Of a stretch of 64,000 bases of DNA, positions 1 to 64,000 are shown in pieces. Every line of letters starts with the position of its first letter. The stretch's first letter is position 1. Source of the DNA: Puniceicoccaceae bacterium Marseille-Q1082 (GTDB lineage: Bacteria; Verrucomicrobiota; Verrucomicrobiia; Opitutales; Intestinicryptomonadaceae); contig CAJGBI010000001.1 of NCBI GenBank assembly GCA_904424815.1, positions 1,569,671 through 1,633,670 of the forward strand. Reading direction: 5' to 3'. The notes under the pieces were generated by a model, which was given only the letters and a program-made list of their open reading frames with translations, was not told the origin of the DNA and did not search any database. Position numbers and translations under genes: made by a program.

Positions 1-872
1 TTGACGCGCATCTCGGGGGTCTTGGCGCGCAGGCTGCCCTTGACCCCGTCCGGCATCTGTTCGAGAAGCAGGGCGATTTCCACGCCGTCTATCGAGCGCG
101 CGTAGTCCACGAGCCCGTCGCTGTCGGCCTTTTCGGAGCCGGTTTCCGCAAATATTCCCGCCTTCAAAACGCCCATGCACGCGCGGGAGTTTTCAAAGAG
201 CTCGAGCGTCTCCAAAAACCTGCCGAGCAATTTCAGCTTGCCCATCGTCTCGCGCTGGTAGAGCTCCACAGCCACACCAGCGGCTTCCGCGCCGCATTCA
301 AGCAGGCGGGCGGCGATTTCAAAAGTTGTCGGGCGCGTAGACGGGGTCGTGAATTGCCGCGTGTCGGTGGCTATCCCCATGTAGAGGCGGCCGGCGTTTT
401 CGGGGGAAATTTCAAGGCCGGCGTCGAACGCCATTCCGGCGATGAGCTCCGCAGTCGCGCTCGCCGAGGGGTCTATTGCGTTTATGCGCGCGGACGAATG
501 GTTTGAAAAGTGGTGGTCTATGCATCCGAGCGGCGACGGAAACCTTTCGCAAAGGCGCAGGTTTGTGCGCGCGTAGTCGGCGCAATCGACCGTCACGACC
601 TCGAACGACCGGTCGTCAAACGCCCCGGCGTCGAGAAATTCGCGGCCGCGCGCGAAGTTTTCGTAGAGGCGCGGAAGAGGGTTTTGGTTGACGCATACAA
701 CCTCGGCCGCGCCCGCGCCGGACAGTATGTCCGCGAGCGCAAACTGAGAGGCCGCGCAGTCTCCGTCGGGGCGCATGTGGCCCGCCACCGCGATTTTTTT
801 GCCGCGGCAGGCTGCGAGAAGTTCGGAAAATGCCCCTTCGAGTTCCGGAAAAAATTTCTTCATTTGCGCCAT
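1..872 (-). CDS. nrnA: DHH-family phosphoesterase (bifunctional oligoribonuclease/PAP phosphatase, NrnA-like), 3' end beyond window
   Basis: Reading the minus strand from 872 to the window edge gives about 290 residues of a DHH phosphoesterase. The metal-binding motifs are visible: HMRPDGD near residue 30 and the signature DHH in GCIDHHFSN near residue 115. A DHHA1-type region follows. NrnA proteins degrade nano-RNAs and dephosphorylate pAp in the cytoplasm and are usually 310-340 residues, so only the C-terminal tail is missing. The gene lies 39 bp after rbfA at the end of the nusA operon, a common arrangement for this family. The start could be ATG 872 or ATG 863 (MKKFFPEL); neither has a clear ribosome site. 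Confidence 0.88.
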   Translation of the reverse strand, partial: MAQMKKFFPELEGAFSELLAACRGKKIAVAGHMRPDGDCAASQFALADILSGAGAAEVVCVNQNPLPRLYENFARGREFLDAGAFDDRSFEVVTVDCADYARTNLRLCERFPSPLGCIDHHFSNHSSARINAIDPSASATAELIAGMAFDAGLEISPENAGRLYMGIATDTRQFTTPSTRPTTFEIAARLLECGAEAAGVAVELYQRETMGKLKLLGRFLETLELFENSRACMGVLKAGIFAETGSEKADSDGLVDYARSIDGVEIALLLEQMPDGVKGSLRAKTPEMRV

Positions 873-911
873 CTGTTTTTTGTGCAAATCCGCGCGGCAA
901 AACCGCGAAGG

Positions 912-1277
912 CTAACCCCGCCCGCCGCCCTCCCGATGCCCTTCGGCGTCGAGCCCGTCGATTACGGAAAGGATTTTCATGCCGCGCTCTATGGACGGGT
1001 CGTAGGCGAATTCGAGCTCCGGAGTGTACTTCAGCACCACGTTTTTGCCGAGCATTTTCCGCAGCTCGCCGCGCTTTGACATCAGGAATTTCGCGGCCTT
1101 CGCCGCCTCATCGCGCCCGCCGAGGACGGAATAATATATGCGCGCCCTCTTCAAGTCGGGCGACACGTCGGCCTCGGTGAGCGTGATGCGCACCGCCTCC
1201 GAGCGCCACCTGCCGTGTATTATCCCGCTGAGCTCCCTCTTGACGAGCTCGCCGACCCTTATCTTGCGTTCGCCCAT
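912..1277 (-). CDS. rbfA: 30S ribosome-binding factor RbfA
   Basis: This 121-residue protein has the length and pattern of RbfA, a single KH-like domain that binds the 30S subunit during late 16S rRNA maturation and cold adaptation. The N-terminus runs RKIRVGELVKRELSGII. The middle has the family's TEADVSPDLKRARIYYSVLG strand-helix segment, and PELEFAYD precedes the last helix. A short Gly/Arg-rich tail (EGHREGGGRG) ends the protein. It sits 49 bp downstream of infB and 39 bp upstream of nrnA on the same strand, the conserved nusA-infB-rbfA order. Confidence 0.95.
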   Translation of the reverse strand: MGERKIRVGELVKRELSGIIHGRWRSEAVRITLTEADVSPDLKRARIYYSVLGGRDEAAKAAKFLMSKRGELRKMLGKNVVLKYTPELEFAYDPSIERGMKILSVIDGLDAEGHREGGGRG

Positions 1278-1326
1278 TTTTTCAATTCCGTAAAGCCGAA
1301 TTCGCGCCGTATGCGACGATACCGCG

Positions 1327-3921
1327 TCAGAGCTCCGGCCTGATCTCGAGTATCTCGAAGCATTCTATCACGTCTCCGGGCTCGAAATCCGAGAAGTTGT
1401 TGAGCGTTATGCCGCACTCGTAGCCGGCGCGAACCTCCGAGACGTCGTCCTTGAACCTCTTGATTTCGGCGACCCTGCCCTTGGAAATCTCCCTGCCCTT
1501 GCGGAACACGCGCGCAAACTTGCCGTTCTTGACGATTCCCTCGGTGACCATGCAGCCGGCGACCTTTCCGCCCTTGGAGATGTTGAAGAGCTGCCTGACC
1601 TCCGCCGCGCCGAGCTTGTTTTCGCGCAGTTCGGGGTCGAGAAGGTTTTTCATGGCGTCCTTGACTGTGTTTATGAGCTCGTAAATTATGTTGTGGGAGA
1701 CGATTTCCACTCCCTTGTGCTTGGCCAGCCCCGCCACGCCGTTTTCCTGCTTGACGTTGAACGCCACTATCGACGCCCCCGCCGTCGCCGCCAAATCGAC
1801 GTCGTTCTTGGTTATCTGGCCGACCGAATCCGCGATGACCTCGAGGCCCACCTTGTCGCTCTTGATGTCTTTGAGGCAGGCGACGAGCGCCTCGACCGTT
1901 CCGGAAACGTCGCTTTTTACGACGCATTTGTATACTTTGTGGTCTTTATTCTCAATGGCCGCCATGAGCTCCTCGATGCTCGCGGGCGGCGCTTCGACCT
2001 CGGCGGACTCGCGCAGCTTGCGCTGGCGCAAGGCCTCTTCGGTTATGCGCTTCGCCTCCCTGTCGTTCTCGGCGCGCTCGAACGCGTCCCCCGCTTCGGG
2101 GGCGCCCGTCCAGCCCATGACGAGCGCGGGGGTGGACGGGGAAGCTTCTTTCATGCGCCCGCCCCTGTCGTCCATCAGCGCGCGCACCTTGCACCAGTTT
2201 TCGCCGCAGACTATGACGTCGCCCGTCTTGAGCGTGCCCTGCCTTACTATGACGGTGGAAGTCGCGCCCCTGCCCTGCTCGAGCTGGCTTTCTATGATGA
2301 CGCCCTCCACGGAGGCCTTCGGATTGGCTTTAAGCTCCATTATTTCCGCCTGCAACAGGACGAGCTCCAAAAGCTTGTCGATATTTTCGCCTTTTAGGGC
2401 GGAAATCGGCGTGCACAAAACTTCGCCGCCCCAGTCCTCGGATGTTATGCCGCGCTTCTGCATCTGCTGCTTCACGCGGTCTACATTCGCGCCCTTGGCG
2501 TCCATTTTGTTTATCGCCACAACTATCGGCACGCCCGCCTTCTGCGCGAAGCTCAGGGCCTCGTCGGTCTGCGGCATGAAGCCGTCGTCCGCCGCCACCA
2601 CGAGAATCGCGATGTCGGTGACGTTGGCGCCCCTCTCGCGCATCTTGGAGAACGCCGCGTGCCCGGGCGTGTCGAGAAAAGTGATTTTTTTGCCGTTGCA
2701 GGACACCTGGTACGCCGCCGTGTGCTGCGTGATTCCGCCGGCCTCGCCCGCCACGACGTTAGTGTTGCGGATGGTGTCGAGCAAAGTGGTCTTGCCGTGG
2801 TCTACGTGGCCGAGTATGCAGACGATGGGCGGGCGCTGGACGTAGTTTTTAATGTCGTCCTCGGGCTTTTTGGCGGCCTCCTTTTTCTTGGGCTGCTGCT
2901 GTTCGCCCCTGTGCCTGATGTCGAGGTCAAAGCCGTGCTTCCTGGCGATTACTATCGCCGTGGCGTCCTCGAGCGACTGGTTCATGGAGGCGAATATGCC
3001 CATGTCCATGAGCTCGGAAATGAGCCTGAACGGCTTCAAGTCCATCGCCTTTGCAAACTCGCGCACTATGATGGGAGCCTTGAGCTGGATTGTTTTAAAT
3101 TCCTTCTTTTCCGCATGCTGCTGCCGCGCGTCGGCGGGCTGCGGCGGGACGAGGGGGGCGGGAGACCTGCCCGGCATCGGCGGGACGAGCGGCGCCGCCT
3201 TGGAGACCGACGGAGGAACGAGCGGCGCGGGCGCCCTGCCTCCCGGAACGGGGGGCGTCGAAGGCGCGGGCTTTCGCGGAGCCTCCTTCTGCGCATCGGA
3301 CTTCTGGCCGAACTTTATCACGACTTCCGGCTGGACTTCCCGCTTGGGCGGCTGGGGCGGCCTGACCTCCGGCATCGCGATTTTCGGGCGCGAAACGGGA
3401 GGCGGCGTGACGGCGGGAGCAGCTTTGGAAAGCGGGGGAGGAACGAGCGGCGCGGGCGCCCTGCCCGCGGGCGGAGGAACCGCCGGAGCTTTTCCAACGG
3501 TGGGCGGGACGAGCGGCGCGGGCCTCTTGGCAAAAGGCGGCGGCGCGAGCGGCTCCGGCTTCTTTTCAGACTTGGCGGGCGCGGGCTTGGACCCCTGTGC
3601 GGGCTTTTCCGCGGGCTGGGCGGGTTTTTCAACCGGCTTTTCGGCCGGCTGGGCGGGCTTGGACTCCTGCGCGCTGGCTGCGGATTCCGCCTTTTCCGGA
3701 GCAGCCGCCTCCGGAGATCCCGAAGCGTCCTGAGCCTCTTTCGCGCCCGCCGCGTGCGCGGCGAAATCCTTGCCAATCGCCTCGGCCGTGAACGGGTCGA
3801 TTGCGTTGGAGGGAGTTTTTATTTCCAGATGGTATATGTCCTGGCGCTTATTGATGAAATCAATCAGCTCCTTGCTCTGGACGTTGAGCTCTTTTGCCAA
3901 TGCGTGAATTCTAATGCTCAT
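1327..3921 (-). CDS. infB: Translation initiation factor IF-2
   Basis: IF-2 is the GTPase that delivers fMet-tRNA to the 30S subunit and promotes subunit joining. The 864-residue protein starts with a short IF2-N module ([20 protein letters not shown]). A long Pro/Ala/Lys-rich linker (about residues 65-270) with repeated APLVPP units follows. Next come a second IF2-N module and the G domain. G1 is GHVDHGKTT near residue 365, G3 is DTPGHAAF near 415 and G4 is NKMD near 470. Domains II-IV follow and end in [10 protein letters not shown]. The linker is highly repetitive and gives long antisense reading frames that are not genes. It lies 54 bp after nusA. Confidence 0.98.
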
Positions 3922-3975
3922 GAAAACGCGGTTGCTTGTTGTGAAAACTTGTCGCGCCGCCGCTGCGCGGGGAGC

Positions 3976-5226
3976 CTACTGCCTGTACTCGCCGATCTGC
4001 GCGAGTATAGACGCGGCCTCGTCCTCGGAAAATCCCATGCCGACGAGGTCGGAGAGCTCGACGCCCTCGAAGGCGTCGGAACTGTTGATGCCGTTGTTCG
4101 CCAAAATCGCGGCCTGCTGTTCGGTGAGGTTGGGGAGAATCTGCCCGAGGCTTCCGGCGGCTTGCGCGACCTTTTCGCGCAGTCCAACCTCGCCGGATTC
4201 CTCCTTGGCGATTTCGAGCTTCCAGCCCAAAAGGCGGGAGGTGAGCTTGGCGTTGGAGCCGCGCTTGCCTATGACGATTGAGAGGTCGGCTTCGGAGACC
4301 TCGAAAGAAATTTTCCTCTCGCGGGCGTCCACTTTGACGTTTTTGGCGACGGCGGGCTTTATGCACTCTTCGAGGAGCGACTGCGGATCGGGCGAGAATT
4401 TTATCACGTCGATTTTCTCGCCGCCGAGCTCGCGCACTATGCTCTTGACGCGCGAGCCGCCCGCGCCCACGCACGCGCCCACGGGGTCGATGCGCGGGTC
4501 GGAGCTGGAAACCGCGATCTTCGTGCGGTACCCGGGCTCGCGCGCCATGGCCTCGATCTTCACCGAGCCCTCGGCGATTTCAGACACCTCGAGCTCAAAA
4601 AGCTTTTTGACGAACTTGTAGCTGGCGCGGCTGAGTATGATTTCCGGGCCGCGCGGCGTGGTCTCGATTTCAAGCAGCAGGCAGCGTATGCGCTCGCCCT
4701 GGGCGTAATCCTCGCCCGGGACGGACTCGCGGCGCGGCAGGAGGGCTTCCGCCTTGCCGAGATCGACTATGGTTGTCCCCTTTTCGCGGCGGCGGACCAC
4801 GCCGGTGACGATGTTGCCGACATCCCCCTTGTACTCGTCGAAAATCCTGTCCTTCTCAAACTGGCGGACTTTCTGGATTATGCTCTGGTAGACGTTTTTT
4901 GCGGCGATTCGACCGAGGTTGGAGAGGTCGATTTCGCGCTCGACGACATCGCCGACATGCGGGTTGTCGAGATAGAGCCTTGCCTTGTCGAGGTGGATTT
5001 CGGTGGCGGGGTCGGCGACGCTGTCGGTGACCGTCAGCAGCGCCCACGACTTCAAAGCCCCCGTCTTGGGGTTTATGTCTATCTTCAGATTGTAGCCCGC
5101 CTGCGCGCCCTTGGAGGCCGCGTTGCGAATCGCCGAAGCGATGGATTCTATCATGTCGGCGCGGCTTATCTGCTTCTCTTTTTCCATGTATTCGAGAATC
5201 GCCAATATTTCGCTGCTGTTGCTCAT
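3976..5226 (-). CDS. nusA: Transcription termination/antitermination factor NusA
   Basis: NusA binds RNA polymerase and nascent RNA and modulates pausing, termination and antitermination. The 416 residues contain the NusA N-terminal domain (MSNSSEILAILEYMEKEKQI onward), an S1 domain, two KH domains (PVGACVGAGGSRVKSIV near residue 240 and SIVIGKRGSNAKL near 310) and a helix-hairpin-helix-like C-terminus. The ATG at 5226 was chosen because AAGGA stands nine bases upstream and the protein aligns with NusA from there. The reading frame stays open further upstream, but that part crosses the leader hairpin and the promoter. No rimP is visible upstream, unlike many bacteria where rimP precedes nusA. 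Confidence 0.96.
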   Translation of the reverse strand: MSNSSEILAILEYMEKEKQISRADMIESIASAIRNAASKGAQAGYNLKIDINPKTGALKSWALLTVTDSVADPATEIHLDKARLYLDNPHVGDVVEREIDLSNLGRIAAKNVYQSIIQKVRQFEKDRIFDEYKGDVGNIVTGVVRRREKGTTIVDLGKAEALLPRRESVPGEDYAQGERIRCLLLEIETTPRGPEIILSRASYKFVKKLFELEVSEIAEGSVKIEAMAREPGYRTKIAVSSSDPRIDPVGACVGAGGSRVKSIVRELGGEKIDVIKFSPDPQSLLEECIKPAVAKNVKVDARERKISFEVSEADLSIVIGKRGSNAKLTSRLLGWKLEIAKEESGEVGLREKVAQAAGSLGQILPNLTEQQAAILANNGINSSDAFEGVELSDLVGMGFSEDEAASILAQIGEYRQ

Positions 5227-5283
5227 AATTTTTTCCTTTAAATAGATGGTGCGGGCGTGCTCCGCGCTCCTTTGCGCACTGAC

Positions 5284-5306
5284 AAAAAAAGCGGGCAAAA
5301 GCCCAC
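5284..5306 (-). terminator. Intrinsic terminator/attenuator-like hairpin in the nusA leader
   Basis: On the minus strand GTGGGC-TTTT-GCCCGC forms a six-pair stem with one G-T pair and a four-base loop, followed directly by seven T residues. It lies between the predicted nusA promoter (5338-5366) and the nusA start (5226). No minus-strand gene lies immediately upstream for it to terminate, so it could act as an attenuator of the nusA-infB operon. That role is inference. Confidence 0.55.
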
Positions 5307-5337
5307 CGACACGGAGAGTCCCATTTTTCTTATTCTT

Positions 5338-5366
5338 AATATTGTGCGGAGGATGGATTCTGTCAA
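5338..5366 (-). promoter_or_regulatory. Predicted sigma-70-type promoter of the nusA operon
   Basis: The minus strand carries TTGACA (5366-5361), a 17-base spacer and AATATT (5343-5338). This is a perfect -35 hexamer and a reasonable -10. Transcription would begin near 5331, leaving a leader of about 105 bases before nusA. A 28-codon reading frame starts at ATG 5324, runs through the hairpin and stops at a TAA adjoining the nusA ribosome site. Confidence 0.6.
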
Positions 5367-5474
5367 CCCCTTTTTCGCCGCCAAAAACCGCGCGCACGCC
5401 CGGGGAAATTCAGGGGAAAACCCGCGCGGCGAATATTGTTGAGCGGCGCGGAAAAATTTCCGACAATACGGAGC

Positions 5475-6176
5475 ATGAAAAGAATATTGTCTTGCGCAAT
5501 CGCAGCCTTCGCCCTCATGCCCGCCGCCCGCGCGGGCGGGGAAGCCGCGAATCCGCCGCCCGCCGAACTGCGCCTCGACGCCTCCGACGCAAAAAAGATG
5601 CAGGACAGCTTCATGAAAATGCTGTCGTCGCTCGACGGGGCAACGCAGCAGAAATTCGCGGCGGCCATGGCAACCATCGGCGTATACTACATGCAGAACG
5701 CCGGCAGGGGCGGAAACGCGGAAATGGGAAAGGCCATAGACGGAAAGACTGCCGACGAAATAATAGCCCTGTCGCGCAGGCTTTTTCCTGGAATCAAACA
5801 GAACACTAAAATCATAGACGGCTCTAGCCGCGATTCGTTCGGCAGGAGCATCGCGGAAATACTCGTGTCGCTGCCCCCCGAAAAGCAGACGGCCTTTTCG
5901 GAGGCCGTCGCAAAGGTGATGTACGACAACCAGAAGGCGGAAAAAAAAGAGGAGGAAACGATGAAGCGCCTCGACGGAAAGACAGCCGATGAGGTCATAG
6001 AGCTCGCCACCGGAATTTCCACGCCCTTCGACAACCCGTCGATATCCACCCCCAAAAACTATACCCTGCGCGAAATGACGAAAGAGGAAATCGGCAGGCT
6101 GAAGCGGCCCGACGCCGGCAAAACCCTCCCGGACTACGAATCGAACCTCTCGCCGTCGTCCATAATAAAAAAATAG
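5475..6176 (+). CDS. Secreted protein with duplicated DGKTADE domain (DUF6694-like)
   Basis: The 233-residue product begins with a signal peptide (MKRILSCAIAAFALMPAARA). It then has two copies of a small helical module. The first runs from DASDAKKMQDSFMKMLSSLD to IDGKTADEIIALS, the second from SSRDSFGRSIAEILVSL to LDGKTADEVIELA. The DGKTADEII signature resembles small lipoproteins of the DUF6694 type, which usually carry one copy; this assignment is from memory of the family and tentative. The start at ATG 5475 follows GGAG, and a weak TTGAGC-18-ACAATA promoter would place transcription almost at the ATG. The last 50 residues after the second module are unassigned. Function is unknown. Confidence 0.75.
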   Translation: MKRILSCAIAAFALMPAARAGGEAANPPPAELRLDASDAKKMQDSFMKMLSSLDGATQQKFAAAMATIGVYYMQNAGRGGNAEMGKAIDGKTADEIIALSRRLFPGIKQNTKIIDGSSRDSFGRSIAEILVSLPPEKQTAFSEAVAKVMYDNQKAEKKEEETMKRLDGKTADEVIELATGISTPFDNPSISTPKNYTLREMTKEEIGRLKRPDAGKTLPDYESNLSPSSIIKK

Positions 6177-6228
6177 GCGGGCGCAAAAACCGCGCCGCCC
6201 GACCCAAAAAACCAACGGGCGGAAAAGC

Positions 6229-6510
6229 TTATTTCATGCAAATAAGGGCCTCGCGCCCCGACATTCCAACGCGGACGCCGAGAGCCGCCGCCGCGGAGCT
6301 CGCCGCCGCGACAGGCTTTTCGAGCATCTGTTCAAAATCGCCCACGCCGGTCACTATCGCGAGGGCGTCGCCGAGCTTTTCAGCCGTCTCGATTTTCAGA
6401 TACCCGCACGCGAGCATTCCCGAACCCGCGCGAATGGCGAGAAGCGAGGCGTTGGGAGTCGGTATTTCATAGGCGTCGCAGGCCATCGCGTCCACAAAAA
6501 TTTTTTTCAT
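6229..6510 (-). CDS. DUF1805 (YunC-like) protein
   Basis: This 93-residue protein matches the compact DUF1805/YunC fold in length and pattern. It shows SLLAIRAGSGMLACGYLKIE, then EKLGDALAIVTGVGDFEQML and a C-terminal GVRVGMSGREAL. The biochemical role of the family is not established. The start at ATG 6510 has GGAG at a proper distance. It is transcribed divergently from the META-domain gene at 6590 and converges with the DGKTADE protein gene, so it appears to be a single-gene unit. Confidence 0.8.
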   Translation of the reverse strand: MKKIFVDAMACDAYEIPTPNASLLAIRAGSGMLACGYLKIETAEKLGDALAIVTGVGDFEQMLEKPVAAASSAAAALGVRVGMSGREALICMK

Positions 6511-6589
6511 ATACGGTTTTCTCCATTATTGCCGATTAAAAAGAAGTTTGAACATTATGCTGAAAATATCGTTCTAAAAAAAGAAATTT

Positions 6590-7099
6590 ATGAAAATATT
6601 AAATTGCGCAATATTTATAGCGGCCATCGCGTGCGCGGGCTGCACGAGCTGTGAAACCGGCACTCAATCCGCCCAATGCGCCGCCGCGCCCGCACGGGCC
6701 TCCGCCGCCGACGCCGCAACCGGTTTGGATAAGCGGCTCGAAGGCACATTTTGGACGCCGACTTTCCTAAAAGACCAGGGCAACGCGAAATGCCCCGCCG
6801 CCTCCGACGACGGATGGGGACCGGTATTCATCGCCTTCGGGGCCGACGGCAAGGTAAACGGCATGTCGGGCGTAAACTTCTTCGGGGGCTCATGTAAAAT
6901 AAGCGGCGACGGGGCGGCGAAATTCTCTCAGATGATCTCGACGCGCCGCATGGGGCCTTTCATTGACTACGAAGGCAAATTCCTCTCCGCCCTCTCCCAG
7001 ACCGACAGGATGTCCCTGTCCGGCGGCGAGCTCGTGTTTTTCAAGGGAACGGACGCTATTGTAAAATTCAGGCAAATAGAAAATCCGAAGAAGAAATGA
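6590..7099 (+). CDS. META-domain (HslJ-like) putative lipoprotein
   Basis: The 169-residue protein has a signal peptide ending in ACAGC, an imperfect lipobox whose -3 position is Cys. A Cys/Ala-rich linker follows. From about residue 50 there is a META domain: LEGTFWTP, IAFGADGKVNGMSGVNFFGGSC, KFSQMISTRRMGP and the closing GGELVFFKG strand. META domains occur in HslJ and other envelope proteins of unclear function, often linked to stress or metal resistance. Its TGA overlaps the ATG of the next gene (ATGA at 7096), so the two are probably translated together. Confidence 0.8.
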   Translation: MKILNCAIFIAAIACAGCTSCETGTQSAQCAAAPARASAADAATGLDKRLEGTFWTPTFLKDQGNAKCPAASDDGWGPVFIAFGADGKVNGMSGVNFFGGSCKISGDGAAKFSQMISTRRMGPFIDYEGKFLSALSQTDRMSLSGGELVFFKGTDAIVKFRQIENPKKK

Positions 7100-7404
7100 C
7101 GACCGCAAAACCCGTAATAGTGCACGCTGGCCTGCGCGTCAAAGACGGAACGGCCGACGAATTCATAAAGCTGGCCTCTTCCGTAGTGGAGGAGACGAGA
7201 AAGGAGCCCGGTTGCGTCAGGTACCAACTTCTCCAAGACGTTTTCGACAGGCAGACATTTTACTTTTTTGAAGAATACGCCGACGAAAACGCCTACCAGG
7301 AGCACCGGACAAAGCCTTACATGACCGCTTTCCGCCCCGAAAGGGAAAGGCTTTTGGACAAATATCTCGGCGTGAGAATAATGTCCGAGAGATTCATTTC
7401 ATAG
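7096..7404 (+). CDS. Antibiotic biosynthesis monooxygenase (ABM) family protein, putative quinol monooxygenase
   Basis: The 102 residues form one ABM ferredoxin-like domain: VIVHAGLRVKDGTADEFIKL, then ETRKEPGCVRYQLLQD, YFFEEYADENAYQEH and PYMTAFRPE. This is the YgiN/YcnE pattern, small dimeric heme-free monooxygenases or isomerases acting on quinol-like substrates. The substrate cannot be read from sequence. It overlaps the META-domain gene by four bases. Immediately downstream the 27-bp repeat array begins, and no plus-strand terminator is evident before it. Confidence 0.85.
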   Translation: MTTAKPVIVHAGLRVKDGTADEFIKLASSVVEETRKEPGCVRYQLLQDVFDRQTFYFFEEYADENAYQEHRTKPYMTAFRPERERLLDKYLGVRIMSERFIS

Positions 7405-7433
7405 AGCAAAATGTGCGCCGGCGAATGGCGCGC

Positions 7434-7648
7434 TTCCATTGAAACGTGCGGCGGTATCGTTTCCATTGAAGGAGACGGCAATGCCGCTTCCATTGAAGGA
7501 GACGACAGCGCCACTTCCATTGAAGGAGACGGCAATACCGCCGCCATTGAAGGAGACGGCAGTGCCGCTTCCATTGAAGGGGCTGCAGTGCCGCTTCCAT
7601 TGAAGGGGGCGGCAGGGCCGCTTCCATTGAAGGGGCTGACGCCCCTTA
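7434..7648. repeat. Array of eight 27-bp direct repeats
   Basis: The motif TTCCATTGAA recurs at 7434, 7461, 7488, 7515, 7542 (as GCCATTGAA), 7569, 7595 and 7622. The period is 27 bp, with one 26-bp interval. The unit reads roughly TTCCATTGAAGGAGACGGCA followed by ATGCCGC. Because 27 is a multiple of three, open frames cross the array on both strands, but their low-complexity nine-residue repeats and lack of starts argue against coding. A single diverged unit occurs in inverted orientation near 28550-28580. Confidence 0.9.
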
Positions 7649-7689
7649 CGAAGATTGGCTTCGCCAATGCTTCTATCCCCTCCCCGTTC

Positions 7690-8375
7690 CCCACAAAAAA
7701 ACGAACCTCCCATGAGAGGTTCGTTAACACTTCCGAAGTTCGTTCCGAAAACCAAGGGTATCCGATTTGGCGCAATGATTTTGGAGCTAAAAACGGGGCG
7801 CAAGCGAAACAAAGGGTTGAAGCGTATTAAACATACGCGAAACTCAACAGTTATACGTTCCCAACAAAAAACGAACCTCCCATGAGAGGTTCGTTAACAC
7901 TTCCGAAGTTCGTTCTCCCCAAACCTAAGGTTCCAGATTTGGCGCAATGATTTTGGAGATAAAAACGGGGTGCAAGCGAAACAAAGGGTCGAAGCGTATT
8001 GGCATACGCGGAACTCAACAGTTATCCGTTCCCCACAAAAAAACGAACCTCCCATGAGAGGTTCGTTAACACTTCCGAAGTTCGTTCTCCCCAAACCTAA
8101 GCTTCACAGATTTGGCGCAATGATTTTGGAACTAAAACGGGGCGCAAGCGAAACAAAGGGGCGAAGCGTATTAAACATACGCGAAAGTCGCCGTTATCCG
8201 TTCCCCACAAAAAAACGAACCTCCCATGAGAGGTTCGTTAATACTTTCGGAGTTCGTTCCGAAAACCAAGGGTTCCAGATTTGGCGCAATGATTTTGGAG
8301 ATAAAAACGGGGCGCAAGCGAAACAAAGGGTCGAAGCGTATTGAACATACGCGAGAGTCTTTGTTATCGCGCAGC
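7690..8375. repeat. Four tandem 171-bp repeats, each with a terminator-like palindrome
   Basis: Four copies of a unit of 170-172 bp follow one another. The internal palindrome ACGAACCTC-CCATGA-GAGGTTCGT sits at 7701-7724, 7871-7894, 8043-8066 and 8215-8238. Each unit continues with AACACTTCCGAAGTTCGTT (AATACTTTCGGAGTTCGTT in the fourth), a GGCGCAATGATTTTGGA segment and GGGGCGCAAGCGAAACAAAG or a close variant. Copies differ by a few substitutions and small indels. On the minus strand each palindrome is followed by six or seven T residues. The block lies downstream of the outer-membrane protein gene at 8408-9184. No credible gene crosses it. Confidence 0.92.
8207..8238 (-). terminator. Intrinsic terminator downstream of the outer-membrane protein gene
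   Basis: The minus strand reads ACGAACCTC-TCATGG-GAGGTTCGT followed by TTTTTT, a nine-pair perfect stem with a T tract. It lies about 170 bp after the stop codon of the beta-barrel gene (8408). It is the first of four identical hairpins (others at 8043-8066, 7871-7894 and 7701-7724), so read-through would meet three further copies. Confidence 0.7.
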
Positions 8376-8407
8376 AACTCGTTTTTAGCCCAAAAGCATT
8401 CGCCAAA

Positions 8408-9184
8408 TTAGCGGAGGAAACCAATCTTGAACTTGGCGCCAATTATGTCGCCGTGCTTCTTGTCCAAGCGGGTGCCGGAATCGTCACCCATTTTCCAACC
8501 GAAATCGTGGGTCCAGAATACGGAGACGCAGAACTGGTCGGAAACCCAGTAAGAAGCTTCAATGCCTGCTTCGTGGTAGCAGGGCATATTGTCCTGCGCG
8601 TTGGCATTCCACTTCCAGTAGGGAGTGATGGAAATTTCGTCGAGGAGCACAATTTCCACGCCGGCGCCTACGCCGTAGATGAAATAGTTGTCGCTGCCGC
8701 TTCCGCTGACGTCGTCATCATAATCCATCCACTCATATCCGGCATAGCCGAAACCGAAGGGCTTAACGGCTTTGAGGAAAGGAAGGCCCGTTTCAAAATT
8801 CAGATAGGGGGTGAGCTGCGCGCCGATGTTGTAGTTGGAGAAATTTCCGGAGGCGGCGTCAAAATTGATATCGCCGGAATAGGTGTAATTGAAGAAAATG
8901 CTGCCGTCGAGACCCGCCCACTTGATATCGCGGAAAGCGTTGATCCCCGGCTTGAGTATGGGGGCGTTTATCACGGCCGAGCCTTGCGCGCCCGTGGGGC
9001 TGTCGGTTTCGCCCGTACCCTGGGCGCCGGCAATCTTGTACTTGGAGACATTTACGCCTCCGGAAATACTTATGTAGGTGCGGCCGAGGTTTCCGAGATT
9101 TTCGCTCTTCTTGCTCCACGCAAATGCGGATGCGCCTGCAAGGAGAATGGACAGGGTGATTATTGTAGTTTTCTTCATATTCAT
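8408..9184 (-). CDS. Outer-membrane beta-barrel protein (OmpW/porin-like, family uncertain)
   Basis: The 258-residue product starts with a clear signal peptide (MKKTTIITLSILLAGASAFA). Alternating strands rich in Gly and aromatic residues follow, such as RTYISISGGVNVSKYKI, GLDGSIFFNYTYSGDINFD, FIYGVGAGVEIVLLDEISIT and FCVSVFWTHDFGWKMGDDSG. It ends in GAKFKIGFLR, a typical closing strand, though the last residue is not aromatic. It is probably an eight- to ten-strand barrel. No specific family is recognised. Starts at ATG 9184 (MNMKK) and ATG 9178 (MKK) are both possible. It stands alone, and its transcript should end in the repeat block downstream. Confidence 0.7.
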   Translation of the reverse strand: MNMKKTTIITLSILLAGASAFAWSKKSENLGNLGRTYISISGGVNVSKYKIAGAQGTGETDSPTGAQGSAVINAPILKPGINAFRDIKWAGLDGSIFFNYTYSGDINFDAASGNFSNYNIGAQLTPYLNFETGLPFLKAVKPFGFGYAGYEWMDYDDDVSGSGSDNYFIYGVGAGVEIVLLDEISITPYWKWNANAQDNMPCYHEAGIEASYWVSDQFCVSVFWTHDFGWKMGDDSGTRLDKKHGDIIGAKFKIGFLR

Positions 9185-9323
9185 AATGGGATAATTTGAA
9201 TGAAAGCTTAACAGTACTTTTGCGAATGTAAAGCCTTATTTTCCGGCGCGGCGAAAAATCGGACACCCGCGCGCGGGGAAACGCCGTATTGACACGGACA
9301 AATACTTTGTTTCAAATGGTGAT

Positions 9324-10472
9324 ATGGAAAACTTCATATTTCAAAACCCCGTAAAAATCCTCTTTGGGAAGGGCATGGCCGCGAAGGCGGCCGCGCTCAT
9401 TCCCGCAAAGGCGAAAATCCTGCTGGTTTACGGCGGGGGGTCGGTGAAGAAAAACGGCTCCTACGACCAGACCGTCGCCGCCATCGGCAAGCGCAAATTC
9501 GTGGAATTCGGCGGAATAGAGCCGAACCCCGAGTACGCGACCTGCATGAAGGCGGTAAAGCTCGCGCGCGACAAAAAGCTCGATTTCATTATCGCGCTCG
9601 GCGGGGGGTCTGTAATAGACGCCTGCAAATTCATTGCGGCTGCCGCGGTGTACAAGGGCAAGGATCCGTGGGACATACTCGAAAAGGGGCTGCCCGTAAA
9701 GGACGCCCTGCCCTTCGGAACGGTTCTCACACTGCCTGCCACGGGCTCCGAGATGAACATGAATTCGGTCGTCAGCCGCAGGGAGATCGGCAAAAAGCTC
9801 GCGTTCGCCTCCGAAAAGGTATACCCGCAGTTCTCGGTGCTCGACCCGACTTTCACCTACACGCTGCCCAGGCGCCAGACCCGCAACGGGGTAATCGACG
9901 CTTTCGTCCACGTGATGGAGCAGTACCTTACGCGCCCCGCGAACGCCGAAATACAGGACAGGTTTGCGGAATCCATAGCGCAGACCCTCGTTAAAGAGGG
10001 GCCGGTTGCCCTGAAAAAACCGGAAGACTACGACTGCCGCGCCAACATAATGCTCGCGGCGACGATGGCGCTAAACCACCTCATCGCGGTAGGCGTTCCG
10101 CAGGACTGGTCGTCGCACCTGATCGGCCACGAGCTCACCGCCCTCTACGGGCTCGACCACGCGGAGACGCTCGCCATCGCCCTTCCGAAGGTTATGGAAT
10201 ACAAGAAGGCACAGAAACTCGACAAGATAGTGCAGCTGGGCAGGCGCGTTTTCGGAATCGAGGAAAAAGGCAAAATCAAGGCTGCGAACGCTACCATCGA
10301 GGCGGTGAAAAAATTCTTCGTGAAGATGGGCGCGGGCGTCGAGCTAAAGTCCTACAAGCTTCCGGCGGACGCCCCCGAAGCGGTCGGCAAAAACATCGCG
10401 CGAACCTACAAGGCAATCGGAGAAAACGGCGACATCACCCCCGCGGACGTAGTGAAAATCCTGAAAATCTGA
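9324..10472 (+). CDS. yqhD: Iron-containing alcohol dehydrogenase, YqhD/BdhA type (NAD(P)H-dependent aldehyde reductase)
   Basis: The 382 residues align along their whole length with YqhD-type group III alcohol dehydrogenases, which reduce aldehydes with NADPH. The nucleotide-binding GGGSVKKNGSYDQ and GGGSVIDACKFIAAAA motifs are present. The four metal ligands are visible as D192 and H196 (DAFVH), H265 (SHLIGHE) and H279 (GLDHAETLAI). The phrases EFGGIEPNPEY and LTLPATGSEMN are characteristic of this branch. A TTGACA at about 9287 lies upstream, but its -10 is unclear. A stem-loop follows the gene at 10498. It is a single-gene unit. Confidence 0.93.
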   Translation: MENFIFQNPVKILFGKGMAAKAAALIPAKAKILLVYGGGSVKKNGSYDQTVAAIGKRKFVEFGGIEPNPEYATCMKAVKLARDKKLDFIIALGGGSVIDACKFIAAAAVYKGKDPWDILEKGLPVKDALPFGTVLTLPATGSEMNMNSVVSRREIGKKLAFASEKVYPQFSVLDPTFTYTLPRRQTRNGVIDAFVHVMEQYLTRPANAEIQDRFAESIAQTLVKEGPVALKKPEDYDCRANIMLAATMALNHLIAVGVPQDWSSHLIGHELTALYGLDHAETLAIALPKVMEYKKAQKLDKIVQLGRRVFGIEEKGKIKAANATIEAVKKFFVKMGAGVELKSYKLPADAPEAVGKNIARTYKAIGENGDITPADVVKILKI

Positions 10473-10497
10473 CGGGCGGAAAACTCCGGAAAGAAAA

Positions 10498-10523
10498 GGG
10501 CGGAAGAGAAAACTCTTCCGCCC
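10498..10523 (+). terminator. Stem-loop after the YqhD-like gene
   Basis: GGGCGGAAGAG-AAAA-CTCTTCCGCCC is a perfect 11-pair stem with a four-base loop, 26 bases after the stop codon. The following bases (TGTTACTACT) are not a full T tract, so termination may be weak or Rho-assisted. Confidence 0.6.
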
Positions 10524-11275
10524 TGTTACTACTACTATGAAAAAAATATATATCTTAAGCTTTGGGGTAATTGGAAAATTTCCGAAAAATATCGGTTTTT
10601 CCGTTTTTCACTTTCGTAAAAATTCCAAAATTCCACAAGAAAAATAAAAAATATTTTATTTAACAGTTAAATTGCGCCAAACAGGGGGAAGGCAGGCATT
10701 CAAACTCCGCCGCGGCGGAGCAGGAAAGACCCCGAGCCGCCGCAAAAAATACTTCCGCAGCGCGGCAAAGGCGGCGGGCAAAAGAGCGGCGGACGGGTTC
10801 CGGCCCCGAAGAAATGCGGGGGAAATCCGATAGGGGGAAATCCGAAAATTTTTGCGATTCGGCAATGCCGTTTTTTATTTGCGGAAAAATCCCGCCCACT
10901 CCGCCCGCAAAAATCCGCCCGCGGCAGCGTTTATTTTAATCCCGCGCGAAAATTTGCGCGCGGGCAAACTTCGCCCCGCCGCCCCGTCCGGCGCGGAGGG
11001 AAACGGCGCGCGGCAGCACCCCAAACTTTCGCCAAAAAACTGCGGGCGCAGTTTGCGACGGCGGAAAATTTTCCGCCGATTTTCCAAACGCTTTCCGCTT
11101 TCGGAGCGAAAAATTTTACATAAGAAACCGCATTCCAAAGTTTCCGCAACAAACGCGGGCAAAATCAAAACGCTTGCGAACAACCGGAGCCCGCTCACTT
11201 CCAGAGATCGGGACGGAACCCCGCGCTTTGCGGCCTCCTCAGGCGCAGCGGCGCATGCGCAAACAGCGGGCGGCG
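10524..11275. other. Intergenic stretch without a supported gene
   Basis: About 750 bp separate the YqhD-like gene from the end of the cheB-like gene. The first 150 bp are AT-rich (repeated TTTCCG and AAAATT runs); the rest is GC-rich and dense in CCGCC and GCGGAAA words. A plus-strand reading frame of 181 codons overlaps here and continues antisense into the cheB-like gene, but it has biased low-complexity composition and no recognisable domain. No response regulator or GGDEF gene is found here, although a Wsp operon would be expected to end with one. Confidence 0.6.
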
Positions 11276-12250
11276 TCAGCCCCGTAGCGCGCCAAACATC
11301 GAAGCCAGCCGCGGGCCGATTTTGTCCGCTCCGAGGATCTCCGCCGCCGCGCCCGTTTCGGCGGCGAGTTTCGGCATTCCGTAAACCGCGCTCGTAGCCT
11401 CGTCCTGGGCGATAGTCCGCCATCCCGCCCCGCGCAGCGCGAGCATCCCCGCCGCCCCGTCGCCCCCCATTCCCGTGAGCAAGACGGCGCATCCAGGGCG
11501 GCCGTAACCCGCCAGGCTTTTGAAAAAAAAGTCTATCGACGGACAGAACGGATCCCCGCCGGAGTCGCGATACCCGAAAGCTCCGGACGGCGACATAAAC
11601 AAATCGGCGTCGGCCCTCGAAACATACGCCCTGCCCGCTTTCGGTACGTCGGAATCCGCCGCCATTTCGACCGGAATCGCCGAACGCTTTGCAAGCCAAT
11701 CCGCGAGGCTTTCGGAAAATTCGGAATCCATGTGCTGCACTATCGCGCACGCGCCCGCGAAATCGGAGGGAAGCGACGACAGTATTTCCGCGAGAACCCC
11801 GGGTCCGCCGGTGGAAGCGCCGATTGCGGCTATCGGAACCGCGCCGGAAATTTTGCGCTCTCCAAAACCGGAAAATGCCGAGCGCGCGTCGGCCGCGAGG
11901 GAAAGCTTCCACGCGAGCTCGTCAAAGCCGCCGTCGCCGAACGGGTCTATTTCCGCCGCCCCGAAAGCTCCGGCGCGCACGCCCTCGTACACCGCCGCCG
12001 AATTCGGGGCGCCCCTGGACGCCGCTATTACTGCGGGAAGCGGGCATGTGGCGACGGCGGCGGCTACATGTTCGCCCTCCGGCCCGTCCGGCAGAAAAAA
12101 CACCGCAGCCTCCGCGCCAAGGCAATCCGGAAGCTTCGGGAATTCGCGCGCCGCCCCGACGGAAAAAACAGTTTCAAAACCCCTTTTGCCGAGCGCCTCC
12201 GAAATGCGCGCGGCCATTTCCCCGCCGGCGGCTATGCCGATTTTCCTCAT
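11276..12250 (-). CDS. wspF: CheB/WspF-type protein-glutamate methylesterase with degenerate receiver domain
   Basis: The C-terminal half is a CheB methylesterase domain that removes methyl groups from chemoreceptors. The catalytic triad is visible as S146 (GASTGG), H173 (QHMD) and D264 (GMGGDGA). The N-terminal 110 residues have the length of a receiver domain, but the usual phospho-acceptor segment reads AAVFFLPDGPEG, with no Asp at the end of the beta strand. Normal phosphorylation by the CheA-like kinase is therefore doubtful. It is the last gene of the operon and overlaps the kinase gene by four bases. In Pseudomonas WspF loss locks the Wsp system on; whether that applies here is inference. 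Confidence 0.9.
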   Translation of the reverse strand: MRKIGIAAGGEMAARISEALGKRGFETVFSVGAAREFPKLPDCLGAEAAVFFLPDGPEGEHVAAAVATCPLPAVIAASRGAPNSAAVYEGVRAGAFGAAEIDPFGDGGFDELAWKLSLAADARSAFSGFGERKISGAVPIAAIGASTGGPGVLAEILSSLPSDFAGACAIVQHMDSEFSESLADWLAKRSAIPVEMAADSDVPKAGRAYVSRADADLFMSPSGAFGYRDSGGDPFCPSIDFFFKSLAGYGRPGCAVLLTGMGGDGAAGMLALRGAGWRTIAQDEATSAVYGMPKLAAETGAAAEILGADKIGPRLASMFGALRG

Positions 12251-14829
12251 CCCGATATAAGGTTGCGGACGGTCTCGATAAAAGTGTCGTCCTGAAAGCT
12301 GCTCTTGGTGAGATAGGCGTCTGCGCCCGCCTCAAGGCCCTTTGCCCTGTCCTCCTGCCTGTCTTTGTACGAAACTATTATTATCGGCGTGGACTTCGCG
12401 GACTCCTTGGACCTCACCCTTTCGATAAACTCAAACCCGTTGAGGCGCGGCATGTCGATGTCGGAGACGATGAGGTCGTACTTGTTCAGGCGCACGCTGT
12501 TCCAGCCGTCCATTCCGTCCACAGCCGTATCTACGCGGTAGCCCGCGCCCTCGAGAATCTGCCGCTGGGTCTCGCGGACGGTTATGGAATCGTCGACCAC
12601 AAGTATCCTGCCGAGCTCCCTCGTCTCAGCCTCCGCCGGCCGGCGCATGAGCATGTCGCCGCTGGAAAGAAATTTGTCGATGGAGCTTACGAGGTCGTCG
12701 ACGTCGAGAATGAGAATCGGAAGCCCGTCCTCCGAGAGCGATGCGGAGGACACGCACGGGATTTTCCCGAGGCGCTCGTGCAGGGGCCTTACCACGAGCT
12801 CCGACTCCGCCGGCAGGGAGTCTATCTCTATTCCGTAGAGGTTGCCCCTGTCCGCAACGACAACCGCGTAAACCGAGTTCGACAGATTCCGCGGCTCTTC
12901 AAACCCGAGAGCGCGCGCACCGCTCACGAGCCCCACGGACTTGCCGTCGAGATCAAAATACTGCCTTCCCTCCACCGAGCGTATCTGCGACGCGTCGAGC
13001 TTTACCGTGCGGTACACGCGCGCCAGCGCGAACGCGTAAGGCTGCCCCGCTATCCCAACTACGAGCGATTTGAGAACCGAGCGCGTAATCGGCAGCTTTA
13101 GCTCGAACGCAGAGCCCGCCCCCGCGCGCGAGCTTATGGAAATAGTCCCGCCGACTTCGTGGAGCATCGTCTGAACCACGTCGAGCCCCACGCCCCTGCC
13201 GCTGATTTCGCTAATGTCCGGCTTTGTAGTAAAACCCGGCAGCAGGAGAAACGAATAGAGCTCGTCCTCGGATATGTTTTCGAGCATCTCGGGGGCCGCA
13301 AGCCGCTTCTCGAGGATTTTCTCCCTGACGGCGGCCTCGGAAATCCCGCGCCCGTCGTCGGAGACCGATATTTTAAGAAATCCCGCCGAGTGCCACGCGC
13401 GCATGGTTATTTTTCCGCACGGAGGCTTCCCTGCCGCCTCGCGCTCTTCGGGGGTTTCTATGCCGTGGTCGCACGCGTTGCGCACGATGTGCATCAGAGC
13501 GGACTCGAGCTTTTCGAGCACGTCCCTGTCAACGGGCGTCTTGGCGCCCTCGATTTCAAAATCTATCTTTTTCCCGAAAGACTTCGCTATGTCGCGAACC
13601 ATTCTCGGCAGCGACGCAACCCCGTCGGAAAACGGCCTCATGCGGCTGGAAAGCACTTCCGAATACAGCCGGCCCGCGATGAGAACGTTCCTGCGGGAGT
13701 ACTCCCCGAACGACTCTATCTGGGCCCGCACGTCGGCAATAGCCTTGTGCATTGCCCTGCGCGCGAGCTCAAGGTGCGCCTGCGCCGCCTCCGCGCCGGG
13801 CGAGCCTTCGAGCGCATATATCGCGTTTTCGAGGTGGCGCGCGATCTGCTCCTGCTCGTTCTTGACGGCAATCATCGCCTCGCGGTAGGGTTCTATGCGC
13901 CCGTTTTCGACAAGGCTTTCGGCGGCGAGCTCCATCAGGTTGCTCAGGCTCTTTGCGGAAACTTTTACGGACGAGCCGGAAGCCCTGGGCGCGGGCTCCG
14001 AGCGCGCCGAAAGCGCCCCGCGCTGCGGGGCCGGCCTGTACGAGCCCGAAAGCAGCGCCGAAATGTCCGAGGCAAGGCTGCCGGCGGCGGACTCGTCCGC
14101 GCCCTCGAAGCGCGCGGCCACGGCGGAGGCGATAAAGTCGGCGCAGTCGAAAAGCAGGTCGAAAAACGCGGAATCCGCCTTTACCCTGCCCTCGCGCGCG
14201 GCGGAAAAGCAGTCCTCCATCTTGTGCGCCAGGTTTACGAGCCACTCGAGCCCGACTACGCGCGCGGCTCCTTTCAGGCTGTGGCTTGCGCGCATCAGCG
14301 AATCCGCGGCCGGCATGTCGCCCGGGGAGCGCTCGAGACGCAAAAGCCCCTCGCTGAGCGCCGCCGACTGCGTCTGCGCGTCCTCGAGAAACACCCCGAA
14401 CATCTCGGAGTCGCGCGGGCCGGATTTTGCGCGCGGAGCGGAGACTGCTGGCGGAATCGCCGGCGCGGGCGCGGCCTTCCGCAAGGGAAATCCGGCTTCG
14501 AGCGCGGCGGAAATTTCCGGCTCCTTTTCCGAAACGGCGCCAGGAATGCGCTCCGGCGGAACCTCGGCGCATTCCGAAAGGATTCCGACCGCCTTTGCCA
14601 CATCGGGATTGGAGGACGCCGCGGCCACGTCCTCCAAAAACGCGGCTTCAAGCTTTGCCGCAAGGGCGGCGTATTTGTCGAAGCCGAGCATCCTGGCGGC
14701 GGATCGCAGCGACTTGGCAGCCGAAGCCGCCCGCGCGCCGTCGAGCGACGGGAGCGCCGCGCGGATTTTCGCGACCGCCCCGCGGGCTTCTCCGGCAAAG
14801 AGCGAAAGCATGGACGGATCCGCGCTCAT
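12247..14829 (-). CDS. wspE: CheA/WspE-type hybrid histidine kinase-response regulator
   Basis: This 860-residue protein is a CheA-type kinase with a fused receiver. A first helical Hpt-like segment (about residues 1-100) lacks the phospho-His motif. The second has ASHSLKGAA with H183 as the expected phosphorylation site. An Ala/Pro linker, dimerisation helices and the ATPase follow (VRNACDHGIETPEE, DDGRGIS, GRGVGLDVV). A CheW-like domain comes next. The C-terminal receiver starts RILVVDDSITVRE and has its acceptor at D790 in SDIDMPRLNG and a conserved Lys in YLTKSS. The domain order matches WspE. It overlaps both neighbours by four bases. Confidence 0.94.
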   Translation of the reverse strand: MSADPSMLSLFAGEARGAVAKIRAALPSLDGARAASAAKSLRSAARMLGFDKYAALAAKLEAAFLEDVAAASSNPDVAKAVGILSECAEVPPERIPGAVSEKEPEISAALEAGFPLRKAAPAPAIPPAVSAPRAKSGPRDSEMFGVFLEDAQTQSAALSEGLLRLERSPGDMPAADSLMRASHSLKGAARVVGLEWLVNLAHKMEDCFSAAREGRVKADSAFFDLLFDCADFIASAVAARFEGADESAAGSLASDISALLSGSYRPAPQRGALSARSEPAPRASGSSVKVSAKSLSNLMELAAESLVENGRIEPYREAMIAVKNEQEQIARHLENAIYALEGSPGAEAAQAHLELARRAMHKAIADVRAQIESFGEYSRRNVLIAGRLYSEVLSSRMRPFSDGVASLPRMVRDIAKSFGKKIDFEIEGAKTPVDRDVLEKLESALMHIVRNACDHGIETPEEREAAGKPPCGKITMRAWHSAGFLKISVSDDGRGISEAAVREKILEKRLAAPEMLENISEDELYSFLLLPGFTTKPDISEISGRGVGLDVVQTMLHEVGGTISISSRAGAGSAFELKLPITRSVLKSLVVGIAGQPYAFALARVYRTVKLDASQIRSVEGRQYFDLDGKSVGLVSGARALGFEEPRNLSNSVYAVVVADRGNLYGIEIDSLPAESELVVRPLHERLGKIPCVSSASLSEDGLPILILDVDDLVSSIDKFLSSGDMLMRRPAEAETRELGRILVVDDSITVRETQRQILEGAGYRVDTAVDGMDGWNSVRLNKYDLIVSDIDMPRLNGFEFIERVRSKESAKSTPIIIVSYKDRQEDRAKGLEAGADAYLTKSSFQDDTFIETVRNLISG

Positions 14830-15515
14830 AGGTGGTTCCTTATTATCGCGTGGACGAACAGCCCGAAGTCTATCACTCCGTATCTGGCGCCACCGAGGTC
14901 GAAAATTTTGTCAACAAAACCGCCGAGCGATTTTTCAAGAGTCACGGGAACGTCGCGCAGAGAGGACGGCTCGACGAGCGCCATTCCGGATATTTTCTCG
15001 ACGCGGAAAGCGAACCTGTCGCCGCCGTTCGAGCACACCACCATTCTCACGGAATCCCCCGAAGCTGCGCGCGCGGGAATCCCGAGAAGCCGCGCCACGT
15101 CCACGGCTATTACGAGCTCGCCGTTCACGTTCGCAAGTCCCGATATGACGCCCTCGCCCCTGTGGGGGATTTTATGGATAAACCTGTCCCTGCCTACCTC
15201 CGAGACCGCGCCCATTTCGAGGGCGAGGTTTTCCCCGCCGCATTTAAAGAGAAAGTACGGGATTTTCTCGCGTCCGGAATCCGAGCGCGCCTCGGATATT
15301 TCGTCCGACCACTCGTCCACGTATTCGACGGGCGCGCGCCTGTCGAAGAGCCTTTTGCCGGCCTCCGAATACGCCGGGCAATTGTAGCAATGGATTCTCT
15401 CGGCGAGTTCCGGGCACGACGAGTCGCCCCAAAGCCCCTCCTTCGTCCAGCAGTGGCGCGCTATTTTGTCTTCAAAATCCATCTGGCAACATATTGCACG
15501 CTCCGCCGCCGGCAT
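14826..15515 (-). CDS. wspD: CheW-like adaptor, WspD type, with N-terminal Cys-rich segment
   Basis: The 229 residues contain a CheW domain from about residue 85 (IPYFLFKCGGENLALEMGAV, GLANVNGELVIAVDVARLLG, VEKISGMALV). It couples receptor to kinase. Before it lies a segment with the pattern HCWTKEGLWGDSSCPELAE and HCYNCPAY, four conserved Cys residues typical of WspD proteins, possibly metal- or redox-binding. The start may be ATG 15515 or ATG 15482 (MDFEDKI). The gene follows the CheR-like gene by nine bases and overlaps the kinase gene by four, so the operon is tightly coupled. Confidence 0.9.
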   Translation of the reverse strand: MPAAERAICCQMDFEDKIARHCWTKEGLWGDSSCPELAERIHCYNCPAYSEAGKRLFDRRAPVEYVDEWSDEISEARSDSGREKIPYFLFKCGGENLALEMGAVSEVGRDRFIHKIPHRGEGVISGLANVNGELVIAVDVARLLGIPARAASGDSVRMVVCSNGGDRFAFRVEKISGMALVEPSSLRDVPVTLEKSLGGFVDKIFDLGGARYGVIDFGLFVHAIIRNHL

Positions 15516-15524
15516 TCAAGCCAA

Positions 15525-16661
15525 TTAAGCTTCCCGCGCAAGCCTCCTTCTGACGAGTTTCAGCCCGAGGGAGGCGTCGGCGTTTCCCGGGTCGAGATAG
15601 AGGGCGCGCCTGAAATATTTTTCGGCGTTTTCCAAATCGGCGGAAGCCGAGAATATCTGGGCGGCGAGCAGGTTAAGGCCGGGCGAATCGGGATGGGAAC
15701 ATAGGAGCGCCGAGCACTTCTCGCGCGCAGCGCCGATGAGCCCCCTGTCCGCCAGCGCGCGCAGCGAGCGGATGTCGGAATCAAAATTTTCCGCCGCGGC
15801 CCCCGTGCAACCGCCCGCCGCGGAAATTTCCGCAAGACCACGGGGCTTTGCGGCAGTTTCGCGATTCGGGATTTTCCGCAGCTTGCGCGCATCCCCCGCG
15901 CGAGCCGCGCGGACGGCGAAAGCCCTCGCGGGCCCCGCCCTCTCGAAACGCGGGTCGGAGTCGGCAAAGCCGTCGGCGTGGCCGCAAAATATGACCGCCC
16001 CGTCGGCGGCGAGCGAGAGCAGCCTGTCGAAAAGCCGCCTCTTTGCGCGGGCGGAGAGGTATATAGCGAGATTGCGGCAGAATATGACGTCGTATTTTCC
16101 CTCCGCGGAGCCGTCGCTGAGAATGTCGGCGGCACGGAATCTTATCCGCTTAGAGAGCGATTCCGGCATTTTCGCGCGCCCGCCGCCCCCCGCAAAATAC
16201 CCGAAGTCCGCCGCGCGCTTAGAGCGGAAGCAGCCCTTGCCGAACTCTCCCGACCTGGCGGCCTCGATGAATTTCTCCGAGAAGTCCACGGCGTCAATTT
16301 CAAAATCCACACCAGCGCGCTCGAGAACGGCGGCTATCGAATACGCTTCGCAGCCGACAGAGCACGGCGCGCACAGCACCCGCATGAACCCGCCGCAACC
16401 GGCTGCGAGCTCCGCGAGCATGTCGAAGCTCTCCGGCTGCCTAAAAAACCATGTCTCGGGAACGCAGAGGCTCTCGCAAAATGCGCGCAACTCCTCCGGA
16501 TTGCCGAGAAGCGCGCGGGCGAGGCCGCCCACGCTCCCGACCCCGAGCCTCGCCATCGCCTCCCGCGCGGCGGCCTCCACGCCCGCCGCCCCAAACGCGT
16601 CCGCGCGCGCCCCGCACCCGAGCTCTATCGCGTCCGCCAAGTCCGGGGGAATCTCCGTCAC
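15525..16661 (-). CDS. wspC: CheR/WspC-type methyltransferase with C-terminal TPR-like segment
   Basis: The 378-residue protein is a CheR methyltransferase that methylates receptor glutamates using SAM. The N-terminal helical domain is followed by ETWFFRQPESFD and the SAM-binding loop RVLCAPCSVGCEAYSIA. Next come DFEIDAVDFSEKFIEAA and YDVIFCRNLAIYLS. After an Ala-rich linker, the last 70 residues form TPR-like helices (NLLAAQIFSASADLENAEKY, FRRALYLDPGNADASLGL), as in WspC. The SAM loop has Cys where many CheRs have Thr/Glu (STGEE), a possible minor deviation. Its start overlaps the upstream CheW stop. Confidence 0.92.
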   Translation of the reverse strand: MTEIPPDLADAIELGCGARADAFGAAGVEAAAREAMARLGVGSVGGLARALLGNPEELRAFCESLCVPETWFFRQPESFDMLAELAAGCGGFMRVLCAPCSVGCEAYSIAAVLERAGVDFEIDAVDFSEKFIEAARSGEFGKGCFRSKRAADFGYFAGGGGRAKMPESLSKRIRFRAADILSDGSAEGKYDVIFCRNLAIYLSARAKRRLFDRLLSLAADGAVIFCGHADGFADSDPRFERAGPARAFAVRAARAGDARKLRKIPNRETAAKPRGLAEISAAGGCTGAAAENFDSDIRSLRALADRGLIGAAREKCSALLCSHPDSPGLNLLAAQIFSASADLENAEKYFRRALYLDPGNADASLGLKLVRRRLAREA

Positions 16662-17101
16662 GGATAGAAAAGCCCCAATATTTCGGCCGCAGCCCCCGAG
16701 CGCGCGAGCCTGTCGATTTCCACAATCTGCGCGATTCTCCCGCCGGCGGAAAACACCCCGCCCGCAAACGAATTTCCGGAAGACGGGCCTATCTCGGCGT
16801 CGTCGATTTCCGCGACGCCCGTCACGCGCTCCGCGATGAGCGCAACCAGCCCCTCGCGCCCTCCCGCCGACATTTTAACGAGCATGTAGCGGGTGCTGAA
16901 AATGCGCTCGGACGGCCGCGAGCACACTATGGTTGAAAGGTCTGCCGCCGGAACGGCCATCCCCATGTAATTAAAGGCGCCCGCGACCCATTCCGGCGCC
17001 CCCTGCACGGGGCGGAGCCTCACCGCGGGGATGACGGTCTCTATCAGGCGCGCGTCCGCGCCCCAAAGCCGCCCGTCCATCTCAAAGAGAACCGCGAGCA
17101 T
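16658..17101 (-). CDS. wspB: CheW-like adaptor, WspB type
   Basis: This 147-residue protein is a single CheW domain. It opens MLAVLFEMDGRLWGADARLI and continues RLRPVQGAPEWVAGAFNYMG, AVPAADLSTIVCSRPSERIF and IAERVTGVAEIDDAEIGPS. CheW proteins scaffold the receptor-kinase array at the membrane. The start codon overlaps the receptor gene's stop (TGATG at 17099-17103), and its own stop overlaps the next start, so it is translationally coupled on both sides. Two CheW proteins (this and WspD) are the rule for Wsp clusters. Confidence 0.92.
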   Translation of the reverse strand: MLAVLFEMDGRLWGADARLIETVIPAVRLRPVQGAPEWVAGAFNYMGMAVPAADLSTIVCSRPSERIFSTRYMLVKMSAGGREGLVALIAERVTGVAEIDDAEIGPSSGNSFAGGVFSAGGRIAQIVEIDRLARSGAAAEILGLFYP

Positions 17102-19338
17102 CAGCGGCGCTCCCCGAGCTTAAATTTGGATATTTCCGCCTCGAGGGAGGCCATTGCCTCGCGCATCTGCGAGCGGCTGTCCGAAACCTGTCTGAGCAGC
17201 GCGCCCGCCTGCCGCACCCCGTCGTTGAGCGAGCTCATCGCCTCGCTTATCTGCGACACCCCCGCCGTCTGGGAGTTCATGCCCTCTGTGAGGCTTTCGA
17301 GCTGCGGGGCTATGGACTGCATTTTGGTGATGATTGTGTCCATGCCGCCGATAATCCGCTCGACGTCGGACACGCCCATGCGCACGTCCTCTGCGAACTT
17401 GTCCATTTCAGACACGCCCGCGGCCACCGCGTTCTGCATGTCCCTGACGATTGTCTCGATGTCGCTCGTTGCGAGGGCGGTCTGGTCGGCGAGCCTGCCT
17501 ATTTCGCGCGCAACCACCGAGAATCCGAGCCCGTAGGCGCCCGCCTTTTCCGCCTCTATGGAGGCGTTGAGCGACAGCATGTTTGTCTCGTCCGCGACTT
17601 TTGAAATTGCCACGACCACCGCATTTATATTGTTGGCCCTCTCGTTTATTATCGCGAGCCTCTTTGCTATCGACGACGTGCTCGCCGAAAGCGTCTGCAT
17701 CGTCTTTTCGACAGCGGAGAGCTGCGCCCTGCCGTCCTCGGCGGTCTCCGAGCTCTTGGAAGCCCCGTCGTACAGCGTTTCCACGGTTTTGGCGAGCTCC
17801 GCGCTCGTGGAGGTTATCTGCTTCACGGCGGCGGAAATCTCGCCCGTGGAGGAGCAGAAATTCTGTATGCTCTCCTCGTACTCGGCGGAAGCCTTGTCCA
17901 CGCTCGACGAATACGCCGAAAGCCTGCGCGCCGAATGCGAGACCCCCGAGACGAGCGATCTCAGGTTTGAGACCATGTGCGACATGGACGTCATGAGCCT
18001 GCGCGTCTCGTCGGAAGAGTTTTCGGACGATGGAATTTCGAGGTCGAGCCTTCCGGCGGCGATTTCCTCGGCGACTTCGCCGGCTTTTGTCACCCTCGAA
18101 AGCGTCCTTCCGGAGAGCGCGAGGGCGGCTATCATCGCGAGCGTAAAAACCCCGAGCCCCGCCATTTCGCCCGCTATCGCCGAATACGCCGGAGCCATCA
18201 GCTCGGAGCGCGGCGCAATCTGGACCATCACCCAGTTGCCCGGGCGTATCACGGCGTGGGCGACGCAATAGACCTTTCCGCTCTGCGGGTCGGTAAAATA
18301 CGCCGCCTGCCGGCCCCCGCCCGCCTCCATCGAGCTCTTGGACATCTCAACCGCCGACCTCAACAGGTCGCGGTATACCGTGCCGTATTTGGAGAGGTCG
18401 CCCCTTGCGGCGCCCGACGGGTCGCGCGCAAACTGCCCGTCCCTCGAGCGCAAAAGCCCCATGACGAACGCGCCGTTTTCGTCGGTGTAGAGGTCGTCTA
18501 TGTGGGCGGTGCGCAGGGCGCTGTTTTTCGTCGCGGCGATTATCCGCGACTGAGAGCTTATCAGAAAAATCTCGCTTCCCGGAAACGTTTTGAGCGACGA
18601 CACCAAATCCGAAATCCTGGCGAGGTCGCGGTCGAACGCCATCTGGCCGGAAAAATTGCCCTCGAACATTATCGGGGCGGAGTATTCCACCATCAGCGTC
18701 CTGTTGTTGTAAAGATACGGCTCGGTGATGACGTAGCCCTCCTTGTCGCCCGACTCTATCTTCTTTTTCAGGCCGGCGTAGTACATGGAAGTTTCCATGT
18801 CGCGCAGCGGCTCTATTGAAAGATCCGACGCCTCTGACCTGTTCCAGTAGGCGAGAAACCTTCCGCCCTCCGTCCTGCCGAGCCACTCGTCCACCGTGAC
18901 CTTTGTCGGGTTTACCCTGAGCCCGTACGCGTCTATGCCGCCGCCCTCGGAAATTTCCGCGGCGTCACGCATGTTTTTAAGCCCCCTCTCGGTTTTGGCG
19001 TCGTTGAAATCCGCGTTGGGCTCGTACCCGACGCTCGCGCCGGCAAAAGACGGAAAAATTTCGAGGAGATCGCGGATGTACGAGACGTTTTCGGAGCGGC
19101 TTCCGAACCAAACCTCGCCCGCGGCGGCCGCCGCCCGCGCTATCGAAACCCCCTGGACGTTTTCTTTCGAGACCTGCTCTGCCGCAAGCCTCGTGTCCGC
19201 GATAAACTTCGCCTCCGACAGCGACTTGAACGCCGAATAGTTGTCGATGCAGTTGAACGCCGTCATCGCCAGATCCGCGAGGAAAATCGGCAGAACCACA
19301 AAAACCAGTATTTTCGTCCTTATCTTCATATTCGCCAT
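17101..19338 (-). CDS. wspA: Methyl-accepting chemotaxis receptor, WspA type
   Basis: The 745 residues include a membrane segment at about 10-30, a large periplasmic Cache-type sensor (about 35-385) with the strand YVITEPYLYNNRTLMVEYSA, and a second membrane segment at about 393-415 (MAGLGVFTLAMIAALALSG). A HAMP domain follows, then the signalling coiled coil. The hairpin tip reads VADETNMLSLNASIEAEKAG, and IGRLADQTALATSDIE follows. That WspA-like stretch separates it from typical flagellar receptors. No C-terminal CheR-docking pentapeptide is present. As first gene of the operon it probably senses envelope or surface cues; the ligand is unknown. Confidence 0.93.
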   Translation of the reverse strand: MANMKIRTKILVFVVLPIFLADLAMTAFNCIDNYSAFKSLSEAKFIADTRLAAEQVSKENVQGVSIARAAAAAGEVWFGSRSENVSYIRDLLEIFPSFAGASVGYEPNADFNDAKTERGLKNMRDAAEISEGGGIDAYGLRVNPTKVTVDEWLGRTEGGRFLAYWNRSEASDLSIEPLRDMETSMYYAGLKKKIESGDKEGYVITEPYLYNNRTLMVEYSAPIMFEGNFSGQMAFDRDLARISDLVSSLKTFPGSEIFLISSQSRIIAATKNSALRTAHIDDLYTDENGAFVMGLLRSRDGQFARDPSGAARGDLSKYGTVYRDLLRSAVEMSKSSMEAGGGRQAAYFTDPQSGKVYCVAHAVIRPGNWVMVQIAPRSELMAPAYSAIAGEMAGLGVFTLAMIAALALSGRTLSRVTKAGEVAEEIAAGRLDLEIPSSENSSDETRRLMTSMSHMVSNLRSLVSGVSHSARRLSAYSSSVDKASAEYEESIQNFCSSTGEISAAVKQITSTSAELAKTVETLYDGASKSSETAEDGRAQLSAVEKTMQTLSASTSSIAKRLAIINERANNINAVVVAISKVADETNMLSLNASIEAEKAGAYGLGFSVVAREIGRLADQTALATSDIETIVRDMQNAVAAGVSEMDKFAEDVRMGVSDVERIIGGMDTIITKMQSIAPQLESLTEGMNSQTAGVSQISEAMSSLNDGVRQAGALLRQVSDSRSQMREAMASLEAEISKFKLGERR

Positions 19339-19465
19339 GCGCGGGAGGAAACTGCCGGCGGAATCCCCCGCGCGCGCCGCCTCCGTTTATTTCGCGCTTA
19401 AATCTAATTCCGAGCCCGCGCCTTGCAAGATTTTTCGCAGGCGGGGAAAGCCGCCAAAAGCGCGT

Positions 19466-20419
19466 TCAGCGCCGCCAGCCGGCGGCGGCTTTTTTCCAGT
19501 CCGAAAAGTACCCCTCGTAGTCCGGGCGCCTGGGCTTTTTGATTTTTGCCGCGATTTCGTCGAGCGACGGGCACTTTGCGTCGAATCCCCCCTCCGGTAT
19601 GTCGATTTTCGCGAGCCACGCGACGGCGTTGAGGACGAGCTTCCGGAAGTCGGGGTGGGCGAGGGTCCAAACCGCGTGCCCGCCCGTGCAGCCGAAGCCG
19701 CGCGTGGAATTCGGGTTTTCGCAGAGCCAGAAAATCGCCTCCTCCCTGCCGAGGTTTTTGCGCACGAACTCGTTGCCGGAATTCGGCCCGAACCTGCGCT
19801 TGCGCACCTTGTCGGGCGGAACGACGACCGCGAGGTTCGTTATCTTCTGCCCGGGGTTTTCGGAAAACTTCATGTTGAAATGCCATTCGTCGTAAATCTC
19901 GAACGGGCGGACGCCGCGCGCTGCGTCGCAGTCGGCGAACTTTTCAAACTTGGCGTCGTAGTACGGGTTTACCGACCAGTGCGTCTGGTAGTGGCCGCCT
20001 ATGAGAGAGTCGAGGATCGCGGCGTTTTGCGCGCCGCCCTCGCCGTCGCCGAACATCAGCGCGTAGTGGAACACCCCGAAGGACGCGCCCTCGTCGTTCA
20101 GGCTTTTAAGGTACTCCATTTTGCCCTTCAGGGGGTGTGACGCCTCGCCCTCCCCGAACACGACGACGGCGTCGCTGCCGGCAGCCTCCTCTATTTTTCC
20201 GCCGGCCGCGAGGTTTACGAACTTCACGTCCGCCTTTCCCGCAAGCGCCTCGCGGAGCATTCCGGAGACGAGCTCTCCCATTATTTCGTTTTCGTGGTCC
20301 CCCCAATAATGGACGGAACCGCCGGAAACCACGGATATTTTTTTCTTCGGCGCCGGCGCGCACGCGCACAGCGCGGCGCAGGCCAGAAGACAGGCGGCGA
20401 ACTTTGCAAAAAATTTCAT
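19466..20419 (-). CDS. ThuA-like domain lipoprotein
   Basis: The 317-residue protein starts at ATG 20419 with a lipoprotein signal (MKFFAKFAACLLACAALCAC). The rest fits a ThuA-like, class I glutamine-amidotransferase-fold domain. It shows KISVVSGGSVHYWGDHENEI, GSDAVVVFGEGEASH, EIYDEWHFNMKFSENPGQKI, and near the end GGHAVWTLAHPDFRKLVLNA and KIDIPEGGFD. Such proteins are common in Planctomycetes and Verrucomicrobia and often accompany sugar catabolism, but their activity is mostly undefined. The frame is open upstream, but that part lacks a signal peptide. It stands 127 bp upstream of the Wsp operon and may be transcribed with it. Confidence 0.85.
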   Translation of the reverse strand: MKFFAKFAACLLACAALCACAPAPKKKISVVSGGSVHYWGDHENEIMGELVSGMLREALAGKADVKFVNLAAGGKIEEAAGSDAVVVFGEGEASHPLKGKMEYLKSLNDEGASFGVFHYALMFGDGEGGAQNAAILDSLIGGHYQTHWSVNPYYDAKFEKFADCDAARGVRPFEIYDEWHFNMKFSENPGQKITNLAVVVPPDKVRKRRFGPNSGNEFVRKNLGREEAIFWLCENPNSTRGFGCTGGHAVWTLAHPDFRKLVLNAVAWLAKIDIPEGGFDAKCPSLDEIAAKIKKPRRPDYEGYFSDWKKAAAGWRR

Positions 20420-20515
20420 AGGAATGTTTTGAATTTTCCCGAACCGGCGCGCGTTTGCGAGAAAATTTCTCGAAAAAAACGCGCCCGCGGCTGCTGGAAG
20501 AAAACCGAAATTTCG

Positions 20516-20545
20516 TTGCCATTTGCGGGCGGCGCGCTCTATTAT
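20516..20545 (+). promoter_or_regulatory. Predicted trkA promoter
   Basis: TTGCCA (20516-20521), an 18-base spacer and TATTAT (20540-20545) stand just upstream of trkA. Transcription would start about seven bases later, only about four bases before the ATG at 20556, suggesting a leaderless or nearly leaderless mRNA. Confidence 0.45.
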
Positions 20546-20555
20546 GGGCGCGCTT

Positions 20556-21905
20556 ATGAAAATCATAGTAGCAGGCGCCGGCGACGTCGGGCATTACCTA
20601 TGCCAGGTTTTGAGCGAGGACGGGCACGCCGTCACGCTGATAGAGTCGGAGGACTCGACCGCCGACGAAGTAGAGGAGCGCCTCGACGTGCGCGTGGTGC
20701 GCGGCAACGGGGCGTCCGCCCTGTGCCTCTCAAAGGCGGGGGTTGAGTCGTGCGACTTCTTCATGGCGATGACCGCCCACGACCAGCTCAACATCGTCGC
20801 GTGCTCGCTTGCCGCAAGCCTCGGCGCAAAGACCACAATCGCGAGGGTGCACGACCAGGTGTACGCCGACGCGTCGGTTGTAAACTACCAAAAGCACTTC
20901 AACATAGGCGTTCTCATAAATCCGGAGGCGCTGACGGCGGTCGAGCTCGCAAAGCATGTGCGCAATCCGGAGAGAATGGCGTTCGAGGACTTCGCGAGGG
21001 GAGAGATAGAGCTTCAGGAAATGGAGATTTCGCCCGACGCGAAGGCGGCGGGCGTCGCCCTGAAAGACCTGTCGCTCGACGCGGGGATAAGGATAGGGTA
21101 TGTCGAGCGCGCGGGCGAGCTCATAGTGCCGCGCGCCGACACCGTATTGCGCGCCGGAGACAAGGCCACGGTGATAGGCACCCCCGAGACGCTCCTGAAA
21201 TGCCGCAGGATATTTTCGAGCATTTCCCCGAGCTCGCGCAGGATAGTCCTGTACGGCGCGACTGAAACCGCGGTCTCCGTGATAAGGCGCCTGAGCGACC
21301 GCCGCTTCAAAATCCGCGTGATAGAGCCAGACATCGAAAAGTGCAAGGACATCGCCGAGGCGTTCCCGAGCGTGACCGTTATAAACGGCAGCGCGACGAG
21401 CCTGCGCCTGCTCGAGGAGGAGCAGATAGGCGACGCCGACTATTTCATGGCGTGCACAAAGGACGACGAGGAAAACGTCATGACGTGCCTGCAAGCCAAA
21501 AAGCTCGGGGTCGCGCACGTGGAGCTCGTAATAAACAAGCCGGACTACGAGCAGGTTTTGCAGAACATAAGCGGCTTTCTGAACTTCGAGTCGATAGTCT
21601 CCCCCAGGAGGGTGACGGTTTCGGAAATAAAAAAGCTCGTCACCGACAAAAACTATTCCGTCATAGGTTCGCTGCGCGGGGGATCGATAGAGTTTGTGGA
21701 GCTGAAAGTCGGCGCGGGCTCCCCCGCCGTGGGGCGCCCATTGCGCGACCTCCGGCTGCCGCCCGCGTGCATCGTTGCCGCAATAGTGAACGGCTCCGGC
21801 GCGAAAGTCCCGGGGGCGGCGGACTCCGTGTCCGCCGACGACAGGCTCGTCGTAATTCTCGAAAAGCAGATGGCTCCAGAAGTCGTCAAAATGTTCGTGA
21901 AATAG
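20556..21905 (+). CDS. trkA: Trk potassium uptake system regulatory NAD-binding protein TrkA
   Basis: TrkA is the cytoplasmic gating ring of the Trk K+ channel. The 449 residues hold two RCK modules. The first Rossmann fold is MKIIVAGAGDVGHYLCQVL with TLIESEDSTADE. The second starts near residue 229 with RRIVLYGATETAVSVIRRLS and IRVIEPDIEKCK. Each is followed by a TrkA-C domain (GVALKDLSLDAGIRIGYVER and GRPLRDLRLPPACIVAAIV). ATG 20556 is preferred over an upstream in-frame ATG because the Rossmann fold begins there. trkH follows after four bases. Confidence 0.96.
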   Translation: MKIIVAGAGDVGHYLCQVLSEDGHAVTLIESEDSTADEVEERLDVRVVRGNGASALCLSKAGVESCDFFMAMTAHDQLNIVACSLAASLGAKTTIARVHDQVYADASVVNYQKHFNIGVLINPEALTAVELAKHVRNPERMAFEDFARGEIELQEMEISPDAKAAGVALKDLSLDAGIRIGYVERAGELIVPRADTVLRAGDKATVIGTPETLLKCRRIFSSISPSSRRIVLYGATETAVSVIRRLSDRRFKIRVIEPDIEKCKDIAEAFPSVTVINGSATSLRLLEEEQIGDADYFMACTKDDEENVMTCLQAKKLGVAHVELVINKPDYEQVLQNISGFLNFESIVSPRRVTVSEIKKLVTDKNYSVIGSLRGGSIEFVELKVGAGSPAVGRPLRDLRLPPACIVAAIVNGSGAKVPGAADSVSADDRLVVILEKQMAPEVVKMFVK

Positions 21906-21909
21906 CCGA

Positions 21910-23391
21910 ATGAATTACCCCGTCATACTGAAAATCCTTTCGATGCTCTTCGCGATAATGGCGCTGGCGTTTTCGCTGTGCGCGGGGGTGTCGGTTTTCT
22001 ACTATTCCGAATCCCCCCTCGAGGGAGAAGCTCTTCCTGCGTGGATTTCCATAGTCGCCCTTTCGATATTGCTTGCCTTCGCTTTCTTCCTTCCGAGCCG
22101 CACTGCCTCCGGAAAACTCTTCAAAAAAGAAGCCATGTGCATAGTGGGCACGGGATGGGTCCTCGCCTCCCTCCTGGGAACCGTCCCGTATGTAATGATT
22201 TTGGACGTTTCGTTCGCCGACGCCTTCTTCGAATCGTCGAGCGGCCTCACGACGACCGGCGCGTCCGTATTTGGAGATTTTTCAGACTTTCCGCGCAGCC
22301 TGATGTTTTGGAGGTGCCTATCCCACTGGATCGGCGGGCTGGGAGTGGTAATGTTTTTCGTGGCGATATTGTCATTTTTGGGCTCGGACGGCAGAATACT
22401 CTATTCGCGCGAAACAAGCGCGGATTCGGGGGGAGGGGTTGAAACCGAAAGAATACAATCGATAGCGCTAAAAATAATAGGGCTTTATCTGTCGATTTCC
22501 GCGATATGCGCGATAAGTTTTAAGCTGTGCTCCATGACATGGTACGACGCCATATGCCATATGTTCTCCACCGTCTCTACCGGCGGATTCAGCGTCTACG
22601 AAAACAGCATTTCCCACTACGACAACCTGGCGGTTTATTGGGTCGTCGCCTTGTTTATGTTTATAGGCGGCGTGGGATTTTCCACAATAATATTTCTGGC
22701 TTCCGGAAAATTCCATCGGGCGATGCAAAATACGGAATTAAAAGTCTATGTAGGAATCCTTCTGCTATCTGGATTCTCCATGGCGATTTTCGTATACGCC
22801 GATCCCGACAATTCAAAAACCCTCTGGGAAACGATTACGCACAGCATATTCAATTCGGTCTCCGTAATGACTACCACGGGTTTCATGTCGGAAGACTACC
22901 AGAAATGGCCGCCGATAACGCATTCGGTTTTTCTCGCGCTTATGATAATTGGAGGATGTTCCGGCTCAACCTCGGGAGGCATAAAAGTCTCGCGCCTTAT
23001 ACTCGCGTACGCGCTTTGCAAAAATCATCTCGAGAAATCTTTCAGGCCCAGAGTGGTAAGGCCCGTCAAAATAAACGGCAAAATCGTCGGAGAAAAAGAG
23101 GCTGCCGACGCGCTTTCATACATAGTTATGTACTCGCTAATAGCTCTCGCGTCCATACAGATTTTATCGTTTTTGGAGCCCAATCTGAAATTGTCGGAAT
23201 CAATAAGCGCGACTCTTACGCTCATAGGAAACGCCGGCCCGGGGTTCGACAGGGTCGGCCCCGCCGAAAACTACGGCTTTATGAACGGGGCGTCGAAAAT
23301 ATTTTTGGGGGTCCTGATGATAATGGGGCGTCTGGAATTCTACGCGATACTCGCGCTGTTTATGCCGTCCCTCTGGAAAAAATTTCAATGA
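21910..23391 (+). CDS. trkH: Trk potassium uptake channel subunit TrkH
   Basis: The 493-residue membrane protein is the ion-conducting subunit of the Trk system. The four pore-loop filters can be read: SSGLTTTGASVFG near residue 110, TVSTGGFSVYENS near 220, SVMTTTGFMSEDY near 320 and TLIGNAGPGFDRVGP near 440. Each holds the expected glycine. The intramembrane gate region has GGCSGSTSGGIKVSR. It lies four bases after trkA, and its TGA overlaps the pdxJ start (ATGA at 23388), so the K+ system is coupled to the vitamin B6 gene. Confidence 0.96.
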   Translation: MNYPVILKILSMLFAIMALAFSLCAGVSVFYYSESPLEGEALPAWISIVALSILLAFAFFLPSRTASGKLFKKEAMCIVGTGWVLASLLGTVPYVMILDVSFADAFFESSSGLTTTGASVFGDFSDFPRSLMFWRCLSHWIGGLGVVMFFVAILSFLGSDGRILYSRETSADSGGGVETERIQSIALKIIGLYLSISAICAISFKLCSMTWYDAICHMFSTVSTGGFSVYENSISHYDNLAVYWVVALFMFIGGVGFSTIIFLASGKFHRAMQNTELKVYVGILLLSGFSMAIFVYADPDNSKTLWETITHSIFNSVSVMTTTGFMSEDYQKWPPITHSVFLALMIIGGCSGSTSGGIKVSRLILAYALCKNHLEKSFRPRVVRPVKINGKIVGEKEAADALSYIVMYSLIALASIQILSFLEPNLKLSESISATLTLIGNAGPGFDRVGPAENYGFMNGASKIFLGVLMIMGRLEFYAILALFMPSLWKKFQ

Positions 23392-24155
23392 CCGCAAACA
23401 TGACGAAACTCGGCGTGAACATAGACCACTCCGCGACGCTAAGGCAGGCCCGCTACCGCGGGACGCCCGCGGATTCGAAAATAATAGTGGAACCCGACCC
23501 TGCGGAAATCGCGCTCGCCGCGGAACGCGCCGGCGCGGACTCGATAACCGCCCACCTGCGCGAAGACAGGCGCCACATCCGCGACGCCGACATGTTCGCC
23601 CTGCGCGAAAGGATACGCACAAAGCTCAACATGGAAATGGCGTGTTCCGAAGGCGTGATTTCGGTCGCTTTGAAAGTCCGCCCCGACTACGTGTGCCTCG
23701 TGCCTGAAAACAGGGAAGAGGTGACGACCGAAGGTGGGCTCGACGTGGCGGGCGAAACCGAAAAGGTCGCCTCCGCGATAGCAAGGCTGTCGGCGGCGGG
23801 CGCGGTGTGCTCCGCTTTCATAGACCCCGACGAACGCCAGGTCGAAGCCGCGAAAGCCGCCGGAGCCTCCGTCGTGGAGCTCCACACGGGCGCATACGCA
23901 AACGCATGGGGAGACGCCGCCGAGACGCGCAGGCAGCTCGAAAGGCTCGCGCGGGCGGCGGAGCTCGCAAAATCCCTGGGGCTTACGGTAAACTCGGGGC
24001 ACGGGATAAACTACTCGAACATAGCCGCGCTGCTCCAAACCGCCGGCTTCAACGAGCTCAACATAGGCCACAGCATAATCTGCCGCGCGCTGCTCGTCGG
24101 GATAGAACGCGCGGTGGAAGAGATGAAGGGGCTTATCGCGAAATATGGGAAGTGA
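23388..24155 (+). CDS. pdxJ: Pyridoxine 5'-phosphate synthase
   Basis: PdxJ condenses deoxyxylulose 5-phosphate with 3-amino-2-oxopropyl phosphate to give pyridoxine 5'-phosphate. The 255 residues show the family's KLGVNIDHSATLRQAR, AGADSITAHLREDRRHIRD, NMEMACSE, CLVPENREEVTTEGGLDV, VELHTGAYA and the C-terminal NSGHGINYSN and ELNIGHSIICRALLVG. The ATG at 23388 overlaps the trkH stop; a second in-frame ATG at 23400 (MTKLGVN) is an alternative. It overlaps acpS by 11 bases; pdxJ-acpS is a widely conserved pair. Confidence 0.97.
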   Translation: MTANMTKLGVNIDHSATLRQARYRGTPADSKIIVEPDPAEIALAAERAGADSITAHLREDRRHIRDADMFALRERIRTKLNMEMACSEGVISVALKVRPDYVCLVPENREEVTTEGGLDVAGETEKVASAIARLSAAGAVCSAFIDPDERQVEAAKAAGASVVELHTGAYANAWGDAAETRRQLERLARAAELAKSLGLTVNSGHGINYSNIAALLQTAGFNELNIGHSIICRALLVGIERAVEEMKGLIAKYGK

Positions 24156-24549
24156 GCCGCAGTTTTCGGGGGAAGTCGTCGGGGTGGGAATAGACCTCGC
24201 GGACGTGGCGCGCATACGCGGGCTGCTCGAAAAGTACGGAAAATCGTTTTTAAGCAAAACCTTTGCGGACGCGGAGGCATCCCATTGCATGGCGCGCGCC
24301 AACCCCGCCGAGGCGCTAGCCGCGAGGTTTGCTGCAAAAGAGGCGGTTGCGAAGGCTCTCGGCACGGGGTTCTCCGCCGGCGTCTCCCCCAAGGGGATAG
24401 CGATAGAAAACGCGCCGTCGGGCGCGCCGCTTGCGAGGCTCGACGAAGCCGCGCAGGCGGCGATGGAAAAGATCGGCGGCAAAAGGGTTTTGGTGAGCCT
24501 CACGCACCTCAAAGACTACGCGCAGGCGGTTGCGGTCATAACGAAATAA
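24145..24549 (+). CDS. acpS: Holo-[acyl-carrier-protein] synthase
   Basis: AcpS transfers 4'-phosphopantetheine from CoA to acyl carrier protein. The 134-residue product has the Mg/CoA-binding GVGIDLADVARIRGLLEKYG and the catalytic block AARFAAKEAVAKALGTG. The closing strand reads RVLVSLTHLKDYAQAVAV, where the usual SHxxxYA pattern appears as THLKDYA. The length is normal. It overlaps the 3' end of pdxJ and is followed two bases later by the nnr gene. Confidence 0.95.
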   Translation: MGSEPQFSGEVVGVGIDLADVARIRGLLEKYGKSFLSKTFADAEASHCMARANPAEALAARFAAKEAVAKALGTGFSAGVSPKGIAIENAPSGAPLARLDEAAQAAMEKIGGKRVLVSLTHLKDYAQAVAVITK

Positions 24550-24550
24550 A

Positions 24551-26071
24551 ATGGAATGCCGCGCCCCCATAATGTCCTGCGCAGAGGCCGCCGAATTTGA
24601 AAGGCGGTTTTTCGCCCGCGGCGGATTTGGCGAGCGCGAGGCAATCCGGCGCGTCGGCCGCGGGATCGCCGAAGAGTTTTTAAGGGAGTTCGACATCGGC
24701 AATTCACCCCGCATAATCGCGATCGCCGGCGGCGGGCACAACGGCGCGGACGCAATCGCCGCCGCGTCTAAAATATGCCGGAAAATCCCGGGCGCCTCCC
24801 TCTGCGTCGCGGCCGCCCCGCGCGAAAAGCAAAGGCCCGACACATCGCTCGAGCTCGACGCCCTGCTCGCAGGCGGCGCGAAAATCGAAAAAATATTTCC
24901 GCTCTCCGAGCTTCCGAACGTCCGCGGCAAATTCGATTTGGCGATAGAGGGGCTAGTCGGTATGACTTTCCGACCGCCCGCGCGGGCGGAGCTTGGCGCG
25001 GCGATAGAGGCGGCAAACGCGCTGGACGCGCGGATAAAAATCAGCGCGGACATTCCCGCGGGGATCTCCGCCGACGCGCCGCAAGCCCCCGCCTTCCGCG
25101 CCGACGCCACATACGCCGCCGGAATCGCAAAGGACGCAATTTTCATGCCCTTCAACAGGCCGTTTGCCGGCAGAATCCGCTTTGTGGACATAGGGTTCTT
25201 CGAGGCCGGCGTTCCCGACTCCGCAAGGGCAGTCGTCCTCCCGTCGATTTCCGAACCGCTGAAAGCCCTGCGCCCCGCGCTCTCTGACAAGAGGTCCTAC
25301 GGGCACGCGTTTGTCCTCGCCGGGTCGCGGCGCTACCCGGGGGCGGCGCTCATGAACGTAAAAGCCGCGCTGCGCGGGGGCGCGGGGCTTGTGACCGCCT
25401 TCGTGCCGGAAACTTTCGCGGCGCAATTCGCCGCCGCCGAGCCCTCCGCGATCTGGGTCGGATGCCCCGAAGACGAAAACGGGGCGATAGCGCTCGAATC
25501 CTACGGGCTGATGCGCCCGCTGCTGCCGCGCGCTTCGGCGTTTCTGGCCGGAAGCGGCATGACGGGCTCCGCGGAGGCGGCGGCGCTCGTCGCCCAGATT
25601 CTGAAAGATTTTCCAAGCCTCCCCGCCGTCCTCGACGCCGACGCGATTTCCGAATCCTCCGCCTCCCTGCTGCGTTCCCGCCCTTCCCCGTCGCTCTTGA
25701 CGCCCCACGAAGGCGAATTTCTGAGGATCGCCCCCGACGCCTCGGACGAATCCCTGATTGAGGCGTCCGAAAAATTCGGGTGCGCGATCCTCCTGAAATC
25801 CTCCGCGACGCGCGCGTGCGAGCGCGGGCGGATAACCTATTCCGTCCGCGGCGGCCCCGCCCTGTCGCGCGCGGGCAGCGGGGACCTGCTCGCGGGGCTG
25901 TGCTGCTCGCTCGCGGCGTCAAAAAAATTTGAAAGCGTTTCCCTCGCCGCCCTCTGCGCCTCCGACTGGCTCGGGCGCGCCTCGGAGCTCGCCGCGAGGG
26001 ACCTCACCGAGACCGCGATGGCAACCTCCGACATAGCCGCGTACCTGCCGAAAGCTCTTTCCCGACATTAA
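24551..26071 (+). CDS. nnr: Bifunctional NAD(P)H-hydrate epimerase / ADP-dependent NAD(P)HX dehydratase
   Basis: Nnr repairs hydrated NAD(P)H. The N-terminal YjeF_N domain (about residues 1-215) has the epimerase pattern with AGGGHNGADAIA, where most members have GNNGGDG, and SADIPAGISAD with the catalytic-type Asp. The C-terminal dehydratase domain (about 230-500) has KRSYGHAFVLAGSRRYPGAA, the ADP-binding SLLTPHEGEFLRIAP and the glycine-rich SRAGSGDLLAG with its catalytic Asp. The length (506) is normal for the fused form. It is the last gene of the trkA operon; an intrinsic terminator follows at 26125. Confidence 0.93.
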   Translation: MECRAPIMSCAEAAEFERRFFARGGFGEREAIRRVGRGIAEEFLREFDIGNSPRIIAIAGGGHNGADAIAAASKICRKIPGASLCVAAAPREKQRPDTSLELDALLAGGAKIEKIFPLSELPNVRGKFDLAIEGLVGMTFRPPARAELGAAIEAANALDARIKISADIPAGISADAPQAPAFRADATYAAGIAKDAIFMPFNRPFAGRIRFVDIGFFEAGVPDSARAVVLPSISEPLKALRPALSDKRSYGHAFVLAGSRRYPGAALMNVKAALRGGAGLVTAFVPETFAAQFAAAEPSAIWVGCPEDENGAIALESYGLMRPLLPRASAFLAGSGMTGSAEAAALVAQILKDFPSLPAVLDADAISESSASLLRSRPSPSLLTPHEGEFLRIAPDASDESLIEASEKFGCAILLKSSATRACERGRITYSVRGGPALSRAGSGDLLAGLCCSLAASKKFESVSLAALCASDWLGRASELAARDLTETAMATSDIAAYLPKALSRH

Positions 26072-26124
26072 TTGGCTTGATAATCGCGCAGGCGCGGTAG
26101 AATCGTATGGAGAATAACGATTTT

Positions 26125-26151
26125 GCCCGCCGTTGCGGGCGGTTTTTTTTT
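26125..26151 (+). terminator. Intrinsic terminator between nnr and the AEC transporter gene
   Basis: GCCCGC-CGTT-GCGGGC forms a six-pair stem with a four-base loop, followed by GG and nine T residues. It lies 54 bases after the nnr stop and ends seven bases before the transporter's ATG, right against its GGAG ribosome site. It either terminates the trkA operon or, if the weak TTGATA-15-TAGAAT promoter at 26077-26103 is used, attenuates the transporter. Confidence 0.8.
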
Positions 26152-26157
26152 GGAGAA

Positions 26158-27108
26158 ATGGAAACGGGATTCAATCCGTCATTAGCCTTAGCGGTACTTC
26201 CCATATATGTTGTCGTGTCAGTCGGGTGGCTCGCGCGAAAACTGGGATGGCTCGCCCCTGAAAGCGACAAGTCTCTAATGAGGCTTGCCATAGACATATC
26301 GCTGCCATGTTTCATATTTTACAACATGATAGGCAACGAGAAGCTCGCAAGCGTAAGCTACGCCGCGTGCACCATATCCCTGGGAGTATTCGGGATATGC
26401 GCGTGCCTTGCCGTCGCGTGGATTGCGGCAAAAATTATGGGGCTCAAAACCGGAGAGGGGGCGCGGACATTCACAGTCACTACGGGAGTGCACAATTACG
26501 GATTTTTCATAATAGCGCTTGTGGCGATAATCTATCCGGACGACAAAGACTTCATGGGGCTCGTCCTCACACACAATGTCGGATGCGATCTGGTGTTCTG
26601 GTCGTTGGGGCTGGCAATGCTCTCATCCGCAAAAAAATTCGGCCTTTCAATATTTTTAAAAGGCCCGGTGTTATCCGTATTCGTCGCCCTGTTTTTCATA
26701 TGGACGGGAATAGCGGATAAAATTCCCGAATTTGCGCTCTCGTCGCTGAAGCTCATCGGAGGGGCGTCTATTCCGATAAACCTATTGATGTTCGGCACGC
26801 TCATATACGACTTATACTCCCGCGAAACCTTCGACGCGAAAACGGTCGGAATTGCGGTTTTCCTGAGAATGGGCGTAATGCCCTGCATATTTATAGGGGC
26901 CGCCGCAACGCTGCCAATCGACGCCTCGCTCAAAAAGCTGCTGGTGTTCCAGGCGCTGTCCCCCTGCGGGATTACCGCCGCGGTGCTCGCCAAGCACTTC
27001 GGCGGCCGCCCGCAGATGGCGGTGCAGATAACCGTAGCGACACTCCTCGCGGCCCTCCCCGCCGTTCCCTTCTGGATGTGGGCGGGAATGTCGCTCATCG
27101 GGGCGTAA
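26158..27108 (+). CDS. AEC-family transporter (auxin efflux carrier-like permease)
   Basis: The 316-residue protein has about ten hydrophobic segments and the AEC pattern: LAVLPIYVVVSVGWLARKLG, MRLAIDISLPCFIFYNMIGN, TTGVHNYGFFIIALVAIIYP, THNVGCDLVFWSLGLAM, GGASIPINLLMFGTLI and the C-terminal FQALSPCGITAAVLAKHFGG. Members export or import organic anions such as malate; the substrate here is unknown. ATG 26158 is chosen because GGAG precedes it and an upstream in-frame ATG would require translation through the terminator hairpin. No partner gene is linked. Confidence 0.85.
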   Translation: METGFNPSLALAVLPIYVVVSVGWLARKLGWLAPESDKSLMRLAIDISLPCFIFYNMIGNEKLASVSYAACTISLGVFGICACLAVAWIAAKIMGLKTGEGARTFTVTTGVHNYGFFIIALVAIIYPDDKDFMGLVLTHNVGCDLVFWSLGLAMLSSAKKFGLSIFLKGPVLSVFVALFFIWTGIADKIPEFALSSLKLIGGASIPINLLMFGTLIYDLYSRETFDAKTVGIAVFLRMGVMPCIFIGAAATLPIDASLKKLLVFQALSPCGITAAVLAKHFGGRPQMAVQITVATLLAALPAVPFWMWAGMSLIGA

Positions 27109-27151
27109 AAATTCGGTCGGACGGAAAAAAAGGCTTGCGTTTGGAAAAATA

Positions 27152-27172
27152 ATAGTATTGTAGTACTATAAT
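27152..27172 (+). promoter_or_regulatory. Rrf2 operator/promoter with palindrome overlapping the -10
   Basis: The inverted repeat ATAGTA-TTGTAG-TACTAT (27152-27169) overlaps a perfect TATAAT (27167-27172). The nearest -35 candidate, TTGGAA at 27141, is 20 bases from it. The -10 lies 20 bases upstream of the Rrf2 gene. This layout is what autorepression by the Rrf2 protein would need; binding itself is inferred. Confidence 0.55.
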
Positions 27173-27191
27173 TCTATTAAAAGAAACCCGC

Positions 27192-27641
27192 GTGCCCTCA
27201 AAAGTCCTCAACATATCGGAATGCTCGTCGCTCGCCCTCCACGCCGCGAGGGCGGTCGCCCGCGCCGGCTCTCCGATGACTGCCGAGCGCATCGCCGGCG
27301 CCGCTGGCGTCTCCAGGCACCATCTTTCGAAGGCGCTGCGCAAGATGGTCGAGGCGGGGATAATATCCTCGTCGCGCGGCCCGAACGGGGGGTTCTTCTT
27401 TACCGAGGAGCAAAAGAGGCTGCCGCTTATGCGCATAATGGACGCCACAGGCTCCGGCGAGGCGAAATGCCCGTGCATGTTCGACACCCCGCGCTGCGGC
27501 GGAAACGACTGCCTGTTCGGAACCCTGCTCAAAGACGCAAACAGGCTTTACAACAGCTATTTTTCAAAAACCAGAATTTCGGATCTGGCAAGAAAACAAA
27601 AACAGACTAAACAAAGGAAAACATCATGGCAAAGAAAGTGA
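27192..27641 (+). CDS. Rrf2-family transcriptional regulator with Cys cluster
   Basis: The 149-residue protein begins at GTG 27192. An Rrf2 winged helix covers residues 1-75 ([58 protein letters not shown]). A segment with four Cys residues follows ([20 protein letters not shown]), as in Rrf2 proteins that bind an Fe-S cluster and sense NO, iron or redox state. It overlaps the downstream rubrerythrin gene by 16 bases. Together with the palindromic operator this suggests an oxidative-stress regulon. Cluster binding is inferred, not shown. Confidence 0.85.
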
Positions 27642-28177
27642 TATGCTCGGTATGCGGCTATGTCTTTGAAGACGCCGACAACCTCCCCGACGTCTGCCCC
27701 CAGTGCAAGGCGCCCAAGTCCAAGTTCGTCGTCAAGGACGACGCCCCTACGGCCTCGTGGGCCGACGAACACAAAATAGGCGTCGCCGCCGGCCTCGACA
27801 AGGAAGTCGTCGAAGGGCTGCGCGCGAACTTCACGGGCGAGTGCACGGAAGTCGGAATGTATCTGGCGATGAGCAGGCAGGCGGACAGGGAGGGATACCC
27901 GGAAGTCGCGGAAGCGTACAAGAGAATCGCGTTTGAAGAGGCCGAACACGCGGCGAAGTTCGCCGAACTCCTCGGCGAATGCGTCTGCGCGGACACGAAA
28001 AAGAACCTCGAACTTCGCGTTGAAGCCGAACGCGGGGCGACGGAAGGGAAGCTGATGCTCGCAAAGAGGGCGAAAGAGCTCGGGTACGACGCCGTCCACG
28101 ACACTGTGCACGAAATGTGCAAAGACGAGGCCCGCCACGGCTCCGCTTTTCAGGGGCTTCTCTCCCGCTACTTCTGA
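27626..28177 (+). CDS. Reverse rubrerythrin (N-terminal rubredoxin, C-terminal diiron domain)
   Basis: This 183-residue protein reduces peroxide in anaerobes. A rubredoxin module comes first, with [10 protein letters not shown] and [12 protein letters not shown] supplying the four iron-binding Cys. The four-helix diiron domain follows, with Glu and His ligands in [43 protein letters not shown] and [11 protein letters not shown]. The rubredoxin-first order defines reverse rubrerythrins (NADH peroxidase type). AGGAAAAC precedes the ATG. It overlaps the Rrf2 regulator gene, so one transcript probably makes both. The presence of this gene points to an anaerobic or microaerobic life style. Confidence 0.93.
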
Positions 28178-28341
28178 TTTGGCGGACGCTTTCGGCGCGG
28201 GGCGCGCCAAACTGCCGTTCAGATAAGCATTAAAAAGAGCCTGGCGGCGGAAGCGCGCCGCGCATGCTGCCGGCGACGGGTTCTTTAAAACGGATCATCA
28301 ATGGCAGTTTCACGCGCCCCTAAACAAAAAAACGCCGCTTT

Positions 28342-28390
28342 AAAAAGTCGCAACCCCGCGCCCAAAGCGCATTTAGGCCGCGACTTTTTT
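28342..28390 (+). terminator. Terminator-like hairpin downstream of the rubrerythrin gene
   Basis: AAAAAGTCGC (28342-28351) pairs perfectly with GCGACTTTTT (28380-28389) around a 28-base loop, ending in a run of six T residues. The stem is A/T-flanked and could act on both strands. It lies about 165 bp after the rubrerythrin stop. Confidence 0.5.
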
Positions 28391-28400
28391 CATTTTTTTG

Positions 28401-28585
28401 CCCCGCATTCAAAGTCATTGCGCCCAATAGGGGAAGTGGGATTTTCAGAACAAAATCTGCAAGCAAAAACGAACTTCTTACCGGAAGTTCGTTTTGCCGG
28501 AAATTGCGGAGGGATAGAAACATTGGCAAAGCCAATCGCAGCAAGTGGGCTTTGCCCTTTCAATAGAAGCGGCACCGCCTCCTTG
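28401..28585 (-). repeat. Diverged inverted copy of the 7.4-8.4 kb repeat element
   Basis: Read on the minus strand this segment repeats the architecture at 7569-7800. It has a 27-bp-type unit (GGTGCCGCTTCTATTGAAAG), GATTGGCTTTGCCAATG with TTTCTATCCCTCC, the palindrome AAAACGAACTTC-loop-GAAGTTCGTTTT (28466-28495), and GGGCGCAATGACTTTGAATG. Here there is one unit of each kind instead of eight and four. The 12-pair palindrome is flanked by A and T runs and may end transcripts from both sides, lying between the convergent rubrerythrin and PEP-CTERM genes. Confidence 0.75.
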
Positions 28586-28634
28586 CGAGAGTGTATGAGG
28601 AGGGGGGCGCATAGCCCTCCCCCTCTTATCCAAT

Positions 28635-30230
28635 CTACCCCCTCCTCCGCTTCCACGCGGCAACGCCGAGGGCGAACGCTCCGATGAGGGCGGCGACAGC
28701 CGCTGGTTCGGGCACCTGCGAGAAGGTTACGGTGAGGGTGTTGCCGACCCACGCGAAGTCCGCTATCGCGTTCAGCAGGTTCTTGGCTTCAAAGTCGTCG
28801 TTCGCGTCGGACGAAAACGAGCCTTCCAGGGCGTTGGCGGTTATCAGGTCGAACACGTTGTTGCCTTCGTCTATCAGCACGGCGGCGTCGAGCCCCGAAA
28901 AGTCCACGCCTATTTTCCCCTCGGCGGACTTTGTGAAAGTCCCATCAATGGTAATCTTGTCGGCGAGCCCCCCGAAGAAAGTTTCGGTGTTGTGGAAAAC
29001 TATGTCCCCGCCAAACCATTCGGCTCCGGAGACGGTCACGCCGCCCTCGATGCCGCCGAAGCCGCCGCCGGTCATTGTGAGCTTTCCGAGTGCCGTCGTG
29101 CTGTGGATTATGAGGGTGCCGCTCTCGACTTCGACGGTACCGGTGAAGGCGGAATCCGCGCGGATTATTTGCCTCTTTCCGTTTTCGCCCGCCATTTTTA
29201 CGCTCATTACGGTCTTTATGGAGTCGGAGCGGTTTTCTGTGAAAGTGCCGGAGAAATCGCAGTCCTCCTTGTTGGTGAAGATGAGCTTTACGGTGCTCGC
29301 GTCCAATGTCCGCGAGTTGTTCGACAGATTTCCCCTGCCGTCGAGCCCGCCTACCTTTATAAAGGTGTCGGTGGCGCCCGGGGCTGCCTTATATTCGTTC
29401 CAACTTATTGTTGCAACCCTGTGGAGAAGATTGAGGGTCGGGAGTTTTCCGTCGGAAGACGGCGTCATTCTGACGACACCTTGGACGAGTATGTCCGGCA
29501 TATTTTCGGAATGGACGGCGGAAGCGTCCTCGTTCCAGACATTCATTTGAACAATGGAATTCCCGTATATGTTGAAATCTCCCGTGACGGTTAGATACTT
29601 CATGCATCCTGAATCCGACATGACAATATCCTGCCCCGCCTTGTCGCCGACAGTGCCTTTGCAAAGCGCGGACGCCGTCCCCCCGAATCTCACGTCGGCG
29701 CGCGCGCCCTCGCTGCCAATATTGACGGTTCCGAATGTCACCTCGGGCTGCGTGCCGTTTGAATAAGACGCGCCGAATACAAACTCCCAATTCGAGCTTC
29801 CTCCCTCAAACGTGAATTCGCCTATGTTCCAGAACGCTCCGGAAACGTTTGCTATGAAATTGTTTTTCATAGAACCGCCCGAAGTCACGCTTCCGTTTTT
29901 TATGAAGTCAATCGAGTCGTAATTATAATTTACGACAGTCAGGGAAGCCAAATTCAGGAACGCCTGGTTTATATTGTAGTAAATTCCCTCGCTCCTCGAC
30001 GCCAAAGGCAGATGGGCGTCGTAGTCGAACACCCAGTTGGCGTCGGGGGAATTTACGTTTGCGTCCTCGGGAATGGCGACATATTCGGAGCTCGACGAGC
30101 TCCATGCGGAGGCGTCGAATACCGGCATGTTTCCGTTGGTAACGTCGCCCCAATAGTAATATGTCTCCGCCGCGGCGGAAAAGGCTGCGCAAAATGCGAG
30201 AGGAAGAAGAATATATGAATTCGTTTTCAT
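28635..30230 (-). CDS. PEP-CTERM sorted surface/secreted protein
   Basis: The 531-residue protein has a signal peptide (MKTNSYILLPLAFCAAFSAA), a long beta-rich Gly/Ser/Asn/Asp body and a C-terminal sorting tail: FSQVPEPAAVAALIGAFALG followed by VAAWKRRRG. That is the PEP motif, a membrane helix and a basic end recognised by exosortase. The body has repeated short strands such as GSVTSGGSMKNNFIAN and GTFTKSAEGKIGVDFSGL, resembling autotransporter-type beta-helix repeats. Function is unknown; such proteins are abundant in Verrucomicrobia, often with exopolysaccharide. No exosortase gene lies in the window. Confidence 0.85.
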   Translation of the reverse strand: MKTNSYILLPLAFCAAFSAAAETYYYWGDVTNGNMPVFDASAWSSSSSEYVAIPEDANVNSPDANWVFDYDAHLPLASRSEGIYYNINQAFLNLASLTVVNYNYDSIDFIKNGSVTSGGSMKNNFIANVSGAFWNIGEFTFEGGSSNWEFVFGASYSNGTQPEVTFGTVNIGSEGARADVRFGGTASALCKGTVGDKAGQDIVMSDSGCMKYLTVTGDFNIYGNSIVQMNVWNEDASAVHSENMPDILVQGVVRMTPSSDGKLPTLNLLHRVATISWNEYKAAPGATDTFIKVGGLDGRGNLSNNSRTLDASTVKLIFTNKEDCDFSGTFTENRSDSIKTVMSVKMAGENGKRQIIRADSAFTGTVEVESGTLIIHSTTALGKLTMTGGGFGGIEGGVTVSGAEWFGGDIVFHNTETFFGGLADKITIDGTFTKSAEGKIGVDFSGLDAAVLIDEGNNVFDLITANALEGSFSSDANDDFEAKNLLNAIADFAWVGNTLTVTFSQVPEPAAVAALIGAFALGVAAWKRRRG

Positions 30231-30829
30231 ATAAACTTTTCTAACGCAAGGTTTAAAAATGTCAAAACTTTTTTTGAGAAAAAAATTCTATCCCCCCACA
30301 CACTATGCCCGCAAAATAAAAAATATTTCCCAAACCCCGCTTCGACCCGCCGCCGTCCTTCCCGCCGCGCGCCGTCAGCCATACCCCCGCGCGCATATCC
30401 GCTCTATTAAAGCCCCCCCCCTTATCGCGCGCGGAATGGAATCCGTTTGGAAAATTTTACAATCCGCTTTCTATTTCCATCTGCGCCTCTCCCGCGCCAA
30501 GTTTCAACAAGAAGAAAAAAATGTCCGCACTGCGCGCCGCTGCCGCGCGCCTTTGCCGCGCTGCAATTTTGACCAGGAAAACAATACGCACGCGCGCCTC
30601 CCCGCTTTGCTAGCGCGCGAAAACCCGCCGCCGCCGCCAGCGGGAACTCGGCAATTTTTCGCGGCAAAACTTCAACCACCCGCCGCAAAATTTGCTCTGC
30701 CAATTCACCCCGCAATTCCCGAAAATTTCCGCATTCCGAGCAAAACCTACCTCCTGCGCCGCGACAATACGGCGCGCCGCGGAATTAAAGAGGCGCAAAG
30801 ATTCCGGCGAAAATTTCTCCCGTCCCGAC
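30231..30829. other. Intergenic stretch without a supported gene
   Basis: About 600 bp upstream of the PEP-CTERM gene and downstream of hemL. The first 100 bp are AT-rich and should include the PEP-CTERM promoter, though no clear hexamer pair was found. The rest is GC-rich with many CCGCC words and A-runs, like the gap at 10524-11275. Reading frames here have no recognisable domain. Confidence 0.55.
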
Positions 30830-32104
30830 TCAGAGGGCGCGTATGCTTTCAGTTATCGCCTCCGCCGCGCGCGCAAGGTCGCCGTCGGTGTGCGCCGCGC
30901 TCATAAAGCAGATTTCGTACGCGCTCGGCGCAAAGTAAACGCCGCGGTCGAGGCACCCCCAGAAGAATTTTTTGTAGAGCTCCGCGGAGGACGCCATCGC
31001 GTCGGCGCAATTCTTCACGCGGTTTTCGCTGAAAAAAAACGAGAAGAGCGACGCCACTTTCGGCGTTTGCAGCGCGATTCCCTTTTCCTTCGCCGCCGCC
31101 TGCGCCGCGTTCACTATGAATTCCGACTTCCTTTCGAGCATTTCGTAGGGGGGATTTTCGCGGATCATTTTCAGCGCGGCGATTCCTGCGGACATCGCGA
31201 GCGGATTTCCGCTGAGCGTTCCCGCCTGATAGACGGGGCCGAGCGGCGCGAGGAGTTCCATTATCTCGCGCCTCCCGCAAAACGCGCCGACCGGAAGGCC
31301 GCCGCCTATTATTTTGCCGAGCGCGCACAGGTCGGGCATAATCCCCTCGCGCGCCTGCGCCCCGCCGGCAGCCGCGCGGAAGCCGGTTATTACCTCGTCG
31401 AAAATGAGCAGGCTGCCGCTCTTTGTGCAGGCGCCGCGCAGCAGCCGCAAAAACCCGGGCTCGGGCTCTATGAGACCTACGTTCGCGGGATACGGCTCGA
31501 GAATCGCGCACGCGATTTTTTCGCCAAGCTTTTCAAAGCACTCCTCGACCGCCGCCGCGTCGTTGAAGGGAAGCACTATCGTAAGCTTTGCCAAATCCGC
31601 CGGAATGCCGGCGGAGTCGGGGTTGCCGAAAGTCAGCGCGCCGCTGCCCGCCTTGACGAGCAGGCTGTCCGCGTGCCCGTGGTAGCAGCCCGCGAACTTT
31701 ACTATCAAATCCCTGCCGGTGTACCCGCGCGCCAGGCGGATTGCCGACATGGTCGCCTCCGTGCCGGAATTTGTCATGCGCACCATCTCGGCGCACGGAA
31801 TCATGCCGCAGATCATGCGCGCCATTTCGAGCTCAGCCTCGCACGGCATTCCGAAAGACGTTCCGCCTGCGAGCGCGGATTCTATCGCCGCGCGGATCGT
31901 CGGATGGTTGTGCCCGAAGAGCGCGGGCCCCCAAGAGCACACGAAGTCCACGAGCTCGCGGCCGTCGCAGGTCTCCACCCGCGCCCCCCGCGCCGAGCGC
32001 GCGAAAAACGGCTCTCCGCCCACCCCGCGAAAAGCGCGCACCGGAGAGTTAACCCCCCCGGGTATGAGTTTTTTTGATTCCGAAAAAAGCTCTTTGGAAG
32101 TCAT
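30830..32104 (-). CDS. hemL: Glutamate-1-semialdehyde 2,1-aminomutase
   Basis: HemL converts glutamate-1-semialdehyde to 5-aminolevulinate, the C5 route to haem. The 424 residues align end to end with the family: [79 protein letters not shown] and [12 protein letters not shown]. The PLP lysine lies near residue 264 in [15 protein letters not shown], and [16 protein letters not shown] follows. It overlaps nadE by four bases (ATGA), so the two are coupled. No other haem gene is in the window. Confidence 0.97.
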
Positions 32105-33774
32105 TGAAGCCCCCTCTTTATTGATACCGGTATTTTTCTGTCCGTCGAAAACGCGACCGCCGAAAGCTTCGGGCCTATCGGATACTGCGAACGCTTGTAT
32201 TCGGCGCGCGCCACCTTGCCCAAAACGTCCTCAACCGCCGCCCTGTCGAAGCCCGCCGCTACTATCTCGGAGGCGGACTTGAACCCCTCTATGTGCAGGC
32301 GCAAAATCGCGTCGAGAACGTCGTAGGGCGGCAGGGAATCCTCGTCTTTCTGTCCGGGGCGCAATTCGGCGGACGGCGGCTTGTCTATGGTGTTCTGCGG
32401 AATTATCTCCCTGCCCGCCTCGCGGTTTACGAGGTTTGAAAGGCGGTATACCTCCGTCTTGTAGAGGTCGCAGATAGGGGCGAACCCGCCGTTGGTGTCG
32501 CCGTAGAGCGTGCAGTAGCCCACGGCGCATTCGCTCTTGTTGCCGGTGGCGAGCACCAGGTGCCCGAGCTTGTTTGAAATCGCCATGAGCGTCAGCCCCC
32601 GCGCGCGCGACTGTATGTTCTCCTCCGCCACTCCGCGCGGCAAGCCGGCAAACAGCCCCGCGAGCGCGCCCTCGACCGCCTCGACGGGCTTCTCTATCGA
32701 AACCGTGTGAAATTCTATGCCCAAATTTTCCGCGAGCGCGGCGGCGTCCGTCCTGCTGTGGGAACTCGAAAACTTGGAGGGCATCGACACCCCGACCACA
32801 TTTTCCCGCCCGAGAGCCTCGACGGCGAGCGCCGCCACGAGCGCGGAGTCTATGCCGCCGCTGAGCCCCACGACGACGCTCCTTATTCCGCACTTGCCGA
32901 CGAAATCGCGCAGTGACATCACTATCGCGCGCTTCAGGTCGGAGTCGCCCTGAAAGTCGAAGGCGTCCCCGTCGTAGCCGTCCAGCGAATCCAGGTCAAT
33001 TGCCAGCGCGTCCTCCTCGAATTTTTTAAGGCACTTTGACGCGGGCTCCGCGCGCGAGGCGTCGAAAACCCCGCTTCCGCCCGCAAATACCACGGCGTCG
33101 TTGCCCCCGACGAGGTTGCACCAGACGAGCGGAACTCCTGCCGTCCGCGAGACCTCGAACAGCAGGCCGCCACTGCGCCGCACGGTGTCGTTTGCGGTCG
33201 AAAAGACGCTCGCCGAAATGTTCACGAGCAGATCGAGCCGCCCGCCGCCGCGCTTCAAATCCGAAAAATATTCGAGCGGCCGCGGGGAATTTTCATAGCG
33301 AGGCGCGGTGGGCAGCGACGGGAGCGTCCAGATGTCCTCGCAAACCGTCACCCCGACCGACTTCCCGCAGATTTCCGCGACCCCGAAATCGCGCCCGGGA
33401 TCGAAGTTGCGCGAGTCGTTTAATGCGCCGTAATTGGGCAGCAGCATTTTGTCGCAAATCCTGGAGACTTTCCCGCCGTCCAGAAGATACGCCGAATTGC
33501 GCGCGCCCGCCGGCCCGCCGTCCAAGCGCGGGCAGCCGACTATCGCCGGAATCGGCAGGGTTCCTGCAAGCGCGGAGAGAGCGGCCTGCGCGGCCTCCAC
33601 AAACCTGCCGTACCCGACCAAATCGCCGAGCGGATAGCCCGACACCGCGCATTCGGGAAACACCGCAAAGTCCGCGCCGCCGCGGGCGAGCCGCGCGCAG
33701 GCGTCCGATATTTTGGCGGCGTTTGCGGAAAAGTCGCCCACGCGCGCGTTTATCTGTCCGATTCCGACTTTCAT
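32101..33774 (-). CDS. nadE: Glutamine-dependent NAD+ synthetase
   Basis: NadE makes NAD from nicotinic acid adenine dinucleotide using ammonia from glutamine. The 557-residue protein has an N-terminal nitrilase-type glutaminase with catalytic residues E41 ([13 protein letters not shown]), K109 (DKMLLPNYG) and C145 (TVCEDIW). The C-terminal synthetase has the P-loop [18 protein letters not shown] near residue 300. It ends with the family's [18 protein letters not shown]. Length and domain order are normal. A stem-loop, GGCGGAAT/ATTCCGCC, at 33779-33802 lies just upstream. hemL follows with a four-base overlap. Confidence 0.96.
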
Positions 33775-33838
33775 CTAAGGCGGAATATTTTTTTATTCCG
33801 CCGCGCTTTTGCAAGCGTAATCGGGGCGCGGCGCGCGG

Positions 33839-34522
33839 CTATTCGCGGGAGGAGTTGGCGCGCGCGAGCATGTACAGCAGCCAGCCGAGCGACGACACGA
33901 AAGCCGCCACATACGTGAGGGCCGCGGCGTCCAGAACGCTCTCGACGCCCTCGGACTCCCCGCCCGCTCCGACTATGCCGAGCTCCCGCAGGCTCTCCTT
34001 CGCCCGCGCGGAGGCGTTGAACTCCACGGGGAGCGTGACGAGCTGGAATACCGTAAGCACCAAGTATATCGCAACCCCGACATAGAGGGTCGCGACGCTG
34101 TGGAAGAGGAAGAAGCCGCCTATCATGACGATCGGCAGGAGCTGGCATGCGAAATTCGTCACCGGCACGAGCGCCATGCGCAGGTTGAGCGGGGCGTAGC
34201 CGACTTTGTGCTGGATTGCATGTCCCGCCTCGTGCGCGGCGACCCCGAGGGCGGCGATGCTCGTGCCGTAAAAGTTGTCGCGGCTGAGGGCGAGAACTTT
34301 TCTCGACGGGTCGTAGTGGTCGGTGAGGGTGCCGTCTATCGGAACTATGTCGACGTCGGAAATCCCCGCCGAGCGCATTACCGCCGCGGCAGCGTCGCGC
34401 CCCGTAATCCCCGATGCGGAGCGTATTTGGGAATAGCGCGAATACGCCCCCGAAACGCGGGCCTGCGCCCACAAGCCGACTATTATCGGCACCACTATCA
34501 AAATAAGAAATTCCATCTGCAT
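33839..34522 (-). CDS. Membrane zinc metallopeptidase, YugP family
   Basis: The 227 residues have an N-terminal membrane helix (MQMEFLILIVVPIIVGLW), the zinc motif VAAHEAGHAIQHKVGYAPLN (HEAGH, with a downstream acidic residue) and two or three C-terminal membrane segments. The segment VDIVPIDGTLTDHYDPSRKV before the motif is typical of the YugP/DUF neutral zinc protease family. Substrates are not known. ATG 34522 begins directly before the membrane helix; an upstream TTG (34546) would add a short unconserved stretch. It lies 55 bp after folA on the same strand. Confidence 0.88.
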   Translation of the reverse strand: MQMEFLILIVVPIIVGLWAQARVSGAYSRYSQIRSASGITGRDAAAAVMRSAGISDVDIVPIDGTLTDHYDPSRKVLALSRDNFYGTSIAALGVAAHEAGHAIQHKVGYAPLNLRMALVPVTNFACQLLPIVMIGGFFLFHSVATLYVGVAIYLVLTVFQLVTLPVEFNASARAKESLRELGIVGAGGESEGVESVLDAAALTYVAAFVSSLGWLLYMLARANSSRE

Positions 34523-34577
34523 TATGCCAGTTTGAATTGTTCGCAAAAATCCCGTCCTCCCCGAAGAAAGGGGAATT

Positions 34578-35048
34578 TTATTTCCTCACATATCTTATAA
34601 CGTCAAAAAATTCGTTTTCTAAAACGGTTTCCCTTTCTTCAAACAGACCGGAAAAGTCAGGGAAAAACACGTCGCCGTCGGGCGAGAGCTTCACGCGGCT
34701 CAAAACGAGCTCCGAGCACAGCGGCAGGGCGGCGCGGTAGAGGGCGGCGCCCCCGCAAATCCACACCGTGCGCGGGTCGCCGTCGTAGGCGGCGGCGGCC
34801 TCTTCGAGCGAGGCGAACGCGCGCGCCCCCGAAACCTCCCCGGGCCGCGAGGTTATGACCGCGTTTTCGCGCCCCGGCAGCGGGCGCGAACCGAGGCTCT
34901 CCCAAGTCCTGCGCCCCATGAGAAGCACCCCGCCGAGAGTCGTCCGCTTGAAGTGCCTGAAATCCTCGGAGATCCTCCACGGTATTTCAAGCCCCCTGCC
35001 TATCACGCCGTTCTCGGCCACAGCCGCTATCGCCTTGAAGTTAGTCAT
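34578..35048 (-). CDS. folA: Dihydrofolate reductase
   Basis: FolA reduces dihydrofolate to tetrahydrofolate with NADPH. The 156-residue protein has [20 protein letters not shown] with the substrate-site Trp. [16 protein letters not shown] carries the active-site acidic residue. The NADPH loop is [20 protein letters not shown], and [20 protein letters not shown] has the conserved GG pair. It overlaps thyA by four bases, the usual thyA-folA arrangement that pairs thymidylate synthesis with regeneration of its cofactor. Confidence 0.96.
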
Positions 35049-35842
35049 ACGGCAATCGGAGCCTTTATGGCGGGATGCGGGTCGTAGCCCTCGAACGAGA
35101 AATCCTCAAATGTAAAGTCGCCGATATTTTTGCGCGCCGGATTCAGGCGGAGGGTCGGCAGCGGCCTGGGGTCGCGGGAGAGCTGCGTCTTGACCTGCTC
35201 TATGTGGTTTTTGTATATGTGCAAGTCTCCGAATGTGTGAATGAACTCCCTCGGCTTGTAGCCGCATACCTGGGCTACCATCATCGTGAGCATAGCGTAC
35301 GAGGCGATGTTGAACGGCACACCGAGGAATAGATCCGCGCTGCGCTGGTAGAGCTGGCATCTCAGTTCGCCCGAGCCGTTGACGTGGAACTGGAACAGCG
35401 CGTGGCACGGCGGGAGCGCCATCTTGTCGAGCTCGCCGGGATTCCACGCGCTCACGATGTGCCTGCGCCCGAAAGGGTCCTTTTTCAGGCCCTCTATGAG
35501 CCTGTCTATCTGGTTGACGCTGCGGCCGTCGGGCGCCCTCCAATCAGTCCACTGCGCCCCGTATATGCGCCCGAGATTGCCGTCTTTGTCTGCCCACTCG
35601 TCCCAAATGGTCACGCGGTTGTCGTTCAGGTATTTTATGTTGGTGTCGCCCTTCAAGAACCACAACAGCTCGTAAATTATCGAGCGCGTGTGGAGTTTTT
35701 TTGTGGTAAGCAGCGGGAAGGAGCCGCGCAGATCGAAGCGCGCCTGCGCCCCGAATACGCCGATTGTGCCGACGCCCGTGCGGTCGGAGCGCTCCTCGCC
35801 GTTTTCGAGTACGAATTTGAGCAAATCGAGATATTGTTTCAT
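35045..35842 (-). CDS. thyA: Thymidylate synthase
   Basis: ThyA methylates dUMP to dTMP with methylene-tetrahydrofolate. The 265 residues match the classic enzyme, and the catalytic Cys is C146 in [14 protein letters not shown]. Other landmarks are [39 protein letters not shown], the dUMP-binding [19 protein letters not shown] and the closing [13 protein letters not shown]. The length equals that of the E. coli enzyme, about 264. It is the first gene of thyA-folA. The 300-bp region upstream up to the tRNA holds no gene. Confidence 0.98.
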
Positions 35843-36139
35843 AATTGGCGTGCCGAAAAATTAAATTGAAGGAAACATATACCTAATCGCGCAGGCTATG
35901 CAACCACAAACCGGATCCGGAGCGCGGCCGGTACGCAAAGGCGGCGGCAAAAACGCGGTGCGGGCTCCGGCGAAGGGGAACGCCCCGCCGCGGAGAATTG
36001 CGGCTTTGCGGGCGGATTTCAAAAGCTTCATACGCCCCGCTCCTCTTTGCAAATGTCTTCCCCGCGATCCCGAAAAAATATTCATTTTTTTCTTGCATAG
36101 AAGGGGCAAAAGAGTACTTTACGCGAATTGTTATTTATT

Positions 36140-36212
<73 letters not shown>

Positions 36213-36224
36213 CTTCATTAAAAA

Positions 36225-36270
36225 AAAGCCCGCCATCCGTATAAACAAAGGATTTGCGGGCTTTATCGTT
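36225..36270 (+). terminator. Terminator after tRNA-Lys
   Basis: AAAGCCCGC (36225-36233) pairs with GCGGGCTTT (36256-36264), with an inner ATCC/GGAT helix. TTT and then ATCGTTTTT follow. It lies 12 bases after the tRNA. Confidence 0.75.
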
Positions 36271-36316
36271 TTTGCCGCCCTTTACTGCGATTGGCGCAAA
36301 ACGCACCGAAAAACGG

Positions 36317-37613
36317 GGGTCAACACCAAAGGTTGTGGAATAGGTTGATTTTTTAGATTTGCCTTTCATAGATTCACCCCGCATTCCACGAGGACTCTCA
36401 GTCTGTAATTTTCAAAGTTTCTGTATCCATAGGCTCTGCGTTGTATCAACTTCATCTTGCGGTGGAAGCCCTCCGTTATTCCGTTATTTTTTGTAAATCT
36501 CCACATTCTTATTATCGGCGCAAACCATTCGCTTATCGTTTCCGCAAGCTTCCCAAACTCTGTCGGCGCTTCGTATTTCATTATCTTCATCATTTCCTTT
36601 AACTTTCTTATGTTATCCCTGCATTGCTTTGCCGTCTGACTCTTTTTATTCAATAGTCCGCATAATCGCTCCTTAAATTCGTACGCAAGCTCTATTGCCG
36701 GATTTCCCCTAAAAAAGCTTTTAAGCCGCTCCATCTCTTGCGCTTTTAGCCTCTCTCTCCTTTTCCGCAAAGGATAAGTAATCGATCTCTTCCACTTTAC
36801 TTCTTCCTGCGCACTCTTGCAAAATTCCATAAAGTGGTTGAGCACTAATCGTATCACATGAAACCTATCCGCTACTATCTTCGCCCTCGGAAAACATCTC
36901 CTTACGATACTTCGATATCCGCTCGATAAATCCATGCACACTACCTTCACATTTTCCCTGCCTTTGTACGACATTAGCGTGGCTTCTATATCGCTATGTC
37001 TCTTCCCTTTAATAACATCGTATACCCTGTGGTGCGATAAGTCGGCTATCGTAGTCGCAAACTTGTAACCCTTGTGGATTGTGTGCTCGTCTATTCCTAT
37101 AATTTCAGGACAAGGATAGTTGATTTGCTCTTTGAGCTTTTGCTCGTACCTACTGTGGATTGCCCGCTCAACCGTGCTTGCAGATATGCGGTAAATCCGG
37201 GCAATAGCCTTATTGCAAACGTTCCGAGCGTATTCACTTACGAGCCTGTTTTTGAACCTCTCCGAGTGACGAGCGTAAGGCCTTACTCCCTCAAGCCTTT
37301 CGCGAAAGACCCTTCCGCAATCGAGACACTTGTAACGCTTGCATTTTACCTTGAGATGATAAATAGCTCCGTTTTCAGAGACGTGCTTAATATAACGCCG
37401 GTAGGAATCGTAATGAATCAAACGATGCGACCCACATAAGCAGTCGGGTATACCCGACTGCTTATGCTCAACTTCCGCAAGCGAAAAGTCTTGACTAACT
37501 CTTACCGTCCTGAGTATCTTATAACCCTTGATTAACACATTGGGCATTGTAGAACATTTTTTATTCTCTTTGCCCTCTTTTTTTTCTCCCATTCCACAAT
37601 CTTTGACGTAGAG
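36317..37613 (-). mobile_element. ISL3-family insertion sequence, complete, about 1.3 kb
   Basis: The element carries one ISL3-type transposase gene. Imperfect terminal inverted repeats share TTGTGGAAT and CAAAG: on the left GTCAACACCAAAGGTTGTGG, on the right (reverse complement) CTCTACGTCAAAGATTGTGG. Both sides are flanked by the identical ten bases CGAAAAACGG (36307-36316 and 37614-37623). This is consistent with the 8-bp target duplication of the family plus chance matches, so the exact edge is uncertain by a base or two. Just outside the right end is an 11-pair hairpin, GGTAATTTTTC-TT-GAAAAATTACC (37622-37645). The intact frame and target repeats suggest a recent insertion. Confidence 0.9.
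36366..37592 (-). CDS. ISL3-family transposase
   Basis: The 408-residue DDE transposase has an N-terminal zinc-binding region (PDCLCGSHR, CKRYKCLDCGRVFRERLEG), a helix-turn-helix (ARIYRISASTVERAIHSRYE) and the catalytic triad. The first Asp is in EIIGIDEHTIHKG near residue 165, the second in VVCMDLSSGYRSIV near 218 and the Glu in NGITEGFHRKMKLIQRRAYG near 372. Typical ISL3 phrases include ADRFHVIRLV. The first ATG (37592) lies inside the terminal repeat; ATG 37547 (MPNVLIKG) is an alternative. No frameshift or stop is seen, so it is probably active. Confidence 0.95.
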   Translation of the reverse strand: MGEKKEGKENKKCSTMPNVLIKGYKILRTVRVSQDFSLAEVEHKQSGIPDCLCGSHRLIHYDSYRRYIKHVSENGAIYHLKVKCKRYKCLDCGRVFRERLEGVRPYARHSERFKNRLVSEYARNVCNKAIARIYRISASTVERAIHSRYEQKLKEQINYPCPEIIGIDEHTIHKGYKFATTIADLSHHRVYDVIKGKRHSDIEATLMSYKGRENVKVVCMDLSSGYRSIVRRCFPRAKIVADRFHVIRLVLNHFMEFCKSAQEEVKWKRSITYPLRKRRERLKAQEMERLKSFFRGNPAIELAYEFKERLCGLLNKKSQTAKQCRDNIRKLKEMMKIMKYEAPTEFGKLAETISEWFAPIIRMWRFTKNNGITEGFHRKMKLIQRRAYGYRNFENYRLRVLVECGVNL

Positions 37614-37863
37614 CGAAAAACGGTAATTTTTCTTGAAAAATTACCCACCAAATTGCGGGCTTTTCGCGTTAAAATGCAACTTTTGCAACCTTAGCGAACT
37701 TTGCGGATATTCGAGGATGCGCGGGCTGGAATTTCCGCAAACTTTGCCGAATGTTTCAGGCGCGTTCCAAGAGGTTGAACGCGCAAATCTTGTTTTATTT
37801 TTTGGGTTGATTTTTGACTATTCTTGGGCTTTTTTGCAAATATCAGGCAAATACATTCGACCC

Positions 37864-38985
37864 ATGAAATGCAAGTATCTGAAATCCGCTCTCGCCGCCC
37901 TCATTGCCGCATCCGCCCCTGCATGCGCGGAGGCATCCGGAAATTCTGAAGAGCCCGCGCCCGCCAAGCGCGCAACGATAGGCGCATACTACTTCGACGG
38001 ATGGTCTGGCAAAAACCGGTATGACGCGGATCCCTCCCAGCCGTGGGCAAAGGGCGCGCCCACGCATTTGACCAAAAAACTCGCCGAAGATTTCGGATTC
38101 CGCGAGCCCGTCTGGGGTTGGAGAAACGATTCCCAGGAAATAATGGACCGCCAGATAAGGCTCGCAGCGGAAAACGGCGTGGATTTCTTCCTGTTCTGCT
38201 GGTACTGGAAAGACAACAAAGGCCCCATAAACGAAGCCGCGATAGAATCGCAGCCGACGCACGCGAGCCTCAACCTGTATCTGAAATCCAAAGAAAAGGA
38301 CAAACTCAAATACTGCCTGTTAGTCGCCAACCACGGGGGATCCGAAATAATCGGCGACAAGAACTGGGAGGACGCTGTAAAATACTGGACAAGATATTTC
38401 TCCGACCCGCAATACATGCGCGTGGGGGGAAAGCCGCTTGTGGTAATCTTCGGAAGCGGCGCAAATTCCATAACCGACGCCCAGATAAAAATAATGCGCG
38501 AAACCGCAAAAAAGCTCGGCTTCAAAGACGGGATCGCCATAGCGTGCTGCCGGGGCAAACGCCCGTCTTTCGACATCGCGACGCGCTACAACGTAAACAC
38601 CTCGTACAAGGGCGAAAGCAGGGAACTTCCCTACTCCGACATCGCGAGCGCGACAAAATCCACATGGAACGGCAGCCCCGAGCAGCCTTTCATTCCAACC
38701 ATAACGTGCGGCTGGGACAAGCGGCCGTGGGAGGGCAAGGGGCCGGAAGGGCTCGGCAACACGCCCGTGGGCGGCTATTATACCGGAGACACTCCGGAAG
38801 CTTTCGGCAAGCTGCTGTCGGAAGCGATAAAGTGGATGGACGAAAATCCCGAAAAAACCCTCAAGGAGCGCATTGCCCTGATATACGCATGGAACGAGCT
38901 CGGCGAGGGAGGATACCTCGTCCCGACAAAGGGGGATCCGGAGGCGAAAAAACTGAAAACCATCGGCAAAATCGTCGGCAAATGA
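37864..38985 (+). CDS. Secreted GH99-like / WbsX-type glycan-active protein
   Basis: The 373-residue protein starts at ATG 37864 with a signal peptide (MKCKYLKSALAALIAASAPA). Its body matches the WbsX/GH99-like TIM-barrel family: TIGAYYFDGWSGKNRYD, WGWRNDSQEIMDRQIRLAAE, NGVDFFLFCWYWKDNKG, KPLVVIFGSG and the C-terminal LIYAWNELGEGGYLVPTKGD with conserved Glu residues. Members act on glycans or occur in glycan gene clusters; specificity is unknown. Upstream of this ATG lie TTGACT near 37815 and a hairpin at 37760-37784 (GCGCGTTC/GAACGCGC). The frame is open further upstream, but that part resembles leader DNA. Confidence 0.85.
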   Translation: MKCKYLKSALAALIAASAPACAEASGNSEEPAPAKRATIGAYYFDGWSGKNRYDADPSQPWAKGAPTHLTKKLAEDFGFREPVWGWRNDSQEIMDRQIRLAAENGVDFFLFCWYWKDNKGPINEAAIESQPTHASLNLYLKSKEKDKLKYCLLVANHGGSEIIGDKNWEDAVKYWTRYFSDPQYMRVGGKPLVVIFGSGANSITDAQIKIMRETAKKLGFKDGIAIACCRGKRPSFDIATRYNVNTSYKGESRELPYSDIASATKSTWNGSPEQPFIPTITCGWDKRPWEGKGPEGLGNTPVGGYYTGDTPEAFGKLLSEAIKWMDENPEKTLKERIALIYAWNELGEGGYLVPTKGDPEAKKLKTIGKIVGK

Positions 38986-39177
38986 GCCCCCCACTCCGCG
39001 CGGGGAACTGCCGGAGGGCGCATAAACCGGCGCGCCGCCCGCGAGGGAAACAGCCGGCTGCAAAGGCGCCGCGTTGAAATCCGATGCGGCGCTTTTTGCG
39101 CAGTCTCCGAAAGCCGCGCGGACTGCCCGCGCCCGGGCGCAAAAAAAACGGCCTCCCGCGAGGGAAACCGTAAGAAA

Positions 39178-39253
39178 TGGTGGCCAGACCAGGAATCGAA
39201 CCAGGGACACAAGGATTTTCAGTCCTCCGCTCTACCAACTGAGCTATCTGGCC
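39178..39253 (-). tRNA. tRNA-Phe (anticodon GAA)
   Basis: On the minus strand GGCCAGA pairs with TCTGGCC, the D arm is GCTC/GAGC, the anticodon loop is CTGAAAA giving anticodon GAA, and the T loop is TTCGATT. The discriminator is A and a 3' CCA is encoded (39180-39178), unlike the tRNA-Lys upstream. Confidence 0.96.
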
Positions 39254-39375
39254 AAAAGTTAAGCTTTCACTCCATTTTAAACGCGCCGGCATGTCAATAT
39301 ATTTTTTAAAATATTTCCGCCGCGCGCCGGCGAAAACCGCCATATGCCGCAAAGCGCGACGCGGCTCCGGATTGC

Positions 39376-39405
39376 TTGACTAAACGGAGTTTTATGTTTT
39401 AAACT
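39376..39405 (+). promoter_or_regulatory. Predicted promoter of the SGNH hydrolase gene
   Basis: TTGACT (39376-39381), an 18-base spacer and TAAACT (39400-39405) lie 19 bases before the ATG at 39424, in an AT-rich stretch. Confidence 0.45.
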
Positions 39406-39423
39406 AAAAAAAATACATCAAAC

Positions 39424-40773
39424 ATGAAATTTTTTGAAAAATCCGGATTCCGCGCGGCAATCGCCGCAGCGGCAATCGCCTCCGCCCCCTTCCAAACCGC
39501 GCTCGCGGGAGCGCCTAATCCCGAAGCCGTCCGCCCGCTCGCCGAGTTTTCCGAAAGGCTCGGAATGCCTAATCTGGCAAAAAAGCTGGAAGAAGGGAAA
39601 AACGTTAAAATCGCGTATCTCGGCGGGAGCATTACGGAGCAGAACGGCTGGCGCGTCCACTCCCGAAAATATCTGGCGCGCAAGTATCCGAAAGCGCGCG
39701 TCGGGGAAATCAACGCCGCCATCGGGGGAACCGGCTCCGACCTCGGGTGCCTGCGGGTCGGCGCGGACGTAATCTCAAAAAATCCCGACGCCGTATTTGT
39801 GGAGTTCGCCGTAAACGACGCTTGGCGGAACCCGCGCGACATATTCAGGGACATGGAGGGCATAGTCCGGCAGATTTGGGCGAAATCCAAAGAAACGGAC
39901 ATATGCTTCGTCTACACTGTGACGGAAAGGGACGCCGCCGCCCTCGAAAACGGCGAAATGTCGCGCGCGGCGAGCGCGATGGAGGCGCTGGCGGACTATT
40001 ACGGAATTCCGTCTATCCACTTCGGGAAGGAGATAGCCGGCAACCTTGCCTCCGGAAAGCTGATTATGAAAACCGGCGCCGACGTCAAATACGTGGACGG
40101 CGAGGCGCTCGACGAAAGCGCGGCAATCGCGCGGACGCCCGACGGCAAAATTCCTTTCTCGAAAGACGGCGTCCACCCGTACCCGAATACGGGGCACCTG
40201 CTCTACCAAAAGGCGTTCGCGCGCTCTTTCGACGCGCTGGCAAAATCCGGCAAAAAAGCCGGCGGCGCGGCCCGAGCGAGGTCTCTGCCGGCGGCGGACC
40301 CAATGTCGCCCGTTTCGGTGAAAACCCTTCCGCTCGACGCCGCAAAGCTGTTCGGCAAAACGGGCGACGTCCCGTGGGACTCGCCCGCAATGTCGGGAAA
40401 ATTTAAAGAGCGCGCGCCGTTTGGCTTCAAAAAATTTGAAACCGGCTCGGGCTTTGAAATCGAATTTTCCGGAAGGAGGCTCGTCATGTACGCGCTCTTC
40501 GGGCCGTCGTGCGGCGAAGCGGACGTGCGCGCAGATTCGGAAAAGGCGCGGAAGGCGAAATTCTTCGACGGGTACTCGTCATATTACAGAATGATGCCCG
40601 TAAAGCTGTTCGACGGCGGGCGCGGGAAACACCGCGCGAGGTTGGAAATGTCGGCGGAAAAAATGGACAAGCGCGCAATTCTGCTGCCGGAACACGCAAA
40701 GCGTTTTGACGAAAATCCCGCCGCATTCGCCCCGCAAAACGGCTACGCCTGCTGCCTGTACATCGTGGAATAG
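39424..40773 (+). CDS. Secreted SGNH/GDSL-family hydrolase (carbohydrate-esterase-like)
   Basis: The 449 residues begin with a signal peptide (AAIAAAAIASAPFQTALA). The SGNH blocks are in order: block I KIAYLGGSITEQNGW with the nucleophile Ser, block II INAAIGGTGSDLGCLR, block III AVFVEFAVNDAW with the conserved Asn, and block V SKDGVHPYPNTGHLLY with the catalytic Asp and His. A C-terminal beta-rich region of about 150 residues (FKKFETGSGFEIEFSGRRLV onward) resembles accessory jelly-roll domains seen with acetyl-esterases. It probably de-esterifies polysaccharides outside the cytoplasm; the substrate is not determinable. It ends at a 16-bp perfect palindrome (40773-40788). Confidence 0.88.
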   Translation: MKFFEKSGFRAAIAAAAIASAPFQTALAGAPNPEAVRPLAEFSERLGMPNLAKKLEEGKNVKIAYLGGSITEQNGWRVHSRKYLARKYPKARVGEINAAIGGTGSDLGCLRVGADVISKNPDAVFVEFAVNDAWRNPRDIFRDMEGIVRQIWAKSKETDICFVYTVTERDAAALENGEMSRAASAMEALADYYGIPSIHFGKEIAGNLASGKLIMKTGADVKYVDGEALDESAAIARTPDGKIPFSKDGVHPYPNTGHLLYQKAFARSFDALAKSGKKAGGAARARSLPAADPMSPVSVKTLPLDAAKLFGKTGDVPWDSPAMSGKFKERAPFGFKKFETGSGFEIEFSGRRLVMYALFGPSCGEADVRADSEKARKAKFFDGYSSYYRMMPVKLFDGGRGKHRARLEMSAEKMDKRAILLPEHAKRFDENPAAFAPQNGYACCLYIVE

Positions 40774-40893
40774 CCGCCCGCGGGCGGCGGAGCACCGCGG
40801 CGCAAAATACGCCCGCGGCGCGCGAGCTGCAAATCCGCGCAAGAAAATTCGCGGGCCGGAATTCTCCATGCCCGCGAAAGGAGCGGCAAAAGC

Positions 40894-42039
40894 TCAGAAA
40901 AACTTTTTGTAAAACGGCTGCGACTGCGACCCCTTGTTGTCGGCGTCCCCGCACAGAACCGCAAACTCCTCGAGCTTCTTGCGCTGCGCGTCGGTGAGCT
41001 TGGAGGGGACTTCGACGTTCACGCGGACGTACAAATCTCCCGCGCCGCCCCCGCGCAGGCTCGGCATTCCCTGCCCTTTGAGGCGCATCAGCGTGCCGGG
41101 CTGCGTGCCAGGGGCGATTTTCAAAACCGCCTTCTTCCCGGTGAGAGTTTCGACCTCTATCTGCCCCCCGAGCGCCGCGAGGGTGAACTTTGCCATTATG
41201 TCCGTGTAAAGATCGTTGCCGTCGCGCTCAAACCTGTCGTTCGGGGCCACGACAATCACGACGTACAGGTCTCCGCTCGGGCCGCCGTTGTAGCCCGCGT
41301 TGCCCGCGCCGGATTTTCTCAGGCGAGAGCCCGTGTAGACGCCGGCGGGTATGTCGAGCTTCACCTCGTTGCGCTCGCGGATTCTGCCCCCGCCCCCGCA
41401 CCTCGGGCACGGGTTTTCTATTATAGTTCCGGAACCGCGGCAAGTCGGGCAGGGCTGGCTGAAACGTATGGGGCCTTTTGCCATGTTGACACGGCCCGTG
41501 CCGCCGCACTTCGGGCAGGCCTTGCGGCCGCCGGCGTCCTTAGAGCCCGTACCGCGGCAGTCGGGACACTCGACAAGGCGGTTGTAGCGTATCGTGCGCG
41601 AAACCCCCGCCGCCGCCTCCTCGAGCGAAATTTCCATCTCGACGCTGATGTCCGAGCCGCGCTCGGGCGCATTGGCGTCCTCCTCGCGCATGTCGCCCAT
41701 GCCGCCGAAAAAGTCGTAAAACGCCCCGCCGCCGCCTCCGCCGAACACCTGGCGGAATATGTCGTAGGGATCCTGGAATCCCCCGTATCCGGCGGCTCCG
41801 CCGCCCATGCCGCCCTGCTGGAACGCGGCGTGCCCGAACTGGTCGTACTTGGCGCGCTTTTCCTCGTCGGAAAGGACTTCGTAAGCCTCGGAAACCTGCT
41901 TGAATTTCTCCTCCGCCGCCTTGTCTCCGGGATTGTGGTCGGGGTGGTATTTGAGCGCGAGCTTCCGGTACGCCTTTTTTATCTCTTGCGCGGACGCCGT
42001 CTTTTCGACGCCCAGAACTTTGTAAAAATCCTCGGCCAT
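40894..42039 (-). CDS. dnaJ: Chaperone DnaJ (Hsp40)
   Basis: DnaJ delivers clients to DnaK and stimulates its ATPase. The 381-residue protein starts at ATG 42039 with the J domain ([20 protein letters not shown], the HPD motif in [11 protein letters not shown]). A Gly/Phe-rich linker follows, then four CxxCxGxG-type zinc repeats ([32 protein letters not shown]) and the C-terminal substrate domain ([13 protein letters not shown]). It begins four bases after the grpE stop. dnaK is not in this window. An upstream in-frame start would overlap grpE and is not used. Confidence 0.97.
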
Positions 42040-42043
42040 AAAC

Positions 42044-42706
42044 CTACTTCTCGGCCTTTCCGCTCGATACCACAACACTCGCCGGGCGGACGAGCCTTCC
42101 GTGGATCTTATAGCCCGAGCGCATCACCTTTATGACCTTGTTTTCGGGGACGGTGTCGCTCGGGTCGTGGGCGACGCACTCCTGGAAATTCGGGTCGAAA
42201 TCCCCGCCCTCGCCCGCGATTTCCTCGACGCCGAAATTCGCAAGAACCCGCTTTATCTGCGAGCACACCATTTCAACGCCTTTCAGAAGGTTTTTGGCGT
42301 CGTCCGATTCCCTCGCGGCGGCGATCGCCATCTCGAGGTGGTCCACCGACGGTATGAGCTCCTCGACGAGCGGCTGCACGGCGAATTTGGCGAGCTCCTG
42401 TTTTTCGCGCTGGACTTTGCGGCGGTATGTGTCGAGATCCGCAAGGGTGCGCATGTAAAGATCCTTGTTTTTTTCGGCCTGCGCGACCGCCTCGTCGAGG
42501 CGGCGCATGAGGTCTGTGGAATTCATCGCCTGCTCCTCGGCGCACATGTCGTCAGCGGCGCGCTCGGCGTCAACCGGCGTAGCCTCTCGCCCGGGAATGG
42601 GTTCGAGCTCCGGAGCGCGCGCCGGTTCAAGGGGCTTTAAATTGTCGCTTTCCCCGCCGGCGGCTCCGCGTTTGGAGCCATGGGTGTTCTCGTGTCTGTT
42701 CTTCAT
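42044..42706 (-). CDS. grpE: Nucleotide exchange factor GrpE
   Basis: GrpE releases ADP from DnaK. The 220 residues have an unconserved charged N-terminus and a coiled coil ([40 protein letters not shown]). The four-helix and beta domains follow, with [31 protein letters not shown] and the signature [20 protein letters not shown]. It is followed after four bases by dnaJ. No CIRCE element or hrcA gene is visible upstream, so heat-shock control is not evident from the sequence. The upstream neighbour is the nucleotidyltransferase gene, 75 bp away on the same strand. Confidence 0.96.
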
Positions 42707-42781
42707 AGTTTCGGGAAATTCTATATATCGTAAAATATGACAATGCGGTTAGGGCAAAAGTCGCACATTTCGGCGGAATTT

Positions 42782-44158
42782 TCAAGCGCCATGTTCCCGA
42801 AGAAAGCCCCCGAGCCATTCGGCGGCGCCGGCTTCGTCCGAAAATTCCCCGTCGAGCTGCGCCTCGTAGGCGGCGGAGAGAATCGCCTTGAATTTCTCCG
42901 ACGGCCTCATTCCGCGCGAGACGAGGTGCCTGCCCATTAGGATCGGCTTCGGCGCGGAGTCGCGCACGCTGAGCTCCCGCGCGCGCTCGGAAATCCAGAC
43001 TCCCTGCGGGGAATCCCCGGGCTCGAGCGGCGGGCGGCCGTTTCTGTCGGCGTCGTCCACCCGCACGAGCCTGTCTATGCGCCCCACCTTGCGCGCGAGC
43101 CTGCGTATGGCGGAATCCCCCGCCCCGCTCCGCCAGAGGTCGAGAACCGCCATGTGGCGCTCGACGAGCACTACGACCTCCTCTATAAGCGACTTTTCGC
43201 GCGTCATGCGCCCGAGAAATTCGCGCGCCGGCCTTGCTCCGAGAACGTCGTGGCCGTAGGAATGTATTTTGCCGTCCTCCCCGAAAGCCGTGCACAGCGG
43301 CTTGCCGAAATCGTGGCATAGCACTGCAAGCCCCACGACGAGATCCTCCCTGTCGTCCCCCGTCCTGTGCGCGGCGAAGTGGTCGAGGCAAAACCCCGTG
43401 TGGACGAACACGTCGCCCTCGGGGTGCCATTCGGGATCCTGCGGGCAGCCGGAGCACGCGGCGAGCTCGGGGAAATGCCTTATCCAGCCGCAGTCGCGCA
43501 GAAAGTTTAAGCCGCCGGAAATTTTGGAGCCCTTTAAGAGCAGCTTTTTCCACTCCTCGAAAACTCGCTCCGGCGCGAGGTTTTCGAACGGGATCTTCGA
43601 GCACAGCTCGACGGTCTCCTGCGCGGGAGAAAAGCCGAATCGCGCTATGAACTGCATCGCCCTCAAAACGCGCAGGGGGTCTTCCGAAAACTTGTCCGAA
43701 GTGTGGCGCAATATCCCCCTTTCGAGATCTTTCCTCCCGCCGTAGGGGTCCACGATTTCGCCCGTGAGGCAGTCGCATAGCATGGAGTTTACGGTGAAGT
43801 CGCGGCGCGCGCACGCCGCCTCTACGGGCAGAAACGGGTCGCATTCCACGTCGAAGGCGCGGTGCCCCTCGCCCGTTTTGCGCTCGGTGCGCGGGACGCT
43901 CACGTCTATGCAAAACCCCTTGAGAATCCAGACGCCGAAGCTCTTGCCGACCATTTCGAAGCGGAAGCGGCGCGAGAGCGTTTTTTCGACCATCGCGGGG
44001 GTAAGGCCGTAAATTTCGATGTCTATGTCTTTGGGGGTCTTCCCCAAAAGGGAGTCGCGCACGCATCCGCCCACGAGGTACGCCCTGCCGCCCGCCTCTT
44101 TCGCGGCGGCGCTTATCCACCGGCATGCGGCGGCGTCGGATTTCGATAGTTTAAGCAT
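42782..44158 (-). CDS. CCA tRNA nucleotidyltransferase / poly(A) polymerase family protein with HD domain
   Basis: The 458 residues begin with the class II nucleotidyltransferase head: AYLVGGCVRDSLLGKTPKDI with DIEIYG giving the two metal-binding Asp residues, then ARRDFTVNSMLCD. The RNA-binding domain has EDPLRVLRAMQFIARFGF. An HD-type region follows (HTGFCLDHFAAH, AVLCHDFGKP, HSYGHDVLG), as in CCA-adding enzymes with phosphohydrolase activity. CCA addition would be needed for tRNA-Lys, which has no encoded CCA. Whether this is a CCA-adding enzyme or a poly(A) polymerase cannot be settled here. ATG 44158 (MLKLSK) is preferred to TTG 44191. Confidence 0.9.
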   Translation of the reverse strand: MLKLSKSDAAACRWISAAAKEAGGRAYLVGGCVRDSLLGKTPKDIDIEIYGLTPAMVEKTLSRRFRFEMVGKSFGVWILKGFCIDVSVPRTERKTGEGHRAFDVECDPFLPVEAACARRDFTVNSMLCDCLTGEIVDPYGGRKDLERGILRHTSDKFSEDPLRVLRAMQFIARFGFSPAQETVELCSKIPFENLAPERVFEEWKKLLLKGSKISGGLNFLRDCGWIRHFPELAACSGCPQDPEWHPEGDVFVHTGFCLDHFAAHRTGDDREDLVVGLAVLCHDFGKPLCTAFGEDGKIHSYGHDVLGARPAREFLGRMTREKSLIEEVVVLVERHMAVLDLWRSGAGDSAIRRLARKVGRIDRLVRVDDADRNGRPPLEPGDSPQGVWISERARELSVRDSAPKPILMGRHLVSRGMRPSEKFKAILSAAYEAQLDGEFSDEAGAAEWLGGFLREHGA

Positions 44159-44263
44159 TATAGTGTCGGGCGCGCGGGAATCCCGCGGCAAACCGGCGGC
44201 GCGGGCGAATCGGCGGGGCGCAGTTCCGCCCGCAAACTATATCCGCCCGCAAAAAAATACCGC

Positions 44264-44557
44264 CTACTTTACGTCGTAAACCAAAAGTTTCCCGCCCGCG
44301 GGCTTGAGGTAGTTTTCGACAAAATTCACGTGCACCGGATGCGAGGCGTAGCGCGCAAGCCCCTCCTCGTCGTTCTCGAACGCCACGACGAGCGCCACGT
44401 CGAAAAAGTCGTCAACCACCGGCCTCTGGCTTGGCACGGGCGCGCCGCAATGGAAAAATTTCACTCCGTCTATGGCGCGCAGAGTTTCGACGCCCTCGCG
44501 GAGCAGCCCGACCTTGTCGGCGTTTCTCGTCCTGAAAATAACTATGTGGGTAAGCAT
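44264..44557 (-). CDS. Dabb-family (stress-responsive alpha/beta barrel) protein
   Basis: The 97 residues form one Dabb domain: MLTHIVIFRTRNADKVGLLR, ETLRAIDGVKFFHCGAPV, DDFFDVALVVAFENDEEGLA and ASHPVHVNFVENYLKP. The DVALVVAF strand and the final His-Pro-Val-His pattern are characteristic. Dabb proteins are small dimers with mostly unknown roles. ATG 44557 starts right at the first strand; the frame is open upstream but does not match. It follows the RodZ-like gene on the same strand by 66 bp and may be cotranscribed. Confidence 0.85.
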   Translation of the reverse strand: MLTHIVIFRTRNADKVGLLREGVETLRAIDGVKFFHCGAPVPSQRPVVDDFFDVALVVAFENDEEGLARYASHPVHVNFVENYLKPAGGKLLVYDVK

Positions 44558-44623
44558 GTCTTTTACTGAAAAAATGCGGATGGCGTTCCGAGGGGAATCC
44601 CGAAACAAATCCGAGGCCGCGGG

Positions 44624-45451
44624 CTAATCCCTCGCCGAAACCGAAAATTCGCAAATGCCGCTCGGCTGAATCCCCGTTCCGCGCGAGAGGTCGATCTTCT
44701 TTCCGTTGCGGTACACCTCAATGTTCTGGGCGTCGGTCGTCATGATTTTTAGGGGCGTTTTGTACTTAAATTCCTTTTTGTCGCCCGCGGCAATGGAACC
44801 CGTATAAAGGGGGTTGCTTTTATCCTGGGGGTAGTATACGTTTATATAGGTGTCGCGCAGGGCGGATATGCCGAGCAGATACTCCTTGGCGGGCTGCGCG
44901 GCGGGCGACGCCTGCTGCCGCGGGGCGGGCGATGCCGGTGCGGACGAGGTCATGTTGATGTCGGGATTTTCCTCGGGGGCGTTCGGGCGAACGAGAGACG
45001 ACACCCCGAAAATTATCAGCGCGACCGCCAGCAAAACCCCGACAAATACCGCCCCGAGCTTGATGTAATTCATCTGGTCTTCGGAGATGTCGCCGCCGGA
45101 CTCGTCTTCCGAAGATTCGTAGCGGCCGTCAACGGACTGCGGAGGCTCCACGTCCTTGGGGGAGGCGGGCGCTATCCTTTCAAGGATATGCTTGGCCTTG
45201 CGCGCATCCCCCCTGCGCGAAGCCTGCAAAGCCGCGTACTCCGCCATTATTTCGTCCACATTGAGCTTCAAAAAGGCAGCGTAAATCCTCAAAAACCCCC
45301 TCTTGTAAATTTCGGGAAGCTTGAAGTTGAATTCGCCCGACTCCATATTGGATATTATGTCGGTGCGCAGGCGCGTCTGGTCGGCCGCGTCCCTCAGAGT
45401 AAAGCCCATGGCGTTTCTTGCCGCCGCCAATTTTTCACCCAAGTTTTTCAT
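44624..45451 (-). CDS. rodZ: RodZ-like helix-turn-helix membrane protein
   Basis: The 275-residue protein has a cytoplasmic Cro/RodZ-type HTH (LGEKLAAARNAMGFTLRDAA, RLRTDIISNMESGEFNFKLP, EIYKRGFLRIYAAFLKLN). An acidic linker and one membrane helix (KLGAVFVGVLLAVALIIFGV) follow. After a Pro/Ala linker comes a periplasmic DUF4115-like beta domain (LLGISALRDTYINVYYPQD). RodZ ties MreB to the cell-wall machinery and sets rod shape. Neither mreB nor other shape genes are nearby, so function rests on architecture only. ATG 45451 is chosen; a TTG three codons upstream is possible. Confidence 0.82.
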   Translation of the reverse strand: MKNLGEKLAAARNAMGFTLRDAADQTRLRTDIISNMESGEFNFKLPEIYKRGFLRIYAAFLKLNVDEIMAEYAALQASRRGDARKAKHILERIAPASPKDVEPPQSVDGRYESSEDESGGDISEDQMNYIKLGAVFVGVLLAVALIIFGVSSLVRPNAPEENPDINMTSSAPASPAPRQQASPAAQPAKEYLLGISALRDTYINVYYPQDKSNPLYTGSIAAGDKKEFKYKTPLKIMTTDAQNIEVYRNGKKIDLSRGTGIQPSGICEFSVSARD

Positions 45452-45490
45452 CACAGCCAAGTCAATTTCGCAAACTCGCTTTTTGCAACA

Positions 45491-47881
45491 TCAAAAAGCG
45501 CGCAAGCCGCGATTTTTTGAAGCTCCCGACGGAGCGGACAACAGGCGCGCGCATTCGCGCTTCAATCCGAGCCACCTGTCCCAGTCGAGATCCGGAGCCG
45601 CCGAGACGCGGCGCATCAGGCTCTCCCACTCGAGGCGCGCCCTCTCGATGTCGCCCCGTCCGAGGGAGGGGGTTTCGAGCGACTGCGCCGAAACGCCCGC
45701 GCGGAGCTCGCGCATTATTTCCGACGCCCCCGCGCCGAACTCCGGCGGAACCCCCGCGCGCAGATATCCCGGGACCGTCGCGCCGAGGCACGCAATCCTG
45801 CACGCGTCCGCCATGCGCGACGACGCCCCAGATTTAATCTCCGACATCGAAAACCTGCGCCCCGCCCGCAAGTTCGCCAAATCGAACGCTATGTCGGCGA
45901 CATCGTAGGAGGAATCCTCCAATGCCGCGGCGACCGCGAGCCCCTCGCCCTTTGAAAAGAACGAAAAGATTTTTCCCCTGCGGGTGACGGCAAGCCGCCC
46001 GTCTATCAGCCCGAGCCTGCGCCACACCGCCGCCGGAAGCGCGCGGGAAGCGGAGCCGCCCTCAAAGCCCGCGAGCCTCTTGAAATCCCATTCGCCGGAG
46101 ACGTCCGCGCTGCGCGAGGGCGGATTGAAGAGCCCGCGCCCGAAGGAGTCCGGAAACGCGCCGACCATCGCGCCCGAGATGTCGAGGCGCGCGCGGACGC
46201 GGCTTTCGTCAGAGGAGACTTCCAGGCACACTGCGCCCGGGAGGGAGATTTTGGCGTACTTCGGGAAATTGCGCCGAATATTTTTAAGCGTCAAAAGTTT
46301 CCGCGAGAGCGGATTACCCGGCACTTCCGCGCCCGCCGCGCGGACGATTTTTGAGAGAGCGCGCGTGGGCGCCCAACCCCCGCGCGCGGCTTTTGCGAGC
46401 TCGATTGCGACGCCGTACCTGCCGCCCGCGAGAGCGCACGCCGCCCCCCTTTTCAAAGCCTTTACCGCCTCCGCGCACATGTCGAACCTCACCCACCGCC
46501 CGCCCGAGCGGAAGAGGGTTTCGGAAACGCGAAAGGCGCGTTGCGGCTTGCGGCGCTCCCAGAGACCGCGGGAGTTGAGAATTTCCACCCTTCCCCCGCG
46601 CATTGCGCCGGACGAAACGCCGCCGGAATCGCGCAAGTCCGCGACAGCCTCGAAACCGAGGTTCGGGGGCGTCTTTGAAAACAGCCTCCTGCAAAAAGCG
46701 GCGGCGGCGGCCGCGCGCTCGCGGGGCGAGTCTCCCGCGGAATCCATTATCCTCAGAATCGCGGGCCAATCCTCAAAGGCGGGGCGCTCGAGAAAAATCG
46801 GGCGCGCCTGCGAGAGCGACGGCTTGCCCGGCAGGGAAATCGCGTATCCGACGGCGTCCTTGCCCCTGCGCCCCGCGCGCCCGTACATTTGCAGAAGCTC
46901 GTCGGGGCGCAAAAGCTTCGGGCCGTCGGGCGTCTCGTACTCCCTGTCGGCGATTATGACGCTGCGCATCGAAAAATTCACGCCGGCGCCGAGGCCGGTA
47001 GTCGCCACGACCGCCTTCAACGCGCCCTCCCGCGCGTATTTTTCGACGATTCCCGCGCGGCGGAACGCCGTCAATCCGCTGTGGTGGAAGGCTATCTTGC
47101 GCCTGAGCAGCCGCGCGAGCGCGCCCCCCGCCGCGGATTCGATTTCCCTCGGGAGTTTGAGGAAGTCGCGGCACGGGAGCTCGGAGGCGAGGGAATGGGC
47201 TATCGCCTCGGCGTCGCGCCGCTTTGGGGCGAATATTAACAGCGGGCACATGTCCGCCTCGACAGCGCGCTGGACTATCGCCGGCCAGAAGCCGCGCACG
47301 CCGCGCGCGGAAATCTCGGGGAGGGCGGCCGCGCACACCTCGTCTATCGGAACCGCCCTTTCGAGGCAGCATACGAGGCGCGCGTCTCGGCCTATGCGGC
47401 GCAGCCATTCGGCGACCTCCGAAGAGTTCTCGACGCTCCCGCTCATCATCAGCAACCGGCAGTCCGCCGGAAGCGCGGCAATGGCGGTCTCGTAGGCCGC
47501 CCCGCGCGAGAAATCGCCCAACAGCTGGTACTCGTCTATTACGAAAAGCCCGCGGGCGGCTCCGGAAAGTATGCGCTCGCGCTGCGTTTCGAGGGTGGCG
47601 ACCAGCAGCGGGGCGTCAGGATTCTCGAGCCTGTCGCCCGTGGAAATCCCTACCCGCCAGCCCTCCGAAAGCCACTGCGCGTACTTGTCGTTGGCGAGCG
47701 CGCGGGTCGGAACGGTGTAGGTCGCAAGCCCCCCGCATTGCGAAAAAAAGAGCTCGAAGACAAAGGTCTTTCCCGTGCCCGTCGGGGCGTGCAGCACGAC
47801 GTCGCGGCCCGCTTTCAGGTGGGCGACGGCCTCCGCCTGCCAGGAATCGGGCACCCGGAAAGTCTGTCCGAACTCCTCCAT
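45491..47881 (-). CDS. SKI2-like superfamily 2 DEAD/DEAH helicase
   Basis: The 796-residue protein has all core SF2 helicase motifs: Walker A HAPTGTGKTF near residue 35, TVPTRALAND, motif II as VIDEYQLLGD, motif III MSGSVE, FHHSGLTAF, ATTGLGAGVNFSMRSVIIAD and motif VI LLQMYGRAGRRG. This pattern is closest to Ski2/Suv3-like RNA helicases. Motif II DEYQ differs from the usual DExH/D. The C-terminal 400 residues are Arg/Ala-rich without a recognised domain. It is probably in an operon with the flavin reductase upstream (24-bp gap) and the RodZ-like gene downstream. Its physiological role is not known. Confidence 0.88.
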   Translation of the reverse strand: MEEFGQTFRVPDSWQAEAVAHLKAGRDVVLHAPTGTGKTFVFELFFSQCGGLATYTVPTRALANDKYAQWLSEGWRVGISTGDRLENPDAPLLVATLETQRERILSGAARGLFVIDEYQLLGDFSRGAAYETAIAALPADCRLLMMSGSVENSSEVAEWLRRIGRDARLVCCLERAVPIDEVCAAALPEISARGVRGFWPAIVQRAVEADMCPLLIFAPKRRDAEAIAHSLASELPCRDFLKLPREIESAAGGALARLLRRKIAFHHSGLTAFRRAGIVEKYAREGALKAVVATTGLGAGVNFSMRSVIIADREYETPDGPKLLRPDELLQMYGRAGRRGKDAVGYAISLPGKPSLSQARPIFLERPAFEDWPAILRIMDSAGDSPRERAAAAAAFCRRLFSKTPPNLGFEAVADLRDSGGVSSGAMRGGRVEILNSRGLWERRKPQRAFRVSETLFRSGGRWVRFDMCAEAVKALKRGAACALAGGRYGVAIELAKAARGGWAPTRALSKIVRAAGAEVPGNPLSRKLLTLKNIRRNFPKYAKISLPGAVCLEVSSDESRVRARLDISGAMVGAFPDSFGRGLFNPPSRSADVSGEWDFKRLAGFEGGSASRALPAAVWRRLGLIDGRLAVTRRGKIFSFFSKGEGLAVAAALEDSSYDVADIAFDLANLRAGRRFSMSEIKSGASSRMADACRIACLGATVPGYLRAGVPPEFGAGASEIMRELRAGVSAQSLETPSLGRGDIERARLEWESLMRRVSAAPDLDWDRWLGLKRECARLLSAPSGASKNRGLRAF

Positions 47882-47905
47882 TGCCCCCTCGCGCGCCCCG
47901 AAAGG

Positions 47906-48412
47906 CTACTTTGCGGCGAGCGCCCTCTCGACGACGCCGACGTACATCTTGTGGAAATCCGAGGCGGCGTACCACTTTTCGACGAGCGTCTTGTCGGCGA
48001 AGGAACCCGCCTCCATCATCTGCGAATACGCCTTGCGGCACTCAAAAACAAGCCGCGCCTCCGCGAAATAGACGCCATTTTCCGTAAACTCGGGGGTCAG
48101 CCCCGCGGCGGCGGCCTTGTCGCAATCCCTGCCCGACCTGCTCCCGCAAATATTGAGGGCGTCCCTGCGCGATTCCGGCAGAATGTTTACCGTGAAAAAA
48201 TCGCGGCTTTCCATAAACTCGTAGGTATATCGCGACGGCCTGACGAAAACGAAGAATGCCGGCATGTTCCACATGAACCCGAAAGCCCCCCAGCTTGCGG
48301 TCATCATGTTGAACCCGCCGCGGTCTCCCGCGCAGACGAGCATCCAGTCGCTTCCTATGAGCTTTGCGGAATTTTCGGCGACGGACTTGGGGTCGATTTT
48401 CTCGAATTTCAT
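47906..48412 (-). CDS. Flavin reductase-like (FMN-binding) family protein
   Basis: The 168 residues starting at ATG 48412 (MKFEKIDPKSVAENSAKLIG) form a flavin-reductase-like split barrel: DWMLVCAGDRGGFNMMTASW, GAFGFMWNMPAFFVFVRPSR, YTYEFMESRDFFTVNILPES. A typical C-terminus with VYFAEARLVFECRKAY follows. Such proteins bind FMN and reduce flavins or act as small oxidoreductases. The NMMTASWGAFGFMW segment fits the FMN-binding region. It lies 24 bp upstream of the helicase gene on the same strand. The partner oxygenase, if any, is not evident. Confidence 0.85.
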   Translation of the reverse strand: MKFEKIDPKSVAENSAKLIGSDWMLVCAGDRGGFNMMTASWGAFGFMWNMPAFFVFVRPSRYTYEFMESRDFFTVNILPESRRDALNICGSRSGRDCDKAAAAGLTPEFTENGVYFAEARLVFECRKAYSQMMEAGSFADKTLVEKWYAASDFHKMYVGVVERALAAK

Positions 48413-48554
48413 GCGGAAAATTTTCAACCCCCCAAATGCGTTGTCAACGAAAAGCGCGCGGCGCGAAAGCCGGAAACCCGCCGCGGGCAAAAAAAACCCC
48501 GCCGCCCGAAGGCCGCGGAGCCGTTGAAATCCGAACTATGCGGACTCCGAACCC

Positions 48555-48953
48555 CTAATTGGCGTTCGCCCTAAGCACATTCTTGCGGACGGACGACATG
48601 AGGTAGTTCAGATAGCGCAGAGGAACGTACGCCTTGTTGCCGTCCACGAGCGACCCCTTGGTGTCGACGACGAGGGTGTCGCCCTTAACTTTTATGGATA
48701 TGCGCGCCTCCTGCCTGAGTTCGGAGAGGCGGGCCTTTATCGGGTCTTTGGTGTCGGTGACAATCCACCCGCGCTCGGCGAGCGCAAGCAAAGTGGCGTT
48801 GCGCAATGCGGACTCGGAACACCCGAAACCCGAATACGTCTGGACGGTCTCGCCGCGGGTTGCCATGGCGTAGCTTTCGTCGCTGATTATGGTGGAGCAT
48901 GCGGCGGCGAACAGCGCGAACGCCGCAATCAATATGGCTGATAGCTTTTTCAT
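48555..48953 (-). CDS. Small hypothetical lipoprotein
   Basis: The 132-residue product has a good lipoprotein signal (MKKLSAILIAAFALFAAACS, lipobox AAAC). The mature part is a compact alpha/beta stretch: SESALRNATLLALAERGWIV, TDTKDPIKARLSELRQEARI, SIKVKGDTLVVDTKGSLVDG. It ends in LRYLNYLMSSVRKNVL. It is probably an envelope protein. No family is recognised with confidence. It has its own upstream gap of about 90 bp to the four-paralogue operon, whose transcript may read into it. Confidence 0.75.
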   Translation of the reverse strand: MKKLSAILIAAFALFAAACSTIISDESYAMATRGETVQTYSGFGCSESALRNATLLALAERGWIVTDTKDPIKARLSELRQEARISIKVKGDTLVVDTKGSLVDGNKAYVPLRYLNYLMSSVRKNVLRANAN

Positions 48954-49044
48954 AAGACCTTTCTTTTGCCTAATTCCGCCCGCCGCATTCGGAATGCCGA
49001 AAACCGCGCGCCGGAATTAAATTGTTATCGGAAAAAACTTCCCA

Positions 49045-50544
49045 TTATTTGACCTCTATTTCCGTCGCGGGCGAGACTTTTTTGAGGGTCGCGATAAAGC
49101 CCTGCCCCACGACCGACGTGTTCTTCGGCGAGACAAACCCGTCTTTCACGAGGAAAAACTGCCGGTGCATGGACGGCTTGAAAGAGTTCATTTCGTTGTT
49201 GGTAAACTCTTTGAACAACCCGTCGGTAAAGTATATCGCGCTTATGTCGTACCCCGCGGGGATCGGAACCTTAGCCTTGTCGGAATTGAACACGAAAAAG
49301 AATTTTTCCGTCTGCGGCTGGAGCGCGCCGAGCCCGTTTTTGTCGATGAACGCCGTGGGCGAGGAATATGTCTTGCCGTCCCACTTGCGCTGCGAAAGCG
49401 GAGTGTTGTTGATGTTCTCCCAAACGGGAATCGCCTTGACGAGCTTCAGGCGCGGGGGAACGTCGCGGATAGTCTTGTAGTCAGGCATGTTGCCCGTCGC
49501 CCCCGGGCGGCCGTACCAGTGCGTCCACGCTCCGTTGACGGCGGCGACGGCGGCGATTTTGCGCGAGTTGAGCTCGTCGTAGACGTTGGGAGTGGAAGAA
49601 GAAACCTGATTCTTCTTATACAGGCCGCTCTCATAATTGCGCGGATCCTCCACGAAATCCGTACCGCCGCCCTCCGAGCACACCAAGTCGGGAAGGTATT
49701 TTTTCGTCTCTTCAAGGCCCTTTGTTTTGAGGATGTCGTTTTCAATGTCCGCTATCCAGCCCTTGTAGACGCTGTAAGGCTCAACGATGAATTTGGAGTC
49801 GGGATTTTTCTCCTTGCGGCAGCGCTCGAAGAGCCTGCGGTAAAATTCGTAGTGGCCGAGCTTGTGGGTCGGGTAGTCGTGCACGACGTCGGGATGCTTC
49901 GACGCCGAGTCGCTGCCCGTCCAATATTTGATTGTCACCTGCCTGCCGTTGTTCATCGGCGCCCCCTCGCGCTCGCTCCAGAAGTCGCCCTCCGCCTGCG
50001 GCACATCCCACGCGATTCCCGCGAACTTGAACCCCGGCGCCCTTTGCGCCATGGAGTCTATGCGCTCCATAATCCTGTCTATGGTGCGGTCGATTATGCG
50101 CTTCTGCTGGAAGTCGAGAATGCCCGAAAGGCGGTAGGGAGGGCCGAACCAGCCGGTCGCGATATTCTGCGGAAACGGCTTTGAGGCGTCCTTGAGCGCA
50201 AGCGACGTTTCAAACTCGCGGATTTCTTCCGGAGAGTATTTTTCGCGGATGTCAACCGTCCTTTTCGCAGTGCCGGATTCGGGGGTTTCAAGATAATATT
50301 TCAGCCCGTCGATATTCTTGCAGTTTTCCATGCCCCACTGGTATACGACGTGCGTATACCCCATTTGGCGGGCGTAGTCTATGTTGTCCTGCGGAGAGCC
50401 GCGCCAACATATCCCGTAAAAGTTGCGGTAGTCGTCGGGAGTGTAGGAGAGCTTCTCTTCGGCCTCTCCGCCGGCGCCGAACGCCGCGGCGAACGGAGCG
50501 GCTGCGATAAAAATCACGGCGAATTTTTTTGCGTCAATCATCAT
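49045..50544 (-). CDS. Secreted paralogue 4 of the DDYRNF-WDVPQ family (unknown, possibly glycosidase-like)
   Basis: This 499-residue protein is the last of four tandem paralogues. A signal peptide (FAVIFIAAAPFAAAFGAG) is followed by the family opening TPDDYRNFYGICWRGSPQDN and YARQMGYTHVVYQWGM. Conserved blocks then come in order: FKFAGIAWDVPQAEGDFW, SKHPDVVHDYPTHKLGHYEF, KFIVEPYSVYKGW, PDLVCSEGGGTDFVED, GRPGATGNMPDYKTIRDVPP, VWENINNTPLSQRKWDG and a C-terminal beta region. The conserved acids in WDVPQ, EPY and SEG could be catalytic in a TIM-barrel glycosidase; this is inference. Its ATG overlaps the stop of paralogue 3 (ATGATGA). Confidence 0.8.
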   Translation of the reverse strand: MMIDAKKFAVIFIAAAPFAAAFGAGGEAEEKLSYTPDDYRNFYGICWRGSPQDNIDYARQMGYTHVVYQWGMENCKNIDGLKYYLETPESGTAKRTVDIREKYSPEEIREFETSLALKDASKPFPQNIATGWFGPPYRLSGILDFQQKRIIDRTIDRIMERIDSMAQRAPGFKFAGIAWDVPQAEGDFWSEREGAPMNNGRQVTIKYWTGSDSASKHPDVVHDYPTHKLGHYEFYRRLFERCRKEKNPDSKFIVEPYSVYKGWIADIENDILKTKGLEETKKYLPDLVCSEGGGTDFVEDPRNYESGLYKKNQVSSSTPNVYDELNSRKIAAVAAVNGAWTHWYGRPGATGNMPDYKTIRDVPPRLKLVKAIPVWENINNTPLSQRKWDGKTYSSPTAFIDKNGLGALQPQTEKFFFVFNSDKAKVPIPAGYDISAIYFTDGLFKEFTNNEMNSFKPSMHRQFFLVKDGFVSPKNTSVVGQGFIATLKKVSPATEIEVK

Positions 50545-52013
50545 TTTTCGGAATCGGTTTTGTCTTTTGAGGGAACCAGGTCGGCGATGAACCCGAGCCC
50601 AGATATGGTTCTGTCTTTCGGAGAGAGCTCCGAATTTTCATATTTTATGAAAGAGTCGAGCATGGGGCTTTTGATCGGATAGTTCGCGCTGCCTTTGAAT
50701 TCGCGGAACAGCCCGTCGGTAAAGTATATCCTCGCAACGCGATAGCCCTGCGGAACCCTGACTATGCCGTCGGGGGTGTTGAACACAAAGAACAGCTTTT
50801 GCGTGCCGGGCTGGACGGCGTACACCGCATCCTCCGACATTCCCGCCGTCGGAGACGCATAGACCTGCCCGTCCCACTTGCGCTCCGAAAGCGGCGTGTT
50901 GTTGATGTTCTCCCAAACGGGGAGCGCCTTTGCGAGCTTTATTCGCGCGGGGACGTCGCGAATCGTCTTGTAGTCCGGCATATTGCCCGTCGCTCCCGGG
51001 CGCCCGAACCAGTGCGTCCACGCGCCGTTTGCCGCGGCGACTCCGGATATTTTGCGCACGGACGCCTCGTCGAAAAAGTTGGGGGTGCTCGACGAGACCT
51101 GGTCCTTTTTGTAGAGGCCGCTCTTGAAATTGCGCTCGTCCTCCACGAACTGGGTGGAAGATCCCTCTTCGCATACGAAGTCCGCCATGTACTTTTTTGC
51201 CTCCTCGGGGCCCTTCTCGGCGGCGAGCTTTTCGATGTCCTTCACCCATCCGTCGTAGACCCTGTACGGCTCGACGATAAACTTGGAATCCGGATTGATT
51301 TCGGCGCGGCACCTCTCAAAAAGCTTCCGGTAGAACTCGTAGTGGCCGAGCTCGTGCGTAGGGTAGTCGTGCGTGACATCAGGGTGCTTGGACGCCGAGC
51401 CGCTGCCCGTCCAGTGCGAAATCGAAACCTGCCTGCCGTTGCTCATGGGATTGCCCTTCTTGCCGGTCCAGAAGTCGCCCTCGGCCTGCGGCACGTCCCA
51501 CGCCGCCCCCGCGAACTTGAACCCCGGGCGCGCCTTCTCGATTTTGCGGATGCGCTCTATGATTTTGTCAACGGTGCGGTCTATGACTTTTTTCTGCTGG
51601 AAATCCGGAATTATCGTTATGCCGTTCGGCGGCATGAACCAGCCGGTTGCGAGGTTTTCGGGGAACGGCTTGGAGGCGTCTTTGAGCGCGGCGAACGTCT
51701 CAAATTTCCTGATTTCTTCGGGGGAATATTTTTTTGAAACGTCGACGGCGCGCGTGTAGGTGGCGTACTCGGGCGATTCAAGGTAGAATTTCATGCCCGC
51801 GGCATTCTTGCACTTCTCCATTCCGTTTATATAGAATACGCTCGTATACCCCATCTGGCGGGCGTAGTCTATATTGTCCTGCGGCGAGCCGCGCCAGCAT
51901 ATGCCGAAAAAGTTGCGGTAGTCGTCCCTGTCGTATTTCGGCGAGTCCGCGGACGCCCACGGCGCGCAAAACGCGGCGAACGCGAAAACCGCCCCGCAAT
52001 TGCAAAACCTCAT
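50541..52013 (-). CDS. Secreted paralogue 3 of the DDYRNF-WDVPQ family (unknown)
   Basis: The 490-residue protein has a short signal peptide (AVFAFAAFCAPWASA) and is closest to paralogue 4. It opens DRDDYRNFFGICWRGSPQDN, then has FKFAGAAWDVPQAEGDFW, HWTGSGSASKHPDVTHDYPT, KFIVEPYRVYDGW, ADFVCEEGSSTQFVEDERNF, SSSTPNFFDE, WFGRPGATGNMPDYKTIRDV, VWENINNTPLSERKWDG and a C-terminal beta domain. It starts four bases after the stop of paralogue 2 and overlaps paralogue 4. Substrate and activity are unknown. The long-range identity with paralogue 4 indicates a relatively late duplication. Confidence 0.8.
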   Translation of the reverse strand: MRFCNCGAVFAFAAFCAPWASADSPKYDRDDYRNFFGICWRGSPQDNIDYARQMGYTSVFYINGMEKCKNAAGMKFYLESPEYATYTRAVDVSKKYSPEEIRKFETFAALKDASKPFPENLATGWFMPPNGITIIPDFQQKKVIDRTVDKIIERIRKIEKARPGFKFAGAAWDVPQAEGDFWTGKKGNPMSNGRQVSISHWTGSGSASKHPDVTHDYPTHELGHYEFYRKLFERCRAEINPDSKFIVEPYRVYDGWVKDIEKLAAEKGPEEAKKYMADFVCEEGSSTQFVEDERNFKSGLYKKDQVSSSTPNFFDEASVRKISGVAAANGAWTHWFGRPGATGNMPDYKTIRDVPARIKLAKALPVWENINNTPLSERKWDGQVYASPTAGMSEDAVYAVQPGTQKLFFVFNTPDGIVRVPQGYRVARIYFTDGLFREFKGSANYPIKSPMLDSFIKYENSELSPKDRTISGLGFIADLVPSKDKTDSEK

Positions 52014-52017
52014 AATT

Positions 52018-53526
52018 TCATCCTTCCGTCTTTTTAAATTTCACGACATACGGCTGGTTTATAACCCCGGGATCGTCGGGAATTATTTTGCCGTTTTCAA
52101 TTTTAACCAGCGGCGGCCGCGTGCTGCCCCACTTCGGGACTTCGTTCGGGGGCATGCCGTCGATTTTGTTGAAAACGCCGTCGAGGGCGGAAATTTCTTC
52201 GACCTCATACCCCTTCGGAACCGGCACGGAGCCGCCGAGCTTCACAAACGAAAAATAAACCTCGCCGCTCTCGGGGTGCGTGGCCCATATCGCGGAATCC
52301 GTCATGCCGGCAGAAGGCGAGGAATAAACGGAGCCGTCCCACTTGCGCTCCGAAAGCGGCGTGCCTATGAGATTTTCCCATACGGGCAGGAGCTTTGCGA
52401 TTTTAAGGCGCGCGGGAACGTCGCGGATATAATGGTATCTCGGGCAGTTGCCCGTGCCCCCTATGCGGCCGAACCATGTGCTCCACGAGCCGTTGACGGC
52501 CGCCGCCGCCGCGATTTTGCGAGCCTGCGGCTCGTCCCAAACGTTGGGCGTGGAAGTGCCGGTGCGCGACTTGTCCAGCAGGCCGCTTTTAAACGCGCGC
52601 TCGTCGTCCACAAAACCCGTCGTGCCGTTTTCCTCGAGGACGAAATCGGGCATGTACTTTTTGGCGTCCGCGCCCTTAGACTTCATAAAGTCCGAATCCA
52701 TGTGGCGCATCCAGTCGTTGTAGACGTTGTAGGGCTCCACTATGAACTTCACGTCGGGGTTGAGTTCTTTTGCGGCGCGCTCGCGCAAAAGGCGCAGGAA
52801 CTCGAAATAGCCCTCGGAATACGTCGCGTAATCGTGCACGACGTCGGGGTGCTTGGACCCCGAATCCTTGCCCGTCCAGTGCGCGAGGGTTATCTGCCTG
52901 CCCTTTTGCGTGGCCTGTTCGGCGTCCCAAAAATCCCCGAAGGGCTGCGGGACATCCCAGCTGAAACCCGCAAACTTGAATTTCGGGTTTATCTTTTGGA
53001 GCTTTTTGACGTTTTCGATGATTTTGTCTATCGTGCGGTCTATCACCTTCCGCTGCTGGAAGTCGAGCTGCACGCTGAATACGGTCGGCGTGGAGAACCA
53101 TCCGGTCGCGAGATTTTCGGGGAACGGCTTGGAGGCGTCTTTGAGCGCGCATGTGGTCTCCCACTCCCTTATCTGCTCGGGAGAATACTTTTTGGAGGGA
53201 TCTACATAGCGGCGGTACGTGCCGTACTCCGGAGTTTCGATATAGAAAAACATGCCGTCGGCGTCGGGGGTTCTCGCCATGGCGGGCCCCATCGACATGA
53301 CGTGCGAAAACCCCATGCGCTTCGCAAAGGATATGACTTCTTTCGCGTCAGCCTGCCAGCCCGCGCCGAAGTAGTTGCGGTAGTCGTCCTTCGGATACTT
53401 CGACGGCGAAGCAGGCGCCGCCTCCGCGCCTCCGGAAGCTCCGGCGGATGCGGAATCCTGGGCGCGGGAAATCGGGGTGAAAGACGCGGCAATCGCCGCT
53501 ACGCATGCTATTTTAAATATTTTCAT
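52018..53526 (-). CDS. Secreted paralogue 2 of the DDYRNF-WDVPQ family (unknown)
   Basis: The 502-residue protein starts at ATG 53526 with a signal peptide (MKIFKIACVAAIAASFTPIS). After a Ser/Ala-rich linker it has YPKDDYRNYFGAGWQADAKE. This lacks the GICW/GLCW motif of the others and ends the strand GAGW. It continues FKFAGFSWDVPQPFGDFW, HWTGKDSGSKHPDVVHDYAT, KFIVEPYNVYNDWMRHMDS, PDFVLEENGTTGFVDDERAF, STPNVWDEPQ, RIGGTGNCPRYHYIRDVPAR and VWENLIGTPLSERKWDG. The third acidic block reads LEEN in place of CSEG. It is most similar to paralogue 1. The gap to paralogue 1 is 38 bases from this start. Confidence 0.8.
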   Translation of the reverse strand: MKIFKIACVAAIAASFTPISRAQDSASAGASGGAEAAPASPSKYPKDDYRNYFGAGWQADAKEVISFAKRMGFSHVMSMGPAMARTPDADGMFFYIETPEYGTYRRYVDPSKKYSPEQIREWETTCALKDASKPFPENLATGWFSTPTVFSVQLDFQQRKVIDRTIDKIIENVKKLQKINPKFKFAGFSWDVPQPFGDFWDAEQATQKGRQITLAHWTGKDSGSKHPDVVHDYATYSEGYFEFLRLLRERAAKELNPDVKFIVEPYNVYNDWMRHMDSDFMKSKGADAKKYMPDFVLEENGTTGFVDDERAFKSGLLDKSRTGTSTPNVWDEPQARKIAAAAAVNGSWSTWFGRIGGTGNCPRYHYIRDVPARLKIAKLLPVWENLIGTPLSERKWDGSVYSSPSAGMTDSAIWATHPESGEVYFSFVKLGGSVPVPKGYEVEEISALDGVFNKIDGMPPNEVPKWGSTRPPLVKIENGKIIPDDPGVINQPYVVKFKKTEG

Positions 53527-53564
53527 AATCGCAATGTTCGATTTTTCGGCGCGCATGGCGGCCG

Positions 53565-55106
53565 CTATTTGTCTTTGTTCAGCGCCCCGCCCTTTTTGGC
53601 GAGCTGCGCGATAAATCCGGCGTTGACGACATACGGGCTGCGGGGGACGATTTTGCCCTTCTTAACCGAAACTATGCTCTTTTTGGCGGGAAAAGTTTTG
53701 ATCTCCTGCCAGAGCCCGTCAGCGTGGTATATTTCCTTGACTTTGTACCCGTCGGGAATCTTGACCTCGCCCTTGTCGGATAGGAACACGAAAAACAGCT
53801 TTTTCGTCTCCGGCTGGATTGCCCATATCACGTCCGGCGTCATTTCAGCGGTCGGGCTGGAATAGTTCACGCCGTCCCATTTGCGCTGCGACAGAGGCGT
53901 GCCGTTGAGGTTCTCCCACACCGCGACCGCGCGGTTGAGCTTGACGCGCGCGGGGATGTCGCGGATCGAGCGGTATCCCGGGTTGTTGCCCGTCCCTCCG
54001 GGGCGGCCGAACCAGCCCGTCCAGGCGCCCTTCGAGGCGGCGGCTCCGGCTATCTTGCGAAGAGTCTCGTCGTCGAATACGTTGGGGGTCGTGGAGGCTA
54101 CCCTCGTCCTGTCGATCAGCCCGCTCTCGAAATTCTTGGGGTTGTCTACAAATTCGGTTCCATTGCCCTCCGAGCACACCAGATCGGGCATATATTCACT
54201 GCGCTTGTCTCCCTTGGCCTTCATGAAATCCCAATCCATGTAGCGCATCCAGTCGTTGTACACGCTGTACGGCTCCACTATCCACTTGGCTTCGGGATTT
54301 ATCTGGCTGCGGGCCTTCTGGAAAAGCCTGCGGTAAAATTCAAAATGCCCCTCGGAATATGTGGCATACTCATGCGTGACGTCGGGGTGCTTGACGCTCG
54401 CGTCCTTGCCGGTCCAGTGGGCGAGGGTGACCTGCCTGCCGTTGTGCATCTTCTTGGTCGTGTGCTCGCTCCAAAAGTCGCCGAAAGGCTGCGGGACGTC
54501 CCACGCAAATCCCGAAAACTTAAATTCGGGATTCGCCATCTGGATTTTTTTTACCTTGTCGATTATCTTGTTCGTGATGTCCTCTATGACCTTTTCCTGT
54601 TGGAGGTCGAGCGTGGCGGTGAAATGGTGCGGGGGCACGAACCAGCCGGTGGCCATATTCTGCGGGAACGGCTTATCGAGCGATATGAGCGAACATGTTG
54701 TCTCCCACTCGCGTATCACTTCCGGCGGATATTTTTTTGAGATGTCTATCACCCTTCTGTAAACAGAGTACTCGGGGGACTCCATCACGAAATACATTCC
54801 CTTTGAAAGCGGGTGTTTTTCCATGCCGCCCTGATAGTAGACGTGCTTGTAGCCCATCTGGCGGGCGTAGCGCAGAATCTCGTCCGGATTGCTTATCCAG
54901 CAGAGGCCGAAAAAGTTGCGGTAGTCGTCCGCGGAGTAGTTCGGAATGTCCGGAGCCGCGCCCTTTTCCGAAGCGGCCTCCGGCGCCCGAGCCGCCGAGT
55001 TTTCGGCGTCCGGAAGGGACGTCGGCGCGGCTTCCTGCGCCGCGGCTTGAACCGCGGAAAGGGCCGACGCGCATATCGCGCACAATATGGATTTGCCTAT
55101 ATTCAT
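53565..55106 (-). CDS. Secreted paralogue 1 of the DDYRNF-WDVPQ family (unknown), first gene of the operon
   Basis: The 513-residue protein starts at ATG 55106 with a signal peptide (MNIGKSILCAICASALSAVQ) and an Ala/Pro/Glu linker. The family core is YSADDYRNFFGLCWISNPDE, YARQMGYKHVYYQGGMEK, FKFSGFAWDVPQPFGDFW, HWTGKDASVKHPDVTHEYAT, KWIVEPYSVYNDWMRYMDW, PDLVCSEGNGTEFVDNPKNF, STTPNVFDD, GRPGGTGNNPGYRSIRDIPA and VWENLNGTPLSQRKWDG. Its frame is open far upstream, but that part is antisense to the divergent gene. A strong promoter precedes it at 55188-55216. The family is not one I can name; a secreted glycosidase-like enzyme or glycan-binding protein is a guess from layout. Confidence 0.8.
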   Translation of the reverse strand: MNIGKSILCAICASALSAVQAAAQEAAPTSLPDAENSAARAPEAASEKGAAPDIPNYSADDYRNFFGLCWISNPDEILRYARQMGYKHVYYQGGMEKHPLSKGMYFVMESPEYSVYRRVIDISKKYPPEVIREWETTCSLISLDKPFPQNMATGWFVPPHHFTATLDLQQEKVIEDITNKIIDKVKKIQMANPEFKFSGFAWDVPQPFGDFWSEHTTKKMHNGRQVTLAHWTGKDASVKHPDVTHEYATYSEGHFEFYRRLFQKARSQINPEAKWIVEPYSVYNDWMRYMDWDFMKAKGDKRSEYMPDLVCSEGNGTEFVDNPKNFESGLIDRTRVASTTPNVFDDETLRKIAGAAASKGAWTGWFGRPGGTGNNPGYRSIRDIPARVKLNRAVAVWENLNGTPLSQRKWDGVNYSSPTAEMTPDVIWAIQPETKKLFFVFLSDKGEVKIPDGYKVKEIYHADGLWQEIKTFPAKKSIVSVKKGKIVPRSPYVVNAGFIAQLAKKGGALNKDK

Positions 55107-55187
55107 AAACTTGTGTGGTGTGTCGGTCGGATTCGCTCCGGAAAGGCGGGGTTGTCCGCCCTTCAAAAGCGCGTTTGGTATTTGAAA

Positions 55188-55216
55188 TATTTTTGCGCAT
55201 ACCGCGCGATTGTCAA
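55188..55216 (-). promoter_or_regulatory. Predicted promoter of the four-paralogue operon
   Basis: On the minus strand TTGACA (55216-55211), a 17-base spacer and AAAATA (55193-55188) lie about 80 bases upstream of the ATG of paralogue 1. The -35 is perfect and the -10 moderate. Confidence 0.5.
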
Positions 55217-55239
55217 GCCAAGTATCGCCCATTTTGCGC

Positions 55240-55268
55240 TTGCGGCGCGGAAGGCGCGCCCTTATGGT
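55240..55268 (+). promoter_or_regulatory. Predicted promoter of the divergent secreted protein gene
   Basis: TTGCGG (55240-55245), a 17-base spacer and TATGGT (55263-55268) stand so that transcription would begin about seven bases later, at the GTG start codon 55275. If real, the mRNA is leaderless. Its -35 lies only 24 bp from that of the opposite promoter. Confidence 0.35.
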
Positions 55269-55274
55269 AAAGCC

Positions 55275-56138
55275 GTGAAAATTCTTTGTCTTGCCTGTTG
55301 CGCCGCCGCCGCGTTTTCCATATGCGCGCGCGGCGCCGAAACCGATAACTCCCCGAAAAAATCCGAAGGGCAAAATTCCCCAGCCTCCCCCGCAGCGTTT
55401 TTTTCGGACGTAAACCCCGACTGGCCGAACTGGCAAAAACGCTCGTACAGTTACGGCATGGACAAGTCGAAAGTTCCGGTCCCGATATTCTTCGATTCCC
55501 CAATTTCGACAAATTCCACAATAATGGTGCGCGGGGGCGACAACTACAAGAAGAGGTGGGGGCTGCACGTTTTCGAGGCGTACGCCGCCGACGACACGTC
55601 GAGAATCACGATGATACTCAACAAGCATTTCGAGGAGGGCCTGCCCGTCGCCGAACTCTACTATTACGCCTCCGCCTACGGTCAGGGTCTGAACGCCTAC
55701 AACTGGTTCAGGATAGGCTCCGACGTGCCGTACCACTCGTTCATGTTCTCGCGCGACAGGGCGATTTTCTACGGGCAAACGGAGTTCCGCAACCTGATAC
55801 GCCTCGACAACATCGGCGCTGAGGACTTGTCCGAGGAAAATACGGACTGGAAGAAGTCGAACGAGGAAGCGAAGAAAACCGTGAAGCGCGAGGACTACCC
55901 GACCGAGGGGACGTACCGCCACGCGATAACCGCCGAGGGCTACAAAAAAGAGGCAAAATACCTGAAAGCGCAGGCGTTGAAAAACGCGGGCGACGGGACG
56001 ATGTTTTACGACAGGGACTACAATATAATAGTGGCAAAAGTCGGCGGCAAATGGAAGAAAGTCCCCGTAGAAGAGCTCCCCGAGGGCCATCCTCTGCGCG
56101 ATCCGGACGGCGGCCACTCCCGCCTTCCGGAGCGGTAA
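55275..56138 (+). CDS. Secreted hypothetical protein divergent from the four-paralogue operon
   Basis: The 287-residue product begins at GTG 55275 with a signal peptide (MKILCLACCAAAAFSICARG, continuing AE). The mature part has SDVNPDWPNWQKRSYSYGMD, VPVPIFFDSPISTNSTIMVR, YKKRWGLHVFEAYAADDTSR and GLNAYNWFRIGSDVPYHSFM. A charged C-terminal third follows (TVKREDYPTEGTYRHAITAE). It is rich in Tyr and Trp. I recognise no family. An in-frame upstream extension is antisense to paralogue 1 and lacks a signal peptide, so the GTG is preferred. Shared control with the paralogue operon is likely from the divergent layout. Confidence 0.65.
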   Translation: MKILCLACCAAAAFSICARGAETDNSPKKSEGQNSPASPAAFFSDVNPDWPNWQKRSYSYGMDKSKVPVPIFFDSPISTNSTIMVRGGDNYKKRWGLHVFEAYAADDTSRITMILNKHFEEGLPVAELYYYASAYGQGLNAYNWFRIGSDVPYHSFMFSRDRAIFYGQTEFRNLIRLDNIGAEDLSEENTDWKKSNEEAKKTVKREDYPTEGTYRHAITAEGYKKEAKYLKAQALKNAGDGTMFYDRDYNIIVAKVGGKWKKVPVEELPEGHPLRDPDGGHSRLPER

Positions 56139-56308
56139 AGGCTGCCTTTTCCGGCGAATCCCCACGAGGCCGGCGCGGGAATTATCGCCGCCGGAGGGCG
56201 GCGGCGTTTCGGGAATTGCAAACGCGCCATTTAGCCCATGCCTGCGGCCTTCCATGAGCGGCATCTCCGCCCGGCGCAAGGCGGAGTTTCGGCGGCAGCT
56301 CCCCAGCC

Positions 56309-56545
56309 CTACCAGCCGGCGAGGGGAATTTTTCGCGACGGGGCGGGAAACGCCGCGTCAATGTCGCGCAAATCCTCCTCTGTCAGCTCCACATTAAGGC
56401 TGCGGAAATTTTCCTCCACATGCTCCGCTCCCCCCGCTTTCGGAATCGCGATTACGTCGCCGCGGATTGTCCATGCCAACATGATTTGCGCGGGGGTGGC
56501 GCAACGCCGGCGGGCTATTTCCGCCAGCGCCCCGCCGCGCATCCA
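56309..56545 (-). pseudogene. C-terminal fragment of a split aldo/keto reductase gene
   Basis: The minus strand encodes GGALAEIARRRCATPAQIML, AWTIRGDVIAIPKAGGAEHV, EENFRSLNVELTEEDLRDID and AAFPAPSRKIPLAGW, then a stop. This is the C-terminal quarter of an AKR of the YeaE type, including the NADPH-binding IPKA segment. The preceding three quarters lie at 61026-61598, separated by the AT-rich integrative element. The fragment cannot form an active barrel. The first residues at the junction are uncertain. Confidence 0.85.
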
Positions 56546-56669
56546 ACGCCTCTCTTATAAGAGTTCTTACAGCCTGCGATTGGTTGTAGCTCACGGCTCT
56601 TATTTCCGGCATCCATGATACCGGAACGTTCGATATGTTCAAATATGTCGTTAACTCATCCATTAGCAT
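56546..56669 (-). CDS. Small RHH-like protein gene whose 3' end crosses the element junction
   Basis: From ATG 56669 the frame reads MLMDELTTYLNISNVPVSWM, PEIRAVSYNQSQAVRTLIRE and ALDA, then leaves the element and runs out of frame across the AKR fragment to 56394. The SQAVRTLIREAL helix resembles a ribbon-helix-helix second helix. If the element were circular and closed at the shared GTTGG, the frame would continue ALGLRIEDVAVAK and stop. The intact protein may therefore exist only in the excised form. Coding status is uncertain. Confidence 0.45.
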
Positions 56670-56719
56670 AAGGTTTAATAAACCATTGGGTCTTTTTATT
56701 TATATTTCAAATTGTGATT

Positions 56720-56932
56720 CTATTTCCTGTGTGCGCCAATAGGTTTATTAAACCCTTTGACGAATTTCTCCAGCCCTTCTTTCACCAGATCATCGAGAGA
56801 ACGATTTTCCTTTTTAATAATCCCAAAAAGAGAGTTAAACGTCTTCGAGGAGATTTCAAATTCTATCCTCACAAGGTTTATTAAACCTCTTTTTTGAGAG
56901 TTATTCTTTCTTGTGCGTTTTTTTGTTTTCAT
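56720..56932 (-). CDS. Small ribbon-helix-helix-like protein
   Basis: The 70-residue basic protein has a Lys/Arg-rich N-terminus (MKTKKRTRKNNSQKRGLINL). A strand and two helices typical of RHH proteins follow: VRIEFEISSKTFNSLFGIIK and KENRSLDDLVKEGLEKFVKG. It overlaps the upstream RHH gene by 32 bases. Two of the four palindromes are embedded in its reading frame. Likely roles are operator or centromere-type DNA binding, or an excision accessory factor; none is shown. Base composition is AT-rich like the rest of the element. Confidence 0.65.
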   Translation of the reverse strand: MKTKKRTRKNNSQKRGLINLVRIEFEISSKTFNSLFGIIKKENRSLDDLVKEGLEKFVKGFNKPIGAHRK

Positions 56933-57080
56933 ATTCAGCTACGAGTTTTTCCATGGCCAATCGAAGGGCTTCTGTAAAAGACATACCTTGTTCATTTGCG
57001 ATTGCTTTGACGCGACGCACAAGTTTCTTTTCTTGTGAGGAAGAAATACGTTGCTTGGTATCTGACAATTTATTCGGCAT
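56901..57080 (-). CDS. Small ribbon-helix-helix (CopG/MobC-like) protein
   Basis: This 59-residue protein runs from ATG 57080 to TAA at 56901. It reads MPNKLSDTKQRISSSQEKKL, VRRVKAIANEQGMSFTEALR, LAMEKLVAEYENKKTHKKE. The basic strand region and the helices AIANEQGMSFTEALRLAMEKL fit a CopG-type RHH repressor. GGTTTAATAAACC lies 30 bases upstream, suggesting autoregulation. It is translated in a different frame and overlaps the second RHH gene by 32 bases. It is shorter than usual annotation cut-offs and easily missed. Confidence 0.65.
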   Translation of the reverse strand: MPNKLSDTKQRISSSQEKKLVRRVKAIANEQGMSFTEALRLAMEKLVAEYENKKTHKKE

Positions 57081-57198
57081 ATCTCCATATTGTGAAGATA
57101 GACCAAAAAGGTTTAATAAACCAAGTCAATAAAAATTTTTTATTTTTTTATTTTTTTCTTGCTCGATGTCTCATTAATTATAAACAATAATTAGCATC

Positions 57199-57657
57199 GT
57201 GAAATCTAATGATTACAATATTTTAATTATAATTCCCATCCAAATAATATCCATAATTATTTATATATTCCCACCTGTTCCTACGGGGATTGAATATTCT
57301 GATGTTTTATTGTTCATTAAAGTGTTTTGTATAGTATCTTTTTCTATAACCGGAATATTTATTATTTTATATTGCATCAATTCCCGAGGTAGAATTATAG
57401 CGAACTCGCGTAATTTATTTATGAAAATACACAATATTCGCAATCAAAATAAGCGTAAACTATTTATATGCGTTACGGTATTTATGGCAATAGCCACACT
57501 TTTATACATATTCCGTTGGGAATATTCATATGTAACCACAAATAGGGCTATTGTACAATTCCGCAGAAATATATATACCGGGGCAACTCAATATAGATCA
57601 TCATATACTGATGGAATTTGGCGTACATGGGGCGATGAAACATCAAGTAAGAAATAA
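57199..57657 (+). CDS. Element-encoded membrane protein with WEYSY domain (module A)
   Basis: The 152 residues have three hydrophobic segments (about residues 8-25, 38-58 and 88-105). A short C-terminal domain reads FRWEYSYVTTNRAIVQFRRN, IYTGATQYRSSYTDGIWRTW. The block RWEYSY...FRxNIYTG...YR is shared with the next gene, which shows common ancestry. No database family is recalled. Composition is strongly AT-rich. It is the first of three tandem plus-strand genes; the gap to the next is 155 bp. The product probably sits in the membrane with the WEYSY domain at the C-terminal side. Confidence 0.6.
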   Translation: MKSNDYNILIIIPIQIISIIIYIFPPVPTGIEYSDVLLFIKVFCIVSFSITGIFIILYCINSRGRIIANSRNLFMKIHNIRNQNKRKLFICVTVFMAIATLLYIFRWEYSYVTTNRAIVQFRRNIYTGATQYRSSYTDGIWRTWGDETSSKK

Positions 57658-57812
57658 GATACATATTCAATCCATGTGAAACCTTGCTCTTTTCTATTGC
57701 TTCTCTATTGAGCCTTGAACCAATCATTGGGATGCAAGGTTGCAATTGCAATATGGGGCATAATCAGTTTGTCGATGTTTACAGGTGGCAATAACATAAA
57801 CATTTATATGTC

Positions 57813-58409
57813 ATGAGACACAAATTTCTTTTTGGATTTATTGTTGTTTTCGTTCTCATCGCAGTGTTTCTTTACAGAAACCGCTGGGAATATTCATATG
57901 AACGTATAGGGTTTAACAATGAGATAACAATAATATTTCGTGAGAATATATATACCGGAACAATCTATCCATACAGAACTTCTGTTTCATATAACAATGA
58001 GGACATAGAATATATCAAATTATACGTTCCTTCGCATTGCATAGATACCAGACAATATAAATTTTATTTGCGCGATATTCTCGCGAGAGAGCTCCGTTTT
58101 CGGGGATATAAGATAAAATTGGCAATAGAAATTCTCTATGATAATGATTATTCATGTGATCTTATTGCAAATAAGTCGTTCATTGCAATAGAGCAAGCCT
58201 CAAATTGGCCCGATGCACATGCACGTTCTGCTATTGGTTCTAGCATATATGATGGATATAAACAATGCATAGCGCTTTTTGACTTTCATAAACTCTCATC
58301 CTTAGAAAAAGATACTCTAAGAAAGATATGCTCCGGATTTGGGACAAAAATCATAATTATTCATACAGTTCCCGTTTGGGATTATACATTTCCCGTAAGT
58401 CCTGTATGA
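57813..58409 (+). CDS. Membrane-anchored protein joining WEYSY module A to nuclease-like module B
   Basis: The 198-residue protein has one N-terminal membrane helix (FLFGFIVVFVLIAVFLY). Module A follows (NRWEYSYERIGFNNEITIIF, RENIYTGTIYPYRTS), as in the preceding gene. Its C-terminal 115 residues (module B) are homologous to the next gene: RDILARELRFRGYKIKLAIE, SCDLIANKSFIAIEQASNWP and CIALFDFHKLSSLEKDTLRK. Module B resembles PD-(D/E)XK nucleases in its D...AIE pattern, but the third catalytic position is Gln/Ala here, so activity is doubtful. Its stop overlaps the next start (ATGA). Confidence 0.6.
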   Translation: MRHKFLFGFIVVFVLIAVFLYRNRWEYSYERIGFNNEITIIFRENIYTGTIYPYRTSVSYNNEDIEYIKLYVPSHCIDTRQYKFYLRDILARELRFRGYKIKLAIEILYDNDYSCDLIANKSFIAIEQASNWPDAHARSAIGSSIYDGYKQCIALFDFHKLSSLEKDTLRKICSGFGTKIIIIHTVPVWDYTFPVSPV

Positions 58410-58855
58410 AACATTCCTTCCTCTTTTTCTTAGCTGCGCTGTTTATTTCACTTGTCTCGTGCAGTAACGACGACACCGAATACATAGAAATTCATCACCT
58501 TCCGCATAAATCCGAAAATCTCGCCACGAATGAATCACATTACCGCGACGCGCTTCTGCGGGAACTTCAACTTCGCGGATATTCTGTGAGAAAAGAAGTA
58601 AAATGCCGCGGCGGGCGTTGCGATATTTTAACGGACAAATATGCTATTGAAGTTGACCGCGCCTCAAAACGGCACGAGGCAATCGGGCAGGCAGTACACT
58701 ATTCCATTACGTTAAAGCGCAAGCCGTGCATTGCGTTATTTGACTTCCACAAACTCTCGACTGAAAAACGTGAAGCCCTAAAATCCGTATGCGCCAAACT
58801 CGGAATAAAAATCATGTTTATCTACTCGGCACCAATTAAGACGGCGCAATTTTAA
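58406..58855 (+). CDS. Lipoprotein with PD-(D/E)XK-like nuclease fold (module B)
   Basis: The 149-residue product begins with a lipoprotein signal (FLFFLAALFISLVSC). The body carries a restriction-endonuclease-like pattern: RDALLRELQLRGYSVRKEVK, RGGRCDILTDKYAIEVDRAS, KRHEAIGQAVHYSITLKRKP, CIALFDFHKLSTEKREAL. The D-IL...AIEVD arrangement and the following EAIGQ helix are what small predicted PD-(D/E)XK enzymes show, with Asp at the usual Lys position. A nuclease-like domain on a lipoprotein is unusual. The start overlaps the previous stop. A role in DNA uptake, interference with incoming DNA, or a non-catalytic sensor is possible; none is demonstrated. Confidence 0.6.
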   Translation: MKHSFLFFLAALFISLVSCSNDDTEYIEIHHLPHKSENLATNESHYRDALLRELQLRGYSVRKEVKCRGGRCDILTDKYAIEVDRASKRHEAIGQAVHYSITLKRKPCIALFDFHKLSTEKREALKSVCAKLGIKIMFIYSAPIKTAQF

Positions 58856-58910
58856 GAAATTGCGGGATCAACGACGTTCTGTGCAAATTTTTTCTTGCGA
58901 GAGGGAAAAG

Positions 58911-58930
58911 TGCAACTATATTTAGTTGCA
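58911..58930 (+). promoter_or_regulatory. HicAB operator overlapping its promoter
   Basis: TGCAACTA-TATT-TAGTTGCA is a perfect inverted repeat ending four bases before the hicA ATG. A promoter TTGCGA (58895-58900) with TATATT (58917-58922, 16-base spacer) overlaps it. Antitoxin HicB binding here would repress the operon. Confidence 0.7.
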
Positions 58931-58934
58931 TAAA

Positions 58935-59186
58935 ATGAAAAAGGATAAACTTCTGCAGAAGCTTTTGAGCGAGCCGAAAGACTACCGTTGGGAAGAATTA
59001 ACGGTTCTCCTGGCGAGTTTGGGATATTCCGAAGCGTCAACAGGCAAAACAGGCGGTTCAAGAAGAAGATTTATCTCCGATAAAAACAGGGCGTTAACAT
59101 TTCACAAGCCGCATCCGAAGGGAATCTTGAAAAGATACCAAATAAAAAGTGTGATAGAAACATTAAAGGCGGAAGGGTTGATATGA
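58935..59186 (+). CDS. hicA: HicA-type mRNA interferase toxin
   Basis: HicA is a small dsRBD-fold RNase that cleaves mRNA. The 83 residues read KKDKLLQKLLSEPKDYRWEE, LTVLLASLGYSEASTGKTGG, SRRRFISDKNRALTFHKPHP and KGILKRYQIKSVIETLKAEG. The GGSRRRF segment and the conserved His in TFHKPHP (the catalytic-type His) fit the family, as does the final helix. ATG 58935 is preferred over an upstream TTG that lies within the operator. Its last four bases overlap the hicB start. Confidence 0.92.
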   Translation: MKKDKLLQKLLSEPKDYRWEELTVLLASLGYSEASTGKTGGSRRRFISDKNRALTFHKPHPKGILKRYQIKSVIETLKAEGLI

Positions 59187-59512
59187 CGAACACGATAAAA
59201 TATAAGGGGTATACGGGAAGCGTTGAAATATCGGAAGAGGACAACTGCCTTTTCGGCAAGGTGCTTTTTATTCGTTCGCTGCTATCCTACGAAGGGCGGA
59301 CGCTCGAAGAAATAAAAAAAGACTTCAAGGACGCAGTAGACGATTACTTGCAACTTTGTGAAGAAAATGGAGTCGAGCCCGAAAAGCCGTTTAAAGGGTC
59401 GTTCAATGTGCGCGTGCGGCCGGAGGTTCATCGCGGGCTTGCAATAGCGGCGGCAAAGCGCGGCGAGAGCCTGAATAAATACGTTTCCGAAATACTTAAC
59501 AGCGCGATTTAA
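59183..59512 (+). CDS. hicB: HicB-type antitoxin
   Basis: HicB neutralises HicA and binds the operon operator. The 109 residues have the partial RNase H fold (YKGYTGSVEISEEDNCLFGK, VLFIRSLLSYEGRTLEEIKK, DFKDAVDDYLQLCEENGVEP). A C-terminal ribbon-helix-helix follows (FKGSFNVRVRPEVHRGLAIA, AAKRGESLNKYVSEIL). The RHH form explains the short palindromic operator upstream. Toxin-first order with ATGA overlap is typical of hicAB. The pair probably stabilises the integrative element. Confidence 0.93.
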   Translation: MTNTIKYKGYTGSVEISEEDNCLFGKVLFIRSLLSYEGRTLEEIKKDFKDAVDDYLQLCEENGVEPEKPFKGSFNVRVRPEVHRGLAIAAAKRGESLNKYVSEILNSAI

Positions 59513-59572
59513 TGCGAGTTAAGCTTTTGGAAATTCATGCCTTGCGCCGTTTAACTTCCGCAAGTTTTCGAC

Positions 59573-59611
59573 AAAAAAACGGAAGACCCCGAAATACTCC
59601 GAAATCTTCCG
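59573..59611 (-). terminator. Intrinsic terminator of the integrase gene
   Basis: On the minus strand CGGAAGA (59611-59605) pairs with TCTTCCG (59586-59580) around an 18-base loop, followed by seven T residues (59579-59573). It lies 40 bases after the recombinase stop at 59652. Confidence 0.65.
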
Positions 59612-59638
59612 CCGACCGAGTTAAGCGGAATTTTTTTT
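59607..59638 (+). terminator. Intrinsic terminator of hicAB
   Basis: TTCCGC (59607-59612) pairs with GCGGAA (59625-59630), followed by eight T residues (59631-59638). It overlaps by five bases the oppositely oriented terminator of the integrase gene, so the two convergent units end back to back. Confidence 0.7.
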
Positions 59639-59651
59639 CAAAAAATCAAGC

Positions 59652-60863
59652 CTATTGAGGCGCAATCTCAAAATACTTTTGAGCTACGCTCTTTTCAACA
59701 AGAGAGCCAAAATACCTGTTCACCAGTATTTGCGGGGAATTTCTTGTGATTCTCGCGGTTCGCGCAGGGTCGTAGTAAAGACTCAAATGGTAGGTTGAAA
59801 ACGACCGGCGCGCAAAGTTGTACGGCAGGCGGACGACGTTTTTTGAGAGCATAGCCCGTTCGTCGCCGGAGGGGCGGATTATTTTTGCATTTTTATATTT
59901 TTCGAGCCATTCCCAGAGATTCTCCGGCAAATTTTCGAGCGTCCATGCCTTTTTCACTTTGCCTATTTGCGCCGGAAAAGTAATTTTCCTGTCTTCGTAG
60001 CGGAAGTACTCGTCCCGCAGTCGGGGGATTTCCGCCACTCTTATGCCGGCGAAAAGCCCCAGCGCATAGAAACGCGCATAGATGGGGCGCTCTTTTTCGA
60101 TAAATTCCATGAATGTCCGCGCGTCCCCGACACTCAAAAATTCGATTTTGCGCTCAATATTCGCCTGTTCGCCGCCTATCGGCGCGTATTCGTCGGGGTG
60201 GATTTTGTCCATCGGATTGGCCGAGAACGCCCCGCGCATTATGCAATACTTGTAAAATTCTCCGATTGTCCCGCGCCAATGGGAAATTGTTTTTGGCATT
60301 CCCTTGCCCCTGATCCATTCAAGAAGCTTTCTCGGGGCGGCGTCGGCAAAGGTGGGGAAGGTTTTTTTGAAATTTCTGATGCGCCCGCAAACTTCGAGGA
60401 ACTCCACGCGGCAGAGATTGCCGGCTTCGTGTTTAGCTTTTTTCATCGCAATGAAGTCGTCGGCGAGCGTTTCGACCGACATCGCGCTTTCGTATGGCCA
60501 GGCGGTTTTTACGGATTCCACAAGGGTTTTTCCTGGCGGCAAAAGGCTTAAAGCTTCCCGCATATCCTCCAAAACCGCGGCTGGGTATTGGGCGAAGTCG
60601 GAAATTTCAAATTTGCGGGAATCGAGAATGTTTTTCCGATAGAACAGCGCATCCGATTTCAGCCTGAAAAACCTCCTTGAAACCTTTTTCGTCTTTGGAT
60701 CCCTAAACCCGACACACCAGTATTCGATGCCGTTTTTCTTGACCCTGTAAAGATTTTTTATTTTCTGGCTTGGCGTACCGGAAATAGCTTCCGAATTGTC
60801 TGCTCCCACAGACGCGGCATTGCAATTATCTGCGGACGAGGGGGGGAGTTTTATTTTTTTCAT
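59652..60863 (-). CDS. Tyrosine recombinase/integrase of the element
   Basis: The 403-residue protein starts at ATG 60863 (MKKIKLPPSS). An arm-type/AP2-like N-terminus (KNGIEYWCVGFRDPKTKKVS) and a SAM-like core-binding domain precede the catalytic domain. The first Arg is in LGLFAGIRVAEIPRL near residue 272, the second region is NFARRSFSTYHL near 350 and the nucleophile Tyr is in VNRYFG near 382. The usual H-x-x-R reads N-F-A-R and the later His is Asn (TRNSP), so two conserved His positions are altered. This matches divergent integrases seen in Verrucomicrobia. It lies about 160 bp from the right junction. Confidence 0.88.
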   Translation of the reverse strand: MKKIKLPPSSADNCNAASVGADNSEAISGTPSQKIKNLYRVKKNGIEYWCVGFRDPKTKKVSRRFFRLKSDALFYRKNILDSRKFEISDFAQYPAAVLEDMREALSLLPPGKTLVESVKTAWPYESAMSVETLADDFIAMKKAKHEAGNLCRVEFLEVCGRIRNFKKTFPTFADAAPRKLLEWIRGKGMPKTISHWRGTIGEFYKYCIMRGAFSANPMDKIHPDEYAPIGGEQANIERKIEFLSVGDARTFMEFIEKERPIYARFYALGLFAGIRVAEIPRLRDEYFRYEDRKITFPAQIGKVKKAWTLENLPENLWEWLEKYKNAKIIRPSGDERAMLSKNVVRLPYNFARRSFSTYHLSLYYDPARTARITRNSPQILVNRYFGSLVEKSVAQKYFEIAPQ

Positions 60864-60872
60864 GGGGTAAAT

Positions 60873-60925
60873 GGTACATATTTGGTGCGTAAAAATCAAT
60901 ACAATAGTGTACATAGAGTGTACAT
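60873..60925. repeat. GTGTACAT direct repeats upstream of the integrase gene
   Basis: GTGTACAT occurs at 60907-60914 and 60918-60925, 11 bp apart (about one helical turn), and a related GGTACAT at 60873-60879. They lie between the recombinase start and the right junction. They may be recombinase arm sites or an operator for the integrase promoter. Confidence 0.5.
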
Positions 60926-61025
60926 TACCTGTATCATAAGAATAACATCAAATCAACATTAACACCATAATTTACAACAACTTCTATTTTGCAACTGCCA
61001 CATCTTCAATCCTTAACCCCAACAA

Positions 61026-61598
61026 TTCAATAGGGGTATACGCCATTATCGGAATGCCGCGCCTCGCGCACCACGGAATAAGGTCGTACTCCGCGCCGCG
61101 GCTCTCCATGTTGTACAGCACCTAGTCGGCGGCGCAGTCGCCTCCGTCCGGAAGCGAAAGGACTCCCCGCATGTCGCCCACGTCAAGATTGCTCATGCCC
61201 CATTGGAGAATTTTTCCCTCCCGCTTCAATTCGGCCATGGCGCGCACCGTCTCGGAAATCGGAAAGCTTCCCTTCCAGTGCAGCAGATAGAGGTCTATGT
61301 AGTCCGTGCCGAGCCTGCGCAAGCTGCCCTCGCACGCGCGCTTTGTGCCCGCATAGTCCGCGTTTTCAGGCAGAACCTTGCTCACCAAAAACGCCTTTTC
61401 GCGGCAGCCTCGGACGGCCTCGCCGACCAGATCCTCCGTGCCGTACATTTCAGCGGTGTCTATGACCTCCATTCCGAGTTCGACGCCGCGGCGCAGGGCG
61501 CGCACCTCTTCTGAGCGCCGCCGCCCCATGAGATAAGTTCCCTGCCCTATCGGGCAGACCCGCCTGCCGTTTTTAAACAAAACCGCGCGCATCTCCAT
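61026..61598 (-). pseudogene. N-terminal part of a split aldo/keto reductase gene with amber codon
   Basis: From ATG 61598 the minus strand encodes the first three quarters of an AKR: KNGRRVCPIGQGTYLMG, VIDTAEMYGTEDLVGEAVRG with the catalytic Asp and Tyr, FLVSKVLPENADYAGTKRAC and DYIDLYLLHWKGSFPI with the Lys and His of the tetrad. At 61124-61122 a TAG interrupts GDCAAD-VLYNMESRG, where relatives have Gln; a single C-to-T change explains it. The homology resumes (SRGAEYDLIPWCARRGIPIM, AYTPIE) and ends at the element junction at 61026. The remainder is at 56309-56545. The gene is doubly inactivated. Confidence 0.9.
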
Positions 61599-61599
61599 A

Positions 61600-61947
61600 T
61601 CAAGCCGCCCTCCCAACAATATTTTGCCGCATGGGGTTTCGCTCCGCAAAAACGCTCATTTCGGAACATCTATCTCGATGTCCCCGCGCGGATTTCCGCC
61701 GTCGGGCGACACGAAAGATATTCTGATTTTTTCCGGAGAGGCTGAAACCGCCATCAAGTCCGTATTGGAATTGTCAAGCCGCCCTCCCAACAATATTTTG
61801 CCGCATGGGGTTTCGCTCCGCAAAAACGCTCATTTCGGAACATCTATCTCGATGTCCCCGCGCGGATTTCCGCCGTCGGGCGACACGAAAGATATTCTGA
61901 TTTTTTCCGGAGAGGCTGAAACCGCCATCAAGTCCGTATTGGAATTG
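61600..61947. repeat. Perfect 174-bp tandem duplication
   Basis: Bases 61600-61773 are repeated without a visible mismatch at 61774-61947. The second copy holds the last 39 codons and stop of the phosphoesterase gene plus 56 bp downstream; the first copy is a non-translated duplicate between that gene and the AKR pseudogene. The lack of divergence indicates a recent event (or, less likely, an assembly artefact). Confidence 0.95.
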
Positions 61948-63029
61948 ACCACGTTCGGGACGTTTATGCCGTCCTTGTCGGCGGGATAGAGCGGAAGCAT
62001 GTTTTTTGCGGGGTCGAAGGAATGGAGGTGGCCGCTTAGAATCGCCGCGGCGCCGGACTCGTTTATGAGGGGCATGAAAAGTTTTCTGAAATGCATGGAG
62101 CCGTGCCACTCGCCCCACGACGGCGGGACGTGGACGACTATAATCTTCACGGGCGAATTTTTAAAATCGTCGGAGCGGATAAGGTTTTTGAACCATTCCG
62201 CCTGCTCCGCGCGGTATGCGTCGAAGTCGGACATTCCGTAATACTCGATGTCGCCGTCGGGCTTGTCCTCACCCGCGTCGAGAAACGCGAACGCGGCGGG
62301 CCCCCATTTGAACGAGTAATAAGGCTTGCCCGTCGGGGTCGGGAAATACTTCAGAAATTCCTCGGAGAACTCCCCGCGAGCCTCGTGGTTGCCGCGCGCA
62401 AAAAACACCGGCATTTCGCCTTTGGTATGCTTTACGACCTCGTTCATGAAGCCGCTGAAAATCTGCCGCTCGGAGTCCATGCGGCTGAGCATGTCGCCGT
62501 TTAGCACGAGAAATTCCGCGCCTTTCGGGGCGCGCGCAAGCAGGGAAGCAAGCCGCGCGGAATCCGCGTGGATGTCGTTTACGACTATGAATTTTACGGC
62601 GCCGCCGCCCTTCGGTGCGGGCCTTAGCAGAAAGGGGTCGCGCCTGTATACGTCACTGCCCGCGTACGCGCCGTAATCAACGCGCTCGCCGCTGCGCGAG
62701 GCCACTTCGGCAGACACGACCCTGTACCTCGTCGGCTCCGAAATATTTTTGAGGCTCACGCGGTGGACGGTTCCGACGAGTTTCTTTCCCATCGGGGCGT
62801 TGAAAAATTTGGGGCGCGCCTGCGCGTAAAAATGCGTCCCGTCGTCGGGCGCGGTCTCAACCCAGGAAACCGCGGGCCGGTTGGTCGTCCAGACGATTTC
62901 GGCCCTTCCCCCGTCGAAAGTATGCACGTACGGCCCTCCGGTTATCGCGAATTTTTCGCCTTTTGCCGCCGAAAAGGCGCACCCCGCCGCAAAAAGCGCG
63001 GCGGCAACCCCCAATATTCTACGCTTCAT
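61830..63029 (-). CDS. Secreted or lipoprotein calcineurin-like metallophosphoesterase
   Basis: The 399-residue protein has a signal with lipobox-like LFAAGC, then an N-terminal FN3/purple-acid-phosphatase-like beta domain (GPYVHTFDGGRAEIVWTTNR). The metallophosphoesterase domain has all metal motifs: VVNDIHAD, LNGDML, ARGNHEARGE, VVHVPPSWGEWHGS and LSGHLHSF. It hydrolyses a phosphoester outside the cytoplasm; the substrate is unknown. Its 3' end lies inside a 174-bp tandem duplication, of which the upstream-most copy is used. It is probably first in a two-gene unit with the now broken AKR gene. Confidence 0.9.
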   Translation of the reverse strand: MKRRILGVAAALFAAGCAFSAAKGEKFAITGGPYVHTFDGGRAEIVWTTNRPAVSWVETAPDDGTHFYAQARPKFFNAPMGKKLVGTVHRVSLKNISEPTRYRVVSAEVASRSGERVDYGAYAGSDVYRRDPFLLRPAPKGGGAVKFIVVNDIHADSARLASLLARAPKGAEFLVLNGDMLSRMDSERQIFSGFMNEVVKHTKGEMPVFFARGNHEARGEFSEEFLKYFPTPTGKPYYSFKWGPAAFAFLDAGEDKPDGDIEYYGMSDFDAYRAEQAEWFKNLIRSDDFKNSPVKIIVVHVPPSWGEWHGSMHFRKLFMPLINESGAAAILSGHLHSFDPAKNMLPLYPADKDGINVPNVVNSNTDLMAVSASPEKIRISFVSPDGGNPRGDIEIDVPK

Positions 63030-63128
63030 ACGGATACCATAGCTCCGAACGCATCTGGCGCAAGAAAAAAGATTCAGCGGTTGCGCGCCGAGCCTTTTTT
63101 GAAAGAACCGCCCCCTTTTTTTAAAAGG

Positions 63129-64000
63129 TCATTTGCGGCGGCGGGAAAAAGAGAGAATAAGCGCCAAAGCCGCGGATAGGATTGCCGCCGTAGCCGGTTC
63201 GGGAACCACCGCAAGCTGCAAAAGGGTTCCGTCGGAGCTTATGGAGAGGTCGAATTTTTCGGGGTCGAGGCCGATTATGCCGAAATCCATCGAAAGGTCG
63301 TCCGAAGACCCGTTGAGGGAAAATCCGCCGTCCGCGCTTATGAGGTCGTAGACGCCCTCGGAGAGGTTAAAGTCGGTGAAGTCAAAGTTTATCATGCCGC
63401 CCTGCGTAGAACAGATGCCCGTGGCGGTAATCAGCGCGGAACCGCCGGCAATTTCCGCCACGCGGAAATTCAGGAGCCCTTTAACGGTTATATTTTTCTC
63501 CGAAGTTCCGGTATTTGCCTCGATTTTCTTGACATACGAGTTTAAAACGGCTCCTCCCGAAACGATTATATCGGAAGTTTTCATGAGATCGAGCGCGCCG
63601 GTTTCGAACGTTCCGAAATTTGCCGTGCCGCCGACAATCGTCACAGGATTGTCCGCGTTGAATGTAAAAGTTTTCTGCGCTGCGTCCGCAGCGCGCACGA
63701 CGCTCACGCTCGAATCGGCGTTTTCGAGGCAGACTTTAAAGGCGGCCGTATAATAGGTGACGCCGGAATCGGCCGAATCTTTCGAGCCGAGCGAAATTGT
63801 CAGATTCCTGCCCCCGCCGAAAGAAAAAACCGTCTGCATCCGCTGCCCCGAATACCACCCGCCCATGTCCTTGTTGTTCGTGGACGGCAATGAGATTTCA
63901 AGCGGCGACATTCCGTTTTCCGCGCCGGAATATTCGCCTATGCCCATCCACGGATATGTATAGTCGAATCCGGGCAATTCGGTAGCCTGCGCAAAGGCGC
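63129..64000 (-). CDS. PEP-CTERM protein, 5' end beyond window
   Basis: The frame is open from the window edge, reading AFAQATELPGFDYTYPWMGI at the start; AFAQA looks like the end of a signal peptide, so only about 20 residues are missing. The body is beta-rich (FSFGGGRNLTISLGSKDSAD, VRAADAAQKTFTFNADNPVT, SDIIVSGGAVLNSYVKKIEA), like the PEP-CTERM protein at 28635-30230. It ends in VVPEPATAAILSAALALILS followed by FSRRRK, the exosortase-type sorting tail. Function is unknown. It is the gene preceding the phosphoesterase on the same strand, 99 bp away. Confidence 0.85.
   Translation of the reverse strand, partial: AFAQATELPGFDYTYPWMGIGEYSGAENGMSPLEISLPSTNNKDMGGWYSGQRMQTVFSFGGGRNLTISLGSKDSADSGVTYYTAAFKVCLENADSSVSVVRAADAAQKTFTFNADNPVTIVGGTANFGTFETGALDLMKTSDIIVSGGAVLNSYVKKIEANTGTSEKNITVKGLLNFRVAEIAGGSALITATGICSTQGGMINFDFTDFNLSEGVYDLISADGGFSLNGSSDDLSMDFGIIGLDPEKFDLSISSDGTLLQLAVVPEPATAAILSAALALILSFSRRRK

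Follow-up and report, generated by a model that had tools for sequence, protein, structure and literature searches.

What do four adjacent genes for similar, apparently exported proteins contribute to this bacterium of the phylum Verrucomicrobiota, and to what family do they belong? The genes make up one array on the reverse strand, running from position 55106 to 49045 of the window (the whole 64,000-nucleotide stretch of DNA analysed), with products of 513, 512, 490 and 499 amino acids. The answer developed here, which we hold to be probable, is that they form one operon of secreted, unclassified, glycoside-hydrolase-like barrel paralogues using the acidic residues D173 and E283 (gene 3 numbering).

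The array and its standing in family databases

The genes and the nearest promoter-like site are as follows.

53565..55106, reverse strand: gene 1 (513 aa, P0001), signal-peptide-like N terminus, three conserved acids retained
52018..53556, reverse strand: gene 2 (512 aa, P0002), alternative ATG at 53525, three acids retained, Ala at the E66 position
50541..52013, reverse strand: gene 3 (490 aa, P0003), the protein used for the AlphaFold2 model
49045..50544, reverse strand: gene 4 (499 aa, P0004), overlapping gene 3 by 4 bp, with gene 3 as its closest paralogue (64%)
55189..55216, reverse strand: sigma-70-like site upstream of gene 1, TTGACA-16-AAAAAT, a consensus match only

Genes 1 and 2 are 8 bp apart (39 bp if gene 2 starts at 53525), genes 2 and 3 are 4 bp apart, and genes 3 and 4 overlap by 4 bp. 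All four N termini carry a hydrophobic core (Kyte-Doolittle maximum 2.2-2.5 in an 11-residue window) and, by eye, an AxA-like site. A sequence-only reading of this DNA had described four tandem secreted paralogues, and the frames, the signal-peptide-like N termini and an alignment over the whole length bear it out: the tandem array of secreted paralogues is real, and its family is unclassified. That reading also placed the genes under one promoter. A sigma-70-like site does lie upstream of gene 1, but the window holds five such sites against 3.8 expected in shuffles, which is near chance, so that a single promoter may be presumed at most. The motifs it listed as shared are present in all four proteins, except that gene 2 has GRIG for GRPG and that the first motif is correctly DDYRN, two residues, G. 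The change it saw in gene 2 as "LEEN" in fact retains a glutamate aligned with the conserved one; what gene 2 has lost is the glutamate of "GME" (E66), replaced by alanine.

Identity between pairs of paralogues, 46.8-64.0% of aligned codons over an alignment that spans the whole length, is far above chance. Each of the six pairs has a dN (0.29-0.52) lower than its dS (1.06-1.38, near saturation), so the duplications are old, and all four copies look to be under constraint at the protein level. Genes 3 and 4 had been named the closest pair, and they are indeed sisters in the tree (100/99) with 64% identity. The second pair proposed, genes 1 and 2, is not borne out: gene 2 takes no settled place in the tree, and its identities are near those of other pairs (over the whole length, 50.2% for genes 1 and 2 vs 50.0% for genes 1 and 3; in the core, 53.6% vs 51.4-51.5% for gene 1 with genes 3 and 4). 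Gene 1 groups instead with a copy on another contig of the same genome (84/89).

No credible match was found in Pfam for any of the four window proteins or for the 20 members of alignment A2, in NCBIfam for the 18 members of alignment A3 (as judged by the author's eye, there being two weak matches), or among PDB sequences by profile search. The two NCBIfam matches, NF040656 (6.5e-4, in one of the 18 members) and NF011077 (weak), were judged to be chance, as was a weak Pfam match to GlgX_C; the PDB profile matches, spliceosome and NusG proteins with E of at least 0.038, were likewise taken as chance. Gene 3 has no tblastn match in plasmids, and a limited literature search on Verrucomicrobiota glycoside hydrolases found no description of the family in what it covered. 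The label "unrecognised family" is therefore good for Pfam, NCBIfam and PDB sequences, and profile searching gave no confident match to a well-described family in Pfam. Novelty was judged against these three collections. Pfam may have no model for some of the newer CAZy families, and it is possible, if doubtful, that the family is already defined in CAZy, with neither a Pfam or NCBIfam model nor a solved relative. The empty searches of all three collections count against this, and such a prior definition would be compatible with the proteins being enzymes.

Elsewhere in the window, several features merit record in their own right. Opposite the operon start, positions 55275-56138 encode a divergent 287-aa protein of secreted look and no confident Pfam family. 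Positions 56500-61000 form an island of low G+C (eight of nine 500-bp steps at 0.29-0.46, vs about 0.54-0.62 around it). Inside it are a gene of the HicB family (59183-59512), a small protein that matches PD-(D/E)XK weakly and below threshold (58328-58855), two small proteins that resemble each other by eye (57199-57657 and 57813-58409), and a 403-aa frame without a match that looks like a recombinase by eye (59652-60863). A second small carbohydrate-related spot, at 37864-40773, has a WbsX-like protein (PF14307, 5e-22) and a GDSL-like esterase (PF13472) flanking a tRNA-Phe gene (39178-39253).

Predicted fold and candidate active site

The AlphaFold2 model of the gene 3 protein (one model, from 20 aligned sequences) has a mean pLDDT of 88.5 (at least 90 for 380 of the 490 residues) and a pTM of 0.87. 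DSSP output read by eye gives a (beta/alpha)8 barrel at about residues 30-370, with strands near 35-39, 58-60, 123-127, 166-173, 244-250, 279-282, 306-308 and 333-337, and then a C-terminal beta domain at 390-481. A Foldseek search of the PDB with this model yields 147 matches at E<=0.001. The 50 listed are, from their titles, all glycosidases or transglycosidases (lmo2446 and MYORG among them we take to be of glycosidase type), led by dextranase, maltase-glucoamylase/sucrase-isomaltase and alpha-galactosidase. TM-scores for these 50 are 0.26-0.38 by query length, with rmsd of 10-17 A over long alignments, so the Foldseek result is a hint of fold class and assigns no family.

Alignment A5 has 27 rows. 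Three of these are degenerate and were set apart, and the very distant row from genome G358 (L049) was left out because its placement changes from one alignment to another (E283 is matched in A3, unmatched in A5), which leaves 23 canonical rows. W172, D173 and E283 are each invariant in all 23, and position 248 is always acidic (E in 15, D in 8). Of the 21 rows that extend to E66, 20 retain it; gene 2 of the window is the one that does not. The candidate active-site codons in gene 3 are these.

51495..51497, reverse strand: D173, end of barrel strand 4, putative nucleophile
51270..51272, reverse strand: E248, within strand 5 close to its end; canonical rows have E or D
51165..51167, reverse strand: E283, just after strand 6, putative general acid/base

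Barrel glycosidases carry their catalytic acids at such strand-end places, and all four window copies retain the acids at positions 173, 248 and 283. These acids would presumably face one pocket. The pairing of Asp on strand 4 with Glu on strand 6 recalls the layout of alpha-glycosidase-type barrels. On strand 7, columns 308, 310, 311 and 313 show no conserved acid in 17 rows (column 311 has D in 5 of them). D278 and E368 are present in every one of the 20 rows of A2, the degenerate rows too, so an acid may be conserved without being catalytic; these two residues are more likely structural. The sequence-only reading had guessed at a glycosidase-like barrel, and the guess has gained ground: the model is a barrel with conserved acids at its strand ends, the Foldseek matches are of glycosidase type (with weak TM-scores), and carbohydrate genes keep it company in other genomes.

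A barrel of this kind might also belong to some other TIM-barrel enzyme, such as a sugar isomerase or epimerase, and one weak match of the first profile (genome G014, E 2.6e-5) does fall on what is by eye a xylose-isomerase-like frame. That match is confined to profile positions 24-152, which take in the signal peptide region, and was counted false; the columns of A2 and A3 that are invariant or nearly so include no histidine that could bind a metal, and the structural matches listed are glycosidases. We regard an isomerase or epimerase as very improbable.

For comparison with known glycosidases, profiles of GHL6, GH31, GH29 and GH36, each built from 20 sequences of the phylum, were aligned by hhalign to three query profiles of the family, with shuffled controls. 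The power of this comparison is limited, since GH31 against GH36, members of one clan, reached only 46.6% in the first set-up. A first hhalign run gave 30% for GHL6 (PF14871), in an alignment where the strand-4 Asp had no partner; once insert columns were taken out the value was 1.1-1.5%, and the score is reached by 0, 1 and 1 of 30 shuffles. There is no Pfam match to GHL6 in the family, and no GHL6 match in the bacterium's own genome. These scores are near the top of the shuffles, and any link to GHL6 would be very weak at best. Nor was kinship borne out for GH29 (0.5-1.1%; score reached by 2, 1 and 0 of 30 shuffles; reversed profile about equal; no PF01120 match), GH31 (0.1-0.9%; 1, 19 and 8 of 30; no Pfam match) or GH36 (0.3-0.7%; 5, 3 and 3 of 30; no Pfam match). 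The GH29 scores, like those of GHL6, are close to the highest shuffles, whereas most GH31 and GH36 comparisons fall well inside the shuffled range.

Likenesses of layout are to be read in that light. GH31 and GH36 (clan GH-D) carry one Asp where strand 4 ends and another at strand 6. Together with GH66 they supply the top Foldseek matches, and they resemble the window family in having a strand-4-end Asp, here the candidate nucleophile, and a strand-6 acid; in the window family, however, the strand-6 acid is Glu (23 of 23 canonical rows) where theirs is Asp, and TM-scores are below 0.4. From the GH66 dextranases the family is set apart by its want of any Pfam match. GH29 enzymes have a barrel, a C-terminal beta domain and an Asp nucleophile on strand 4, all of which recur here in prediction, and two alpha-L-fucosidases are among the 50 Foldseek matches listed. 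Clan GH-A (GH10, GH35, GH42) uses a Glu acid/base on strand 4 and a Glu nucleophile on strand 7, whereas here strand 4 ends in Asp and the strand-7 columns examined hold no conserved acid. GH13 has Asp on strand 4, Glu on strand 5 and Asp on strand 7; the family differs in its strand 5 (E in 15 of 23, D in 8 of 23) and, again, in strand 7. The family can work in the manner of a glycosidase without demonstrated membership in any named one.

Distribution, genomic company and degenerate copies

The bacterium's own genome (2.7 Mb, three contigs) has seven copies: four in the window, two elsewhere on contig 1 and one on contig 2. In the genus, the family occurs in this genome and in 5 of 13 others (G002, G004, G008, G009 and G012), a count taken from a search of 88 genomes of which 13 are other genomes of the genus; the single additional match in that search is the false one in G014. 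Outside the genus it was found in six genomes (G196, G358, G450, G529, G663 and G709). By sample, 387 genomes drawn from the phylum gave matches in G000, G196 and G358; 384 drawn from the class, in G000, G529, G663 and G709; 145 relatives of G196, in G196 and G450; and 148 relatives of G358, in G358 alone. These draws overlap, and those from phylum and class scored at most four candidates per genome, which leaves their absences less than firm; as far as these samples go, the family is rare and patchy among Verrucomicrobiota genomes. The count of full copies excludes a fragment at a contig end (G012:C109; L010, L031) and L033, a second piece of the L029 gene.

Five of the six relatives outside the genus lie beside carbohydrate genes; the sixth, the very divergent one in G358, lies between frames that are sulfatase-like by eye. 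The neighbours recognised, there and in the genus, are listed by genome.

G196: GH10, GH39 and GH42-like genes, and an MFS-type transporter by eye
G450: GH10, GH42-like and DUF6259 genes
G709: GH10 and GH42-like genes
G663: GH10, GH39 and SASA esterase genes
G529: DUF4832 gene and a cellulase-like gene
G009, contig 26: three SASA esterases directly upstream
G002, contig 5: one SASA esterase directly upstream
Own genome, two other copies: one adjoining a GH95-like gene, one 2.5 kb from a GH43 gene
Own genome, another copy: facing, by eye, galactokinase-, sugar-epimerase- and nucleotide-sugar-like genes

Among the genes adjoining the four-gene array of the window, none was recognised as coding for a carbohydrate enzyme; the same holds for the surroundings of the G004 and G008 copies, where the genes look like housekeeping genes by eye.

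A second family without a Pfam match recurs beside the relatives in G196, G450, G529 and G663 (L041 7165-8463 and 13943-15082; L056 5069-6400 and 6358-7752; L145 4727-6019; L146 1843-3183). It is marked by AHAxLW, TPEDC/TPEEC and GWWSPIENG-like stretches and may, by eye, be a helical-barrel glycosidase.

The three degenerate copies are each directly behind a canonical copy in sister genomes.

G009, L045:8811-10259: gap to the canonical copy 15 bp
G002, L048:9440-10657: gap 9 bp
G012, L029:1327-2559: from a 1-bp overlap to an 11-bp gap, by start codon

They have R, R and K at position 283 and F at 172 in all three; D173 is missing in two, and two reach a length of only about 400 aa. In the tree the degenerate copies group together (100/99), with their canonical neighbours as the sister clade (88/89). 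By eye, efflux-pump-like genes follow the pair in G009 and G002 and tryptophan-synthesis genes adjoin it in G012, so the canonical and degenerate copies have stayed together while their context changed. This suggests that an active and an inactive copy may work together.

Non-catalytic versions thus seem to be kept, an E283-less copy adjoining a canonical one in three genomes, and the window has four copies side by side. Both facts would suit glycan-binding or scaffold proteins built on a barrel fold, perhaps parts of one surface complex and not enzymes. For the multi-subunit surface complex that the sequence-only reading had also suggested, these canonical and degenerate pairs would be the nearest hint. 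Binding would, however, hardly demand the three acids in every window copy, nor D173 and E283 in 23 of 23 canonical rows, and we think it quite unlikely that the four proteins only bind. That they are enzymes is, on conserved residues and predicted fold, the likely reading.

Proposed working and meaning

As enzymes, the proteins would be exported by way of their signal peptides, the barrel and C-terminal beta domain acting outside the cytoplasm, where their task would be to cut the glycosidic bonds in complex polysaccharides that are probably acylated. D173 at the end of strand 4 would be the nucleophile and E283 at strand 6 the acid/base, with the E or D at 248 on strand 5 helping. Each of the four copies may have its own share of related linkages or side chains, and their specialisation on related substrates, which had been suggested from the four retained copies, is plausible. 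A bolder extension, speculative and in our view rather unlikely, is a new glycoside hydrolase family whose active and dead paralogues come as co-translated pairs and whose active copies come in tandem, acting as secreted hetero-oligomers on acylated plant or algal glycans.

Should the proteins prove to be binding proteins only, they would still represent an undescribed secreted family, with seven copies in a 2.7-Mb genome. If the enzyme reading is true, the array would represent a so far undefined family of enzymes, often encoded beside carbohydrate genes, whose catalytic residues can be put to the test, and the natural copies lacking E283 would be ready-made comparisons. The array matters mainly as a fresh candidate enzyme family.
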